Shown: positions 1 to 64,000, numbered from the stretch's first letter. The stretch: 64,000 bases of DNA from an uncultured Roseovarius sp. (GCF_947259555.1 NZ_CAMYMD010000084.1:62001-126000), one strand, 5' to 3'. Program-made: numbers and translations. Notes: generated by a model from the sequence alone, not told the origin.

Positions 1-1
1 G

Positions 2-973
2 TCGGCCTCGGTCGCGCCGCATGACTGGGTGTTGCATTACTTTGCCGATGACAGCGCGGCGGTGACGCGCAGCTGGTTGCTGACCGGGCTGGTGATGATC
101 CTCGCTGGAGCGGGATTTCTGGTGTCGCAGGTGCGGCGAACACAGCGCATCGGGGCGGCCTTGCGCCGGTCCGAGGCGGAAGAGGCGCAGTTGCGCGAGG
201 CCAATGAGCGGCTGGCAGTAGAGATCGAGGAGCGGCGCACCGCCGAGCGCCGGTTGAAGCGGACGCAAGACGAATTGGAGCGGGCGAGCCGACTGGCCGC
301 CCTCGGGCAGTTGGCGGCCTCGGTCACGCATGAGTTGGGGCAGCCTATTGCCGCGATGCGCAACCACCTGACCGCGGCCGAGATCGGTGGGCAACCGGCG
401 GCGCGGATCATCCCGAGGATCACAGGGATCGTGGACCGGATGGAGGGGATCACCCGGCAGTTGAAGTTCTTTGCCCGCAACGACCGGGAGGAGTTCGGGC
501 CAGTTGATCTGGGGGCCGTGGTGCAGGCGGCGCTGGCGCTGGTAGAGCCGAATATCGCCAAGGTGGGTGTCACGACATCGGTCGATGCGCCAGATGAGCC
601 GGTGCTGGTGCGGGGCAATCAGTTGCGGCTGGAACAGGTGCTGACCAATGTACTGCGCAATGCCGTCGATGCGGTGGAGGATTGTGCCGCGCGGCGGATC
701 AACATCACGCTGGGGCAGGGCGATGGTGCGGGCTGGGTCGAGGTGCGCGACACCGGGCACGGTCTGGGGCAGGCGCGGCTTGACGAGTTGCAGGAGCCGT
801 TCGTGACGACGCGCGAGAGCGGGCGGGGCATGGGGTTGGGTCTTGCGATTTCAGCCAATATCGTCAAGGCACATCAGGGCCGGTTCAGCGCGGATAACCT
901 TGCCCAAGGCGGCGCGATGTTCCGGATCGAGATCCCGCAAGACGGGATGGAGGAGGATTTGAGCGCGGCATGA
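2..973 (+). CDS. dctB: C4-dicarboxylate sensor histidine kinase DctB, C-terminal part (truncated by window start)
   Basis: Frame is open to the window edge; HisKA 'LAASVTHELGQPIAAMRNH' and HATPase 'DTGHGLGQ...GRGMGLGLAIS'; overlaps dctD by 4 nt. Confidence 0.85.
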   Translation, partial: SASVAPHDWVLHYFADDSAAVTRSWLLTGLVMILAGAGFLVSQVRRTQRIGAALRRSEAEEAQLREANERLAVEIEERRTAERRLKRTQDELERASRLAALGQLAASVTHELGQPIAAMRNHLTAAEIGGQPAARIIPRITGIVDRMEGITRQLKFFARNDREEFGPVDLGAVVQAALALVEPNIAKVGVTTSVDAPDEPVLVRGNQLRLEQVLTNVLRNAVDAVEDCAARRINITLGQGDGAGWVEVRDTGHGLGQARLDELQEPFVTTRESGRGMGLGLAISANIVKAHQGRFSADNLAQGGAMFRIEIPQDGMEEDLSAA

Positions 974-2304
974 GCAGCACCCCCCGTATTCTGATCGTCG
1001 AGGATGACCGCGCGATGCGCCTGTCGCTGATCGACCTGCTGGAGGCGTCCGAGTGGTGTGTCGAGGCGCTGCCGCGTGCAGAGCGGCTGGCCGACCGGCT
1101 GGAGGCGTTTCAGCCGGATGTCATCCTGTCGGATGTGCGGATGCCGGGCATGTCGGGGCTGGACTTGCTGGACAGTCTCGACCGCGAACTGTCGCCGCCG
1201 CTGGTGCTGATTTCGGCGCATGGCGACATAGCCATGGCGGTGGATGCGATGCAGCGCGGGGCCTACAGCTTTGTCGAGAAGCCCTATGAGCCGCGCCGCT
1301 TGCTGAACATCCTGCGCCATGCCGCCGATCAGCACGCGATGCGGCGCACGACGGAGCGGTTGAAATCGCGGCTGATGCAGCTGTCTGGGTTGGACCGGGT
1401 GCTATTGGGGCAGACGCGGGAAACCGTAGGCTTGCGCGAGGAGGTGCTGGACCTGTCGCAAAGCGGGGCGGCGGTGATGCTGCAGGGCGAGACCGGCACC
1501 GGCAAGGAACTGGTGGCGCGGGCGCTTCATGATCTGGGGACGGATGGCGCCGGGCCGTTTCTGGCGCTCAATTGCGCCGCGCTGTCGGCCGAGGGGTTCG
1601 AGGCCGAGATGTTCGGCACCGGGGGCGGGGCCAAGGGGCGGTTGCAGGGCGCGGATGGCGGCACGCTGTTCCTTGATGAGGTTTGCTCTTGCTCGATACC
1701 GGTGCAGGCCAAGCTGCTGCGCGTGATCGAGGACAAGCAGGTGTTGCCGCTCGGGTCGCAGAGCCCGGTGCCGCTGGCGTTTCGGGTGATTTCGGCGACC
1801 AACGAGGAGCCTGAGCAAGCGGTGCGCGAGGGGCGGCTGCGGGCCGATCTGCTCTACCGGCTCAACACCACTATGATTGCCCTGCCGACGCTCAGGCAGC
1901 GGCGCGATGACGTGATGCTGCTGGCGGCGCGGTTTCTGGATGAGTTCGCGCGGGTGTACGAGACCCGCGCACCCGACCTCGCGCCCGAGGACAGTGCCGC
2001 GCTCTTGGCGCATGACTGGCCCGGAAATGTGCGCGAATTGCGCAGCGTGTGCGAACGCCGGGTGCTGAGCGCGCGGCGCGGGGGCGGGTCGATGGCGCAG
2101 GCGCTGCGCCGCGATGCGCTGGCCGATGATGTGCCCGACACGCTGCGCGCCGCCGTTGCGGCGTTCGAGCGGGACTTGATCGCCAAGGCGATCACCGCGC
2201 ATGAGGGAAAGATGGAGGCGGTGGCAGAGGCGCTCGGCATCGGGCGGCGCACGCTGAACGAGAAGATCGTCAAGCTGGGGCTGGACAAGGAGGCTCTGCT
2301 GTAG
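970..2304 (+). CDS. dctD: DctD-like response regulator, AAA+ and Fis-type HTH, atypical (no GAFTGA)
   Basis: Receiver 'SDVRMPG...EKP', Walker A 'GETGTGKE', Walker B 'GGTLFLDEV', C-terminal Fis HTH; follows dctB. Confidence 0.88.
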   Translation: MSSTPRILIVEDDRAMRLSLIDLLEASEWCVEALPRAERLADRLEAFQPDVILSDVRMPGMSGLDLLDSLDRELSPPLVLISAHGDIAMAVDAMQRGAYSFVEKPYEPRRLLNILRHAADQHAMRRTTERLKSRLMQLSGLDRVLLGQTRETVGLREEVLDLSQSGAAVMLQGETGTGKELVARALHDLGTDGAGPFLALNCAALSAEGFEAEMFGTGGGAKGRLQGADGGTLFLDEVCSCSIPVQAKLLRVIEDKQVLPLGSQSPVPLAFRVISATNEEPEQAVREGRLRADLLYRLNTTMIALPTLRQRRDDVMLLAARFLDEFARVYETRAPDLAPEDSAALLAHDWPGNVRELRSVCERRVLSARRGGGSMAQALRRDALADDVPDTLRAAVAAFERDLIAKAITAHEGKMEAVAEALGIGRRTLNEKIVKLGLDKEALL

Positions 2305-2425
2305 TCCCCTTGCGGATATCCGCAGGGCGGCTGCCGGGGCATGTGCGGTTTTCTTCATAGCCATCGTGCCGGACATGTCCCAAGGTAGCGCCCATCATAC
2401 CGCATGACATCTGGGAGGAGAAACC

Positions 2426-3445
2426 ATGCCGAAATATCTGAGTTACACCGCTGTGGCCGCGATCAGCCTTGCCTTTGCCGGTGAGGCGATGGCAACCGAA
2501 TGGAACGTCTCGCTCTGGGGCAAGCGCCGGGCGTTTACCGAGCATGTCGAGAAGCTGGCCGAATTGGTGAGTGAAAAGACAAATGGCGATTTCACCCTGA
2601 ACATCAGCTATGGGGGCCTCTCGAACAACCGCGAGAACCTTGACGGGATTTCCATCGGGGCCTTCGAGATGGCGCAGTTCTGCGCGGGCTATCACCGCGA
2701 CAAGAACCCGACGATCACCGTTCTGGAACTGCCGTTCCTGGGCGTCGAGACGCTGGAGCAGGAGCGCGCGCTGTCGATGGCGCTTTATGATCAGCCAGCG
2801 GTCAAGGCCGATCTGGCGCGCTGGAACGCGACGCTTTTGATGCCCTCGCCGATGCCGCAATACAACCTTGTGGGTCTGGGCGACGCACCCCGCAGCCTTG
2901 ACGATTTCGAAGGGTTGAGCGTGCGCGCCACCGGCGGCATCGGGGCCGCGATGGAGGCCGTGGGCGCCGTGCCGACCTCGATGTCGGCGACCGAAGTGCG
3001 GCAGGCGATGGACAGCGGCGTGGTCAAGGCCGTGGCCTTTGCCCCGCATGCCCATATGGCATTTGGCACCATAGAGAACGCGAAATGGTGGACCTCGAAC
3101 CTGAACCCCGGTACGGTGAATTGCCCGGTTGTGGCCAATACCGACGCGCTCGACGGGTTGTCGGATGATCATCGCGAGGCGCTGTTGGGCTCGATCGACG
3201 AGTCGCTTGATTACTACATCGACAACTATCAGAACAACACGCTCGAGGCCTGGGGCCCGGCGCTCGAAGAGCGCGGCATCGAGGTGATCAGCTTTGACGA
3301 GGAGTCGCTCGCGAAGTTCGAAAAGGCGGTGGCCGGTCCCGCCGCAGCCGCCTGGATCGAGGACATGGGCAATCGCGGTATTCCCGCGCAGGAGCTCTAT
3401 GACTTCGCCACCGGCAAGCTGGCGGAACTCAAGGGCGGCTCCTGA
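2426..3445 (+). CDS. dctP: TRAP transporter substrate-binding protein, DctP family
   Basis: Signal peptide and DctP-like fold motifs ('VRATGGIGAAMEAVGAVPTSMSATEVRQAMDSG'); followed by DctQ and DctM. Confidence 0.88.
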   Translation: MPKYLSYTAVAAISLAFAGEAMATEWNVSLWGKRRAFTEHVEKLAELVSEKTNGDFTLNISYGGLSNNRENLDGISIGAFEMAQFCAGYHRDKNPTITVLELPFLGVETLEQERALSMALYDQPAVKADLARWNATLLMPSPMPQYNLVGLGDAPRSLDDFEGLSVRATGGIGAAMEAVGAVPTSMSATEVRQAMDSGVVKAVAFAPHAHMAFGTIENAKWWTSNLNPGTVNCPVVANTDALDGLSDDHREALLGSIDESLDYYIDNYQNNTLEAWGPALEERGIEVISFDEESLAKFEKAVAGPAAAAWIEDMGNRGIPAQELYDFATGKLAELKGGS

Positions 3446-3456
3446 GCCTGAGCTTT

Positions 3457-3493
3457 GCGGCCCGTGATGTATGCGTCGCGGGCCGTCTTTTTC
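3457..3493 (+). terminator. Stem-loop with T-run between dctP and dctQ (terminator/attenuator or mRNA stabiliser)
   Basis: CGGCCCG (3458-3464) / CGGGCCG (3479-3485) followed by TCTTTTT. Confidence 0.7.
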
Positions 3494-3514
3494 GACCTGA
3501 GCGGGAGATGCACC

Positions 3515-4147
3515 ATGGCGGGAGCGGCCTCTGTCCTTTCGGACAACAGCACCCTGAGCAGGCTTGATCGCGGCCTCTACCGGATCGAGCGGCAGCTTGC
3601 GCTCTTAAGCGGGCTGGCGGTTTTCTCGCTCATGGTGCTGGCGGTGTTTTCCGTCGGCGGGCGCAACTTCTTCAATCAGCCGCTGCCCGGATATGTCGAC
3701 TGGATCGAGCAGATCATGCCGCTGATTGCCTTCATGGGCGTGGCCTATACGCAGCGCGATGGCGGGCATATCCGCATGGATATCTTCGTCGGGATGTTCA
3801 GCGGCCGGGCGCTCTGGCTGATCGAGTTGATCACGACGCTGGCGGTTCTGGCGCTGATGCTGCTGCTGGTCTGGGGCAGCTGGGCGCATTTCGGGCGCAG
3901 TTTCGATTGGAATGCGCCGCTCTGGAGCCGGGACAGCACCATCGACATCGCCCTGCCGATCTGGCCTGCGAAGATCCTGGCACCGATTGCCTTTGGCGTG
4001 CTGTCGCTGCGGCTGATGTTGCAGGTCTGGGGATTCGGGCGGGCGCTGATCACCGGGGCTGAGCGGCCCGTTGCCGTGCCGCTGATCGAGGATGCCGCGG
4101 CACAGGCCGCGCGTGAGGCCGCGCATGTCAGCGGCCGTGATGAATAA
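3515..4147 (+). CDS. dctQ: TRAP transporter small permease, DctQ family
   Basis: Four hydrophobic helices, 'GRNFFNQPLPGYVDWIEQIMPLIAFMGVAYTQRDGGHIRMDI'; ATG 3515 preferred over 3455, which lies in the stem-loop. Confidence 0.85.
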   Translation: MAGAASVLSDNSTLSRLDRGLYRIERQLALLSGLAVFSLMVLAVFSVGGRNFFNQPLPGYVDWIEQIMPLIAFMGVAYTQRDGGHIRMDIFVGMFSGRALWLIELITTLAVLALMLLLVWGSWAHFGRSFDWNAPLWSRDSTIDIALPIWPAKILAPIAFGVLSLRLMLQVWGFGRALITGAERPVAVPLIEDAAAQAAREAAHVSGRDE

Positions 4148-4159
4148 GGATGTCACCTG

Positions 4160-5560
4160 ATGGAGCCAATTGATATCGGGCTGGTCGTGACCGGTATGAT
4201 GCTGGTCGTTGTGATCCTGGGCATGCGCGTGGCCTTTGCCGCCGCTCTTGCAGGCACGATCGGGCTGATCTGGATTTTCTGGTCCAAGAAGGGCTATGCG
4301 GGCGACGAATTTTTCTGGGCGCTGACCGTGGCGGTCAAAACTGCCGGTCAGGTGCCGCATTCCAAGGTCAGCTCGCAAGCGCTGAGCCTCATTCCGACCT
4401 TCATCATGATCGGCTATCTCGCCTATTACGCGGGGCTGACCAAGGCGCTCTTCGAGGCGGCGAAACGCTGGATTGCCTGGGTGCCGGGGGGGCTTGCCGT
4501 CTCCACCGTGTTTGCCACGGCAGGTTTTGCCGCCGTGTCGGGGGCGAGCGTGGCGACGGCGGCTGTGTTTGCGCGCATCGCCATCCCCGAGATGCTCAAG
4601 ATCGGCTATGACAAGCGGTTCGCTGCGGGCGTGGTGGCGGCTGGCGGCACATTGGCGAGCCTCATTCCGCCCTCAGCATTGCTGGTGATCTACGCGATTA
4701 TCGTGGAGCAGGACGTGGGCAAGCTGTTGCTTGCCGGTTTCATTCCCGGCGTGTTTTCGGCCTTTGTCTATGCGCTTTTGATCATCGGTCTGGCGCTGAC
4801 CATCAAAGGGTTTGGCCCGCCGGTGGGTGGCTTTACCTGGCGTGAGCGTTTCGTGTCGCTGCCGCCCGCGCTGCCCATCGTGTTCGTTGTCGTGACGATC
4901 ATCTTTTTCGTCTACAACCCATTCGGCGGCGATGCTTGGGGCACACCGACCGAGGGTGGCGCGATCGGCGCCTTTGTGGTGTTCCTGATGGCGCTTTATC
5001 GTGGCATGCGCTGGCCTGAACTGAAGGACGCACTGCTGGAGACGGCGAAGCTGTCGGTGATGATCTTTACCATCATCTGGGGGGTGCTGATCTATGTGCG
5101 GTTTCTCGGCTTTGCCGATCTGCCATCGGCCTTTGCGGATTGGATTACCTCGCTGACGCTGTCGCCGATGCTGATCCTGATCTGCATCCTGCTGGCCTAT
5201 GCGGTGCTGGGCATGTTCATGGACGCGATCGGCATGCTGCTGTTGACGCTGCCGGTGGTCTATCCGGCGGTGATGGCGCTCAATGGTGGGATCAATGTCA
5301 GCGCGGCGGAGAGTGCCTTTGGCATGAATGGCCAGATGTGCGCGATCTGGTTCGGGATACTGGTGGTCAAGATGGCCGAGTTCTGCCTGATCACGCCACC
5401 TATCGGCCTCAACTGTTTCGTGGTGGCGGGCGTGCGCCCTGACCTGAGCGTGCAGGACGTGTTCAAGGGGGTGATGCCGTTCTTTATCGCCGATGCCGTG
5501 ACCATCGCGCTGTTGGTGGGGTTCCCGGCGATCGTTCTATGGCTGCCGGGTCTGGCCTAG
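4160..5560 (+). CDS. dctM: TRAP transporter large permease, DctM family
   Basis: Polytopic protein with DctM signature regions ('GGTLASLIPPSALLVIYAIIVEQDVGKLLLAGFIPG'). Confidence 0.9.
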   Translation: MEPIDIGLVVTGMMLVVVILGMRVAFAAALAGTIGLIWIFWSKKGYAGDEFFWALTVAVKTAGQVPHSKVSSQALSLIPTFIMIGYLAYYAGLTKALFEAAKRWIAWVPGGLAVSTVFATAGFAAVSGASVATAAVFARIAIPEMLKIGYDKRFAAGVVAAGGTLASLIPPSALLVIYAIIVEQDVGKLLLAGFIPGVFSAFVYALLIIGLALTIKGFGPPVGGFTWRERFVSLPPALPIVFVVVTIIFFVYNPFGGDAWGTPTEGGAIGAFVVFLMALYRGMRWPELKDALLETAKLSVMIFTIIWGVLIYVRFLGFADLPSAFADWITSLTLSPMLILICILLAYAVLGMFMDAIGMLLLTLPVVYPAVMALNGGINVSAAESAFGMNGQMCAIWFGILVVKMAEFCLITPPIGLNCFVVAGVRPDLSVQDVFKGVMPFFIADAVTIALLVGFPAIVLWLPGLA

Positions 5561-5583
5561 CGAAGTCCGTAAAACTGGATGTG

Positions 5584-5598
5584 TTAACAGACCGGTAA
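5584..5598. promoter_or_regulatory. Candidate CtrA box upstream of motB
   Basis: TTAA-N7-GTAA (TTAACAGACCGGTAA), one mismatch to TTAA-N7-TTAA. Confidence 0.5.
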
Positions 5599-5645
5599 GC
5601 CACCCTGTGCTACCCCTTGGATCGGGTGAGACAAAGGTGGTGAGT

Positions 5646-6494
5646 ATGGACGTGCGCAGCAACGCGGCGCCGGTCATCATCAAACGGAAAAAGATCATTG
5701 CAGGCGGCGGGCATCATGGCGGTGCCTGGAAAGTGGCCTATGCCGATTTCGTCACCGCGATGATGGCCTTTTTCCTGCTGATGTGGCTGGTGAACGCGAC
5801 AACCGAGCAGCAACGCAAGGGCATTGCGGATTACTTTAGCCCGACCGTTCCGATCAACCGTATCTCAGGCGGCGGCAACGGCGCCTTTGGCGGAGACAGT
5901 GTTTTTTCGGAAGATGTTCTCGCACAGAATGGTACCGGTGCATCACAGCGTATGTCTACAGAGAGCCGTCAGGCACGTGGTGACATGGGCTTGATGACCG
6001 ATGGCCGGTCCTCTGCAGAGACCACCGCCTTTACTGCGGTAGAAGAGATGCTCAAGGGTGTCAGCGGTGAAAGCATGGAGGCCGCAAAGAGGCTGCGTCA
6101 CGTTGTAACGCGCGTTACTGACGAGGGGCTGGTCATCGAGCTGTTTGATCTGCCCGGGGCGCTGCTCTTCGAGGAGGGGCGTGCCGTTGCGTCGCCCTTG
6201 TTGCAAGAGCTGACAATGATACTCGCCAGAGCCGCCCGCCTCGTGACGAATGACGTGGCACTTGCTGGGTATAGCCGTGCCCGTCCGATCACGCGAGTGG
6301 ATAATTCAGTGTGGGACTTGTCCTCTTCCCGCGCACACCAACTGCGCAAAATGCTTGAGACGGCGAGTGTTGATGGCAAGCGAATGCGTCGCGTCACAGG
6401 GCACGGGGACCGCTCTCCGAGCGTGCCTGACCCGATGGCCCTGCGCAACAACCGCCTTGAGATGATTTTGCTCAGGTCCGATCCAGAGCATTAG
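5646..6494 (+). CDS. motB: Flagellar motor stator protein MotB
   Basis: 'AWKVAYADFVTAMMAFFLLMWLVNAT' transmembrane/proton-channel segment and divergent OmpA-like C-terminus. Confidence 0.9.
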   Translation: MDVRSNAAPVIIKRKKIIAGGGHHGGAWKVAYADFVTAMMAFFLLMWLVNATTEQQRKGIADYFSPTVPINRISGGGNGAFGGDSVFSEDVLAQNGTGASQRMSTESRQARGDMGLMTDGRSSAETTAFTAVEEMLKGVSGESMEAAKRLRHVVTRVTDEGLVIELFDLPGALLFEEGRAVASPLLQELTMILARAARLVTNDVALAGYSRARPITRVDNSVWDLSSSRAHQLRKMLETASVDGKRMRRVTGHGDRSPSVPDPMALRNNRLEMILLRSDPEH

Positions 6495-6509
6495 GAAAGA
6501 TTTTAGCTG

Positions 6510-6524
6510 TTAGTGGGCTGTTAA
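6510..6524. promoter_or_regulatory. Candidate CtrA box upstream of flgE
   Basis: TTAG-N7-TTAA (TTAGTGGGCTGTTAA), one mismatch to TTAA-N7-TTAA. Confidence 0.5.
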
Positions 6525-6581
6525 AGTAACGCGCGTATGTCTGTGTCCCAAGTTTGGTCGACGCAGCAGAAAGGCGCATCC

Positions 6582-7883
6582 ATGACAATTTCTTCTTCCC
6601 TCAATGCCAGTGTCGCAGGATTGAACGCGAATGCAACGCGGTTGGCTACAATATCTGACAATATCGCCAACTCCTCAACTTTTGGCTATCGGAGAATCGA
6701 GGCCGATTTTGAGTCGCTTGTCATATCGGGCAATGGAGGCGGCTATTCGGCCGGCGGGGTTCGTGCCAGCACCCAGCGTCTGATCGATCAGGGCGGTTCG
6801 ATTGTCAGTTCTTCGAACCCGACCGATCTCGCTGTGCGGGACAGGGGTTTTCTGCCTGTGGCGCAGGTCTCGGATCTGACCGTCGCCAATGGCGATCCTC
6901 AAATGTTACTGACAACGACCGGTTCGTTCCGAACCGATTCCGAGGGACGGCTTGTCACCGAGTCTGGTCTTGTTCTTTTGGGGTGGCCGGCGAACCCGGA
7001 TGGAACGGTTCCCGCGTTTTCGCGGGATACCAGTGCCGGGCTGGAGCCGGTTCAGATCAACGTTAATCAGTTGACCGGAGAGCCGACGACCTCTGTCGAC
7101 CTTGGTGTCAACCTCCCCGCGACCGAGACACGGTTCGATAGTACGGGCGATCCTCAGCAGTTGTCCGTCGAGTATTTTGACAATCTCGGAACCTCCGAGA
7201 ATATCTCTCTTGAGTTCACACCGACGATCCCCGCCGACGGTTTGTCGAATGAATGGACAGTGGCGTTGAGGGATTCGGCCCAGAATAACGCGTTGATTGG
7301 CGAATATGTCCTGACGTTCGATGCGAACCGAGACACTGGAGGGACCTTGTTGGATGTGCAGACGATTTCGGGCGGCCCGTATGATCCAACCACCGGAGCG
7401 CTGATCGTCGATGTGGCGAGCGGCCCTATCGAGGTCAGCATCGGGCGACTGGGTACATCAGACGGATTGACCCAACTCTCTGACAGTTTTGCGCCTCTCT
7501 CGATCGCCAAGGACGGATCTCCCGTTGGCAACATGACAGCGGCGGAGGTCGACGCAAACGGATTTGTCCGCGCCTCGTTCGACACAGGTGCAAGCCGTAT
7601 CATCTATCAGGTTCCGCTGGTCGACTTGCCGAATCCCAACGGAATGATTGCCATGGATCAGCAGACATATCGTCCGTCCACGGATAGCGGCACATTCTTT
7701 CTCTGGGACGCCGGGGATGGCCCGACCGGTGACATCGTCGCCTTTGCCCGACAGGAGTCCGCGACCGATGTCGCGGGTGAACTTACCGACATGATACAGA
7801 CGCAACGTGCTTATTCCTCAAATGCAAAAGTGATCCAGACCGTCGACGAAATGTTGCAGGAAACGACGAATATCATCCGCTGA
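6582..7883 (+). CDS. flgE: Flagellar hook protein FlgE
   Basis: N-terminal 'LNASVAGLNANATRLATISDNIANSSTFGYRR', C-terminal 'TDMIQTQRAYSSNAKVIQTVDEMLQETTNIIR'. Confidence 0.9.
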   Translation: MTISSSLNASVAGLNANATRLATISDNIANSSTFGYRRIEADFESLVISGNGGGYSAGGVRASTQRLIDQGGSIVSSSNPTDLAVRDRGFLPVAQVSDLTVANGDPQMLLTTTGSFRTDSEGRLVTESGLVLLGWPANPDGTVPAFSRDTSAGLEPVQINVNQLTGEPTTSVDLGVNLPATETRFDSTGDPQQLSVEYFDNLGTSENISLEFTPTIPADGLSNEWTVALRDSAQNNALIGEYVLTFDANRDTGGTLLDVQTISGGPYDPTTGALIVDVASGPIEVSIGRLGTSDGLTQLSDSFAPLSIAKDGSPVGNMTAAEVDANGFVRASFDTGASRIIYQVPLVDLPNPNGMIAMDQQTYRPSTDSGTFFLWDAGDGPTGDIVAFARQESATDVAGELTDMIQTQRAYSSNAKVIQTVDEMLQETTNIIR

Positions 7884-7917
7884 AAGCTCGTGCCGAGCCG
7901 TTTTCAAAGGAGTTGCC

Positions 7918-9366
7918 ATGACCTTGTCTGCCGCCCTGTCCAATGCGCTGAGTGGTCTTGCCGCGAGCACACGCACGGCAGATGTCGTTTCCGCCAACCT
8001 TGCCAATGTCCTGACCGAAGGTTTCGCACCCAGGGAGATTGCCCTCTCCTCGACGCGGGACAGTGGCGGCGTGCGTGTCGTTGGGGTTTCACGTCAGGTC
8101 GACGCAGGCCTTTTGGCGGATCAGCGCATCGCCGAGAGCGCGCGCGCGGCGGGAGAAGTGACTGCCGCATTCTCCCAAGCGCTTGAGCGGGTGATTGGAA
8201 CGCCGGATGTCCCTGCGTCGCTTTCGGCCCGTTTCGCCTCATTCGAGGCCGCGCTCGTAACGGCGAGCACACGACCGGAGGATAATAATCGGTTGCAGGC
8301 AGTGCTGCGCGAGGCGCAGGCCCTCGGTGGGCGCATAAATGCGGCAGCGGACGAGATCGGGGATCTGCGAAGTGAGGCGGATCGCAATATCGCGACTGGT
8401 GTCGATACGATCAATTCAAGTCTACGGAGGGTGGTTGATTTCAATGCCCGGATATCGGCCAACTTGTCGCGTGGTGCCGACACGTCGGCGCTTGAGGATC
8501 AGCGCCAGCAGGTGATAGACAATTTGGCCGAGATCGTGCCTGTCCGGCAGGTAGCGCGTGAGAATGGCGCAGTGGCGCTTGTCACGACCTCCGGTGGTTT
8601 ATTGCTTGATGGACGGGCTGTCACGCTCTCGTTCGATCCCGCACCCTTGGTCGCACCGAATATGATGATTGAGAGTGGAGCGCTGTCGGGTATTCGGCTG
8701 GACGGGGTCGACATTCCTGTTGGCGCGGACCGTGGGCCCTTGCAAGGTGGCCGGCTTGGGGCGTTCTTCGACATCCGTGACCGGGCTGCTGTTGAGGTCA
8801 ACGCACAGCTCGATGCGGTTGCGCGCGATTTGATCGAACGGTTTCAGCAAGATGCCGTGGACTCTACGCGTGGGCCTGATGATCCGGGCATTTTTACCGA
8901 TGCGGGCATCCGGTTTGACCCGGTGAATACGCTTGGTGTTGCAAGCCGGCTTTCCGTGAACCGTGCCATTGACCCGCAACAGGGTGGAGAGGTGTTCCGC
9001 ATAAGAGATGGTTTGGGCGCATTGTCTCCCGGGCTGTCCGGCGAGGGGGGCCTGATTGCGGATCTTGGCCGTGCCTTGACGCGAAAGAGCAGCCTGCCCG
9101 GCAGCATACTCGGTACCGGTGCACGCACCATTGCCGGCCACGCGGCAACCTTGATTTCAAGTATATCACAAGACCGGGTCGCGGCTGAGCAAGAGCTGAG
9201 TTTCACCACGGCCCAAGCCGTTGAATTCCGGACCTTGGAGCTGGCGACCGGCGTGGATAGCGATGCCGAGCTACAGCGACTGTTACTGGTGGAGCAGGCG
9301 TTCGGTGCAAACGCCAGGATGGTACAGGCGATCGACGAGATGCTCGACGCTATATTGAGGATATGA
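7918..9366 (+). CDS. flgK: Flagellar hook-associated protein 1 FlgK
   Basis: N-terminal 'LSNALSGLAASTRTADVVSANLANV', C-terminal 'LLLVEQAFGANARMVQAIDEMLDAILRI'. Confidence 0.88.
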   Translation: MTLSAALSNALSGLAASTRTADVVSANLANVLTEGFAPREIALSSTRDSGGVRVVGVSRQVDAGLLADQRIAESARAAGEVTAAFSQALERVIGTPDVPASLSARFASFEAALVTASTRPEDNNRLQAVLREAQALGGRINAAADEIGDLRSEADRNIATGVDTINSSLRRVVDFNARISANLSRGADTSALEDQRQQVIDNLAEIVPVRQVARENGAVALVTTSGGLLLDGRAVTLSFDPAPLVAPNMMIESGALSGIRLDGVDIPVGADRGPLQGGRLGAFFDIRDRAAVEVNAQLDAVARDLIERFQQDAVDSTRGPDDPGIFTDAGIRFDPVNTLGVASRLSVNRAIDPQQGGEVFRIRDGLGALSPGLSGEGGLIADLGRALTRKSSLPGSILGTGARTIAGHAATLISSISQDRVAAEQELSFTTAQAVEFRTLELATGVDSDAELQRLLLVEQAFGANARMVQAIDEMLDAILRI

Positions 9367-10379
9367 AGATGAATTTTCAGACAATCGGTGATCTCGCGCA
9401 ATCTTTTGCATTGCGGCGTCAGGGCGTTGAACTCCGACAGCAGTTGGATCGGCTGGGGCAGGAGCTCGGCACAGGGCGTGTTTCTGATCCGGGGCAACAT
9501 CTCTCCGGCCATCTTTTGCCGCTTGCCGATATTGAGCATGAGCTTGTTGTCTTGTCCGGACATCAGACCGCCGCGCGGGAAGCAACCCTCGATACGGCGG
9601 TCATGCAGGCCGCGCTTGAAAGGGTGCAGAGTGACACCACAGATCTGGCCGCTCACGCCTTGTCGTTGAAGGCCACCGGCAATGTGGCACAACTGAATAT
9701 TCTTGTGATCGAGTCCGAGCAGGTGCTCGCCACTTTGGTAGGTGCGTTGAATACGGACGCGGCCGGTCGATCGCTGTTTGCCGGAGCGCAGACGGATAGA
9801 GCGCCGCTCGCGCCAGCTGACATGCTGCTTTCAGAGCTACGCATTGCTTTGGACGGGGTTAAGGATCGAACAGACCTCCTGACGCGCGTTGACGCTTTCT
9901 TTGAGGGTGCGGCGGGTGGGTTTCGGGCAAACATCTACCGGGGGGCCACGTCCGAGGTCGCTCCTTACCAGCTAGGTTCTGGCGAGTCCGTGGCTCTTAA
10001 TATTCGCGCGGACGATCCGGCGCTACGCGAGGCGCTCAAACATGTCGCTCTGATCGCACTTAGTGCAGATGAGACTTTGCCGCTTGCGGATGCCGAACGT
10101 ATCGACCTTGCATCTAATGCAGGTGCGGGACTTCAGGAACACCAGAATGCTCTCACAGCCTTGCGCGCCAATCTTGGGCTTGCAGAGGGCCGCATCGCCC
10201 AAGCGTCTTCGCGGATCGCCGCGGAAATGACGAGCCTTGAAATCGCGCGTTCAGAAATGGTGTCGGCTGACGCCTTTGAAACAGCGGTCGAACTCGAGCA
10301 GGTTCAGTTGCAACTTGAGACCTTGTATACGGTCACCGCGCGCGCGTCGCGGCTCAGCCTTGTAAACTTCCTGTCATGA
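9363..10379 (+). CDS. flgL: Flagellar hook-associated protein 3 FlgL / flagellin-like
   Basis: Follows flgK with 4-nt overlap; 'RSLFAGAQTD' and flagellin-like termini. Confidence 0.8.
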   Translation: MKMNFQTIGDLAQSFALRRQGVELRQQLDRLGQELGTGRVSDPGQHLSGHLLPLADIEHELVVLSGHQTAAREATLDTAVMQAALERVQSDTTDLAAHALSLKATGNVAQLNILVIESEQVLATLVGALNTDAAGRSLFAGAQTDRAPLAPADMLLSELRIALDGVKDRTDLLTRVDAFFEGAAGGFRANIYRGATSEVAPYQLGSGESVALNIRADDPALREALKHVALIALSADETLPLADAERIDLASNAGAGLQEHQNALTALRANLGLAEGRIAQASSRIAAEMTSLEIARSEMVSADAFETAVELEQVQLQLETLYTVTARASRLSLVNFLS

Positions 10380-11488
10380 GTCTGCGATGTCTCCTGGCTT
10401 GTGTGCTTTTGGGGCTTGGGCTGCACTGCAGTCCGGTCGATGCGAGTCCGATCAGGATCAAGGATCTTGTCGAATTTGACGGCGTCAGGGGAAACGACCT
10501 CGTCGGATACGGTCTTGTTGTCGGATTGAACGGGACAGGCGACGGGCTGCGCAATGCTCCGTTCACCGAAGAGATATTGTCCAATATCCTCGAGCGCCTT
10601 GGTATAAATGTCTCGGGAGAGCAGTTTCGGCCAAAGAATGTCGCGGCGGTGTTTGTTACAGCAGAGCTCCCACCTTTCGCGCGCGCAGGCGGACAGATCG
10701 ACGTCACGATTTCGGCGATCGGGGATGCCAAGAGCCTTTTGGGCGGGACGCTGGTGATGACACCGCTGAATGCGGCGGATGGTCAGATCTATGCGGTGGC
10801 GCAGGGTACGATCATTGCCGGGGGCGCCGCCGCAGAAGGCGATGCGGGAGGCGTCGTGCAGGGCGTTCCGACTGCGGGCGTGATCCCGTCGGGTGCGCGT
10901 GTGGAGCGCGAGATTGAATTTGATTTCTCTGCGCTCGACACGATCCGTCTCGCTCTGAGAGAGCCGGATTTTACGACCGCGGCTCGGATCGAGCGCGCAA
11001 TCAACGGCACGGTCGGGCGGGATGCCGCGCTTATGCTGGATTCTGGAACCGTGCGCCTGACGCTTTCGAGGATGCGTGCGGCCTCGCCCGCACATGCGCT
11101 TGGCCGGATCGAGAACATTCTGGTGGAGCCGGAGCGCAAGGCGCGGGTCGTGGTCGATCAGCGTTCGGGCACGATTGTCATGGGTCAGGATGTCCGTATT
11201 TCGCGCGTTGCGGTCTCACAGGGCAACTTGACCCTGCGTATTCAGGAAGCGCCGCTTGCAGTTCAGCCCAATCCTTTTGCCCAGGGCGAGACTGTCGTGG
11301 TTCCTCGGACGCAGGCTGAGATCGAAGAAGAGCCGGGGATCGGACTTGCCGAAGTACCGCCGGGCACATCTCTGGCAGAGGTCATAGCAGGACTGAACGC
11401 ATTGGGTGTCGCGCCACGGGACATGATCGACATCTTGAAGAGCATCAAGGCGGCGGGTGCCTTGCACGCCGAATTCGTCGTGCGGTGA
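10376..11488 (+). CDS. flgI: Flagellar P-ring protein FlgI
   Basis: 'IKDLVEFDGVRGNDLVGYGLVVGLNGTGDG', 'IVMGQDVRISRVAVSQGNLTLRI'. Confidence 0.95.
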   Translation: MSLRCLLACVLLGLGLHCSPVDASPIRIKDLVEFDGVRGNDLVGYGLVVGLNGTGDGLRNAPFTEEILSNILERLGINVSGEQFRPKNVAAVFVTAELPPFARAGGQIDVTISAIGDAKSLLGGTLVMTPLNAADGQIYAVAQGTIIAGGAAAEGDAGGVVQGVPTAGVIPSGARVEREIEFDFSALDTIRLALREPDFTTAARIERAINGTVGRDAALMLDSGTVRLTLSRMRAASPAHALGRIENILVEPERKARVVVDQRSGTIVMGQDVRISRVAVSQGNLTLRIQEAPLAVQPNPFAQGETVVVPRTQAEIEEEPGIGLAEVPPGTSLAEVIAGLNALGVAPRDMIDILKSIKAAGALHAEFVVR

Positions 11489-11537
11489 GCTGCGGATTCG
11501 GGAGGAGGCAGCTCACTCGGTTGTAGAGCCAGTGACT

Positions 11538-13847
11538 TCAGCCAGCCTCCTCCGTCAGGGCCTCTAGGCCAATACGAACCGCGCGATTTGGGTTTGTTGA
11601 AAGGATATGCGTCCCAAGCGCTTTCGCAAGTCTGTCATGCCCCTTGGCGACGGCGCGCTTGAAAAGCTCGCGTTGATACCGAGGCGAACCACGTCTTGCG
11701 CGCAGCAAGCCATAGTATTCCTCCGAGGTTAGCGTGCCGTTGAGCGCCCCCAGAATGATCGGGCTCAGAATGCCCATTTGGTTGAGCGAACTGCCCAGCC
11801 GATGGCCAAGAAGCGGCGCGCGAAGATGCTGCACGTTGTCATGCGTGAAACGCGCCGCATGGTTGGCGTCAAGCGGTTCATAGGGATCGTAGATGATGGA
11901 AACGCGATTGGCGGCCACACTTACTTTGGCGGCGTCACCGTATCTTCCTGTGAAGTCGCGATCCCAAACAACCTTGTAACGGGTCTCCCAAGGGACGACC
12001 GACTTGTCGACCGTGCTTTGTGGCGAGATGGCCACCACATCGCATCCGGGTGCCGCGGCCGAAAAGGCGCATGCCGCGTAGCCGCCCATCGAGGCCCCGT
12101 AGAAAACGACACGTCTGAACTGCTTGAAAAACCCCTCGTCCCGAAGCGCATCGAATTGCTCATGGACCCAAGGCTCCCGATACCAGGTCCATCCGCCGGC
12201 CAGAACGCCCAACATCGACCAGCCGTGATCCTTGATGAAGCTATAACCCCAGGGGCGGCGGTCCTCGCGTTTGGTCATGGCTATGTCGAGATTGTCGAAT
12301 GTCACCACGAGTGTGTCCGAGGCGCGCGGCATATAAAGAAAACTATGCCCGTTTGCGCCGGGTCGGTACCAGCCCTCCCGACCAGCCAATTGACGTGCGA
12401 TTTCGTGCCACCCGTCCTCCGTGCTGGTGGGTTCCGGCGGCTTGGGTTGCACCCTTATGCGGGTAATTTCGTGCCCGTCTTCCTCGCGCGACGACAACGC
12501 GGTGTTAACGCCGAATTTCTTGAGGAATGGGAAGGCGCCCGATCCCTTGCGGACATCCATGAAAACACGCGTGTCGGAATGCATGCAACGGTCGAGGAAT
12601 TTTCCAAGAAACGGCACATTGTAGCGGTCCCCGAACCCGGCAAGGTTGCATAGCACGTCAACTGGGCGCAGATCGTTCTCATCGCGAATGACCCGGATAC
12701 GGCCCGGGTCCACGTCGTGATCCATGAGAAACTCAGTGTAGCTTTGAAGCCAGCCCTGATCCCCCTCCTTGAACTTGCCGCGCCGATTGCAATTGACCAG
12801 CTGAATCTCACAATCGAACTTGTGATGCAGCGCCAGCATGAAACTACGCGCGCCCCCGGTCAGGTCCGCAGCGACGGAGACGCTTTCGAGATCCAACTCA
12901 TCGATCAACGCACCGTCAAAGGTTGCCTTCCCACGGCCCTTGATCGGCGCAAGCGCCGGGTTGATGTTGTGATCCTGAACAAGCTTCTCCAAATAGGAGT
13001 CTTTGGGTGGCAGGCCATCGTGGATATTACCGAGCTGGCGCTTGTTCGAGGCCCAAAGATGCAGGGCTGTGGTTTCCGGCGTGATCAGCCCTGTGGCGAG
13101 CTCTGCCCGGCGCATGAACTTGAACCGCTCGCGGAACGTGATGGGATAGAACGCGTTCAGCGGTTGCACATGGGCCTCAAGCCCGAGGGCGTGGACGTAA
13201 TGTGTGACCATCATTGGCCCCCAGACGCCCCATGGCTGTTGCGAGACATGCACCGGCTTGCCCTTGGCCGCCTGTTTGCGCATCTGCTCCTGTCTTTTCC
13301 GGGGTAGAAAGGGGGCAATCGCATAGCGGTCGGATGTGAATTCGAGCATTTGTTGCAGGATGTCGCTGTCAGCGGGCAAGCCAAGGACCGCATTGTTTAC
13401 ACGGTGCTCTCCGGGCAGCTCATAGCCCATAACGTAGTCGCTGTCATACTCCATTGGGCGGTGACAATAGACATCGGTGTCAACCCAGATCATGCCGGGG
13501 CATTGGTGAATCATGTGAAGCCGAAACCAATCGGCAAAGAGCGCGTAGCTGTTCTTTTGCTCGTATTTTATGAAGTCATCAGTATCGATGATTTCCCGCC
13601 CATCGCGAAAGATGACGCCCGCGGGCAGGTTCGGGATGGGTTCGTATCCAAAGAGCGTAATCTTCTGGCCACGGTCCACGAATGACTTCAGGCAGAGTTG
13701 CTCCATCCAGCTGAGAGGGCCGCCGATCCAAAGCGTGCCAACCTCGCGTTCCCGTGCCACCTTTGCCTCTCCTAATTTGTACGCGCCCTTGGCGGGCAAC
13801 ATTGGGTTTGTTGCAGGGTAACTGCTCTGAATGCGTTTGTGTATCAT
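11538..13847 (-). CDS. Multidomain protein: DXD glycosyltransferase-like N-terminus, Rossmann/methyltransferase-like middle, alpha/beta-hydrolase-like C-terminus
   Basis: 'FADWFRLHMIHQCPGMIWVDTDVYC' (DXD type); 'FYGASMGGYAACAFSAAAPG' (nucleophile elbow). The true start may be the internal Met 'MLPAKGAYKLG'. Confidence 0.65.
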   Translation of the reverse strand: MIHKRIQSSYPATNPMLPAKGAYKLGEAKVAREREVGTLWIGGPLSWMEQLCLKSFVDRGQKITLFGYEPIPNLPAGVIFRDGREIIDTDDFIKYEQKNSYALFADWFRLHMIHQCPGMIWVDTDVYCHRPMEYDSDYVMGYELPGEHRVNNAVLGLPADSDILQQMLEFTSDRYAIAPFLPRKRQEQMRKQAAKGKPVHVSQQPWGVWGPMMVTHYVHALGLEAHVQPLNAFYPITFRERFKFMRRAELATGLITPETTALHLWASNKRQLGNIHDGLPPKDSYLEKLVQDHNINPALAPIKGRGKATFDGALIDELDLESVSVAADLTGGARSFMLALHHKFDCEIQLVNCNRRGKFKEGDQGWLQSYTEFLMDHDVDPGRIRVIRDENDLRPVDVLCNLAGFGDRYNVPFLGKFLDRCMHSDTRVFMDVRKGSGAFPFLKKFGVNTALSSREEDGHEITRIRVQPKPPEPTSTEDGWHEIARQLAGREGWYRPGANGHSFLYMPRASDTLVVTFDNLDIAMTKREDRRPWGYSFIKDHGWSMLGVLAGGWTWYREPWVHEQFDALRDEGFFKQFRRVVFYGASMGGYAACAFSAAAPGCDVVAISPQSTVDKSVVPWETRYKVVWDRDFTGRYGDAAKVSVAANRVSIIYDPYEPLDANHAARFTHDNVQHLRAPLLGHRLGSSLNQMGILSPIILGALNGTLTSEEYYGLLRARRGSPRYQRELFKRAVAKGHDRLAKALGTHILSTNPNRAVRIGLEALTEEAG

Positions 13848-13979
13848 CGTGGAGAGAGCGGCATGTAGATTTTACCTCAGGCGTGTCAGTCGCGCCATGC
13901 CGCTTGCCTCAGCAGGGAGGCACACGCTATTATTGTCGTAAAAAGAACCCGCCGCTTAGAGCAGATACATGAGGCAAAA

Positions 13980-14948
13980 ATGAGTAAAGAGACCTATACC
14001 GTCGTCTCGACCATGAAAAACGAGGCGCCTTATATTCTGGATTGGGTGGCTCATTACAAGACACTTGGATTTGACAACATTCTTGTCTGTACGAATGACT
14101 GCACAGACACGACCGTTGATATTCTGGTGCGGCTGCAGGAGCTGGGGTTTGTCACTCAGCACAACACGATCGTGCGAAAGGCCGGTATTCATCGCAGCGC
14201 GTTGCGCCAGGCAAGTCGGCGCTACGATGTCGTCATGGACGCCAAATGGGTGTTTGTCTGTGACGTCGATGAGTATTTGAACGTGCATATGGGCGATGGT
14301 TCAGTCCACGCTCTGGTCGAGGGCTCTGGCCCCGATGCAGACGTGATTTCAGTGCCTTGGCGCATATTTGGCCCGGCTGGTGTCGAGCATTTCGAGGACA
14401 TACCAGTGGCACAGCAGTTCGCAAAGGGTGAGTTGGAGTGGGACGAAACCGCGCGGCCCAACACCGGTAAATTCGTGAAATCTCTCTACACAAATCAGCA
14501 TAAGTTTCAGCGCATGGGGCTGCATGCGCCTGTCTCTCTTGATGAGCATGTGGCCGACACAAAGCGGGTGCTGCCGGGCGGGGCGGAGTATATCGTCAAT
14601 GGCACGCGCACGGACAACCCGCCGCTCTTTACCCATGCCCAGGTCAATCATTACGCGCTGCGTTCGATGGAAAGCTTTCTGATCAAGCGCGCGCGAGGGC
14701 GAGCGAACCATTCGCATCACGTTCTTGGTCAGGAATACTGGGAGAAGTTCAACCTCAACGACGAGACCGACAAAACCATTGAGCGATATCAGGACAAGAG
14801 CGCCGCGTTGCTTGCAGACCTCAAGAGCGACCCGCAATTGGCGGAGCTACACGCGCGAGGTGTTGAGTGGCACAAGCGCAAGGCGGCTTCGATCCGCATG
14901 GACCCGGAAATGGATGAGTTGGTTGCGGCGATATCCGCTGACCTGTAA
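13980..14948 (+). CDS. Glycosyltransferase family 2-like protein (Glyco_tranf_2_4 type)
   Basis: 'VVSTMKNEAPYILDWVAHYKTLGFDNILVCTNDCTDTT', 'VCDVDEYLNV'. Confidence 0.8.
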   Translation: MSKETYTVVSTMKNEAPYILDWVAHYKTLGFDNILVCTNDCTDTTVDILVRLQELGFVTQHNTIVRKAGIHRSALRQASRRYDVVMDAKWVFVCDVDEYLNVHMGDGSVHALVEGSGPDADVISVPWRIFGPAGVEHFEDIPVAQQFAKGELEWDETARPNTGKFVKSLYTNQHKFQRMGLHAPVSLDEHVADTKRVLPGGAEYIVNGTRTDNPPLFTHAQVNHYALRSMESFLIKRARGRANHSHHVLGQEYWEKFNLNDETDKTIERYQDKSAALLADLKSDPQLAELHARGVEWHKRKAASIRMDPEMDELVAAISADL

Positions 14949-14972
14949 CCGACTGAGTACGGCTTGCCTGGA

Positions 14973-17219
14973 TCAATGCGCGGTTTCGCCCTGTAGCTCG
15001 ACAGAAAAGAACCAGTCGTCTTCCGGGTCGCGGGCGACAATCTCGTCCGGGATCACCCCGGGGCCGGACAGAAAGACGTTCGATCCGAAATGTGAATGCA
15101 GGCGCGACAGCTTTTGCATCCGTGGGCTGGTCAATTCCTCGTAAAACCGGCTGTAATTCGCGGTGGCCCGCAACGCTTCGATCTTGTCCTGATGACACGC
15201 GACCGCATGGTGATGCGCTGCGGTGATTTCGGGGTCGCTCATCAGGCGGTTAAGCTCTCTCTGCATCATCGGCAGGCGCGACAGGATGGTGTGATCCTCC
15301 TGATAATTGTTGTTCATGCGAAACCAATAGGCAAGCCCCTGATCGCGGTCGACATGGTTCACTCGCCCCCTATCGCGCTTGACCAGAAAGCTCTCGGCCG
15401 AGCGCACGGCGTAATGATTGAGTTGCACCAAATCATAGCCGTAGGTCTCGATCGTCGAGCGCCAGCCATTGCGGTACATGTCTCTTGGCAGCGGTTGTCC
15501 CGATCCATTGACCCAGTTGATGTCTTCCCAGAGTTGCGGGTTCAGACCCTTGGGGCGGTGCACGCCTAGTTTCTTGAACAGCCCGATATTCTGAAACAGC
15601 GTCTTGAAGCCCCATGCCTGATGCGGCTTGCGCGCGAATTCCGGGGCGCAGCGCAGGAATTGTTCGGTGATCGGGCGATCTGCATATTCATGCAGGTCAC
15701 TATTGCCGAACAACCGCCATGTCATGGCGATCATGTTGGCGTCTGGCACCGCCTCAAAGAGCGCGTCAAGCGTGCCATCGCCAGTCTTGATGTTGATGAA
15801 TTCATCGACGTCGATACAGGTAGACCATTTGGCCTTGAGGATCACCGGCTCTGCCTCGGCCGATTGAAGCGCGGCATGCTGTGGTTTGAGATCCATTTCG
15901 CGAAAGCGGTTCTCGCGGTGTTGCACCAGACCTTTTCGTTCCAGCATCTGGAGCATCGTGTCGGTGCCGTCGGTGCAGTCATTGGTGTAAACTAGGATAT
16001 CGTCAAAGCCTATGGCGCGATGATAGGCGAGCCATTCCAGGATAAACGGCCCCTCGTTCTTCATCGTGGTGACAATGGCGCACCGCCCCCGCCCCGTTGG
16101 TGCGGCATCCGGTTTAATTTCAGGCATGCGAACCGGCTTGTGCCCAAAATGCTCCTGTGATTGCCGCAGGAGCGGAGGATGTTCGATCAGCGAGGTCTTG
16201 GGTACGATCTTGGAAATTGATGCTGTCGGATGGCGAAGGGCCATGTGACGATAGAACCCCCTTGCCCGAGTTTCATCGGGCCGCGCATTCCCCACACGAA
16301 CAAGCCGCCATATCGCATCATCTGGTAGCTTTGCCGGAGCAAGACACCAGCGCTGCCGCCCGCCCTGAGCATCAAACTGAACGCAGATGTGATCTGCAAA
16401 ACGTATCGGATGTTTGTTGCGTACGCGCCACGGGTAACAATGCCGACCGAGTAGCGGGACAAGGCCGCCATCGGCCGCTACGGCGCTATCAAAAATCGTC
16501 TCATCTGTGGGCGCAATGAGATCGTGAACGTCGATATTGGCCACGGCGCGCGCTTGCGCCAGAAAACGCGCGCGTGTGATTTCGTAGTAACTCAGCGTAC
16601 CGAGTGGCGCGTCCCAAGGTGCAGGTGGTGGAATGTCCATCCGGTCCTTTCCAGGTGCTTCGGGCACGCAAAAAGGATGAGCCTCGGCCGGGCTGTCATG
16701 TCTTCCCAACGGCAGATCGCTCGACAGCAGGATGACATGGCATGACACCCCGTGATCCGCCATGCCTTTCCGCAACTCAGGGGCGAATCGTGTGTCCGTG
16801 CCGGGTTTCGCGCGGTCGAGGATGACCGCACCACTCATGCCATGCTCCCGGACATGATAGGTGAGCCAGGTCAGTACCGTTTCCGCATCTTCGCCATTGC
16901 GTACGGCCGCCAATACGTCGGCCCCTTCAAAAAGCTCCTGCTCCTCTTCTGCGGGTGTCACGTCGAGCATACCGAGAGGCGTGTCGAACTGTGCGCGACC
17001 TTCTGGCATCGAGAACGTCAGGATTGGAGCGCCGCCGACGCTCTTTTGCGCGATCAAGGCGGCGCCCTCTGGAGGGATGATCGAGCCCGCCTCAGTTTGC
17101 GATCCGAAAAAAAGCGTGATCATGCGCGCCCCGGCAGCGCGTAGCTCAACAGCGTCAAGCAAGATGATGTCACCCAGTTTCTGGCTCGCCATCCGGCGTT
17201 CTGTTACGTTATCGCTCAT
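14973..17219 (-). CDS. Large glycosyltransferase: C-terminal GT2-like domain plus N-terminal degenerate GT-like half
   Basis: C-terminal half 'IVTTMKNEGPFILEWLAYHRAIGFDDILVYTNDCTDGTD...CIDVDEFINI'; N-terminal half shows weaker repeats of the same motifs. Confidence 0.75.
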   Translation of the reverse strand: MSDNVTERRMASQKLGDIILLDAVELRAAGARMITLFFGSQTEAGSIIPPEGAALIAQKSVGGAPILTFSMPEGRAQFDTPLGMLDVTPAEEEQELFEGADVLAAVRNGEDAETVLTWLTYHVREHGMSGAVILDRAKPGTDTRFAPELRKGMADHGVSCHVILLSSDLPLGRHDSPAEAHPFCVPEAPGKDRMDIPPPAPWDAPLGTLSYYEITRARFLAQARAVANIDVHDLIAPTDETIFDSAVAADGGLVPLLGRHCYPWRVRNKHPIRFADHICVQFDAQGGRQRWCLAPAKLPDDAIWRLVRVGNARPDETRARGFYRHMALRHPTASISKIVPKTSLIEHPPLLRQSQEHFGHKPVRMPEIKPDAAPTGRGRCAIVTTMKNEGPFILEWLAYHRAIGFDDILVYTNDCTDGTDTMLQMLERKGLVQHRENRFREMDLKPQHAALQSAEAEPVILKAKWSTCIDVDEFINIKTGDGTLDALFEAVPDANMIAMTWRLFGNSDLHEYADRPITEQFLRCAPEFARKPHQAWGFKTLFQNIGLFKKLGVHRPKGLNPQLWEDINWVNGSGQPLPRDMYRNGWRSTIETYGYDLVQLNHYAVRSAESFLVKRDRGRVNHVDRDQGLAYWFRMNNNYQEDHTILSRLPMMQRELNRLMSDPEITAAHHHAVACHQDKIEALRATANYSRFYEELTSPRMQKLSRLHSHFGSNVFLSGPGVIPDEIVARDPEDDWFFSVELQGETAH

Positions 17220-18322
17220 GGTGCTGCCCCACCTCGTGCCAATCGCATCTGGGCGGCGATGAAGGCTCGGCCATCTTCCGCGCTTGGCGGTGTGCTGCCC
17301 GTCAGAAAGCCGAGCCGAAACGCGAGCCTTAGCGCTTCGACATCCTCCGATAGTGCTTGATACCGCGAGTCGTGCGCCTTGAGGCAGGCCCTGTGGGCGG
17401 TCTCGACATTGGGAAGGCTCATCAAACGCACGACCTCGGCATGCGTCGCCTCCAGCATGGGGAGAATTTCGCCGGCCTCTTCATTGTTCCAGTTGCGCTC
17501 TGCCCAGTAGGACAAACCGATTTCGCGATCCATGTGATTGGGCAAGCCCCGCGCGCGTTTGACCATGAATTCCTCGACCGAGCGAAGGGAATAATGATTA
17601 AGCCATAGGCGGGGCGAACCAGCGGTCGCCCCGTAGAGCGTTATGGCGGCGTCATTGCGTGAGAACCCGTCATTCTGGCGCGCCCCGTCCGGGCCGAGCC
17701 AGCGCGCTGGCTTTCGCGGACGGGCGCGCGGGCGATGCACACCGGGCTGGCGGAATGCAGCTGGGCGGTGCAGGGTCTTGAACAGATGCGCGAGCGGGAA
17801 ATGCAGATCAAATGGCGCGGCTCGGGTGAAACGTTCTGGTGTCAGGCCTGCAGTTCGCCTTTTCTGCCCCCCTGAGCCATAAAGACGCCACGGCAATGCC
17901 AAGGCATCGAATGCACCGGACGTTTTCTCGAAATTCAAGAGCGTTTGCCGAAGCGTATCGTGTGGCGCGCAGATAAACTCGTCGCAATCGAAGAACAGCG
18001 CCCACTCCGCAGTCGTGTAGATGTCTGTATCGCGCAGATGACGCAACGCTTGCCATTGCACCGATTTACCGCCCTTCGGAACGAAAGGCAGATGCACGAT
18101 GCGATCATCCTGAGCGAGCGCGTCGAGGAGCGCGTCACTGCCATCTGTGCAATCATGGCTCAATACCAGCATTCGGTCGAACCCGGCCGCCAGATGGTGC
18201 GCAATCCATTCCACGACATAGGGACCGTCATCGCGCAAGCATGTGATACCCAAAAAGCCCAACGCTATCCTCTGCTCCCTCGCCCAACATCTTTTTTGCT
18301 TGATTATAAGCCGCAACGTCAA
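17216..18322 (-). CDS. Glycosyltransferase family 2-like protein
   Basis: 'LRDDGPYVVEWIAHHLAAGFDRMLVLSHDCTDGSD...FFDCDEFI'; 4-nt overlap with the 748-aa gene. Confidence 0.8.
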   Translation of the reverse strand: MTLRLIIKQKRCWAREQRIALGFLGITCLRDDGPYVVEWIAHHLAAGFDRMLVLSHDCTDGSDALLDALAQDDRIVHLPFVPKGGKSVQWQALRHLRDTDIYTTAEWALFFDCDEFICAPHDTLRQTLLNFEKTSGAFDALALPWRLYGSGGQKRRTAGLTPERFTRAAPFDLHFPLAHLFKTLHRPAAFRQPGVHRPRARPRKPARWLGPDGARQNDGFSRNDAAITLYGATAGSPRLWLNHYSLRSVEEFMVKRARGLPNHMDREIGLSYWAERNWNNEEAGEILPMLEATHAEVVRLMSLPNVETAHRACLKAHDSRYQALSEDVEALRLAFRLGFLTGSTPPSAEDGRAFIAAQMRLARGGAAP

Positions 18323-18391
18323 ACAAAGTCACTCTCGGTACCCGACATATGCAAAAATTCTCGCGTTGCGACCATAAACAGGACCGAGCAG

Positions 18392-19156
18392 ATGATCACA
18401 TTCGACGCAGCGATGCGAGCCCTCGACACGCCTGCGATATCCGACTTGAAGACGACCGCGCTTGACGAGAGCGACATGGTCAACCTTATTCTTCAGCGAT
18501 CCGAGATTATTCGGGATCAACCAAGGTTCAATCGCTATATCCGGGCCTGGACCCGCGGCGATGACACACCTCTGCGAGAGTTGATCGACCAGATGGGGGT
18601 CGAGGAGCTGTCGCGTCGTGCCGCTGCATTCATTTACCTTGAATATCTCGAGCTTCGCTGGATTTTCGAGGACAAGCCGCCAAAAAATATTGCCGATATC
18701 GGTTGCGGTTACGCGTTCTTTGATCTTTTCCTTGCCCGGGATCACGGCTGCGACGTGGCGCTCATTGACCTGGAGAGCAATGAAAACCGGCATTTTGGAT
18801 TTGAGGCAGAAGGCGCGGCTTATTCCAGCCTGAAAGTGGCAAAAAAGCTTTTGACGGATAACAAGGTACCTGAAAAAAAGATTCAGACATTCAATCCTGA
18901 GACGGATGATGTCACGACGATGCAAGAGTTAGATTATGCGTTCAGTTTCATATCTTGCGGGTTTCACTATCCTTGGAGCGCCTATCGCGATTTTTTCAAA
19001 AATTGCGTTGCGCAGGATGGTCGGACGATCCTTGATCTTCGTGCCCGTACGCTAGGTGACGTGATGCTGGAGCTTTCGGAGTTCGGATATGTGCGCGCGC
19101 TCACCAAGGCGGCGAACAACAGCGCGCATCGCGTGATGATCGTCAAGGCAGCCTGA
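18392..19156 (+). CDS. SAM-dependent methyltransferase-like protein
   Basis: 'NIADIGCGYAFFDLFLARDHGCDVALIDLESN' motif I/II-like; ATG 18392 chosen because the longer ORF overlaps the opposite-strand glycosyltransferase. Confidence 0.6.
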   Translation: MITFDAAMRALDTPAISDLKTTALDESDMVNLILQRSEIIRDQPRFNRYIRAWTRGDDTPLRELIDQMGVEELSRRAAAFIYLEYLELRWIFEDKPPKNIADIGCGYAFFDLFLARDHGCDVALIDLESNENRHFGFEAEGAAYSSLKVAKKLLTDNKVPEKKIQTFNPETDDVTTMQELDYAFSFISCGFHYPWSAYRDFFKNCVAQDGRTILDLRARTLGDVMLELSEFGYVRALTKAANNSAHRVMIVKAA

Positions 19157-19188
19157 TTGCTATCGCATCCACGCACGGTTGGCGTTAC

Positions 19189-19926
19189 TCAGAAATATCC
19201 TCTGACGAGACTTTGCGCGATTAGTGTCCAGCCATCCGCAATGACAAAGAACGCGAGCTTGAACGGCAAGGACACAATCGCTGGCGGCACCATCATCATG
19301 CCCATGGACATCAGGATCGCGGCGACGACCAGATCGATCACCAGAAATGGCAAAAAGATCAGGAACCCGATTTGAAAGGCACGTGAGATTTCCGAGAGCA
19401 TGAAGCTCGGGACGAGAACCGAGAGCGGCGCGTCGGGACTGGCGATGATGCCGGATGCATCCGGTCGAAGCGCGGCCATGGCAGCAAAGGTGTCGCTCTC
19501 CACGCGCCCGAACATGAACTGGCGAAACGGGACCAGCGCGCGTTCGATGGCAAGATCGGCCTCGAGCTCTTCCTGAAGGAGCGGATTGATACCCGTGGTC
19601 CATGCGTCCATGAAAACAGGCTCCATCACGAAATAGGTCAGAAACAACGCCAAACTGACGATCAACATGTTGGGTGGCGATTGTTGGAGGCCGATGCCCT
19701 GCCGCAGGATCGAAAGGACTGTGACCACGAACGGAAAGCACGTGATCATTATGGCCAGCCCGGGCGCGAGGCTGAGAACTGTGATGAGAGCAATAATCTG
19801 TATCGTGCGCGCCGATATCGAGGCGTCATCGCCCAAGGAGATCGAGAGATCCTGTGCCGTTACAGGCACGGTGAAGCCGACTGTGAAGATGACTGCAATA
19901 AACACAGCCGCGAGACTATTCCTCAT
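19189..19926 (-). CDS. fliP: Flagellar export protein FliP
   Basis: 'LAPGLAIMITCFPFVVTVLSILRQGIGLQQSPPNMLIVSLALFLTYFVM', 'PSFMLSEISRAFQIGFLIFLPFLVIDLVVAAILMSMGMMMVPP'. Confidence 0.97.
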   Translation of the reverse strand: MRNSLAAVFIAVIFTVGFTVPVTAQDLSISLGDDASISARTIQIIALITVLSLAPGLAIMITCFPFVVTVLSILRQGIGLQQSPPNMLIVSLALFLTYFVMEPVFMDAWTTGINPLLQEELEADLAIERALVPFRQFMFGRVESDTFAAMAALRPDASGIIASPDAPLSVLVPSFMLSEISRAFQIGFLIFLPFLVIDLVVAAILMSMGMMMVPPAIVSLPFKLAFFVIADGWTLIAQSLVRGYF

Positions 19927-20225
19927 CCGAGACCATCTTGCAGATTGGCAACCTCGGTCAGGCGGACAGCGATCTGGCCTTCCTGATCTCCTTCAACCTC
20001 TTCGAGTTGACCGCGGGCGATCAAGCGTTCGCCGACGTAAAGCTCGACCGCGTCGTCAACCCGACGGTCCAATGGCAGAACCGCGTTCTTGCCAAGTTTA
20101 AGTAATTCCTTGATCAGCGGGCGCGCCTTTCCGACCGAAACCGTGATTTCTATGGGAACGGATGAAAAGGGTGTCTGCAATTCCGATCTGAGCAAGTCTT
20201 TGTCATTGGAAACATCGTCGGTCAT
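19923..20225 (-). CDS. fliN: Flagellar motor switch protein FliN
   Basis: SpoA-like domain 'VPIEITVSVGKARPLIKELLKLGKNAVLPLDRRVDDAVELYVGERLIARGQLEEVEG'. Confidence 0.92.
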   Translation of the reverse strand: MTDDVSNDKDLLRSELQTPFSSVPIEITVSVGKARPLIKELLKLGKNAVLPLDRRVDDAVELYVGERLIARGQLEEVEGDQEGQIAVRLTEVANLQDGLG

Positions 20226-20809
20226 GCGACTGCCTTTCTGTTCTCTAGGAAGAAGCCGGATACGGCCTGCTCGATCCGCTTCAATACATCCTGAAGATCG
20301 ACTGAACGCTCGTTCTGACCGATGCGCAGAAATATCTGTCCGCTTGTGAGGGCTGTATCCTCGACAATCTCGAACTCGACATCAGTCAGGTCGGCTGCAA
20401 GCTGATCCAGTATGGGTTTGTCATCCGGACCGACCGAGACCTCAACAGGCTGCCGATCTTGTTGGTCGATCAGGTCATGCAGGATCTCGGTGATGCGAGA
20501 CGACAGTGTTGCATGACAGACAGCAGGCAGGACCGTAGCGATAATTTGCTGCAGTAACGGGTGCATCATGTCCATGACCGAGGTGTGGACTTCTTCATAT
20601 GTGAAAGACAGGTCCTGAAGGTTCTGTGACAGGTCGGCCGTTATCCTGCGGCCATCCTCGATCTGCGATTTCACAGAGTCGTCCCATCCGGCCTGATAGC
20701 CCTTTTCAAATGCTTCGAGGCGTTCCTCTTCCAAAGAGATATCGGTCATAGCCAACGGCGTTCCTTGTGCGATCGGCCCGAAATCATCCAGCAGATGTGA
20801 AATGGACAT
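20222..20809 (-). CDS. fliH: FliH-like flagellar assembly protein
   Basis: Position between fliF and fliN; 'FEKGYQAGWDDS' then helical C-terminus typical of FliH. Confidence 0.65.
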   Translation of the reverse strand: MSISHLLDDFGPIAQGTPLAMTDISLEEERLEAFEKGYQAGWDDSVKSQIEDGRRITADLSQNLQDLSFTYEEVHTSVMDMMHPLLQQIIATVLPAVCHATLSSRITEILHDLIDQQDRQPVEVSVGPDDKPILDQLAADLTDVEFEIVEDTALTSGQIFLRIGQNERSVDLQDVLKRIEQAVSGFFLENRKAVA

Positions 20810-22428
20810 CAGGCTTTTTCCTCTTCGCCTTCCAGCCAGCTTCGCAGGATTTCGACCGTCTCGTCCTGGCGATGTTCGATCATGTTACGTAGGCGGGCGA
20901 CCGGATCCTCGGTCTCGTCGCTCATGTGACTCATGGCGGTTAAGCTGCGGTCCGACAGGGCCGTTGCAGAGATGTCGGACAGACCGGTTTCGTCAATGTC
21001 CCTCTCGTCGATCTCGCCCGATATGGGGGCCAGATCACTGTCTGGTGGTCCATCGGCTTGGGGTTGTGCAGTCAGGCGTTCTGGAGATGCCGTCGCGGAA
21101 CGTGCCAGAATTGGCCGCAGGACAAAAAGACCCAGAACCAGAGCGACAACAGCGAGGAATGCAGATTGCAAAAGGGTCAAGACGTCAATCGCGAGCCGAT
21201 CAAGCAGGTTTGCCTCCACCGGAGTTCCCAAGACTTCCACCGGCTCGAATTGCATGGTTCGGATCGTGATTTTGTCGCCGCGCGCGTCATCGAGCCCGAC
21301 TGCAGAGGCCACCAGATCGCGAAGCGAATTCAGTTCTTCCTCTGGTCGGGGTTGAAATACGGGCGCGCCAGCGGCATCGGGCGCGGTCAGGCCGTTGATC
21401 AGGATCGCGACCGTCATTCGCTTGATCGCGCCGGGCTGCTGGACGATTTCGCGCTCGGTACTCGAGACCTCGTAGTTGATGCGTTCTCGCGTTTCGGTGT
21501 TCTCACTGGCCGATGCGCTCTGACCAGCGGCGTCACCGTCGGGAAGGTTTGACGCGACAGTCACATCGCCGCCCTCGTCGGTTGACGTGTTGGCGCGCTC
21601 TTCAGTGTCAGTGCTGATTGCAACGCGCCCCTCGGGATCGAACTTTCTCTCGCGGATGGATTCTGTCCGGGTAACGGTCTGTAACGCCAGTTCCACCACA
21701 GCATTGCCGCGTCCTACACGCGCCTCGAGCAAACGCTCAGCGCGTATCCGCATCGCCTCTGCCCGGTCATCTGTTGTCACTGCCTTGATTTCCTCCATGC
21801 CATTGATCAGACTGCCATCTGCGTCAATGATTGAGACATTCTCGGGCAAAAGCCCCGCGACAGCGGAGGCGACAAGAAACTGGAGCGCACGGGCATGTTT
21901 TGGGCTGATCTCGCCGCCGCGCGCTGTAATGGAGACCGATGCGGATTGGCGAATGTCCCTTTGAAAAGGGTTGGATCCCGCAGACGCAAGGTGCACGCGC
22001 GCACTCTGGATCGCCGGATGAGCGACGATTGTGCGCGCAAGCTCGCCTTCCTTCGCGCGCCAATAGGCTGCGTCGAACATTTGAGAAGTCGTGCCAAAGC
22101 CCGACAGACCGTCAAGCAGCTCGTAACCCCTGGAGCTGGCACTCGGTAGACCGTCGCCGGCGAGGGTCATGCGCAGCTCATCCCGGCGTGCCGAATCGAC
22201 AAAGATGGAGCCACCTCTCACCTCGTACCGCGCACCGCGTTGTTCGAGCGCACCGACAACTTCGCCAGCGGCGCCGCTCTCGAGACCGGCATATAGCAAC
22301 GTCATGCTCGGACTCGAGGTCATGCGAGCAAGCGACAGGACCGCCAGGAATATAACAAACGCGGCGCCGAAAACGATAAGTCTGCTGCGCATGCCAAGAG
22401 AGTGCCAGAGTGTCGTGATCTGCTGCAA
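20809..22428 (-). CDS. fliF: Flagellar MS-ring protein FliF
   Basis: 'LYAGLESGAAGEVVGALEQRGARYEVRGGSIFVDSARRDELRMTLAGDGLP', C-terminal TM and FliG-binding tail. Confidence 0.95.
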   Translation of the reverse strand: MQQITTLWHSLGMRSRLIVFGAAFVIFLAVLSLARMTSSPSMTLLYAGLESGAAGEVVGALEQRGARYEVRGGSIFVDSARRDELRMTLAGDGLPSASSRGYELLDGLSGFGTTSQMFDAAYWRAKEGELARTIVAHPAIQSARVHLASAGSNPFQRDIRQSASVSITARGGEISPKHARALQFLVASAVAGLLPENVSIIDADGSLINGMEEIKAVTTDDRAEAMRIRAERLLEARVGRGNAVVELALQTVTRTESIRERKFDPEGRVAISTDTEERANTSTDEGGDVTVASNLPDGDAAGQSASASENTETRERINYEVSSTEREIVQQPGAIKRMTVAILINGLTAPDAAGAPVFQPRPEEELNSLRDLVASAVGLDDARGDKITIRTMQFEPVEVLGTPVEANLLDRLAIDVLTLLQSAFLAVVALVLGLFVLRPILARSATASPERLTAQPQADGPPDSDLAPISGEIDERDIDETGLSDISATALSDRSLTAMSHMSDETEDPVARLRNMIEHRQDETVEILRSWLEGEEEKA

Positions 22429-22490
22429 TTGAGTGCCTCCGGATACAGGGCTTTTGCCAAGATTCTGAAGCCATCATTCGTCGATCAGAC

Positions 22491-22505
22491 TTAACATTCG
22501 GTTAG
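22491..22505. promoter_or_regulatory. Candidate CtrA box in the divergent fliF/fliL region
   Basis: TTAA-N7-TTAG (TTAACATTCGGTTAG), one mismatch to consensus. Confidence 0.5.
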
Positions 22506-22551
22506 TTTCTGTCTGCCTATATGAGCGTTGTCTGCAACAAGAGGGCTGAAC

Positions 22552-23058
22552 ATGGCGGAACCGGACAAACCCGAGAACAAACCCGCGAAGACCTCTTTGA
22601 AAAAGCCGCTGCTCGTAGGGCTCGTGCTCGCAGTATTGGGCGGTGGCGGTGGCTATTTTGTTGTTGGATCCGGTATCCTTGCACTTGGTGCCGACATCGC
22701 AGACTCAGGCGAAGATGGGGCGGAAATGGAGCATGCAATACCGGTTGCCGAAATGCCCGACGTCGCGTTCGTGCCAATCTCTCCGCTGGTCGTCTCGGTC
22801 GGTCAGGGCGCCGAGCGTCTACATTTGCGCTTCAGGGCAGAGCTTGAGGTGAAGAGTGCGTTCAAATCAGATGTCGAGGACCTTCAGCCACGGATCGTCG
22901 ATGTCATGAATACCTATCTTCGAGCGCTTAAACTGTCGGATCTCGAAGAGACAAGCGCCCTTGTACGGCTGCGCGCGCAACTCTTGCGGCGCATTCAGGT
23001 GGTGACTGGTGGAGGCCGTATCAATGACCTTCTCATTATGGAATTTGTGCTGAACTGA
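22552..23058 (+). CDS. fliL: Flagellar basal body-associated protein FliL
   Basis: N-terminal TM, low-complexity linker, 'RLHLRFRAELEV...' FliL domain; start codon choice uncertain. Confidence 0.85.
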   Translation: MAEPDKPENKPAKTSLKKPLLVGLVLAVLGGGGGYFVVGSGILALGADIADSGEDGAEMEHAIPVAEMPDVAFVPISPLVVSVGQGAERLHLRFRAELEVKSAFKSDVEDLQPRIVDVMNTYLRALKLSDLEETSALVRLRAQLLRRIQVVTGGGRINDLLIMEFVLN

Positions 23059-23069
23059 GGATTGGAGCT

Positions 23070-23480
23070 ATGGAAATGATCGCGGATGTTCTGCTTGTCG
23101 CCGGAGCGGTAGGCGCTGGTTTTTATTGCTACATTCTCGCACGCCGCCTGACACGCTTCAACGATCTCGAAAGCGGTATGGGAGGAGCGGTGGCAGTTCT
23201 CTCGGCGCAGGTAGACGATCTGACCAAGACATTGCATGATGCACGTCACACGGCGGATGAGTCGACACGATCGCTGGAGGCTTTGACGGTGCGGGCCGAA
23301 GATGTCGCTCGGCGATTGGAGCTCTTGGTCGCCTCGATGCACGACCTTTCCGATCCACCGCCAAAGACCGAACCGAAAAGGACTGAGCCGCCAGAGGACA
23401 GATCTGCCGTGGGATCAGCCCAGGCCTCCGGCCCCGTGTTCAAGCGGCATCCGGGCATGGCGAGAGAGGTGTCGACATGA
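23070..23480 (+). CDS. Small single-TM coiled-coil protein of the flagellar cluster, unknown function
   Basis: N-terminal TM, helical heptad-like body, Pro-rich tail; 4-nt overlap with the motE-like gene. Confidence 0.6.
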   Translation: MEMIADVLLVAGAVGAGFYCYILARRLTRFNDLESGMGGAVAVLSAQVDDLTKTLHDARHTADESTRSLEALTVRAEDVARRLELLVASMHDLSDPPPKTEPKRTEPPEDRSAVGSAQASGPVFKRHPGMAREVST

Positions 23481-24079
23481 CCCAGCCCGTCAGACGTGGA
23501 AGGCGCGGTCACCCACGTGCGCGCGGTGTTCTTTTCATACTGTCGACATTTCTCATATCTTCAGCACTGGTCCGTGTCGGAGGAGGGGCGGGCCAGGCCC
23601 TGGCACTGGTCTCTTCGGAGGCGGAACCTCCTGTCGAGCAAGCGGTGACAAACGAGAAATGCGAAACGCCTGACGACCTTCAACTTGTGCTCGACTCCCT
23701 TCAGGCGCGTGAAGCCAGGCTTGACGATCGGGAAGCGGCAATGGGAGACCGCCTGCATGCACTCGATATTGCGGAGCAGGAAATAGACCGCAAGATGAGG
23801 GCCTTGATGCAAGCAGAGGATAACCTCCGGCGCATGGTTGCCGTTGCCGAAACGGCGGCTGAAAACGACGTGGCACAGCTTATCAAGGTTTATGAGGCAA
23901 TGAAGCCGAAGCAGGCCTCGGCCGTGTTCGAAGAGATGGATCCCGTGTTCGCTGCCGGATTTCTAGGCCGTATGCGTGCAGATGCGGCCGCCGAGATCAT
24001 GGCGGGCATGTCGCCTGCGGCTGCGCATGGGATCAGCGTCATTCTGGCCGGCCGGAATGCGAATGTTCCAAGGCAATGA
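23477..24079 (+). CDS. MotE-like protein (MgtE_N-type domain)
   Basis: 'LIKVYEAMKPKQASAVFEEMDPVFAAGFLGRMRADAAAEIMAGMSP'. Confidence 0.78.
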   Translation: MTQPVRRGRRGHPRARGVLFILSTFLISSALVRVGGGAGQALALVSSEAEPPVEQAVTNEKCETPDDLQLVLDSLQAREARLDDREAAMGDRLHALDIAEQEIDRKMRALMQAEDNLRRMVAVAETAAENDVAQLIKVYEAMKPKQASAVFEEMDPVFAAGFLGRMRADAAAEIMAGMSPAAAHGISVILAGRNANVPRQ

Positions 24080-24149
24080 CTCTCGGCAAGTCAGCATTTC
24101 TTAATCGGTTGATGCCAATATCCGGCTGGTCACTGCCAGCGAGGAAAAA

Positions 24150-25019
24150 ATGTTCGGAATCATCGGCATTGTCGTTATCTTCATCATGGTCTTTGGCGGC
24201 TACGTGGCCGCCGGGGGCAAGCTTGGGATCATTCTCAAGGCGTTGCCATTCGAGCTCATGATGATCGGAGGAGCGGCTGTAGGAGCATTTTTGATAAGCA
24301 ACGATGGCTCCGCGATTAAACACACGCTCAAAGATGTCGGCAAGGTATTCAAGGGCCCGAAATGGAAACCGCAAGACTACCAGGATCTGCTTTGCCTCTT
24401 ATTCGAATTGATCCGTTTGGGGCGACAGAATCCGATTGCGATCGAAGAGCATATCGAGGCACCTGAGGACTCTGCCATTTTCTCGAAGTATCCGAAAGTA
24501 GTGGCCGATACGGAAGCGATTGCCCTGATTGGGGATACCCTGCGATCCGCCTCCATGAATTATGATGATCCACATCAAGTCGAGGAAGTTCTGGAAAAGC
24601 GAATGGAGGCCAGCCTGCATCACGCGCTCCATTCCAGCCATGCATTGCAAACCATGGCCGATGCCCTGCCTGCGCTCGGCATCGTTGCCGCGGTGCTCGG
24701 TGTTATCAAGACCATGGCGTCCATTGATCAACCGCCGGAAATCCTTGGAAAGATGATCGGCGGTGCGCTGGTCGGCACATTTCTCGGCGTGTTCCTGTCA
24801 TATGGCTTGGTTGGGCCTTTTGCGGCAAAGGTCAAAGACGTGGTTGAGGAAGATGGGCACTTTTACCAACTCATTCGCGAGGTTCTGGTCGCCAATCTTC
24901 ACAACCATGCCACAAACATCTGTATCGAAGTTGGGCGCCAGAACACACCGCATCACAAGCGCCCAAGCTTCATTGCTCTCGAAGACGCATTGAAATCACT
25001 GAAACAGGATGCAGCGTGA
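24150..25019 (+). CDS. motA: Flagellar motor stator protein MotA
   Basis: 'MFGIIGIVVIFIMVFGGYVAAGGKLGIILKALPFELMMIGGAAVGAFLI', 'ADALPALGIVAAVLGVIKTMASIDQPPEILGKMIGGALVGTFLGVFLSYG'. Confidence 0.97.
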   Translation: MFGIIGIVVIFIMVFGGYVAAGGKLGIILKALPFELMMIGGAAVGAFLISNDGSAIKHTLKDVGKVFKGPKWKPQDYQDLLCLLFELIRLGRQNPIAIEEHIEAPEDSAIFSKYPKVVADTEAIALIGDTLRSASMNYDDPHQVEEVLEKRMEASLHHALHSSHALQTMADALPALGIVAAVLGVIKTMASIDQPPEILGKMIGGALVGTFLGVFLSYGLVGPFAAKVKDVVEEDGHFYQLIREVLVANLHNHATNICIEVGRQNTPHHKRPSFIALEDALKSLKQDAA

Positions 25020-27259
25020 TGCGGCGTATCGTCTTCGTTGCCGTTCTAATGCTACCGGCCTCGTTTGCTTGCGCCCAATCCATCCGGGTGCGTTCCGGGG
25101 AGCACGAGGGGTTTTCACGTCTCGTTCTCGACATGCCGGCACGTCTGGAATGGTCAAGCGAGCGGCGTGAAGGTGGCGTATCGGTGGTTCTTAAGACTGA
25201 TCGGCCTGAGTTTGATATACGCGGAGTTCATGATCGTTTGACCGAAGGGCGTCTCAAGGAGATCATCGCCCCGGAGGGCCAGAAGCGTCTCGATTTGACG
25301 TTCGCGTGTGATTGTGACGTGAACTTTTTCTGGCACGACAAATCCATGTTGGTCATCGATATTGAGGACAACCCGGTTGGTGCCACGCGCCCGTCCGAGC
25401 GAGAGCTGGTGACCGACGAGGAAAATACCGTGCCGCTAGAGTTCTCTGATGCTTTGCGCCCGATCTCTCGTGCCGTTGAAATGACAACGAAAGCGATCAT
25501 TTCTGGTGCCCAAGAGGGCCTAGCCCGAACTGACTCTGGCAGTGGCTCTCTCCCAGACATGGAAAAGAACCTGATGGCGGAAATGGACCACGCTGCGCGA
25601 CTTGGATTGCTTGAACCATCGATTGTGAAGCAGGCAGAGCGTCGGACGAGATCTGTGCCAGCTCTGAATACGAACGCCGCAGGTCCGAAAATCCAAGGCA
25701 CGTCCTCGCATCATCCATTGCAGAACATGAGGGTTGCACCCGCGGGCGGTCTAGAGCATCTGGTCAGATCCCGAAATCCGGGTGATAGTCGCCATCGCAT
25801 CTTATCGGAGTGTCTTTCCGAGCACCTTGTCGATGTTCCGGCTTGGGGCGCGGATGCGCCTTTTCATGTACAGGTAGGGGCGTTGAATCGGGGCCTCACC
25901 CGCGAATTTGACATGGCGGATCCGGAGGCTATCCTCGCGTTGGCGCGGCTATACGTATTTTTTGGGTTTGGCGCGGAGGCCGCGCAAGTCGTCGCGCTCG
26001 CAGAGCCTTTTACCATCGAGTTGCAGATTGTCGGGGAAATGGCCGCCCTCGTCGATTCTTTTGAGTCAACGCGCGAACATTTGCTTCGGAATGATCTCGG
26101 CTGTGACGGTCCAAGTGTGGTTTGGGCTGCAATTGCTCACCCCACCATCCCGGCAGATCAGCCACTTGATCACCCGGCCATATTGCGATCCTTCGGGGCC
26201 TTGCCCGGGCACTTGCGCCGTCACCTTGGCCCGGAGCTGGCTCGGAAGTTTCTGGAGGCCGGTCATCGGGATACGGCGCATTCGATATTGAGGACCATCC
26301 GATATGCCGAGCCATCCGAGGCACCGGCCAAGGAATTGGCAACGGCGGAACTGGCCTTTGCCAATGGCAAGGATAAACTGGGTGAGGCTGCTCTTGGAGC
26401 CGCGATAGAACATAGCCTAGAGCCATCTGCAAAGGCTGTACTGGCATTGATCGAACGCCGGCTTGGCGAAAATCGACAGGTCCCGTATGACAGTGCGCAA
26501 CTGGCCGGTGCCTACTTCCAGGAACATCGCGGAGAACCCTTCGGGCGCGCGCTTGGCAATGCCTATGTACGGGCGTTGGCGGCGGCGGGGGCATTCGAAG
26601 ACGCATTTTCCGAACTTCGGCGCATCGCTCCCGACCTGATGCAAGCGACGGAAGCCGAGACACGGAATGATCTAGTCAGGCTGTTGGTCGAGCAGGCGGG
26701 AGATATCGACTTTTTGCGTTATGCGGCAGGAGCCCCCTCCGAGCATCTGCGAGTGCTACCTCATGAAACGGCGCTCAGTATCGCAGAACGGCTTTTGAAC
26801 GTTGGACTTGTCTTGGAGGCATCTCAAGTCATGGATCAGGTGAACGCAGGCGTGCAAAGTGAACGGCATAGCCTGATCCTTGCGGAAATCGAATTGAAGT
26901 TGGGGCACCCGCACGCGGCTGAAGCGGAGTTGCTGGGCCTTGTTAGCCCTGAGAGCGCCCGCGCAAAAGCGCGTGCTCGCAGTATGTTGGGGGATTATGC
27001 GGCTGCTGCGGAGTATCTATCCGACTTGGGCGATTCGGCTGAGGCGCAGCAAGCGGCCTGGAGGGCGGAAGATTGGTCCAAACTGGCGCAATCCGATGAC
27101 GAAGTCATCCGGAAACTGGCGGCCTTGGTCGTTGAGGAGGAAACGCCGGATGGCGAGGACCTTCTGGCGCGCAATCTACGCCTTTTGGACCAAAGTGCGA
27201 GTTTGCGAGACGCTCTGGTCGAGCTCCTTGAGAGCCCGTCCTTCGCCACAAGCCCCTGA
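25016..27259 (+). CDS. Large predicted periplasmic protein: AMIN-like N-terminus and helical-repeat C-terminus, flagellum-associated
   Basis: Signal peptide; 'IRVRSGEHEGFSRLVLDMPARLEW...' AMIN-like pattern; long alpha-helical TPR-like region; 4-nt overlap with motA. Confidence 0.65.
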   Translation: MMRRIVFVAVLMLPASFACAQSIRVRSGEHEGFSRLVLDMPARLEWSSERREGGVSVVLKTDRPEFDIRGVHDRLTEGRLKEIIAPEGQKRLDLTFACDCDVNFFWHDKSMLVIDIEDNPVGATRPSERELVTDEENTVPLEFSDALRPISRAVEMTTKAIISGAQEGLARTDSGSGSLPDMEKNLMAEMDHAARLGLLEPSIVKQAERRTRSVPALNTNAAGPKIQGTSSHHPLQNMRVAPAGGLEHLVRSRNPGDSRHRILSECLSEHLVDVPAWGADAPFHVQVGALNRGLTREFDMADPEAILALARLYVFFGFGAEAAQVVALAEPFTIELQIVGEMAALVDSFESTREHLLRNDLGCDGPSVVWAAIAHPTIPADQPLDHPAILRSFGALPGHLRRHLGPELARKFLEAGHRDTAHSILRTIRYAEPSEAPAKELATAELAFANGKDKLGEAALGAAIEHSLEPSAKAVLALIERRLGENRQVPYDSAQLAGAYFQEHRGEPFGRALGNAYVRALAAAGAFEDAFSELRRIAPDLMQATEAETRNDLVRLLVEQAGDIDFLRYAAGAPSEHLRVLPHETALSIAERLLNVGLVLEASQVMDQVNAGVQSERHSLILAEIELKLGHPHAAEAELLGLVSPESARAKARARSMLGDYAAAAEYLSDLGDSAEAQQAAWRAEDWSKLAQSDDEVIRKLAALVVEEETPDGEDLLARNLRLLDQSASLRDALVELLESPSFATSP

Positions 27260-27298
27260 GCTTGGCGCATCCTTACCAAATCTCAACACCCGGATTCT

Positions 27299-28120
27299 AT
27301 GCTGGATGCACGAGTGAAAGAACGTCGTTCTTCGAGGAGATTCCTTGGTATGTTACATAGTAAATCGTGGCCCGGTAACTTGCGGGTGGCTTGCTCTATA
27401 CCCATCAGCAGCGTGGTCCGTCGCCTGGCCGGTTTTTCTGTCATGTGTCTAATGGCGGGCACCGCGGGCGTTCTGTCAGCTTCAGACAGAGCCGTGGTGT
27501 TGAATACCTGCGATGTCGCGGCATATCGCGCATCTATTGCAACAGGAGTCCCTTTGTCCGTGCTCAGGTCGGTGACGCGTGCGGAAACCGGGCGCGGGGT
27601 TCTCGGGGACCTTACGCCATGGCCCTGGACGGTCAACATGGAGGGGGCAGGACATTGGTTCGACAGCAGAGACGCAGCGCTGTCCTATGTCTACGCAGAG
27701 TTTGGACGCGGCGCGCGAAGTTTTGACATCGGATGCTTTCAGATCAACTACCGATGGCATGGCGAAGCCTTTCGGTCCATTGATCACATGCTTGATCCAG
27801 TCTCGAATGCGACATATGCGGCGAAATTCTTGTCGGATTTGCACGAAGAGACCGGAAACTGGTCAATTGCAGCAGGTACTTATCATTCCCGAACTGCTGA
27901 ATATGCCAACGCATACAGAGATCGCTTCGACCGTATTCATGCGCGCCTCGCTGAAACGACAACTCGGCTTCAAAGGGGGGCAAAACAGGCAAAGTCCCAT
28001 TCGCTTTTGGAAGATTCGACCGTCTCCGTTCGATCGCGTGCGCTCGGGTCCTCAGTGCCTAAGGGCGGTGTTGCGGGCTCCGTATTTGGCGATAAGCGCA
28101 GTGCTTTCATAGGTCTCTGA
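27299..28120 (+). CDS. Lytic transglycosylase (SLT domain) of the flagellar cluster
   Basis: 'SVLRSVTRAETGRG...PWPWTVNMEGAGHWFDS', 'RSFDIGCFQINYRWHGEAF'; start may be downstream of 27299. Confidence 0.8.
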   Translation: MLDARVKERRSSRRFLGMLHSKSWPGNLRVACSIPISSVVRRLAGFSVMCLMAGTAGVLSASDRAVVLNTCDVAAYRASIATGVPLSVLRSVTRAETGRGVLGDLTPWPWTVNMEGAGHWFDSRDAALSYVYAEFGRGARSFDIGCFQINYRWHGEAFRSIDHMLDPVSNATYAAKFLSDLHEETGNWSIAAGTYHSRTAEYANAYRDRFDRIHARLAETTTRLQRGAKQAKSHSLLEDSTVSVRSRALGSSVPKGGVAGSVFGDKRSAFIGL

Positions 28121-28123
28121 AGC

Positions 28124-30208
28124 ATGGCATGGGTTTCTCTAAGGGCGATTTTTCAGCCGACGGTCCTTCTTGCGATTGCGCTCATGGCCGTCATCGTAAT
28201 GATGATCTTGCCCGTCCCGTCATGGATGCTTGACGTGGGGTTGGCAGCGTCTTTCTCACTTGCCATTTTGATTTTCACAGTGACTTTGTTCATCGAACGG
28301 CCACTGGATTTCTCTGCCTTTCCTACAATTCTCCTTGCCTCGCTCATGCTCCGGCTCTCGCTGAATGTTTCATCGACCAAGCTGATCATCGGTGAAGGCC
28401 ACACAGGGACGGATGCAGCTGGCGAGGTCATCGAAGGTTTTGCCAATTTTATTATTGGTGGAAATGTATTCTTGGGGCTCGTCGTTTTCTCGGTTTTGCT
28501 GATCGTGAACTTTCTGGTGATAACCAAGGGTGCAGCACGGATGGCCGAAGTAGGGGCGCGGTTTGCGCTTGACGGCATGCCGGGCAAGCAGTTGGCGATC
28601 GACAGCGATATGTCGGCGGGAGCCATAGATCATCAGGAGGCGAGAGACCGCCGCGAACGCGAACAGCAGGAAACCACATTCTTCGGGTCGCTTGATGGGG
28701 CATCCAAATTCGTCAAGGGCGATGCGGTTGCAGGGCTCTTAATTACGCTTCTGAACTTGTTCATCGGGCTGATGATCGGGATTGTGTTGCATGACATGCC
28801 GGTTGGTCGCGCATTTGAAACCTATACGATTTTGACGATTGGTGATGGCTTGGTCACGCAAATACCGGCTGTGATCATATCCATCGCATCCGCCCTGTTA
28901 CTGGCGCGGGGCGGAAACAAGGGTGCAACCGATCTGACGATCGTCGAACAACTCGGGCGCCATCCGGCCGCACTTGTGACCGTTGCGTTGCTGATGGTGG
29001 TCTTTGCTCTGGTGCCAGGGCTGCCCTTTCTTCCATTCATGATTGGTGGGCTTGTGTTGGGCGCAATCGCATTCTTCAGCTTCAGGCATCGTCGGGACAG
29101 TATGCCATCTACTGATACGGCACCTAGACCCGTGGTGATGCCTGAAAAATCCATGGGAGATATCCTTGAACTTGATGACATCCACGTTGAATTTGCACCT
29201 GATCTGGTCAATATGGTCCTTGATCCCGGCACCGGACTAGAGGCGCGTATCGCCAATCTTCGCCGGTTCGTCGCAACGAGTTATGGTGTTATCCTCCCCG
29301 ATATTCGATTGACCGATGATCCGGGCATGCCGGCTAGCAGCTATGTGATCCGCATACACGGAGTGGAGCAAGCACGCGCTTTTCTGATGGAAAATCATAT
29401 GCTTGCGCTTGATCCAGATCACCACCCTGGGCTCCCGTCTGGCGATACTGTTCAAGAACCTGTCTACGGTGCGCCTGCCCGATGGATACCGGCGCATGAT
29501 CAGGACCATGCTGCGCTCTCGGGCGTCACGCTAGTCGCGCCACCAGAGGTTCTGGCCACCCATTTACTTGAGGTCATACGCCGCAATTTAAGTCGTTTGT
29601 TTACAATGAAGGCGATGCGGCGACTATTGGATGAGATGGCTAACCTGAGTGATCAAGCGCGCGCCGAGGCCAATCGCAAGCTTTTGGAGGAGATGATTCC
29701 GGATCGTGTCTCTCCTGATCTGCTTCATGCGGTGCTGCGCTTGCTGTTGGCCGAGCAAGTTTCGATCCGCAACATGCCTCTTATTCTTGAGGCGATTGCG
29801 GAGGGGCGACACCTTGGCAATCAGCCGGAAATGATCTGTGAGCATGTTCGACAAAGGCTTGGCTTTCAGATGGTCGCCAATATGCAACGAGCGGATGGTA
29901 GCTTACCCCTTATACAACTGGCACCGGAATGGGAGGATACATTCGTCACGTACCAGTCAGATGGCGACCGGGGTCGAATGGATGTCGCTTTACCCCCAGA
30001 TGTATTCAACACCCTGACATCGGCCGTGGCCGAGCAGGTGAAACAGGCCGGTGAAAACGGCGTATCGCCGGTCCTGGTTACCTCAAGCATGCGTCGGAGG
30101 TTTCTGCGAACCATCTTGATAGCGAGAAATCTTACACTTCCCGTAATGTCGTTTGAAGAGATCGGACCCGATAGCAAACCGGCCTTGGTCGGCGTGGTGG
30201 GCGTGTGA
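28124..30208 (+). CDS. flhA: Flagellar export apparatus protein FlhA
   Basis: 'FPTILLASLMLRLSLNVSSTKLIIGEGH', 'RFALDGMPGKQLAIDSDMSAGAIDHQEARDRR'. Confidence 0.98.
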   Translation: MAWVSLRAIFQPTVLLAIALMAVIVMMILPVPSWMLDVGLAASFSLAILIFTVTLFIERPLDFSAFPTILLASLMLRLSLNVSSTKLIIGEGHTGTDAAGEVIEGFANFIIGGNVFLGLVVFSVLLIVNFLVITKGAARMAEVGARFALDGMPGKQLAIDSDMSAGAIDHQEARDRREREQQETTFFGSLDGASKFVKGDAVAGLLITLLNLFIGLMIGIVLHDMPVGRAFETYTILTIGDGLVTQIPAVIISIASALLLARGGNKGATDLTIVEQLGRHPAALVTVALLMVVFALVPGLPFLPFMIGGLVLGAIAFFSFRHRRDSMPSTDTAPRPVVMPEKSMGDILELDDIHVEFAPDLVNMVLDPGTGLEARIANLRRFVATSYGVILPDIRLTDDPGMPASSYVIRIHGVEQARAFLMENHMLALDPDHHPGLPSGDTVQEPVYGAPARWIPAHDQDHAALSGVTLVAPPEVLATHLLEVIRRNLSRLFTMKAMRRLLDEMANLSDQARAEANRKLLEEMIPDRVSPDLLHAVLRLLLAEQVSIRNMPLILEAIAEGRHLGNQPEMICEHVRQRLGFQMVANMQRADGSLPLIQLAPEWEDTFVTYQSDGDRGRMDVALPPDVFNTLTSAVAEQVKQAGENGVSPVLVTSSMRRRFLRTILIARNLTLPVMSFEEIGPDSKPALVGVVGV

Positions 30209-30975
30209 CGTCTCTGCCTGCGCTGCTTGACACTGCTCATGAGATGCTTTGGCTGCATGCGCTGGTGTTCTTTCGCATCGCTCCAATCATCGGGCTTTTG
30301 CCCGGATTTGGTGAGCAGTCGGTTCCCATGCGGATCAAGCTGATCCTTGCGCTCGCATTTACGCTGGTCACGTCACCAGCGCTGATGCCTGAGCTTTCTA
30401 AGGTCATCGAAGAGCAGGCGGTCACAGGTCATGCAATACTTGCTGAAACGCTTGTCGGCATCGTGATCGGCATTGGGCTTCGGTTGTTCCTGATGACGTT
30501 GCAAATGGCGGGCTCGATCGCCGCGCAATCGACTTCCCTGTCGCAAATTCTCGGGAGCGCCAGCGTCACGCCGCTTCCGGCCATGGGGCATCTTCTGGTC
30601 ACTGGCGGGCTCGCTCTCATGATGCTTCTCGGGCTTCACTTGCGCGTAGCCGAGCTTATCATACACAGTTACCGGATCTTCCCCGCCACGGAATTTCCAG
30701 CTGTGGAAGCCGTTTCGCAATGGGGTGTGGCGCGCATCGCTCATGCCTTCTCATTTGGCTTCACGCTTGCGGCCCCCTTCGTGCTGGTGTCGGTCCTCTA
30801 CAATCTCACCTTGGGCATCATAAATCGCGCAATGCCACAACTCATGGTGGTTTTCGTCGGTGCCCCGGCCATCACTGCGCTCGCACTTTTTCTCCTCATG
30901 CTTGTCGCTCCGGTCCTCTTGGTGGTCTGGGTTCAGGGCCTTGCGGCGTTCATTGCAAATCCATTTGGTGGATAG
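30205..30975 (+). CDS. fliR: Flagellar export protein FliR
   Basis: 'LVFFRIAPIIGLLPGFGEQSVPMRIKLILALAFTLV', polytopic, between flhA and flhB. Confidence 0.93.
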   Translation: MTSLPALLDTAHEMLWLHALVFFRIAPIIGLLPGFGEQSVPMRIKLILALAFTLVTSPALMPELSKVIEEQAVTGHAILAETLVGIVIGIGLRLFLMTLQMAGSIAAQSTSLSQILGSASVTPLPAMGHLLVTGGLALMMLLGLHLRVAELIIHSYRIFPATEFPAVEAVSQWGVARIAHAFSFGFTLAAPFVLVSVLYNLTLGIINRAMPQLMVVFVGAPAITALALFLLMLVAPVLLVVWVQGLAAFIANPFGG

Positions 30976-30977
30976 AG

Positions 30978-32066
30978 ATGGACGGGCAGGAAGACGATAC
31001 TGAGAAAACCCATGAGCCGACCCAGCACAAACTGGACGAGGCGCGCAAAAAGGGTGAGGTCGCGCGCTCTGCTGATTTGAACACGGCAGGATCCTATGGC
31101 GGGCTTTTGCTGGCGCTTTTGCTCTTAGGTGGTACAAGCGTTCAGACTGTCAGCGGGAGCCTGATGGTTTTGCTCGACCAGCCGCACCAACTTGCCAATC
31201 TAATTTTTAAAGATGGGCGCGCGTCCTCTGCCCTTGGTGGTCTGCTAGGGCAAGGAATGGGCGGGCTCTCGGTCTTGTTTATCGTACCGGCGCTGGCCGC
31301 GTTGCTCACGGTGTTTGCGCAGCGTAGTTTCGTCGTCGCACCTAGTAAGCTCGAGCCAAAGCTGTCTCGGGTTGACCCTGTTGAAAATGCCAAGAACAAG
31401 TTTGGACCATCCGGTCTTTTCGAGTTTGCCAAGAGCTTTTCCAAGCTGGTTCTTTATTGTGCGTTATTAGGCAGTTTTCTGTCCCATCGCCTTTCGGAAA
31501 TGGCCGGTGCCGTGCACGCGGCACCGGCGATGATAGGCGCTATGATCGGGCAAATAATCATCGAGTTTCTATTGATCACCTTTCTGATCACCTTGGCCGT
31601 GGGTGTGATTGATTATCTCTGGCAGTATTTCGATCACCTGCGTCGGCAGCGGATGTCACATAAGGAAGTGCGCGACGAGATGAAGCAGAATGATGGTGAT
31701 CCCGCCGTCAAACAGCAACGCCGTCGGCGAGGCATGGAAATCGCATCGCAGCAAATGATGGCGGATGTGCCGGGGGCGGATGTGGTGATCGTCAATCCGA
31801 CGCATTTCGCGGTCGCGTTGAAGTGGAGCCGTGCCCCGGGCTCTGCTCCGGTCTGTGTGGCCAAGGGTGTTGACCACATTGCCCTGGCAATTCGCAAGCT
31901 TGCACAGGAACACGGCGTTCCCGTTCAACTTGATCCACCGGTTGCAAGGGCCCTGCATGCCACCACAAATCTGGGTGAGGAAATCGACCCGGACCAATAT
32001 GCGGCGGTTGCTGTGGCCATCCGATTTGCCGATGAAATGAGGCGCAAGACCAGGAGTTTCGGATGA
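30978..32066 (+). CDS. flhB: Flagellar export switch protein FlhB
   Basis: 'EKTHEPTQHKLDEARKKGEVARSADL'; autocleavage motif 'VNPTHFAVAL'; ATG 30978 preferred over 30720. Confidence 0.96.
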   Translation: MDGQEDDTEKTHEPTQHKLDEARKKGEVARSADLNTAGSYGGLLLALLLLGGTSVQTVSGSLMVLLDQPHQLANLIFKDGRASSALGGLLGQGMGGLSVLFIVPALAALLTVFAQRSFVVAPSKLEPKLSRVDPVENAKNKFGPSGLFEFAKSFSKLVLYCALLGSFLSHRLSEMAGAVHAAPAMIGAMIGQIIIEFLLITFLITLAVGVIDYLWQYFDHLRRQRMSHKEVRDEMKQNDGDPAVKQQRRRRGMEIASQQMMADVPGADVVIVNPTHFAVALKWSRAPGSAPVCVAKGVDHIALAIRKLAQEHGVPVQLDPPVARALHATTNLGEEIDPDQYAAVAVAIRFADEMRRKTRSFG

Positions 32067-32500
32067 AACGCGATGCCTATGCCGGAATTGTGGGCTTGAC
32101 CGACGCGCTCTATCAAGCGCAGGCGGCACAGCTGCAGGCTCTTTTCGCCGAAGAACAAAGGTTGCGTGCAGAGATCAGTCAACTCGAGTCCGTCCGCTGT
32201 GCCGCCCGTGACGCGCCAAACGAAAGTTTGCTGGGCTATCGTGAAGTCGGAGCTGATCTGATGTGGCAGGGCTTTATCGGCCGGAGAAAGTCAGAATTGC
32301 ATTCTGAACTGGCTAGACTCTTGGGCCGCAAAGGACAGATGACTGTCCGTATGCGCCATGCATTCGGCAAGCATCAGGCGGCTTGCCAACTCTCACAGAC
32401 CGAGACAAATGGCCGGATCGCCCGCCGCATTGCAAAGCGTGCCGGCCTTGTTGATGAGTTTGCGCTGCTGGTGGCGCGGGGCGATCGCGACATCGAGTAG
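32063..32500 (+). CDS. FliJ-like coiled-coil protein of the flagellar cluster
   Basis: 145 aa, coiled-coil rich, 4-nt overlap with flhB. Confidence 0.5.
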   Translation: MKRDAYAGIVGLTDALYQAQAAQLQALFAEEQRLRAEISQLESVRCAARDAPNESLLGYREVGADLMWQGFIGRRKSELHSELARLLGRKGQMTVRMRHAFGKHQAACQLSQTETNGRIARRIAKRAGLVDEFALLVARGDRDIE

Positions 32501-32520
32501 TGGTCTAGCGGGAAGAACCG

Positions 32521-33006
32521 TCACACGTCCTGCCGGGCGATCTCGGTGATGAGTACCCCTTGCACCGCCTCGCCAAGAATGTTCCGTGCCACGTCAAGCA
32601 ACGAGGCGCGCAGCATATCCATGTTGCGCGCATTCGTGAATGCGCCGTCGAAACCACCTATGTTCGCGTGATCGAAAAGCGCCTGGAGCAAGGCATCGCG
32701 AAGCTTTGGCTCACGCTCATAGACAGCCGAGGCGCTGCCTGGTCCGGTTTCAACACTGAGCGACAGGACCACCATTGCGCCGATCATGTCGCGGTCAACG
32801 ACCGGGACGACGAACTGATTATTGAGTTTGACAATTTCTGTCGGATTCGTATCGGGCGGTGTGTGACCGTGGGACAGGACCTGATCGGTTGTTTCGGTTG
32901 GGGCGTCGTCACCGATATCGGATTCGGATCTTAACATATGTCCCGCACCCGCCCCCGCCACGATCCCGATTAACAGTAGAAAGACTGGCAGTAGCTTTGA
33001 GATCAT
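32521..33006 (-). CDS. Second FliL-like flagellar basal body-associated protein
   Basis: N-terminal TM and 'FVVPVVDRDMIGAMVVLSLSVETGPG...LRDALLQALFDHANIGGFDGAFTN' FliL-like domain. Confidence 0.7.
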   Translation of the reverse strand: MISKLLPVFLLLIGIVAGAGAGHMLRSESDIGDDAPTETTDQVLSHGHTPPDTNPTEIVKLNNQFVVPVVDRDMIGAMVVLSLSVETGPGSASAVYEREPKLRDALLQALFDHANIGGFDGAFTNARNMDMLRASLLDVARNILGEAVQGVLITEIARQDV

Positions 33007-33030
33007 GGCGTAGGGCCTCCTTTGGCTGGT

Positions 33031-33768
33031 TCAGAAGGGCAAAATGGCATCCAGAACCTGCTGGCCCAGCCTCGGCTGCTGGACGTCGGTAATCTGGCCG
33101 CGCCCGCCATAGGAAATGCGCGCTGCCGCGATCTTGTCATAGGTGATCTCGTTCTTGCGCGAAATATCCTCTGGTCTCACAAACCCGGTGACCAGCAATT
33201 CGCGCAGTTCGAAATTGACCCTTACCTCTTGTGACCCTTGGATCTCCAGAACGCCATTGGGAAGGACCTGCATCACCGTGGCCGCCACGCGCAGTGTCAG
33301 CTCTTCGCTGCGGCTCACCGAGCCGTCGCCGCCGGACCGTCCGGAGGAGTTGAGCCCGACTGCGCGATCGAGACTGGCGCCTTCCGGCAGGTCCTTGTTG
33401 ATCCGTTGCGGCAGCCCGAAAAGGTCCGGGATCGCGAGGGTCTCCGATCCGGAACGGGAACGTTCGGTCGAATTCGATATCTCGGCCTCCTCATCGATCT
33501 CGATTACGACTGTCATGATATCGCCCCTCTGGGCTGCGCGCCGATCCCCCAGCAGGGATTGTTTGCCTCCGCTCCAGAGTGATGCATGTTGCAATGCTGT
33601 TTCTCGTGCGGTTGATAGTGGCAGTCCCGGGTTGAGCATCGCGAGCTGCTCGGTGGAATTCATGGTGGGTGTGAAGCTGGGTGCCTTGCCGATATGGTCC
33701 ATACGCGCGCAGGCGGCGACGGAAAGGATCAGGATCAGGCTGATTGGGAGGCGAAAAGACGGCATCAT
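33031..33768 (-). CDS. flgH: Flagellar L-ring protein FlgH (lipoprotein)
   Basis: Lipobox 'SVAACAR'; 'SLLGDRRAAQRGDIMTVVIEIDEEAEISN', 'LPNGVLEIQGSQEVRVNFELRELLVTGFVRPEDIS'. Confidence 0.95.
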   Translation of the reverse strand: MMPSFRLPISLILILSVAACARMDHIGKAPSFTPTMNSTEQLAMLNPGLPLSTARETALQHASLWSGGKQSLLGDRRAAQRGDIMTVVIEIDEEAEISNSTERSRSGSETLAIPDLFGLPQRINKDLPEGASLDRAVGLNSSGRSGGDGSVSRSEELTLRVAATVMQVLPNGVLEIQGSQEVRVNFELRELLVTGFVRPEDISRKNEITYDKIAAARISYGGRGQITDVQQPRLGQQVLDAILPF

Positions 33769-33773
33769 CGTTC

Positions 33774-34193
33774 CTATTGCGAGACCATGATCTGGCCGGT
33801 TGACGTAACGCGACCCGTGATTGTCGCGCGCGAAGTCAGGTTCATCGCCCGGACGCGATCGCCAATGCCCGCCCGTTCCAGTGACCGACCCTCGATCGTG
33901 ATCTGAAGGCCCACGCGCGCGTAGATGAGGGGAACAATCTGATTGCGTTCCACGATGGCAGGTGGGCCTACGTGGGCGGCGCGAACCTGACGCCCGGGAT
34001 AGAGCGCGACGCGCGTTTCCATGCCAATCAGATCGGACAGGACCACGTCACCTTTGCCTGTGTCAGGTTTCAAAAGCAGGTCGCCGGGGCCAAGGATTTC
34101 CTGTGCCCGGATTGTGCGGGTTGCCACGATCATGTCCGCCAGCACTGGGCTAGCCAACATGATAGTAAACGTGAATGCTACCGGAAACCGCAT
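33774..34193 (-). CDS. flgA: Flagellar P-ring assembly protein FlgA (SAF domain)
   Basis: 'TRTIRAQEILGPGDL...GMETRVALYPGRQVRAAHVGPP'; between flgG and flgH. Confidence 0.9.
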   Translation of the reverse strand: MRFPVAFTFTIMLASPVLADMIVATRTIRAQEILGPGDLLLKPDTGKGDVVLSDLIGMETRVALYPGRQVRAAHVGPPAIVERNQIVPLIYARVGLQITIEGRSLERAGIGDRVRAMNLTSRATITGRVTSTGQIMVSQ

Positions 34194-34978
34194 CAGCGCA
34201 CCTGCGTGGTCGCGCTTAGCATCTGGTCGGCGGCGGTGATCACCTTGGCATTGAGCTCGTAGCCGCGTTGGGCCTCAATCAGTTCTGTGATTTCTCGAAC
34301 CGGATCGACAGAACTGTCTTCGAGGTAGCCCTGACGCAATGTGCCAAGGCCATCCTGCCCGGCAGTCGTCACATTCGCAGGGCCCGAGGCTTCGGTCTCA
34401 ATAAAGAGATTGTTGCCAATGGCCTCAAGACCTTTTGCGTTGGTGAAACCAGCCAGATTCAACTGGCCAAGCTGTTGTGCTTCGGCAGTATCCTGGAAAA
34501 AGCCGAAAACCTCGCCCTCGGCGTTAATCGAGATGCTGCGCGCATCCTCGGGTATCGTGATCTCCGGGGCGACCGGAAAGCCGTCGGAATTCACGATCAC
34601 CCCATCCGCGGATCGTTTGAGCGCGCCGTCGCGCGTAAAGGCCGCCTGGCCGGAGGGGAGCGTGACTTCAAGATAGCCGCTGCCATCGATGGCGACATCG
34701 AGATCGCCATTTGTCTGCGAGAGTGAGCCTTGGGACAATTGCACCGAAATTGCCGATGGCCGCACCCCGAGCCCGAGCTGGACGCCCGTCGGCAAAACCG
34801 TACCGTCCGCCGCGTTTATGGTGCCGGCGCGCGCGAGTTGCTGGTAATGGAGGTCCGCAAATTCCGCGCGTCGGGCATTGTAGCCCGTGGTCGACATGTT
34901 TGCGAGATTGTTTGAAATCGTCTCGACCCGCATTTGCTGGGCGGCCATGCCGGTGGCGGCGATCTTGAGGATGTGCAT
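34193..34978 (-). CDS. flgG: Flagellar distal rod protein FlgG
   Basis: 'LKIAATGMAAQQMRVETISNNLANMSTTGYNARRAEFADL', C-terminal 'ELIEAQRGYELNAKVITAADQML'. Confidence 0.95.
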   Translation of the reverse strand: MHILKIAATGMAAQQMRVETISNNLANMSTTGYNARRAEFADLHYQQLARAGTINAADGTVLPTGVQLGLGVRPSAISVQLSQGSLSQTNGDLDVAIDGSGYLEVTLPSGQAAFTRDGALKRSADGVIVNSDGFPVAPEITIPEDARSISINAEGEVFGFFQDTAEAQQLGQLNLAGFTNAKGLEAIGNNLFIETEASGPANVTTAGQDGLGTLRQGYLEDSSVDPVREITELIEAQRGYELNAKVITAADQMLSATTQVR

Positions 34979-34992
34979 CTCTTTCTCCTTGG

Positions 34993-35706
34993 TCAACGGA
35001 TGAAGGAATCGAGCGCGGTCATCACGCGCTCGTTTTCCGAGTCGAGAAAGCTTTGGCCCATCTCATAGGCACGCTGCACCTCGATCATGCGGGCGATCTG
35101 ACTGATCGGATCGACATTCGCGCCTTCCAGAAATCCCTGGAGCACGCGGCTTTCGAGGATTGGCTCAAAGCCGCCCGCGCTGCGAAACATCACCCCGTCC
35201 TCGCGGGTCAGCTCAAAGCTCTCGATTGGTCGCACCAAGCCGATCTGAGCGAGGGGGCGCCCATTGTCGCTGAGCGTGCCATCGGGTGATAGCCCGATAC
35301 TCTGCGAGTCGGGGGGTACAAATACCGGAGCCCCGCCCGCGTCGAGCACCCTGTAGCCATCCGGCGTCACCAGATCCCCTTGTGCGGACATGGTGAAATT
35401 GCCCGCACGCGTCAGACGCTCCCCCTCGGGTGTCTCAACGAGGAAAAAACCTTCACCTTCGATCGCCATGTCGAGCGTGCCGCCGGTGTGAACGAGCGGG
35501 CCTTGAAGCATCGAGGTCATCCGCACATTGCCGCGCGCCATGGACAGGGACGGGCCCTCTTGACCGCGTGAGACGAATTCGGAAAAGATCAATCCCTCCT
35601 GACGATACCCGGTGGTCGCCGCATTGGCGATATTATTGGCCACCACCTGCAATTCGCGCAGGAGGCCGGATTGCCGGGTCAGAGTGGTATAGCCTGCGTT
35701 CTCCAT
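34993..35706 (-). CDS. flgF: Flagellar proximal rod protein FlgF
   Basis: 'TRQSGLLRELQVVANNIANAATTGYRQEGLIF', C-terminal 'MIEVQRAYEMGQSFLDSENERV'. Confidence 0.93.
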   Translation of the reverse strand: MENAGYTTLTRQSGLLRELQVVANNIANAATTGYRQEGLIFSEFVSRGQEGPSLSMARGNVRMTSMLQGPLVHTGGTLDMAIEGEGFFLVETPEGERLTRAGNFTMSAQGDLVTPDGYRVLDAGGAPVFVPPDSQSIGLSPDGTLSDNGRPLAQIGLVRPIESFELTREDGVMFRSAGGFEPILESRVLQGFLEGANVDPISQIARMIEVQRAYEMGQSFLDSENERVMTALDSFIR

Positions 35707-35707
35707 C

Positions 35708-35977
35708 TCAACCTCCTGTGATGAGCGGGATCAGCCGATCCTGAAAGAAGGTGACCAGCGTTTGGGTCATGAACCCCATGGTGATCCAGAACACGACAAC
35801 GATCGCGCCAAGTTTGGGCACAAATGTGAGCGTGAGTTCCTGAATCGAGGTCAGAGCCTGAAAGAGCCCGACCACCAGACCAGCCAGGAGCGCGACGGCC
35901 AGGATCGGCAAGGAAATGATCACAGAGATCCAGAGCCCTTCGCGCAGCGTGTCAAAGAACAGAACCTCATTCAGCAT
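35708..35977 (-). CDS. fliQ: Flagellar export protein FliQ
   Basis: 89-aa two-TM protein 'MLNEVLFFDTLREGLWISVIISLPILAVALLAGLVVGLFQALTSIQELTLTFVPK'. Confidence 0.94.
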   Translation of the reverse strand: MLNEVLFFDTLREGLWISVIISLPILAVALLAGLVVGLFQALTSIQELTLTFVPKLGAIVVVFWITMGFMTQTLVTFFQDRLIPLITGG

Positions 35978-35981
35978 CGGC

Positions 35982-36269
35982 TCAGACCGGCATGCGGAGG
36001 ATTTCCTGATACGCTTCCACGACCCGGTCGCGCACTGTGATCGCGGCCTCGACAGCGAGTTCGGTTTGTGCGAGGGCCTGCACGAGCGCATGCGGATCGG
36101 CCGTGCCAGTCATGGCCGACATTGCAACCTCTTCGCTTTCTTTCAGGGTGGCGGCAAAATCCTTGGCCAGCGAATGAAGCGCCTCGCCCCCTCCGCTCTC
36201 GCCCGTGGCCTCTGTCGCGGCGCGGGACGCGGTGTATTTCTGGGTGGCGCTCAGTCCTGTGATATCCAT
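35982..36269 (-). CDS. fliE: Flagellar hook-basal body protein FliE
   Basis: C-terminal 'LAQTELAVEAAITVRDRVVEAYQEILRMPV'. Confidence 0.93.
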   Translation of the reverse strand: MDITGLSATQKYTASRAATEATGESGGGEALHSLAKDFAATLKESEEVAMSAMTGTADPHALVQALAQTELAVEAAITVRDRVVEAYQEILRMPV

Positions 36270-36281
36270 TCTGGATCTCCT

Positions 36282-36674
36282 TTATCGACGTAACAGGTCC
36301 ATCAGCCCGGCAGACATTTGCCGAACCTGATCGAACATCTTGAGATTGGCCTCATAGCTGCGCTGCGCTTCGCGCGCGTCCGCGATCTCGATCATCAGAT
36401 CCACCGTCGAGCCCTGGTAATGGCCGGTTTCGTCTGCCAGCGGGTGACTGGGGTCGTAGATTTGCTGCGGTGTGCGCCGGTCGAGATTGACGCGGCTTAC
36501 CTCTACCTTGCCATTGCCATTCGAGCGGCCAAACGCCGTTTCGAAAGACACCGTCTTGCGGCGATACCCGGGGGTGTCGGCATTGGCGATATTCTCGGAC
36601 ACGTGGCGCAGGCGCTGTGCCTGAGCCTTGAGGCCGCTGGTTGAGACTGACAATGCGTTGGAAAAATCGCTCAT
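36282..36674 (-). CDS. flgC: Flagellar rod protein FlgC
   Basis: 'SVSTSGLKAQAQRLRHVSENIANADTPGYRRKTVSF'; start trimmed to ATG 36674. Confidence 0.95.
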   Translation of the reverse strand: MSDFSNALSVSTSGLKAQAQRLRHVSENIANADTPGYRRKTVSFETAFGRSNGNGKVEVSRVNLDRRTPQQIYDPSHPLADETGHYQGSTVDLMIEIADAREAQRSYEANLKMFDQVRQMSAGLMDLLRR

Positions 36675-36684
36675 GACATGCCCC

Positions 36685-37074
36685 TCAGCGACGCCCGATC
36701 GCCGTGCGCAGCACGGTGAGCGAGGATTTGTATATGGCAAGGGCGCGATCATGCTGACGTTTTACATCGACCGACTTGAGCATCTCGGTTTCGAGCGAGA
36801 CCGAATTGCCATTGGGATCGGCTGTGGCGGTCGGGTCGTCGATGGCATCAAAGCCACGATCCGGACCGCGGCCTATCATATGCCCCTCCCGCGTGGCGCG
36901 CGGCAGCAGGGCCGCCGCCTGTGGCTCGTAGAATGACGCAAAGGGCGTGATGTCCCGCGCGGAATACCCGGGCGTGTCCGCATTTGCCATGTTCTGCGAC
37001 ACGATAGCCTGTCGCGCACCGGCATGGCTGGCCATGGCATGCGCCATGCGAAAGATCTCAAGGTTTTCAAACAT
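36685..37074 (-). CDS. flgB: Flagellar rod protein FlgB
   Basis: 'AMASHAGARQAIVSQNMANADTPGYSARDITPF'; start trimmed to ATG 37074. Confidence 0.93.
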   Translation of the reverse strand: MFENLEIFRMAHAMASHAGARQAIVSQNMANADTPGYSARDITPFASFYEPQAAALLPRATREGHMIGRGPDRGFDAIDDPTATADPNGNSVSLETEMLKSVDVKRQHDRALAIYKSSLTVLRTAIGRR

Positions 37075-37158
37075 CGGGGTTCTCCCTCGATTGGCTTCAA
37101 TCAAGGCTTAACCCTGATTCCTTTAGAAATTGTTTTCAGGAAATGATTGGAGCGTTCG

Positions 37159-38505
37159 ATGATCAGGCAAAACATGGCAGGCCTTCAGGCAGAGATTTCC
37201 GGGCTGCGCGCGACGCGCATGGTCGGACGGGTCATATCTGTGCGCGGCAATGCGTTGCGGATCAGTGGCCTGTCTGATCTCGCCCGGCTCGGCGACCGGA
37301 TCGTCATCCATCGTCGGGCCGGGGGCATACTGGCGGGTGAGGTCATTCAACTGGAGGCGGCCGCGCTATTGGTGCTACCGGATGACGCGCCTGAAGGGGT
37401 GGCCCTCGGGGATCGGGTAATTTTGGGTGACAGGGCCGTGATTTCGCCTGCCGATAGCTGGCTTGGCCGGATCATCGACCCTTTCGGTGAGCCCCTTGAT
37501 GGCCGGCCACTCCTGCGCGGTGCCGGAATACTGCCGTTGCGCGCTGATCCACCACCCCCGGCGCGACGACGTGCGATGGGCACGCGGCTGGAAAGCGGGA
37601 TGGCTGCCTTCAATACGGTGCTGCCCATCGTGCGCGGGCAACGTGTGGGGCTGTTTGCTGGATCGGGTGTGGGGAAAACCATGCTTCTGGGCCATCTGGC
37701 GCGCTACATGCAGGCGGATGTCGTTGTCATCGCGTTGATTGGCGAGCGTGGTCGCGAGCTTCGAGACTTCGTCGAGCATGTGCTGGGACCAGAAGGCATG
37801 CGCCGTGCGGTCATTGTCGCCGCGACCTCGGATCGTTCTCCGCTCATACGCCGGCGCTGTGCGTGGGCGGCGATGGCTGTGGCAGAGTTCTTTCGCGATC
37901 AGGGACGGCAGGTGCTGTTTCTGGCAGACTCGATCACGCGGCTTGCCGAGGCGCATCGCGAGGTGGCGACCGCGGCCGGTGAGATGCCCGTGCTACGCGG
38001 CTTTCCTGCGTCGACGTCGCATTTGATCATGTCGCTCTGTGAGCGCGCCGGGCCGGGAGAGGATGAGACAGGCGATATCACCGCGCTCTTCACGGTGCTG
38101 GTTGCGGGGTCGGACATGGACGAGCCGATCGCGGATATTCTCCGAGGCGTGCTGGATGGCCATGTCGTGCTGGACCGTCAGATCGCAGAGCGCGGGCGGT
38201 ATCCGGCGATAGATCTCTTGCGCTCGGTCTCGCGTAGCCTGCCGCGGGCGGCGAGTGACGAGGAAAATACCCTGATCGCGCGCGCCCGCGGCCTGTTGGG
38301 CAGCTATGCGCGGTCCGAGACCATGATAAAGGCGGGCCTCTATGCCGAGGGCAGTGACCCTGAACTGGATCAAGCGATGCGTATCTGGCCCGAACTGGAT
38401 GGCTTTCTCGCCGAAAAAGAAGCGGTGTCGGCCAAGAACAGCTTTTCACGCCTTTCTGTCATTCTGCGTCGGGCCGGTGCCTCCTCGGGCACGCGGGCCC
38501 GGTAA
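37159..38505 (+). CDS. fliI: Flagellum-specific ATPase FliI
   Basis: 'RVGLFAGSGVGKTMLLGHLARYMQADVVVIALIGERGRELRDFVE', 'RGFPASTSHLIMSLCERAG'. Confidence 0.97.
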   Translation: MIRQNMAGLQAEISGLRATRMVGRVISVRGNALRISGLSDLARLGDRIVIHRRAGGILAGEVIQLEAAALLVLPDDAPEGVALGDRVILGDRAVISPADSWLGRIIDPFGEPLDGRPLLRGAGILPLRADPPPPARRRAMGTRLESGMAAFNTVLPIVRGQRVGLFAGSGVGKTMLLGHLARYMQADVVVIALIGERGRELRDFVEHVLGPEGMRRAVIVAATSDRSPLIRRRCAWAAMAVAEFFRDQGRQVLFLADSITRLAEAHREVATAAGEMPVLRGFPASTSHLIMSLCERAGPGEDETGDITALFTVLVAGSDMDEPIADILRGVLDGHVVLDRQIAERGRYPAIDLLRSVSRSLPRAASDEENTLIARARGLLGSYARSETMIKAGLYAEGSDPELDQAMRIWPELDGFLAEKEAVSAKNSFSRLSVILRRAGASSGTRAR

Positions 38506-38516
38506 GCTGACCCTGC

Positions 38517-38942
38517 TCAGGCCGTCATGTGGCGTGCTCGTGCGCCCCGCTCGATCGCGGCGGCGTGCAGGCGGTCCAGATCAAGCTCGTAGCGGATTTC
38601 TTCAAGCAGTCGCAATTCGCGTTCATTGAGCGTGCCATCGGCCGCAGCCACGTCGCAGGCAAGCGCGTAGGCCGTCTCATAGAGGCGTTCGGGCAGGTTG
38701 GACCGGATCAGACCAAAAAGGGCGTCAAGGCCGTCCTCGACCGCGAAAAGATCGAATACGGTTTGCGACATCACGCGCAGGCGGTCGAGGTCATAATCGG
38801 CGAACACTGGCAGATTGTTCACAGTACTCTCTATCTTTACGAGTTCGGCCGTGCGCATGTCTTCGTCCGAGGCGGATATGGCAATCATGACCGCCACGAG
38901 GCAATCCTGCGGTGTAAGCGGATGGGGAAGCTGTTCAGACAT
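38517..38942 (-). CDS. TerB-like (tellurite resistance family) protein
   Basis: 141 aa; two acidic TerB-like repeats '[16 protein letters not shown]', '[22 protein letters not shown]'. Confidence 0.7.
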
Positions 38943-39062
38943 TCGCTGGCCTTTCGTGGAGGAGCATTGTTGCGGTGCAGAATATTGACTGTTCCGCCCC
39001 CCCGCAATAGGAACCGGCGAAGCCCTGCCGGTGGCCTGACCGGTGCGAGAGGAGACAATCCC

Positions 39063-40637
39063 ATGTCCGAGATGCGCGACGCCGCGATGAATTCGAAAGC
39101 CTGGCCTTTTGAAGAGGCGCGCCGCGTGCTCAAACGGTATGAGAAAAACCCGCCCGAAAAAGGCCATGTCCTTTTCGAGACGGGCTATGGCCCCTCTGGC
39201 CTGCCGCATATCGGCACCTTCGGTGAGGTGCTGCGCACCACGATGATCCGTCGCGCCTTCGAGACGATCAGCGATATCCCCACCCGGCTGATCTGTTTCT
39301 CGGACGATCTCGACGGGATGCGCAAGGTGCCGGGCAACGTCCCCAACCGCGAGATGCTGGCCGAGCATCTGCAAAAGCCGCTAACGAGCGTGCCGGACCC
39401 GTTCGGCACGCACGCGAGCTTTGGCGCGCATAACAACGCCATGCTGCGCCGGTTTCTCGATACCTTCGGATTTGACTACGAGTTCATTTCGGCGACTGAA
39501 TTCTATGCGTCGGGGCAATTTGACGAGGTGCTCTTGCGCGCCGCCGAGCGCTATGACGACATCATGAAGATCATGCTGAAAAGCTTGCGCGAGGAGCGTC
39601 AGCAGACCTATTCGATCTTCCTGCCGCTCCATCCCGAGACGGGGCGCGTGCTCTATGTGCCGATGAAGGAGGTCAATGCCAAGGACGGCACCGTGACCTT
39701 CGACGACGAGATCGGGCGCGAATGGACGCTGCCGGTGACGGGCGGCAATGTGAAGCTGCAATGGAAGCCGGATTTCGGCGCCCGTTGGGCGGCGCTTGGC
39801 GTCGATTTCGAGATGTATGGCAAGGACCATTCGACCAACACGCCGATCTATGACGGCATCTGCCGCGCCCTTGGCATGCGCGCGCCCGAGCATTTCACCT
39901 ATGAGCTGTTCCTGGATGAGAACGGCCAGAAGATCTCCAAGTCGAGTGGCAACGGAATCTCGATCGACGAATGGCTGAGCTATGCCTCGACGGAATCCCT
40001 GAGCTATTTCATGTATCAAAAGCCCAAGACCGCCAAGCGCATGCATTTCGACGTGATCCCCAAGGCGGTGGACGAATATCACCAACAATTGCGCGCCTAT
40101 GCCGGGCAGGACATCACGCAGCGCCTCAACAACCCGGTGCATCACATCCACAACGGCGACGTGCCAGAGAGCCGCATGGTGGTGCCGTTCTCGATGCTCC
40201 TGAACCTCGCCTCGGTTTCGGCCGCGCATGACAAAGAGACGCTGTGGGGCTTCATCCGCCGCTATGCGCCTGAGGCAAGCGCCGAGACCCATCCCGACAT
40301 GGATGCCGCCGCCGGTTACGCGGTGCGCTATTACGAGGATTTCGTCGCCCCCGCCAAGACCTATCGCGCGCCTACAGATCTGGAGCGAGAGGCGCTGACC
40401 GACCTGCGCGATCAACTCGCGGTCTATGACGGGCCGGTGGAGGACGAGGCGCTGCAATCCATCGTCTACGCCGTCGGGCGCGACCGCTTCGATCCGCTGC
40501 GCGACTGGTTCAAGGCGCTTTATGAGGTGTTATTGGGGGCCTCTCAGGGGCCACGTTTCGGCGGGTTCGTAGCACTTTATGGTGTGCAGGAGACGGTGGC
40601 GCTGATCGACAAGGGGCTGGCGGGTGAACTGGCCTGA
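39063..40637 (+). CDS. lysS: Class I lysyl-tRNA synthetase
   Basis: '[25 protein letters not shown]' (HIGH-like) and '[16 protein letters not shown]' (KMSKS-like). Confidence 0.95.
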
Positions 40638-40702
40638 TCTGGGTCATTGCGCGGTTCTGGTCCGCTTGCTAGGCTTCTAACAGTGCAACAGAGGGGCAAA
40701 CG

Positions 40703-41101
40703 ATGCGGACCATAGCCATCCTGACAGCGGCGGCGCTCGCGGCCTGCGCGCAGACGGTTTCCATGCCGGATGCCAGCGAGGGGGCCGCAATCTATGCCGA
40801 GAATTGCGCGCAATGCCACGGGGCATCGGGTAAGGGCGACGGGCCTTGGGCTGCGGGCATGGTGCCGCCGCCCGCCGACCTTACGAAATTCTCTGAGGAA
40901 GGTACGTTTCCCCGTGCACATGTTCTGTCGGTGATCGACGGTTATGACCGCACAGATCTGCCGGGTAAGGAGATGCCGGAATTTGGCCTGTTGCTCGAAG
41001 GCGATACGGTGCCCGTGGATGTTGGCGATGGGGTGCTGACACCCACCCCCCGTCCATTGGCGGCGCTGATGGCCTATCTGGAGAGCATTCAGAAGCCTTG
41101 A
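40703..41101 (+). CDS. Cytochrome c family lipoprotein
   Basis: Lipobox-like 'ALAAC'; heme site 'CAQCHG'. Confidence 0.8.
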   Translation: MRTIAILTAAALAACAQTVSMPDASEGAAIYAENCAQCHGASGKGDGPWAAGMVPPPADLTKFSEEGTFPRAHVLSVIDGYDRTDLPGKEMPEFGLLLEGDTVPVDVGDGVLTPTPRPLAALMAYLESIQKP

Positions 41102-41107
41102 AGACAA

Positions 41108-41133
41108 GTGGCAGGCCATGATCGGCCTGCCAC
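41108..41133. terminator. Terminator hairpin between convergent cytochrome c and OmpA-like genes
   Basis: GTGGCAGGCC-ATGATC-GGCCTGCCAC, 10-bp perfect stem; minus-strand exit is TTGTCTTC. Confidence 0.7.
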
Positions 41134-41154
41134 GTTCTCAACGGCATTAGGCGG

Positions 41155-41817
41155 TTATCGTGCGTTCGGCAGAATCACGATCTCGACACGCCGGTTTTGT
41201 GCTTTGCCTTCCGTGGTCAGATTTGACGCGACGGGCTGGTCTTCGCCGCGCCCGAACGCTCTGAGCCTTGCCGAAGATACGCCGCCGGTCATCAACACAT
41301 CAGCCACGGCATTGGCGCGGCGCTCTGACAGGGTTTGATTGTAGCTCGCCGCGCCATCGCTGTCGGTATGGCCCACGACCTGCACTGTCGTGTCGGGATA
41401 TTTCTGCAAGCTGCGCGCGACCTTGAAGAGATCGTCGCGCAATACGGGCGTGACGTTGAAACTGTCGACCGCGAAAAGGATGTCCTGCGGCATCGTGAGG
41501 ATCAGCCGGTCGCCGGTGTTGACGATCTGAACGTCATTGTCGAGTTGCTGGCGCAGTTCCGCCTCTTGCTTGTCCAGCGCGTTGCCAATCGCCGCGCCAC
41601 CAGCCGCGCCAAGGATGCCACCGATGAGGGCGCCCTTGCCCTTGTCATCGCTGACAATTGCGCCTGTTCCTGCGCCGAGTATCCCGCCCAGAAGCGCGCC
41701 TTGCTTGGTTTTCTGATTGGGGTCCGTCCCGTTGACATAGGCCGGGTCGGTGCACGCGGTTGCCAATAGCAGGGACGCGCCGGAAAGAATGAGAAGGGGG
41801 TTGCGTGCTCGGATCAT
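41155..41817 (-). CDS. OmpA family lipoprotein with glycine-zipper segment
   Basis: Lipobox 'LLATAC'; glycine-rich region; OmpA domain 'VVGHTDSDGAASYNQTLSERRANAV'. Confidence 0.88.
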   Translation of the reverse strand: MIRARNPLLILSGASLLLATACTDPAYVNGTDPNQKTKQGALLGGILGAGTGAIVSDDKGKGALIGGILGAAGGAAIGNALDKQEAELRQQLDNDVQIVNTGDRLILTMPQDILFAVDSFNVTPVLRDDLFKVARSLQKYPDTTVQVVGHTDSDGAASYNQTLSERRANAVADVLMTGGVSSARLRAFGRGEDQPVASNLTTEGKAQNRRVEIVILPNAR

Positions 41818-41939
41818 GAATTTCGCCTCTTTGATGGACACGCCCGATAGATCGGGATCGACTTGATGATATGCAATAACAACCCCTATCCCAAGGGGTT
41901 TTCAGGGGGAAAGACCAGGAATGGCGCGCAGAAATCCGC

Positions 41940-42773
41940 CTATGCGTCGGCCCTTGCGCTCTCCCATGCGAGGATTGCCCGCTTGACCGGCAGGCCCCAG
42001 TGATAGCCGCCAAGCCCCCCCGATTTGCGCAGGGCGCGGTGGCATGGAATTAGAAAGCTGACCGGGTTGCGCCCCACTGCGGTGCCCACTGCACGCACCG
42101 CGCGCGGGCTGCCGATGGCCGCGGCGATCTCGGAATAGGTGGTGACATGGCCCGAGGGAATGGCGAGCAGCGCCTCCCAGACCTTGATCTGAAAGGGCGC
42201 GCCGATCATGTGCAGCGCGGCCTCCCTCCGCCCGTCGAAGCCCGCCTCGACCCAAGGCGCGATCCTGTCGGGGGCCTCGATATAGGCCGCATCCGGCCAG
42301 CGCGCGCGCATATCGGCCATGGTCGCGGCGTGCCCGAACTCTCCGGCAAAGGCCAGGCCGCACAATCCGCGATCCGTGCCCATGGCAAGCGCCTCGCCGA
42401 ACGGGCTGTCGAACCAACCGTAATGAATGGTCAATCCTGATCCCTTGCGCGCAAACTCCCCGGGGCTCATCGCCTCCCACCGCAGAAAAAGATCATGCAG
42501 CCGCCCCGAGCTCGACAGCCCTGCCGCATCGGCTGTCTCCAGCGTCGTGTAGCGCTGCGCCAGAAGATCCTTGGCATGGCCCAACGTCAGGTATTGTTGG
42601 TACCGCTTGGGCGAGACCCCAACCCATTGCGAAAACAGGCGCTGGAAATGCGCGGCGCTCATGCCCATTTCGGCGGCCAGATCGTTGAGCGAGAGGGTCT
42701 CGTCGCGCCCGTCGATCAATTCGATCGCGCGGCGCATGACATTGAAGTGGTAGCTCTGTTCGAGATCGGTCAT
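41940..42773 (-). CDS. AraC-type HTH / methylated-DNA-protein cysteine methyltransferase (Ada-like without N-terminal metal domain)
   Basis: AraC HTH 'MSAAHFQRLFSQWVGVSPKRYQQYLTLGHAKDLL' and Ogt active site 'FLIPCHRAL'. Confidence 0.88.
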   Translation of the reverse strand: MTDLEQSYHFNVMRRAIELIDGRDETLSLNDLAAEMGMSAAHFQRLFSQWVGVSPKRYQQYLTLGHAKDLLAQRYTTLETADAAGLSSSGRLHDLFLRWEAMSPGEFARKGSGLTIHYGWFDSPFGEALAMGTDRGLCGLAFAGEFGHAATMADMRARWPDAAYIEAPDRIAPWVEAGFDGRREAALHMIGAPFQIKVWEALLAIPSGHVTTYSEIAAAIGSPRAVRAVGTAVGRNPVSFLIPCHRALRKSGGLGGYHWGLPVKRAILAWESARADA

Positions 42774-42869
42774 CGCATATCCTGACAGCTTTGCCACAAG
42801 ATAGGCCGGGCGCGCTTGGCGCGCGACCCGAATGTTGCGGATCCCGCCAAATCCCGTCATAGAACGCCA

Positions 42870-43514
42870 ATGGTGCGCCAGCTCGATTATCACACGATCC
42901 GCGAGATCTTTACCCGGTTCGAGGCCGCAGAGCCTGAACCCAAGGGCGAGTTGGAACATGTCAACGCCTACACGCTGGTGGTGGCGGTCGCGCTTTCGGC
43001 TCAGGCGACCGATGTGGGCGTGAACCGCGCCACGCGCGCGCTGTTCCAAATCGCTGACACGCCGGAAAAGATGCTCGCCCTTGGCGAAGACGCGCTGACC
43101 GAGCATATCAAGACCATCGGCCTCTACCGCAACAAGGCCCGCAACGTGATGAAGCTCAGCCGTATCCTCGTGGAGGAGTATGACGGCAACGTGCCCAATT
43201 CCCGTGCGGCCCTTCAATCGCTGCCGGGCGTTGGACGCAAGACCGCCAATGTCGTGCTGAACATGTGGTGGCACTACCCGGCGCAGGCCGTGGATACGCA
43301 CATCTTCCGCGTCGGCAACCGCAGCGGCATCTGCCCGGGAAAGACTGTCGACGCCGTCGAACGCGCCATCGAGGACAATATCCCGGTGGATTTCCAGCGC
43401 CACGCGCATCACTGGCTGATCCTGCATGGCCGCTACACCTGCAAGGCCCGCAAACCGATGTGCGGCACCTGCCTCATCCGTGATCTCTGCTTATTCGAGG
43501 ACAAGACCTTATGA
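42870..43514 (+). CDS. nth: Endonuclease III
   Basis: HhH 'SLPGVGRKTANVVL', catalytic 'VDTHIFRVGNR', [4Fe-4S] 'CKARKPMCGTCLIRDLC'. Confidence 0.96.
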   Translation: MVRQLDYHTIREIFTRFEAAEPEPKGELEHVNAYTLVVAVALSAQATDVGVNRATRALFQIADTPEKMLALGEDALTEHIKTIGLYRNKARNVMKLSRILVEEYDGNVPNSRAALQSLPGVGRKTANVVLNMWWHYPAQAVDTHIFRVGNRSGICPGKTVDAVERAIEDNIPVDFQRHAHHWLILHGRYTCKARKPMCGTCLIRDLCLFEDKTL

Positions 43515-44497
43515 CCAAATATCAGGCCGTCGGCATCGGCAATGCCGTGGTGGACGTGATCAGCCAGTGCGACGACGGATTTCTGGCGCGGATGGGCATC
43601 GACAAGGGCGTGATGCAGCTGATCGGGACCGAGCGCGCCGAATTTCTCTACGAGAACATGACCGACCGGCGGCAGATGCCGGGCGGCTCGGTGGCCAATA
43701 CCATCGCGGGACTGGGTGCACTCGGCCTCTCGACCGGCTTCATCGGGCGGGTGAGCGATGATGCTCTGGGCCACTATTACGCACAGGCCATGGCCGAGGT
43801 CGGCACCGATTTCGTCAACGCCCCGCGCAGCGACGGTGCACTGCCCACCTCGCGCTCGATGATCTTTGTCTCGCCGGATGGCGAGCGGTCGATGAACACC
43901 TATCTGGGGATTTCCACCGAACTGGGCGAGGGCGACGTTTCCGAAGAGGTGGCCGGGCAGGCGGGGCTCCTGTTTCTCGAGGGCTATCTATTCGATAAGC
44001 CCAAGGGCAAAGCGGCGTTCGAGCGCGCGGCGCGCGCGGCGCGGGCCGGGGGTGGCAAGGCCGGTATCACGCTGTCCGATCCGTTCTGCGTAGACCGGCA
44101 CCGCGTCGATTTTCGCGGGCTGTTGCGCGAGCTGGATTACGTCATAGGCAACGAGCACGAATGGTGCGCGCTCTACGAGACCGAGGACCTCGGCGCCGCA
44201 TTGGAGCAGGCGGCGCAGGAAAGCGGGCTGATCGTCTGCACCCGTTCGGGACAGGACGTGGTGCTGGTCGAGGGTGCGGAAACGGTGACGGTGCCTGTGC
44301 AGCGCGTCGAGCCGGTGGACACGACCGGCGCGGGCGATCAATTCGCCGCCGGGTTGCTTTATGGCCTTGCGACACAGCGCCCGCTGGAGGTGGCGGGACG
44401 CATGGGCTGTATCGCCGCCGCCGAGGTGATTGGCCACTACGGGGCCCGCCCCGATGCGGACGTCAAGGCGCTCTTTGCCGCCGAAGGGCTGATCTGA
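43511..44497 (+). CDS. PfkB family sugar/adenosine kinase
   Basis: 'MPGGSVANTIAGLGALGLSTGFIGRV' and 'DTTGAGDQFAAGLLYGL'. Confidence 0.85.
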   Translation: MTKYQAVGIGNAVVDVISQCDDGFLARMGIDKGVMQLIGTERAEFLYENMTDRRQMPGGSVANTIAGLGALGLSTGFIGRVSDDALGHYYAQAMAEVGTDFVNAPRSDGALPTSRSMIFVSPDGERSMNTYLGISTELGEGDVSEEVAGQAGLLFLEGYLFDKPKGKAAFERAARAARAGGGKAGITLSDPFCVDRHRVDFRGLLRELDYVIGNEHEWCALYETEDLGAALEQAAQESGLIVCTRSGQDVVLVEGAETVTVPVQRVEPVDTTGAGDQFAAGLLYGLATQRPLEVAGRMGCIAAAEVIGHYGARPDADVKALFAAEGLI

Positions 44498-44529
44498 GAG
44501 GCGTGCAGCCCGTGGCAGGGTCCGGGTTC

Positions 44530-44699
44530 GAGTATTTTTGCCATAAAGAAACACAAGGGTTTGTTAACCCTGACATGTCATGCTCGAGGTGCGGTACAGG
44601 CTGGAGAGCCGATGACCGTCCATGAAGACGCCGCGCCCGGGTGTTGCGTGTGTCAAACCCGGGCGCGCATTTTCATGTTTCTTTATGGTTCCAATACTC
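44530..44699. repeat. Imperfect inverted repeat (24-nt arms) flanking a terminator hairpin
   Basis: GAGTATTtttgCCATAAAGAAACA (44530-44553) / TGTTTCTTTATGGttccAATACTC (44676-44699). Confidence 0.65.
44632..44673 (+). terminator. Rho-independent-type terminator
   Basis: CGCGCCCGGGT (44632-44642) / ACCCGGGCGCG (44657-44667), 11-bp perfect arms, then CATTTT. Confidence 0.7.
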
Positions 44700-44755
44700 C
44701 GGGGTGAATTGGCCGCAGGCCAAGAGGAGCAGCGCCCCTCACGCCACAGACACGC

Positions 44756-45532
44756 TCACTTGTCGCGGAATTGTGCCTCGCGCTTTTCAGCGAAGGCGGC
44801 CATGCCCTCTTTCTGGTCTTCGGTCGCAAAGAGCGAGTGGAACACGCGGCGCTCGAACAAGAGCCCTTCGCGCAGCGTGGTCTCGTAGGAGCGGTTGACC
44901 GCCTCCTTGGCCGCCATCACCGAGATCTGCGATTTCTCAGCAATTTTCTGCGCCGCCGACATCGCCTCTTCCATGAGCTTTTTGGCGGGCACCACGCGGC
45001 TCACCAGACCAGCGCGCTCGGCCTCTTCGGCATCCATGAAGCGGCCCGTCAGGTTCATGTCCATCGCCTTGGACTTGCCCACCAGCCGGGTCAGGCGCTG
45101 CGTGCCGCCCAGCCCCGCGATGACGCCGAGATTGATCTCGGGCTGGCCGAATTTGGCGGTGTCCGAACAGATGATGAAATCGCACATCATCGCCAGTTCA
45201 CAGCCACCCCCAAGGGCATAGCCAGAGACAGCGGCAATGATCGGTTTGCGCACGCGGCAAATCGCGTCGCTGTCATCGGTGAAGAGATCCTCGAGGAAGA
45301 CATCGACGAATCCCTTGCCGCTCATCATCTTGATGTCGGCCCCGGCCGCAAACGCCTTTTCCGACCCGGTGAGCAGGATGCAGCGCACCTTGTCGTTCTT
45401 TTGCGCCTCGCCAAGCGCCTGCGACAGCTCCGACATGAGCTGATCGTTGAGCGCATTGAGGGCATCGGGACGATTGAGTTTGATGAGGGCGACGTGGTCT
45501 TCTATTTCGACGATGATCGTCTCATAGGCCAT
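44756..45532 (-). CDS. Enoyl-CoA hydratase
   Basis: '[12 protein letters not shown]', '[54 protein letters not shown]'. Confidence 0.92.
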
Positions 45533-45595
45533 GAAATCAGCTTTCATTTGTTTCCATCAGACCGATTCATTACCACTGTTGGCCGCGCGTTCAAC

Positions 45596-46447
45596 CTATC
45601 TTTGACAGCGCGGACAATAGAAACTGGACCGCCCGGACTGCACAACGCGCCCGATCACGCCCTCACATCCCTCCGTCCGGCACGCCTCGCCCTCGCGCCC
45701 GTAGACGTCGAAACTGTGCTGGAAATAGCCCAATTCGCCATCCGCCTGCCGGTAATCCCGCAGTGAGGAGCCACCTGCGGTGATCGCGTCCAGCAGCACC
45801 TCGCGGATGACGGGTACCAGCCCGCCCGCGCGCCTGCCCGAGATGTTCCCGGCGCGCCTGCGCGGCGAAATGCGCGCGCGAAAAAGCGTCTCGCAGACAT
45901 AGATATTCCCAAGGCCTGCCACGATCCGCTGATCGAGCAACGCGGATTTGATCGGCGTGTTGCGCCCCTTGAGCATCGCCGCGAGATAGGGCGCGTTAAA
46001 ATCGTTGCCCAAGGGTTCCGGCCCCAGTTTTGCCAGCAACGGATGCGCCTCTGCCCCGTCCTTAGGCATCAGGTCCATCGCGCCGAAACGGCGCGGATCG
46101 TTGAAGGTGATCCGCGCGCCATTTTCCATGTCGAGCACCACGTGATCATGCTTTTCCGGTGCGGGGTGGTCATGCACGAAACGCCCCAGCGGATCGCCCG
46201 AGACCAGCATGCGCCCCGACATGCCGAGATGGATGAGCAGCGTCTCGCCCGAGGCAAGATCGGCGAGGATGTATTTCGACCGCCGCCGTAGTATCAGCAC
46301 CCGCTGCCCGGTCAGCCGCGCGGCCATGTCGGGCGGGAACGGCCAGCGCAGATCAGGGCGGTTGACGGCAGCGCGCGCGATCACCTGCCCCTCCATCACC
46401 GGGGCAAGGCCGCGGCGGACTGTCTCAACCTCTGGCAATTCGGGCAT
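45596..46447 (-). CDS. mutM: Formamidopyrimidine-DNA glycosylase
   Basis: N-terminal '[13 protein letters not shown]', C-terminal zinc finger '[28 protein letters not shown]'. Confidence 0.96.
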
Positions 46448-46533
46448 TTGGAACCTCGATCAACACAAGCGGCGCATTGTAACCCCCCGTCCGCGCCCTA
46501 TAAGAAGGGCAGGACACAGGAGCGGCAAGGCCC

Positions 46534-47277
46534 ATGAACGAGAAAACCACGCATTTCGGATTTCAGGATGTGCCCGAGTCAGAGAAGGCCGGGCGCGTGC
46601 GAGGGGTCTTTGGCCGCGTGGCGAGCAAATACGACGTGATGAACGATGCGATGAGCCTCGGGATTCACCGCATCTGGAAGGATGCGATGATGGATTGGCT
46701 CGCCCCGCGCACGGGCCAACGCCTGCTCGATGTGGCAGGCGGCACCGGCGATATCGCCTTTCGGTTCCTCAAGCGCGCCGGTCGTGGCCATGCCACCGTG
46801 CTCGACCTGACCGAGCCGATGCTGGACGAGGGGCGCAAGCGCGCCGAGGCGGAACAGATGGCCGACAGCCTCGATTGGGTGGTGGGCGATGCGATGGCGC
46901 TGCCGTTCGAGGACAACAGCTTTGACGTCTACACGATCAGCTTCGGCATCCGTAACGTGACCCGCCCGCAAGAGGCGCTGAACGAGGCGTTTCGCGTGCT
47001 CAAGCCCGGCGGGCGGCTGATGGTGTTGGAGTTCAGTCAGATCCCCAATGAGCTGATGCAAAAGGTCTATGATGTCTACAGCTTCAACATCATTCCGCGT
47101 CTCGGGCAGGCGATCGCCAATGATCGCGACAGCTATCAGTATCTGGTCGAATCGATCCGCAAGTTCCCCGATCAGGAGACGTTTCTGGGGATGGTCCGAC
47201 AGGCCGGCTTCGAACAGGCAAAATACCGCAATCTCAGCGTGGGTATCGCTTGTCTGCATTCCGGCTGGAAAATCTGA
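46534..47277 (+). CDS. ubiE: Ubiquinone/menaquinone biosynthesis C-methyltransferase UbiE
   Basis: '[19 protein letters not shown]', '[15 protein letters not shown]', '[24 protein letters not shown]'. Confidence 0.96.
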
Positions 47278-47280
47278 GCG

Positions 47281-48813
47281 ATGCGCGGACCGCATAATAT
47301 CCTGCGGCTGATCCGCACCGGTGCCACGCTGGAACGCACCGGGGCCATGGGCCTGATCATGGACGCGTTCGAGGCACCGCCGCTGGTGCGCGGCACCATG
47401 CGATTTCTCGCCTGGCCGTTTCAGTGGATGGGCTACAAGGGCGACGAGAGAACCCCGCCCGCGCCCCGCGCGCTGACCGCCCTTGGCCCGGCCTATATCA
47501 AGTTCGGCCAGATTCTCAGCACCCGCCCCGATCTGGTGGGCGAGGAGCTGGCCGGGCAATTGCGCGTCTTGCAGGACAAGCTGCCGCCCTTCTCTGTCGA
47601 TGTGGCCAAGGCGAGCGTTACGCAGGAGTTGGGCAATCTGGTTGAAGAGATGTTCGACGATTTCAGCCCGCCTGTCGCAGCCGCCTCGATCGCGCAGGTC
47701 CACAAGGCGCGCCTGCGCGACACCGGCGAGGAGGTCGCCGTAAAGGTGCTCCGCCCGGGGATAGAGAAGGCGTTTCGCCGTGACATAGACGCGTTCTATT
47801 TCGCCGCACGCATGGTGGAGTTGCTGGCGCCCGGTGCGCGCCGCCTGCGTCCTACGGACGTGATCGCGCATTTTGAAGGCGTTGTAACGGGCGAGTTGGA
47901 TCTGCGGCTGGAGGCGGCTTCTGCCTCGGAGTTTGCGGCGAACACTTCGGAGGATGCCGGGTTTCAATTGCCGTCCGTGCAATGGCACCTCTCGTCGCGC
48001 CGGGTGATGACGATGGGCTGGGCCGATGGTCTGCCCCTCGGCGACAATGCGGCGCTTGATGCGGCGGGCCATGACCGCGCCGAACTGGGCGAGCGGGTGC
48101 TGCAGCTCTTTCTCAACCACGCGCTGCGCGACGGATATTTCCATGCCGACATGCATCAGGGCAATCTCAAGGTCGCGGCGAATGGCGATATCATCGCCTA
48201 TGATTTCGGCATCATGGGCCATATCGACGAATATACCCGCCGGGTCTATGCCGAGATCCTCTATGGCTTCATCAAACGCGATTACCGCCGTGTCGCCGAG
48301 GTGCATTTCGAGGCGGGCTATGTGCCCGCCGACCGCGATGTCGACGCCTTTGCCCGCGCTCTGCGCGCGGTGGGCGAGCCGATATTCGGCATGGATGCCA
48401 GCCGGATCTCGATGGGAAGCCTGCTCAGCTATCTCTTCGAGGTGACCGAGCGCTTTGGCATGGAGACGCGCACCGAACTCATCCTGTTGCAACGCACCAT
48501 GGTGGTGGTCGAGGGTGTCGCCCGGAGCCTCAATCCGCAGATCAATATCTGGCAGGTCGCCCGGCCCGTGGTCGAGGATTACATAAAGAAAACGATCGGC
48601 CCGCGTGCCGCATTGCGCGATTTCGGGCGTACCGCAGCCGTGTTGTCGCGCTACGGGCCGCGTCTGCCTGGCCTGGTCGAGGCCGCTCTCATTCGTCAAT
48701 CTGCGCCGCAGCCTACGCAACAGCAAGTGAGCTGGCCCGAGCGCGCGCTTTGGGCCGGTCTTGGCGTGTTGACAGGAGCCGTTGGTGCGGGCGTTGTGGC
48801 GTTTGTGACTTAA
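47281..48813 (+). CDS. ubiB: UbiB family ubiquinone biosynthesis kinase-like protein
   Basis: 'GPAYIKFGQILSTRPDLVGEE', 'PPVAAASIAQVHKARL', 'GYFHADMHQGNL'. Confidence 0.95.
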   Translation: MRGPHNILRLIRTGATLERTGAMGLIMDAFEAPPLVRGTMRFLAWPFQWMGYKGDERTPPAPRALTALGPAYIKFGQILSTRPDLVGEELAGQLRVLQDKLPPFSVDVAKASVTQELGNLVEEMFDDFSPPVAAASIAQVHKARLRDTGEEVAVKVLRPGIEKAFRRDIDAFYFAARMVELLAPGARRLRPTDVIAHFEGVVTGELDLRLEAASASEFAANTSEDAGFQLPSVQWHLSSRRVMTMGWADGLPLGDNAALDAAGHDRAELGERVLQLFLNHALRDGYFHADMHQGNLKVAANGDIIAYDFGIMGHIDEYTRRVYAEILYGFIKRDYRRVAEVHFEAGYVPADRDVDAFARALRAVGEPIFGMDASRISMGSLLSYLFEVTERFGMETRTELILLQRTMVVVEGVARSLNPQINIWQVARPVVEDYIKKTIGPRAALRDFGRTAAVLSRYGPRLPGLVEAALIRQSAPQPTQQQVSWPERALWAGLGVLTGAVGAGVVAFVT

Positions 48814-48930
48814 TTGCAATTTCCCTGCAGGCATTGCGCGAACAAATGCCTTGAGGGGGAAACTCGCATTGCCGCGAGAGGGTCTCGCAGGTATTGTCCA
48901 AAAAGCGTTTGATAGCTGATTGGGACGGAT

Positions 48931-51051
48931 GTGAAGTCGATGATGTGCAGATTGCCCAAGGTCTTTGTTGCCCTGTCACTCATGGGGGGAGCGACCGGTG
49001 CCTTTGCTGATGACCTTACGACGACGATCACCAACAATTATGGTACCCCGGGCGGCTTGCTCGATATGCCGACGGCTGAAATGGCGCCCGATGCGCAGCT
49101 CTCGTCCACGATTGCCTATTTCGACGGTTTCAGCAAAACGACTCTGAGCTTCCAACTGGCGCCGTGGTTTACTGCTAGCTTTCGCTATGCCGGAACAGAT
49201 GATTTGTCGCCCAACTTCAGCACATTTTATGACCGTAGCTTTGATGTGCGGCTGCGGCTCTTTGAAGAGACGGACTTCTCACCGGCAATCGCAGTTGGCT
49301 TGCAGGACTTCGTGGGAACCGGTGTGCTGAGTGCGGAATATCTCGTCGCCACGAAATCCTTTCGAAACCTCCGGGTTACGGGTGGCCTCGGCTGGGGGCG
49401 TCTGGGGACGCGAAATTCGTTTGGTGGTGTGGGGTCGCGTACTGCGTTCAACGCGGGCGACACCGGTGGCGATATCAACATCGACAACTGGTTTCAGGGC
49501 GACATCGGTGTATTCGCAGGCTTTAGTTACGACTTTAATGAAAAGCTTTCCTTCGCGATGGAGTACTCGTCGGACGGGTATGAGGAAGAGCAGGCAGCCG
49601 GTATTTTCGACCGCAGCACTGCCGTGAATTTGGGCATAACCTATAGACTGGGGGATCAGGCAAGCCTGCGTGGCTACTTGCTGCATGGCGAAGAGGTCGG
49701 TGTGAACCTGAATTTCGCGATTAATCCCCGCAATATGCCCGTGCCGGGCGGGATGGAGCCCGCGCCGCTTCCGGTGGCGGTGCGTGATCCGGACGCGGCA
49801 CGCGATCTGGGCTGGCAGAATTCGCCAGACACTCGTTCAAAGATCACCAATTCTCTGGATCAGACGCTTGATCGGGACCGGATCGACCTTGTTGGCCTGC
49901 GTCTGGACGGGCGCGCTGCCTATGTTGGTATTCAAAACGAGACATATGACCAGACATCGCAGGCTCTTGGTCGAACGGCGCGGGTGTTGACACGCGTCTT
50001 GCCTGCTTCGGTGGAAGATTTTCACATCACCCTTTACACAAAGAGCATGCCCGCCAGCACCGTCAGCTTCCGCCGAACGGATATCGAGCGGCTGGAACAT
50101 CGCGCAGCTGATCAGGCGCTCGCTGCCGCAACGTTCAGTGACAGCTTGCGGTTTGGCGACCTGCCCGATCCTCTGCCGGGGAAGTTTCCGCGATACGGGT
50201 GGGGTATCACACCTTTCACGAGGATCAGTCTCTTCGACCCGGACAATCCGGCGCGCATCGATGTGGCGCTGCGGTTTCAGGCGCAGGCCGAGTTGGGACG
50301 GGGCTGGGTGGCTCGTGGCGCGACGTCAATCAAGCTCTTTGGCAATCTTGACGAGACGACCCGCGTCAGCACTTCGCGTCTTCCTCGGGTTCGCTCTGAC
50401 GCGGCGCTTTATGCTCAAGAGGACGGGCCAAGACTCGATTGGCTGACATTGACAAAATACCTCCGCATTGCGCCTGATGTCTACGCGCGCGGAACGGTCG
50501 GATATCTGGAGCAAATGTATGCAGGCGCCTCTACCGAAGTCTTGTGGCGGCCCGTAGATAGCCGCTTGGCTATCGGAGCCGAACTCAACTACGTCAGGCC
50601 GCGCGATTTCGACAGCGGTTTTGGCCTGCGCAGCTCTCAGACCGTGAGTGGTGAGATCCCGGACTTCAATGGACATGCGTCGGTCTATTACGATTTTGGT
50701 GGCGGCTTTCACGGTCAACTGGACGCCGGCAGGTATCTGGCGGGAGATTGGGGCGTGACCGTCGCCTTGGACCGCGAATTCGCGAATGGCTGGAAAGTCG
50801 GTGCGTTCGCGACAAAGACCGATGTATCCGCTCAGGACTTTGGCGAGGGTTCGTTTGACAAGGGCATTCGCATTACGGCGCCTCTGTCGTGGATTCTCGG
50901 CAAACCGACGCAGCAGGCACCGACCGCAATCATTCGGTCTCTGACCCGCGATGGCGGGCAGCGGTTGAATGTCAGCGGACGTCTATATGAAACGGTGCGC
51001 CCGTCGCACAAGCGCGAAGCCGCCGCGAGCTGGGGGAAGTTCTGGAGATGA
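48931..51051 (+). CDS. YjbH-like outer-membrane exopolysaccharide-associated protein
   Basis: 'NNYGTPGGLLDMPTAEMAPDAQLSSTIAYFDGF', beta-rich 706-aa protein, overlaps the YjbF-like gene. Confidence 0.8.
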   Translation: MKSMMCRLPKVFVALSLMGGATGAFADDLTTTITNNYGTPGGLLDMPTAEMAPDAQLSSTIAYFDGFSKTTLSFQLAPWFTASFRYAGTDDLSPNFSTFYDRSFDVRLRLFEETDFSPAIAVGLQDFVGTGVLSAEYLVATKSFRNLRVTGGLGWGRLGTRNSFGGVGSRTAFNAGDTGGDINIDNWFQGDIGVFAGFSYDFNEKLSFAMEYSSDGYEEEQAAGIFDRSTAVNLGITYRLGDQASLRGYLLHGEEVGVNLNFAINPRNMPVPGGMEPAPLPVAVRDPDAARDLGWQNSPDTRSKITNSLDQTLDRDRIDLVGLRLDGRAAYVGIQNETYDQTSQALGRTARVLTRVLPASVEDFHITLYTKSMPASTVSFRRTDIERLEHRAADQALAAATFSDSLRFGDLPDPLPGKFPRYGWGITPFTRISLFDPDNPARIDVALRFQAQAELGRGWVARGATSIKLFGNLDETTRVSTSRLPRVRSDAALYAQEDGPRLDWLTLTKYLRIAPDVYARGTVGYLEQMYAGASTEVLWRPVDSRLAIGAELNYVRPRDFDSGFGLRSSQTVSGEIPDFNGHASVYYDFGGGFHGQLDAGRYLAGDWGVTVALDREFANGWKVGAFATKTDVSAQDFGEGSFDKGIRITAPLSWILGKPTQQAPTAIIRSLTRDGGQRLNVSGRLYETVRPSHKREAAASWGKFWR

Positions 51052-51731
51052 CATGTAGATCTTTGCCCCGCGCCGCACTCTTTGGCGCCCTTGTTTTGCT
51101 TGCTGCGTGTTCCAACCAGCGCAGTTCCGAGAATGTCTTTTCAGCGGCTAAGATCCTCCTTGATCAAAGTGGGACGCCGCCTGTTGCGCCTGATCCAAAG
51201 GTCGTCTCGGCGGTCGCACAAGATGCATTGGCCAAGACGAGCGGACCGGTTGCCGTGTACTCGCTGGAGGACCGCAACGCCGTGGCTGTTCTGCGCCCGA
51301 TTGCACGCAACGGCCCACACCAGACATGGGCGTCATATGGCAGTTCTGACCGGCGCAGCGCCTCGACGCGCAACGGCGTGCTGACCTCGACGCGGGGCTT
51401 GGGAAATGATCTCATGTCTTCTCGAATCGAGCCGTTGCTTGCAGTGGTCACCCAGCGTGAAGATGGTGTGGCCACGATTCAACAACGATATCTCGACGGT
51501 GAAAACCAGATCGTGACGCTGAAATCCGATTGCAAGATCACCCGTGCCGGTAGCGAAACCCTCCCTGTCGGCGGACGCAATGTCGCCGTGGTGCGCATGA
51601 CGGCCGAATGTTGGCAGGCTGACCGCAGCGTGACCAATTCCTATCTTGTCGATGGCAACGGCAGAATTGTGCAATCCCGCCATTGGGCCGGTCCGACCAT
51701 GGGCTATAGTGCGATTCAGATCCTGCGCTAA
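51048..51731 (+). CDS. YjbF/GfcB family lipoprotein
   Basis: Lipobox 'LLAACS'; YjbF-like C-terminus; coupled to the YjbH-like gene. Confidence 0.75.
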   Translation: MTCRSLPRAALFGALVLLAACSNQRSSENVFSAAKILLDQSGTPPVAPDPKVVSAVAQDALAKTSGPVAVYSLEDRNAVAVLRPIARNGPHQTWASYGSSDRRSASTRNGVLTSTRGLGNDLMSSRIEPLLAVVTQREDGVATIQQRYLDGENQIVTLKSDCKITRAGSETLPVGGRNVAVVRMTAECWQADRSVTNSYLVDGNGRIVQSRHWAGPTMGYSAIQILR

Positions 51732-51746
51732 GCGGCGTCGCTCAGG

Positions 51747-52193
51747 TCAGATCAGATATTGTTCATCCGTCGGCGGCGCGCGTCGCCCGGAGATAAAGTC
51801 GAGCGTGGCCTCGCATCGTTCGGCGCGGAAATATCGCTCCAGCACCTGAGCAAAAACGGGCGCCCCATCCGCTGCCTCGAAGAGCGTGGCGCAGGATTGC
51901 AGCTTGAGAGAGTCTATTCCGCCCAGAACCCTCTCGGCGCTTGTGTTCTCGAGTGCGAGCAGCGCCTCGCATGTCTCGATCAGGCGTGGCCCCAGTACTG
52001 GATGTGCGAGATAGGCGCGCGCGTGATCCAGATCTTCGATGGCGAAAGATTTGGCAAAACGCGACCGCCCCAGTCCCTTGACCTGCGGCAGTACGAACCA
52101 CGCCCAATGGGTACGTTTTTCCCCTCTGCCGATCTCTTGAAGGGGCAGGGGCCAGATCTGGTCCTGCGCCTCGACAAACCGCTCCAGATCCAT
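51747..52193 (-). CDS. DUF1810 family protein
   Basis: 'RFVEAQDQIWPLPLQEIGRGEKRTHWAWFVLPQVKGLGRS...AYLAHPVLGPRL'. Confidence 0.85.
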   Translation of the reverse strand: MDLERFVEAQDQIWPLPLQEIGRGEKRTHWAWFVLPQVKGLGRSRFAKSFAIEDLDHARAYLAHPVLGPRLIETCEALLALENTSAERVLGGIDSLKLQSCATLFEAADGAPVFAQVLERYFRAERCEATLDFISGRRAPPTDEQYLI

Positions 52194-52222
52194 GGCCTTG
52201 TCCCCTTTTGTTCAATGCTCGG

Positions 52223-53890
52223 TCACTTCAAAATGCCGGGCAAGTTTAGCCCATGTTCGCGCGCGCAATCCAGCGCTATATCGTACCCGGCATCGGCATG
52301 GCGCATGACCCCGGTTGCAGGGTCGTTCCACAGAACCCGTGCAAGTCGCAGGTCAGCCTCCTCGGTGCCGTCGCAGCAGACAACCATGCCCGAATGTTGA
52401 CTGAACCCCATGCCAACGCCGCCGCCATGATGCAGGCTGACCCATGTCGCACCGCTTGCACAATTGAGCAGGGCATTGAGAAGAGGCCAATCGCTGACCG
52501 CGTCAGAGCCGTCTTTCATGCCCTCAGTCTCGCGGTTCGGGCTGGCAACCGAGCCGCTGTCGAGGTGATCGCGGCCAATCACCACCGGGGCGCTCAACTC
52601 GCCGGTGCGAACCATCTCGTTGAAGGCTAGGCCCAGCTTGTGCCGCAGGCCGAGGCCGACCCAGCAAATCCGCGCCGGCAGGCCCTGAAACGCGATCCGC
52701 TCGCGCGCCATGTCCAGCCATTTGTGCAGGTGCGGGTCGTCGATCAGCTCTTTTACCTTGGCGTCGGTCTTGTAGATGTCCTCGGGGTCGCCACTCAGGG
52801 CACACCAGCGAAATGGCCCGATGCCGCGGCAAAAGAGCGGCCGGATATAGGCGGGTACGAAACCGGGAAACGCAAATGCGTCTTCCAGCCCTTCTTCGAG
52901 TGCGACCTGCCGGATGTTGTTTCCGTAATCGAGGGTCGGCACGCCCGCGTTCCAGAAATCAACCATCGCCTGCACTTGCACCCGCATGCTGGCGCGCGCC
53001 GCCCGCTCGACTTTCTTTGGGTCGCTCTCCTGACGGGCCTGCCAATCGGCCACGCTCCAGCCTTGCGGCAAATATCCATGGACCGGGTCATGCGCGCTCG
53101 TCTGGTCGGTGACCATGTCAGGCTTGACGCCGCGCCGCACCAGCTCTGGAAACACATCCGCCGCATTTGCAATCAGCGCCACCGATTTCGCCTCGCCGGT
53201 CTCGCACCAGCGTTCGATCATCGCGAGCGCCTCGTCGAGCGAATGGGTGATTTCATCCACGTAGCGCGTGCGCTTGCGAAATTCGGCGCGCGTCGCGTCG
53301 CATTCCACGGCCAGGCAACAGGCCCCCGCCATTACCGCCGCCAGCGGCTGTGCCCCGCCCATGCCGCCCAGACCGGCCGTCAGAATCCATCGCCCGGAAA
53401 GACTGCCGTCGTAGTGCTGTCGACCCGCTTCGACAAAAGTCTCGTAGGTGCCCTGCACGATGCCCTGCGAGCCGATATAGATCCATGATCCGGCCGTCAT
53501 CTGCCCGTACATCATCAGGCCCTTGCGATCCAATTCGCTGAAATGGTCCCAGGTCGCCCAATGTGGTACGAGATTGGAGTTTGCGATCAAAACCCGAGGT
53601 GCGTCGGGGTGGGTGCGAAAAACACCGACCGGTTTGCCGGACTGCACAAGCAGGGTCTCATCCGCCTCCAGGTCTTTCAATGCCGCAACGATTCGGTCGA
53701 AATCCTCCCATGTCCGCGCGGCGCGCCCGATGCCTCCATAGACCACCAATTCATGGGGGTTCTCGGCTACGTCAGGATGCAGGTTATTCATCAGCATCCG
53801 CATCGGCGCCTCCGTCAGCCAGCTCTTGGCACTGATCTCCGGGCCGGTATCGGAATAGATATCACGCGTGTTGTGACGAGGACCAGTCAT
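52223..53890 (-). CDS. hutU: Urocanate hydratase
   Basis: '[23 protein letters not shown]'-type N-terminus, '[15 protein letters not shown]', '[12 protein letters not shown]'. Confidence 0.98.
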
Positions 53891-54681
53891 GTCAGCGCTC
53901 CTTTTCGGGCGAGGGTGTCGATTTCCGTGAGAATGGAGGCGAGATAGGGGCGCAGCTTGTCAGCGCGAGCATGCAGATAAGGCCAGGGCGCGACCTCTTC
54001 CATGTAGGTCGATTGCGCCAGCTCCATCTGGATGGCGTGCCAACCGTCTTCCGGCCTTCCGTAATGGCGTGTGGTCCAGCCGCCTCTGAACCGACCGTTG
54101 AGCACGTGGCTATATCCGTCGGCGGTCCCACAAATCTGCCGAACGGTCTGCTCGATTTCTTTTGCACAGGTCCTGCCGTCGTTGGTCCCGATGTTGAAAT
54201 CCGGCAGCACGCCCTCGAACAGGAATGGAATGCGCGAGCGTATGGAATGGCAGTCATATAACACTGCCACACCATGTGCTTCACGGACACGACCCAATTC
54301 GGCCTCCAGCGCTGCGTGGTAAGGTGCGTGAAACATCTCGCGCCGGTGTTCGACCTCGCCAGCTGACGGAGGGATCTGCCAAATGTCCTGCCCATCGAAA
54401 TCGGTCACAGGCACAAGGCCGGTCGTATTCTGCCCGGGGTACAGGCTTTGACCCGAGGGATCGCGATTGGCATCGATCACATAGCGATGAACCATGGCGC
54501 GCACCGTTGTCACACCACCGAGCAACCCGTCATAGAGCTTGTGAATATTCCAGTCGGTATCCGCCAACGCGCGCCCGCGGTCATTCAGGCGCGCCCGGAT
54601 CTCTGCCGGTACATACGTGCCCGTATGTGGCAGGCCGAGAATGACCGGTCCATCGCCCCGGACAACTTCAACGGGCTTCAT
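53887..54681 (-). CDS. hutG: N-formylglutamate deformylase
   Basis: '[20 protein letters not shown]', '[13 protein letters not shown]', '[31 protein letters not shown]'. Confidence 0.95.
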
Positions 54682-54692
54682 GATCATGCCTT

Positions 54693-56270
54693 TCACTGTT
54701 CCCCAAAATACTCAAGATTATCCCCCCGGCTAAGCGCGAGGCTCAGGCCGGATGCGGTGACCAGTTCTCCATTGCGCACCATATCCGCGGCCGCAGCCAG
54801 ATCGGGCGCCAGGTAGCGGTCCGTCTCAAGGGCCGGGATGTCCTGGCGCAGCCGTGCGATCACCTTCTTTAGCGCATCGCTTGTTTGCAGCGGCGCGCGA
54901 TAGCCGATGCCTTGGGCGCCGCAGATTGCCTCGACCCCAAGAATGACGCTCAGGTTGTCATTCATCCGCTTCAGCCTGCGCGCGGCATGTGCGGCCATAC
55001 TTACATGGTCCTCCTGATTGGCGGAGGTCGGAGTGGAATCGGTCGTGCAGGGGTTGGCGAGGTGCTTGTTCTCGCTCATCAGCGCGGCGGTGGTCACCTC
55101 GGCAATCATCATACCCGAATTCAGGCCAGGCTCGGGGGTCAGGAACGGGGGCAGATCGCAACTCAGCGTGGGATCAACCATAAGCGCGACGCGACGTTGC
55201 GAAATCGCCCCGACCTCTGAAATCGCCATGGCGATCTGATCGGCCGCAAAGCCAACCGGTTCGGCGTGGAAATTGCCACCCGACACGATCATACCCCCGT
55301 CCGGGTGACTCGTGTCGACCAGCACCAGTGGGTTGTCGGTAACGGCGTTGGCCTCAATCTCCAGCACCTCGCCTGCGCGGCGCAAGATATCGATTGCCGC
55401 GCCACTGACCTGCGCCTGACACCGGATGCAATAAGGGTCCTGTACGCGCGTATCGTCTTCGCGGTGGCTCTCACGGATGGCGGAGCCCTCCATGAGCGCG
55501 GCTTGGGCGCGGGCGGTGTCGATCTGTCCGGGATGCCCGCGAAGCGCATGGATCTCCGCAACCAGCGGGGCGGTCGATCCCATGATCGCATCCGTCGAGA
55601 GGGCGGCGGTCACCACGCAGGTCTGCGCATTGCGCCAGGCCGTCCAGAGCCCGGTCAAGGCGCAAGCGGTCGAGAATTGCGTGCCGTTGATGAGGGCGAG
55701 CCCCTCTTTCGGCCCGAGGCGGATCGGCGCGAGCCCGGCGCGGATAAGCGCCTCGGCAGCGGGGAGCCGCGCGCCCTTGTGACATGCCTCGCCCGCGCCG
55801 ATCATCGCGGCGGCCATGTGGGCCAGCGGAGCCAGATCGCCCGATGCCCCGACAGAGCCTTGGTCCGGGATGACGGGGGTCACATCTGCGGCGAGCATGT
55901 CTTCGATCAGTTCGATTGTTTGCCATGCCACGCCCGAAGCACCGCGCCCGAGGCTCATCAACTTGAGAACCATCATCAATCGGGTTGTGGCGATATCGAG
56001 CGCCTCGCCGACGCCGCAGCAATGTGACAAGATGAGATTGCGCTGCAACGCGTCGGTTTTCTCGGGGGCAATCTTGACGCTGGCGAGTTTGCCAAACCCG
56101 GTGTTCACACCATACACTGCCGTATGTCCGGACGCCGCGCGTGCGACAAGCGCATGTGCAGCGAGAACAGAGGGCTTGGCCTCCCGGCTCAGTCGAACCG
56201 CGCTGTTGGTGCGCCAGATTGCCTCCAGCGTGGTCAGGCCTACACGGCCCGGTGTCACGACTTCCGTCAT
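54693..56270 (-). CDS. hutH: Histidine ammonia-lyase
   Basis: MIO tripeptide context '[21 protein letters not shown]'; '[11 protein letters not shown]'. Confidence 0.98.
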
Positions 56271-57463
56271 CCTTCACCCCCAAAAATGCGCCTGTGTAGC
56301 GGGTTGAAGCCGATGCGATAGGCCAGCTCGGCCGGTTGCTCGACATTCCAGATCGCCAGATCGGCGCGTTTGCCTGTTTCGATCACGCCGCAGTCGCCCA
56401 TCCCGAGCGCCTGCGCGGCATGCCGGGTCACACCTGCGAGCGCCTCTTCCGGGGTCATCCGAAAGAGCGTGCAGCCCATGTTCATGGTCAACAAGAGAGA
56501 GGACATGGGCGATGAGCCGGGGTTGCAATCCGTGGCGAGGGCCATTGGCACGCCGTGGGTGCGAAACGCTTGGATCGGTGGCACTTGTGTCTCTCGTAGC
56601 GTATAGAACGCGCCGGGGAGGATCACCGCGACGCTGCCCGCCTGCGCGAGCGCTCTGGCGTCGTCTTCGGTGGCATATTCCACATGATCCGCAGAAAGCG
56701 CCCCGTAGCGGGCGGCGAGGCGCGTGCCACCCAAATGGCTGAGTTGCTCTGCGTGCAGTTTGACGGGCAGGCCAAGTTCTTTCGCCTTGTCAAAGACTTG
56801 TGCGATTTCCGCCGGTGCAAACGCGATGCCTTCGCAGAACCCGTCCACGGCATCGGCCAGGCCCGCCGCGTGTGCCGCCTCTAGTGCGGGGATGCATACC
56901 TCGGAAACATACGCTTGCGGATCGTTCTTGTATTCCTTTGGGGTGGCATGTGCCCCGAGGAAGGATGTCTTGATACGAACTTTGCGCTCGTTTTCGATGG
57001 CGCGGGCGACGCGCAGCATTTTCAGCTCTGTCTCGATGTCGAGACCATAGCCTGATTTGACCTCGATGACCGCGGCGCCTTCGGCAATCAGCGCATCTGC
57101 AAAGCGCAATGCATTGGCCAGCAACACCTCCTCGGACGCGCCGCGTGTCGCCAGCACTGTGGAGACAATTCCGCCTCCTGCACGCGCGACGTCTTCATAA
57201 CTCGCGCCGTTCAGGCGCATCTCGAATTCGCCGGCGCGATTGCCTCCATGCACGATGTGGGTGTGGCAGTCGATCAACGCGGGTGTGACCAGGCGCCCGC
57301 CCAGATCTTCTTGCGGGCCGCGATAGTCGCGCGGCAGGTCGGCCTCAGACCCCACCCAGGCGATTTGGTCCTTCTCGATCACGAGGGCGCCATGCTCGAT
57401 CAGGCCGTAGGCGGTGTTTCCCGCCAGCGTCGCCATCCGCGCATTTCTGAATAACATGGCCAT
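56267..57463 (-). CDS. hutI: Imidazolonepropionase
   Basis: '[36 protein letters not shown]', '[25 protein letters not shown]'. Confidence 0.98.
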
Positions 57464-57495
57464 TGCTTTCTTGATTTCCGAGTCGATTTCTGAAA

Positions 57496-57513
57496 ATTAT
57501 GTCTATACATAAT
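57496..57513. promoter_or_regulatory. Candidate HutC operator between divergent hutI and hutF
   Basis: ATTATGTCTATACATAAT, 18-nt near-perfect palindrome. Confidence 0.65.
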
Positions 57514-57537
57514 AATCTGTCAAGACTGGATCATGTC

Positions 57538-58902
57538 ATGCCGCGACTTTGGGCCGCTCAGGCGCTCTTGCCCTCGGGTTGGGCGCGCAATGTATTGGTG
57601 GAAATTGATGAAACGGGGAGGGTCGCCCGCGTCTCACCGGAGGCGCCGCCGGCAGGTTACCGGACCGGTATTCTGCTGCCTGCGCCGGTCAACGCCCACT
57701 CGCACGCGTTTCAGCGTGCGATGGCGGGCCTGACCGAAACACGCGGTCCCGATCCGCGCGACACGTTCTGGACCTGGCGTCAGTTGATGTATCGGTTTCT
57801 GGATCGTCTGACGCCGGAACAAGTGCAGGCCATCGCGGCGCTCGTTCAGATGGAGATGCTGGAGGCGGGCTATTCCACGAATGTCGAATTTCATTACTTG
57901 CACCACCAGCCCGGCGGCGTACCATATGACGATCCGGCGGAAATGGCGCAGCGTATCGCGGCAGCGGCGCAGGAGACCGGGATCGGGCTGACGCTGTTGC
58001 CCGTTCAGTACGAATTCGGTGGCGTAGATCGTCGTCCCTTGGGGCACGGTCAGGTCCGGTTCGGCAATGATCCCGATCAGTTCGCACGATTGGTCGATGC
58101 CTGTGGCGTGGCCCTTCGGGGATTGCAATCTGACGCTCGATTGGGCGTGGCCCCCCACAGCATACGTGCGGTGACGCCCGAGGCCATCGCCGGTGCCGCC
58201 TCGCTGGCCTTGGGTGGCCCGATCCACATGCATCTGGCCGAGCAGCAGGCCGAGGTCGATGAGGTGCACGCCGCGTATGGCGCACGCCCCGTGGAGTGGC
58301 TGTTGGGTCATGTCGATATTTCCACCCAATGGTGTCTTATCCACTGCACGCAGATGCGACCGGAGGAGACGCGCGCGCTTGCCCGCACCGGCGCGGTTGC
58401 CGGGCTATGCCCCATCACGGAGTCGAACCTCGGCGATGGCATTTTCGACGGGCTGCGGTGGATGGATGCGCAGGGCCGGGTCGCCATCGGATCGGACTCC
58501 AATGTCCGGATCTCCCTCGCAGAAGAATTGCGTACGCTCGAGTACTCGCAACGCTTGCGCGATCACTCCCGTGCCGCGTTCGCCACGCCATCGCAGTCCA
58601 CCGGGCGGCGATTGCTGGAGGCCGTTGCCGCAGGCGGCGCGCAGGCTGCCGGTCGCGAGAGCGGGCAGATCGCGCCGGGGCAGTTCGCCGATCTCATGGC
58701 GCTTGACGGCGACCATGTCGATCTGGCGGACCGTAGCGGCGACACTTGTCTCGATATCTGGATCTTTGCCGGTGATGACCATATGGTGCGCGATGTCTGG
58801 GCCGCTGGCCGCCATGTGGTACAGGACGGGCGGCACATCGCCCGGGACAGCATCGTCCACGCCTATGCCAGGGCGATGAAGCCATTGCGGGATGCGCTAT
58901 GA
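57538..58902 (+). CDS. hutF: Formimidoylglutamate deiminase
   Basis: Amidohydrolase 'VNAHSHAFQRAMAGLTE', 'HMHLAEQQAEVDEV', 'IGSDSNVRISLAEELRTLEYSQRL'; ATG 57538 preferred because 57499 falls in the palindrome. Confidence 0.93.
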   Translation: MPRLWAAQALLPSGWARNVLVEIDETGRVARVSPEAPPAGYRTGILLPAPVNAHSHAFQRAMAGLTETRGPDPRDTFWTWRQLMYRFLDRLTPEQVQAIAALVQMEMLEAGYSTNVEFHYLHHQPGGVPYDDPAEMAQRIAAAAQETGIGLTLLPVQYEFGGVDRRPLGHGQVRFGNDPDQFARLVDACGVALRGLQSDARLGVAPHSIRAVTPEAIAGAASLALGGPIHMHLAEQQAEVDEVHAAYGARPVEWLLGHVDISTQWCLIHCTQMRPEETRALARTGAVAGLCPITESNLGDGIFDGLRWMDAQGRVAIGSDSNVRISLAEELRTLEYSQRLRDHSRAAFATPSQSTGRRLLEAVAAGGAQAAGRESGQIAPGQFADLMALDGDHVDLADRSGDTCLDIWIFAGDDHMVRDVWAAGRHVVQDGRHIARDSIVHAYARAMKPLRDAL

Positions 58903-59612
58903 CTGAGTTGCAATTCAACAGTTGGCAGACGATTCAGGACGAGGTGCTGCGCCGTATCCACGTGCGTGATTGGCCGCCGGGCGCGGTCATTCCCAACGAG
59001 GCCGATCTGGCGAAGGAATTCGGGTGCGCGCGCGCGACGGTCAATCGTGCCCTGCGCGCCCTTGCCGAGGCCGGTATTCTGGAGCGGCGCCGCAAGGCGG
59101 GCACGCGCGTGGCCCTGCACCCCGTCAGTCGTGCCACCGTGGATATTCCGATCATTCGGCAGGAGATTACCGGGCGTGGGCAAGCCTATGACTATCGCTG
59201 TATGAGCCGGAGCGTGACGCGTCCTCCGTCGCGGGTGATCGATCGGCTTGGTATCCAGGGCGGCGTCGATTGCCTGCACGTGACCGCCTTGCATCTTGCC
59301 TCGGGCGCGCCTTTTGTGTTCGAGGATCGATGGATCAACCTCGCCACCGCTCCTGACGCCGCGGAGCAGAGCTTTGACGCGCTCAGTGCAAATGAATGGC
59401 TGTTGGCCAACATTCCCTATACTCACGGTGATATCCGCTTTGCCGCCGAAGCGGCGTCCGAGCATGATGCGACGGTCCTCGAGACAAGTCACGGTGAGCC
59501 GGTCTTTGTCATGGAGCGGGTGACATGGGATCATGATCGGGCGATCACCTTTGCGCGGCTTTGCTACGCGCCGGGCTATGGAATCGTCACGCGATTCGGG
59601 TCCGCGCCCTGA
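58899..59612 (+). CDS. hutC: GntR family histidine-utilisation repressor
   Basis: GntR wHTH 'WPPGAVIPNEADLAKEFGCARATVNRALRALAEAGILERRRKAGTRV' and UTRA domain; overlaps hutF. Confidence 0.93.
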   Translation: MTELQFNSWQTIQDEVLRRIHVRDWPPGAVIPNEADLAKEFGCARATVNRALRALAEAGILERRRKAGTRVALHPVSRATVDIPIIRQEITGRGQAYDYRCMSRSVTRPPSRVIDRLGIQGGVDCLHVTALHLASGAPFVFEDRWINLATAPDAAEQSFDALSANEWLLANIPYTHGDIRFAAEAASEHDATVLETSHGEPVFVMERVTWDHDRAITFARLCYAPGYGIVTRFGSAP

Positions 59613-59696
59613 GATCTGCTCGCGTTGATGACCATGGACGGGTGCATCTGCTTGGGCTATCAGGCAGGCGATAAAGATCATCGCGAGAGGCACCGC

Positions 59697-61043
59697 ATGT
59701 CCGGCCATAGCCCCCCCACTCCAATGACGTCCCATCGTTGCGGGCCGCTTTCCGGCCGTGCCGATGTTCCCGGCGACAAGTCGATTTCGCATCGGTCTCT
59801 AATCCTTGGAGCGCTTTGTGTTGGTGAGACGGTCATCACTGGATTGCTCGAGGGCGAGGATGTTCTGGATACAGCCAAGGCGATGCGCGCATTCGGGGCG
59901 GAGGTCACATGCGACCCAGAAGGCATGTGGCATGTGCGCGGTGTCGGCGTGGGTGGCTTTGCGGAACCTTCTCAAGTGGTCGACTGTGGCAATTCCGGCA
60001 CCGGCGTGCGCCTGATAATGGGGGCAATGGCGACCTCGCCGATAACCGCGACGTTCACAGGTGACGACAGCCTCAACAAGCGGCCCATGGAACGCATCAC
60101 AGACCCTCTTACGCTGTTTGGCGCGCGCGCGGTGGGGCGCACAGGTGGTCGGCTGCCCATGACAATCGTGGGCGCGACGAGCCCCGTTCCGGTGCGCTAC
60201 GAGGTGCCGGTGCCCTCCGCTCAGGTGAAATCGGCGGTGCTTTTTGCCGGACTTAATGCGCCGGGGCAGACCATCGTTGTTGAGCGCGAGGCGACGCGCG
60301 ATCATACCGAGAGAATGCTTGCGGGGTTCGGGGCCGACATCACCTCCGAGGAGACGAGCGAGGGGCGGATCATCACCCTGACTGGCCAGCCCGAGCTGAC
60401 GCCGCAATCCATCGTCGTCCCGCGCGATCCCTCGTCCGCCGCCTTCCCGGTCTGTGCCGCGCTTATCGTGCCCGGCTCGGACGTTCTCGTTCCGAATATC
60501 GGCCTCAATCCAACGCGGGCGGGTCTCTTCACGACACTGCGCGAGATGGGCGCCGACCTGACCTATGAGAACATGCGGGAAGAGGGCGGCGAACCCGTGG
60601 CGGACCTGCGCGCGCGGTTTTCGCCCGACCTTGTTGGTGTCGAGGTGCCGCCGGAGCGCGCCGCCAGCATGATCGACGAATATCCGGTTCTGTCGGTGGT
60701 GGCGGCTTTCGCACGCGGCGAGACCGTCATGCGGGGCGTCAAGGAATTGCGCGTCAAGGAAAGCGACCGTATCGACGCGATGGCCGAGGGCCTGCGTGCC
60801 GGCGGGGTCGAGGTCGAAGATGGTCCGGACTGGTGGATCGTAACGGGCCTTGGGCATGGCAACGTGCCGGGCGGACAGATCTGCGTCAGCCACCTCGACC
60901 ACAGGATCGCCATGTCCTTTATCGTGATGGGAATGGCGACGAACGAGCCTGTGAGCGTTGACGACGCAAGCCCGATCGCCACCTCTTTTCCGATCTTCGA
61001 AGGTTTGATGGCGCGGCTTGGGGCGGATATCCGGCGGTCGTGA
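59697..61043 (+). CDS. aroA: 3-phosphoshikimate 1-carboxyvinyltransferase (class II-like)
   Basis: '[13 protein letters not shown]', '[14 protein letters not shown]', '[13 protein letters not shown]', 'NPTRAGLF', 'RVKESDRI'. Confidence 0.96.
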
Positions 61044-61172
61044 CGTGGTGTCCGCGCAAACCGGCGAGGGATGTCGGTACAGGTGCATTGGCGAATTCCC
61101 GTCGCGCAAAAGAGCGTGATACTTTCGTGAGGCCCATTGTCGATGCGTGAGCCTGCGCCATAGACTCGTAAT

Positions 61173-61865
61173 ATGGATGAAATCAAATCAGGCCACGCTG
61201 TGCCCACGCCCCCGCCTGTCAAAGTCGGGCTCTACAGAAGCGCACTGCGGATCTTCGCGCTTTTGGGGCTCGCCTTTGCCTTGCACGAAATCTTTGTCTG
61301 GGCCGAGGGCTGGATTGCGGCGAACGATTATGGCTGGGCCATGCCTGGCCTGCTGGTCGCGGTTTTGGTGATATACGCGGTCCTGATCGCCATTCCGTTC
61401 GTGCCTGGAATAGAAATCGGCCTGATGGTGCTGGCTGCGGGCGGTTCAGGCATTGCGCCGCTTGTCTGGATTGCTACCGCGTCGGGGCTGACCCTCGCCT
61501 ACATGGTCGGATGCAAAGTGCCCTACACATGGTTGCACCGGGTTCTGCTCGATCTGCATCTGACCCGTGCATGCCAATTTCTGGAACGATTCGAGGCCCT
61601 TCCGGTCGAAGAGCGTGCGGCCTTTGTTCAGGCCTTGCTGCCCCTTCGTCATCTGGGCTGGGTGGTGAAATATCGTTATCTCAATCTGGCTCTCCTGATC
61701 AATATTCCCGGAAATTCAATGATTGGCGGTGGCGGCGGGATCGCCTTTGTCTCGGGGGTGTCCGGCATGTTCCGGGTGCCGTTGGTGATGGTCACAATCG
61801 TGGTTGCAACGGCGCCAGTCCCTCTGGCAATCTGGCTCTTTGGATGGTCGTTTTCCGGATCCTGA
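61173..61865 (+). CDS. Predicted multi-pass membrane protein, possibly VTT/DedA-like
   Basis: Several TM segments; 'PFVPGIEIGLMVLAAGGSGIAPLVW', 'LALLINIPGNSMIGGGGGIAFVSGVSG'. Confidence 0.5.
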   Translation: MDEIKSGHAVPTPPPVKVGLYRSALRIFALLGLAFALHEIFVWAEGWIAANDYGWAMPGLLVAVLVIYAVLIAIPFVPGIEIGLMVLAAGGSGIAPLVWIATASGLTLAYMVGCKVPYTWLHRVLLDLHLTRACQFLERFEALPVEERAAFVQALLPLRHLGWVVKYRYLNLALLINIPGNSMIGGGGGIAFVSGVSGMFRVPLVMVTIVVATAPVPLAIWLFGWSFSGS

Positions 61866-61895
61866 GGCATGAGCGTGCCGCGTGATGGCGATTTT

Positions 61896-61960
61896 CTGAC
61901 GCTTGTAGGCTGTCAGCCTAGCGCCTATGGCTTATGTTCCGCCTCAACCATTTGCGTCAG
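61896..61960 (+). promoter_or_regulatory. Possible structured 5' leader upstream of the RACo-like gene
   Basis: Outer arms CTGACGC (61896-61902)/GCGTCAG (61954-61960) enclose TAGGCT-GTC-AGCCTA (61906-61920). Confidence 0.35.
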
Positions 61961-61976
61961 CATCAGGATACTTCAC

Positions 61977-64000
61977 ATGTCGACCGATCCCCTTGTCGTT
62001 TTTACCCCCTCGGGCAAGCGTGGACGCTTTCCCAAGGGCACACCGGTTCTGACAGTTGCGCGACAGTTGGGGGTCGATCTTGATTCGGTCTGCGGCGGGC
62101 GCGGTATCTGCTCGAAATGCCAGATCACGCCGGGCTATGGCGCGTTTTCCAAGCATGGCGTGACGGTGCATGAGGATGCGCTCTCGGAGTGGAACAGCGT
62201 CGAGGAGCGCTATGACCAGAAGCGCGGGCTGAAGCCGGGGCGGCGTCTGGGGTGCCAGGCGCAGGTCATGGGCGATGTTGTGATCGACGTGCCGGCTGAA
62301 TCCCAGGTCCACAAGCAGGTGGTGCGAAAGGCCGCCTCGGCCCGGGTGATCGCGATGGACCCAGGCACCAAGCTCTATTTCGTGGAGGTCGAAGAAGCCG
62401 ACATGCACGAGCCGACCGGCGACCTAGAGCGGCTGGCGCGGGCGCTCAAGGCTGAATGGGGCATCGACGCCATCCGCGCCGACCTGACGCTGCTCTCGAA
62501 ACTGCAACCGGTGCTGCGCAAGGGCAAGTACCAGGTGACGGTGGCGCTGCATCGCGGCCATGCCGGGGATGCCGCGCAGGTACTGGAAATCTGGCCGGGT
62601 CTGCATGAGGACGGGCTTTATGGCCTCGCCATCGATCTCGGATCGACCACCGTCGCCGCGCATCTGACGGATCTGGTGACCGGTGAGGTCAAGGCGTCGT
62701 CGGGCATCATGAACCCGCAGATCCGCTTTGGCGAAGACCTGATGAGCCGGGTCAGCTATTCGATGATGAACCCCGGCGGCGACAAGGAGATGACGGCGGC
62801 GGTGCGTGATGCCATCAATACGCTGGCCGAGGAGATCGCCAAGGAGGCGGAGATCGACGCAGGGTTGATCGTCGAGACGGTGTTCGTCTGCAACCCGGTG
62901 ATGCACCATCTGCTGTTGGGGATCGACCCGGTGGAACTGGGGCAGGCGCCCTTTGCGCTCGCGACGTCAAGCAGTCTGACCTTGGGTGCCAAAGAGCTTG
63001 ATCTTGCCGCCATCAACCCGCGCGCTCAGGTCTATATCCTGCCCTGCATCGCGGGCCACGTGGGGGCGGATTGCGCCGCTGTGGCACTGTCGGAAGAGCC
63101 GGGAAAATCCGAAGACCTCGCGCTCATCGTCGATGTCGGCACCAATGCCGAGATCCTGCTGGGCGACAAGACCCGGGTGCTGGCTTGCTCTTCTCCCACG
63201 GGGCCTGCTTTCGAGGGTGCGCAGATTTCCAGCGGTCAGCGCGCGGCACCGGGGGCGATCGAGGCCATCCGCATCGACGCCGAGACCAAAGAGCCGCGTT
63301 TCCGCGTCATCGGCTCCGACAAGTGGTCCGACGAGGACGGCTTTGACGACGAGGTGGGCGCGGGCGGAATCACCGGCATCTGCGGATCGGGGATCATCGA
63401 GGCGGTGGCGGAACTGCGCATGGCGGGGCTTTTGGACGAGAGCGGCCTGCTCGGCTCGGCCGAGGCCACCGGCACGGCGCGGATGATCCCCGAGGGGCGC
63501 ACGCATGCCTATCTCATCCATGACAGCACAGAGCATGGCGGGCCGCGTGTGACCGTGACACAGGGCGATATCCGGGCCATCCAGCTTGCCAAATCCGCGC
63601 TTTATGCGGGCGCGCGCTTGTTGATGGACGAGCGTGGTGTGGACAAGGTGGACCGGGTGGTGCTGGCCGGGGCCTTTGGCGCGCATATCTCGCCGCTGCA
63701 TGCGATGGTTCTGGGGATGATCCCCGACGTGCCGCTGGACAAGGTGACATCGGCAGGGAATGCCGCCGGAACCGGTGCGCGCATCGCGCTGTGCAACGTG
63801 GCTGCGCGGCGCGAGATCGAGCGCGTGGTGGGCGAGATCACCAAGGTCGAGACCGCAATCGAGCCGAAATTCCAGGAACATTTCGTCGCCGCCAACGCGA
63901 TCCCGCACAAGACCGACCCGTTCCCGGAACTGGCCAAGATCGTGCCGTTGCCAAGCCCGTCCTTCAACACCCATGGCGACGGCAGCGATGGCGGACGGCG
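61977..64000 (+). CDS. 2Fe-2S ferredoxin / ASKHA-domain protein (RACo/DUF4445-like corrinoid activation protein), truncated by window end
   Basis: Translated by hand from ATG 61977 with no stop seen to the window end: N-terminal 'CGGRGICSKC...LGCQ' ferredoxin motif, 'GLAIDLGSTTVAAHLTD', 'LIVDVGTNAEILLGD', 'AGAFGAHI'; absent from the ORF track. Confidence 0.88.
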   Translation, partial: MSTDPLVVFTPSGKRGRFPKGTPVLTVARQLGVDLDSVCGGRGICSKCQITPGYGAFSKHGVTVHEDALSEWNSVEERYDQKRGLKPGRRLGCQAQVMGDVVIDVPAESQVHKQVVRKAASARVIAMDPGTKLYFVEVEEADMHEPTGDLERLARALKAEWGIDAIRADLTLLSKLQPVLRKGKYQVTVALHRGHAGDAAQVLEIWPGLHEDGLYGLAIDLGSTTVAAHLTDLVTGEVKASSGIMNPQIRFGEDLMSRVSYSMMNPGGDKEMTAAVRDAINTLAEEIAKEAEIDAGLIVETVFVCNPVMHHLLLGIDPVELGQAPFALATSSSLTLGAKELDLAAINPRAQVYILPCIAGHVGADCAAVALSEEPGKSEDLALIVDVGTNAEILLGDKTRVLACSSPTGPAFEGAQISSGQRAAPGAIEAIRIDAETKEPRFRVIGSDKWSDEDGFDDEVGAGGITGICGSGIIEAVAELRMAGLLDESGLLGSAEATGTARMIPEGRTHAYLIHDSTEHGGPRVTVTQGDIRAIQLAKSALYAGARLLMDERGVDKVDRVVLAGAFGAHISPLHAMVLGMIPDVPLDKVTSAGNAAGTGARIALCNVAARREIERVVGEITKVETAIEPKFQEHFVAANAIPHKTDPFPELAKIVPLPSPSFNTHGDGSDGGR

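Follow-up and report, generated by a model that had tools for sequence, protein, structure and literature searches.

We analysed a window of 64,000 nucleotides (the whole stretch, to which positions refer unless another sequence is named) from a draft genome (G000, contig C84). The organism clusters with Roseovarius, and the genus sample containing this genome includes Roseovarius mucosus and Roseovarius sp. 217. Five non-flagellar ORFs (P1 to P5, 11538-19156) lie between two convergent flagellar genes. On the left the insertion is bordered by flgI (10376-11488, plus strand; Pfam FlgI, E = 1.8e-135), the 3'-most gene of motB-flgEKLI, and on the right by fliP (19189-19926, minus strand; Pfam FliP, E = 4e-69), the last gene of fliFHNP. 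The order is thus motB-flgE-flgK-flgL-flgI on the plus strand, the island, and fliP-fliN-fliH-fliF on the minus strand, followed by fliL-motA-flhA-fliR. The minus strand encodes P1, P3 and P4 and the plus strand P2 and P5, so the island is not a single operon; a scan for promoters and terminators returned matches at chance level. The GC content and codon use of the island equal those of the flanks, which led us to reject recent foreign DNA as judged by composition. P1 to P4 recur in the same order in four other species, excluding an assembly accident. The ORFs are real and sit amid core flagellar genes as originally predicted, with coordinates correct to within start codons.

Two further features of the flagellar region were recorded. 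A TRAP transporter (dctPQM, 2426-5560) lies immediately 5' of motB and is placed likewise in two Roseovarius relatives, G169 and G172. A 747-aa ORF without a Pfam match (25016-27259, between motA and slt) evolves fast for a flagellar-cluster gene, with 25-39% identity among relatives and a dN/dS of about 0.24.

P2 (13980-14948, plus strand, 322 aa), P3 (14973-17219, minus strand, 748 aa) and P4 (17216-18322, minus strand, up to 368 aa, the start codon being uncertain) had been described as GT2-like, and all three match Pfam Glyco_tranf_2_4 (PF13704; family GT2_4) far above its cut-off of 27.5 bits, at 80.1, 74.3 and 61.4 bits (E = 1.8e-22, 1.2e-20 and 1.2e-16, respectively). They also match GT92 (PF01697), more weakly; in P3 it is the C-terminal half that belongs to GT2_4/GT92. 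An acidic metal-binding motif can be read in each (DVDEY in P2, DVDEF in P3, DCDEF in P4), and its DVDE core is invariant in an alignment of 21 P3 orthologues. Because the island proteins contain no strongly hydrophobic segment, all are probably cytoplasmic.

P3 differs from other members of Glyco_tranf_2_4 and GT92 in possessing a second, divergent GT-A-like half. In the same 21-orthologue alignment, these extra 370 N-terminal residues are less conserved than the C-terminal glycosyltransferase domain. In an AF2 model (pLDDT 85), two GT-A-like units come after a beta domain; we named the N-terminal unit from the order of its strands and helices. That unit keeps a single invariant motif residue, the last Asp, which suggests that it is probably inactive or altered. 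Although a sequence search for solved homologues of P3 found none, the best solved Foldseek matches were the GT92 enzyme GalS1 and tandem GT-A polymerases, among them E. coli K4 chondroitin polymerase and heparosan synthase, which likewise carry two GT-A-like units per chain. Identity to these polymerases is about 10% and whole-chain TM-scores are low; moreover, P3 has no fixed DXD in its N-terminal unit and thus gives no indication of two activities. Our literature searches found no paper on what P3 homologues make.

P1 (11538-13763, minus strand) was originally read as a 769-aa DXD/hydrolase-like protein. Both of those domains are present, but the length needs correction and the protein fuses three domains, as judged from alignment, AF2, Foldseek and weak Pfam matches. 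The ORF reaches 13847; since homologues begin M(A)R.REVGTLWIGG, the start is probably the GTG at 13763, giving about 741 aa. Across 21 aligned homologues the N-terminal, glycosyltransferase-like domain has an invariant DTD as its DXD motif. The AF2 model (pLDDT 83, pTM 0.59) places a Rossmann-like, methyltransferase-like domain in the middle and an alpha/beta hydrolase at the C-terminus, where S558 (within GASMGG), D626 and H654 are invariant in 21/21 sequences; the Ser-Asp-His triad was assigned from motif and order, not geometry. Foldseek matched the hydrolase domain to esterases and acyltransferases, including antigen 85C, the O-acetyltransferase of the meningococcal capsule and one subunit of Gap123, a streptococcal complex associated with glycosylation. 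The Gap123 subunit and the O-acetyltransferase share the fold, but at 12% identity and without the fusion to glycosyltransferase-like and Rossmann domains. P1 of the window gave no Pfam match above the curated cut-off, its homologues match Gb3_synth, Gly_transf_sug and Esterase weakly, and a sequence search for solved homologues found none. In other genomes the parts of P1 are separate genes. Taken with the Pfam matches of P2 to P4, the folds of P1 and P3 point, as proposed, to an island of glycan-active genes. Relatives of the P1 hydrolase domain on three Thioclava plasmids (NZ_CP149927, NZ_CP149516 and NZ_CP135444) are annotated as 'phosphoadenosine phosphosulfate reductase', a label at odds with the fold seen in P1, that of an alpha/beta hydrolase.

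P5 (18392-19156, plus strand, 254 aa, probably starting at 18392) had been called methyltransferase-like. It does match Methyltransf_23/25, but weakly, its Methyltransf_23 score of 16.7 bits falling below the curated cut-off of 27; a homologue scores similarly. Among the five genomes that carry the island at the flgI-fliP junction, this one alone has P5 there. P5 homologues adjoin the module in Planktotalea, Aliiroseovarius, Pseudohalocynthiibacter and Leisingera, and in Planktotalea arctica P5 likewise lies beside and divergent from P4, suggesting that it belonged to the incoming cassette. P5 probably arrived with the cassette and was then lost from the other four carrier species, in which a search for a P5 remnant found none. 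Such a loss would also be expected if the island were passenger DNA in decay, without any function today. P1 to P4, however, are intact in 5/5 carriers and evolve under strong purifying selection, with dN/dS values of 0.04-0.19 between close carriers that resemble those of flagellar genes. These genes are thus still selected, making decay highly improbable.

Full-length P3 occurs in 8/60 genomes of the genus sample. The order flgI, P1, P2, P3, P4, fliP is identical in five of the eight (this genome, G185, G168, G173 and G190); the remaining three (G179, G196 and G156) carry the module at a different locus and have a flgI-fliP junction without the island. The nearest flagellar relatives lacking the island, G169 and G172, have flgI-fliP gaps of 237 and 259 bp. 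When 80 P3 sequences were placed in a tree, the copies at the flagellar junction of the five species formed one clade (support 98) neighbouring Planktotalea and then Marivita, with other Roseovarius copies elsewhere. Ten flagellar proteins, concatenated, gave a tree with the same branching order for the five species. The single P3 clade and its agreement with the flagellar tree are consistent with one insertion in the ancestor of the five species, and this history fits one horizontal acquisition and vertical descent since. Co-inheritance with the flagellum, part of the original prediction, is therefore borne out for these five species but not outside them, where the module is not linked with genes of the flagellum.

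This lack of linkage was evident across the family. P3 homologues were present in 125/150 sampled Rhodobacteraceae genomes, and 33/150, this genome counted, had a long match (bit score of 500 or more). None of the other 32 had long P3 near fliP, the two being separated by 90 kb or more, or lying on separate contigs; some of these contigs are short, so that linkage is firmly excluded for the well-assembled genomes only. Among the best 80 loci from named genomes, four were flagellar, all in Roseovarius, and 76 lay elsewhere. One locus that might have passed for flagellar, in Ruegeria sp. HKCCD8929, was rejected since an aldehyde dehydrogenase and an MFS transporter separate slt from P3. We accordingly rejected family-wide linkage to flagellar or flagellin genes: outside the five-species clade, synteny comparison places the module at unrelated loci in most relatives.

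Nor was the module confined to genomes with a flagellar marker, for which fliP alone was used. Named module genomes had a fliP match in 28/32 cases and none in 4/32, and three module genomes in the family sample (G036, G118 and G019) gave no fliP match. Two of these, G036 and G118, are both at least 99% complete; G036 is of the same species as one of the four fliP-less named genomes. In the family sample, fliP was present in 30/33 module genomes and 94/117 others, with no significant association (p = 0.20). Given this distribution, the proposed role as a flagellin or flagellum glycosylation module is unsupported as a general statement, and for the five-species clade it is unlikely.

At other loci the module has sulfotransferase-like and epimerase-like genes among its neighbours. 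In G156, two sulfotransferase-like genes lie within the module (L069, 14342-16266), one with sub-threshold Pfam sulfotransferase matches and the other with none; sulfated products are thus possible in some species. Proteins of about 300 aa without a Pfam match are encoded 3' of the module in Leisingera, Marinosulfonomonas and others (L177, 8423-9325, and 15 other loci). The P3 locus of a record titled Nocardioides marinus DP1N28-1 (L159) clusters with Leisingera in the tree, and the record is probably mislabelled or contaminated.

Flagellin glycosylation islands in Campylobacter, Caulobacter and Pseudomonas place glycosyltransferases near flagellar genes, as does the island described here. Unlike them, however, it holds no flagellin, Maf or nonulosonate gene. 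The single flagellin gene found sits on a different contig, where the ORFs of the 14 kb that we read include no evident glycosyltransferase, and the PF01973 (MptE-like/Maf) profile had no match in the genome. Two NeuB-family synthases are encoded on another contig (C47, 19617-26426; L184, L185 and L187) and, by inspection, a PseB-like dehydratase nearby. These genes may form a nonulosonate locus, which is where the sugar for glycosylating flagellin would more usually come from. Literature searches returned nothing relevant on flagellin glycosylation in Roseovarius or Rhodobacteraceae.

Within the Roseovarius clade, the cassette might nonetheless have been recruited for glycosylation of flagellin or of some other part of the flagellum, its position giving co-expression with the flagellar operons. 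Retention at the junction by all five carriers over long divergence would agree with such recruitment, as would the concordant trees and the orientation of P4-P3, which share the direction of fliFHNP in the four relatives that have no P5. In those four, transcription could run through from the flagellar operon into P4-P3; in the window, where P5 and fliP are tail-to-tail, P5 interrupts any such read-through. CtrA-like sites with one mismatch precede motB and flgE, but the island has none, and the two-mismatch matches there fall inside coding sequence, so that CtrA co-regulation was rejected. In Phaeobacter inhibens DSM 17395, flgI and fliP have consecutive locus tags, and a P3 homologue, PGA1_RS19920 (53%), lies on a 262-kb plasmid with no P1, P2 or P4 annotated alongside. 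A screen of about 13,000 transposon mutants of P. inhibens identified 40 genes needed for swimming, among which the portion of the report available to us does not list the P3 homologue (PMC12363192); this silence is weak negative evidence, as coverage was incomplete and redundancy is possible. Together with the presence of the module in genomes lacking fliP and its separation from flagella elsewhere, these observations leave flagellar recruitment improbable.

A related proposal is that the glycan made by the cassette serves attachment or biofilm formation and that selection links the cassette to the flagellar cluster, coordinating swimming with sticking. Roseovarius mucosus forms slimy colonies and rarely swims (PMC4511512), a rhamnose operon lies alongside flagellar genes on a Cereibacter sphaeroides plasmid (PMC11974857), and P. 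inhibens motility is affected by rhamnose synthesis and algC (PMC12363192). The block itself, however, contains no polymerase, flippase, export or regulatory gene, and the module is unlinked in most relatives. Moreover, a single insertion underlies all five species, so selection for linkage is not demonstrable. We consider this coordinating role quite improbable.

The reading we prefer, with a probability of roughly 0.7, is that the island is a horizontally spread cassette of Rhodobacteraceae that assembles and decorates glycans in the cytoplasm and that came to lie at a permissive flagellar junction. We take its flagellar position for a landing site rather than a function because that position is confined to five Roseovarius species, with the module elsewhere in other genera and in three Roseovarius; because genomes without fliP carry the module, whose presence is not tied to fliP; and because unrelated genes occupy the same junction in other species. 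A comparison of fla1 clusters found non-flagellar inserts at exactly the motB-flgEKLI/fliFHNP junction, of 108 genes in Dinoroseobacter shibae and two genes in C. sphaeroides (PMC11974857). The window differs from these in carrying a compact glycan cassette retained in five species. By inspection only, glycerol-metabolism-like genes lie beside fliP in two further Roseovarius genomes (G200 and G178). Against the preferred reading count the long retention and gene orientation noted above, and the co-occurrence with fliP within the genus (8/8 full-length-P3 genomes, p = 0.09).

Under the landing-site reading, the cassette would have inserted once between the convergent operons in the ancestor of the five species and been retained since. 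From folds and motifs, P2, P4, the C-terminal half of P3 and the N-terminal domain of P1 may act as soluble GT-A enzymes that transfer sugars from nucleotide sugars to an acceptor. The P1 hydrolase domain would add or remove an acyl group, and methylation would fall to P5, perhaps with the P1 Rossmann domain. Together they would yield a branched and substituted oligosaccharide carried by a glycoconjugate that is secreted or on the cell surface, with export genes elsewhere. That an undescribed acylated and methylated glycan made by the cassette was captured by the clade's flagellar cluster, where it decorates the flagellum or couples surface-glycan synthesis to flagellar assembly, seems to us doubtful.

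Position alone is therefore misleading here: glycan genes that lie among flagellar genes can be passengers specific to one clade. The combination of a tandem GT-A protein, a GT2_4 protein and a GASMGG hydrolase emerges as a widespread candidate surface-glycan module of marine Rhodobacteraceae.
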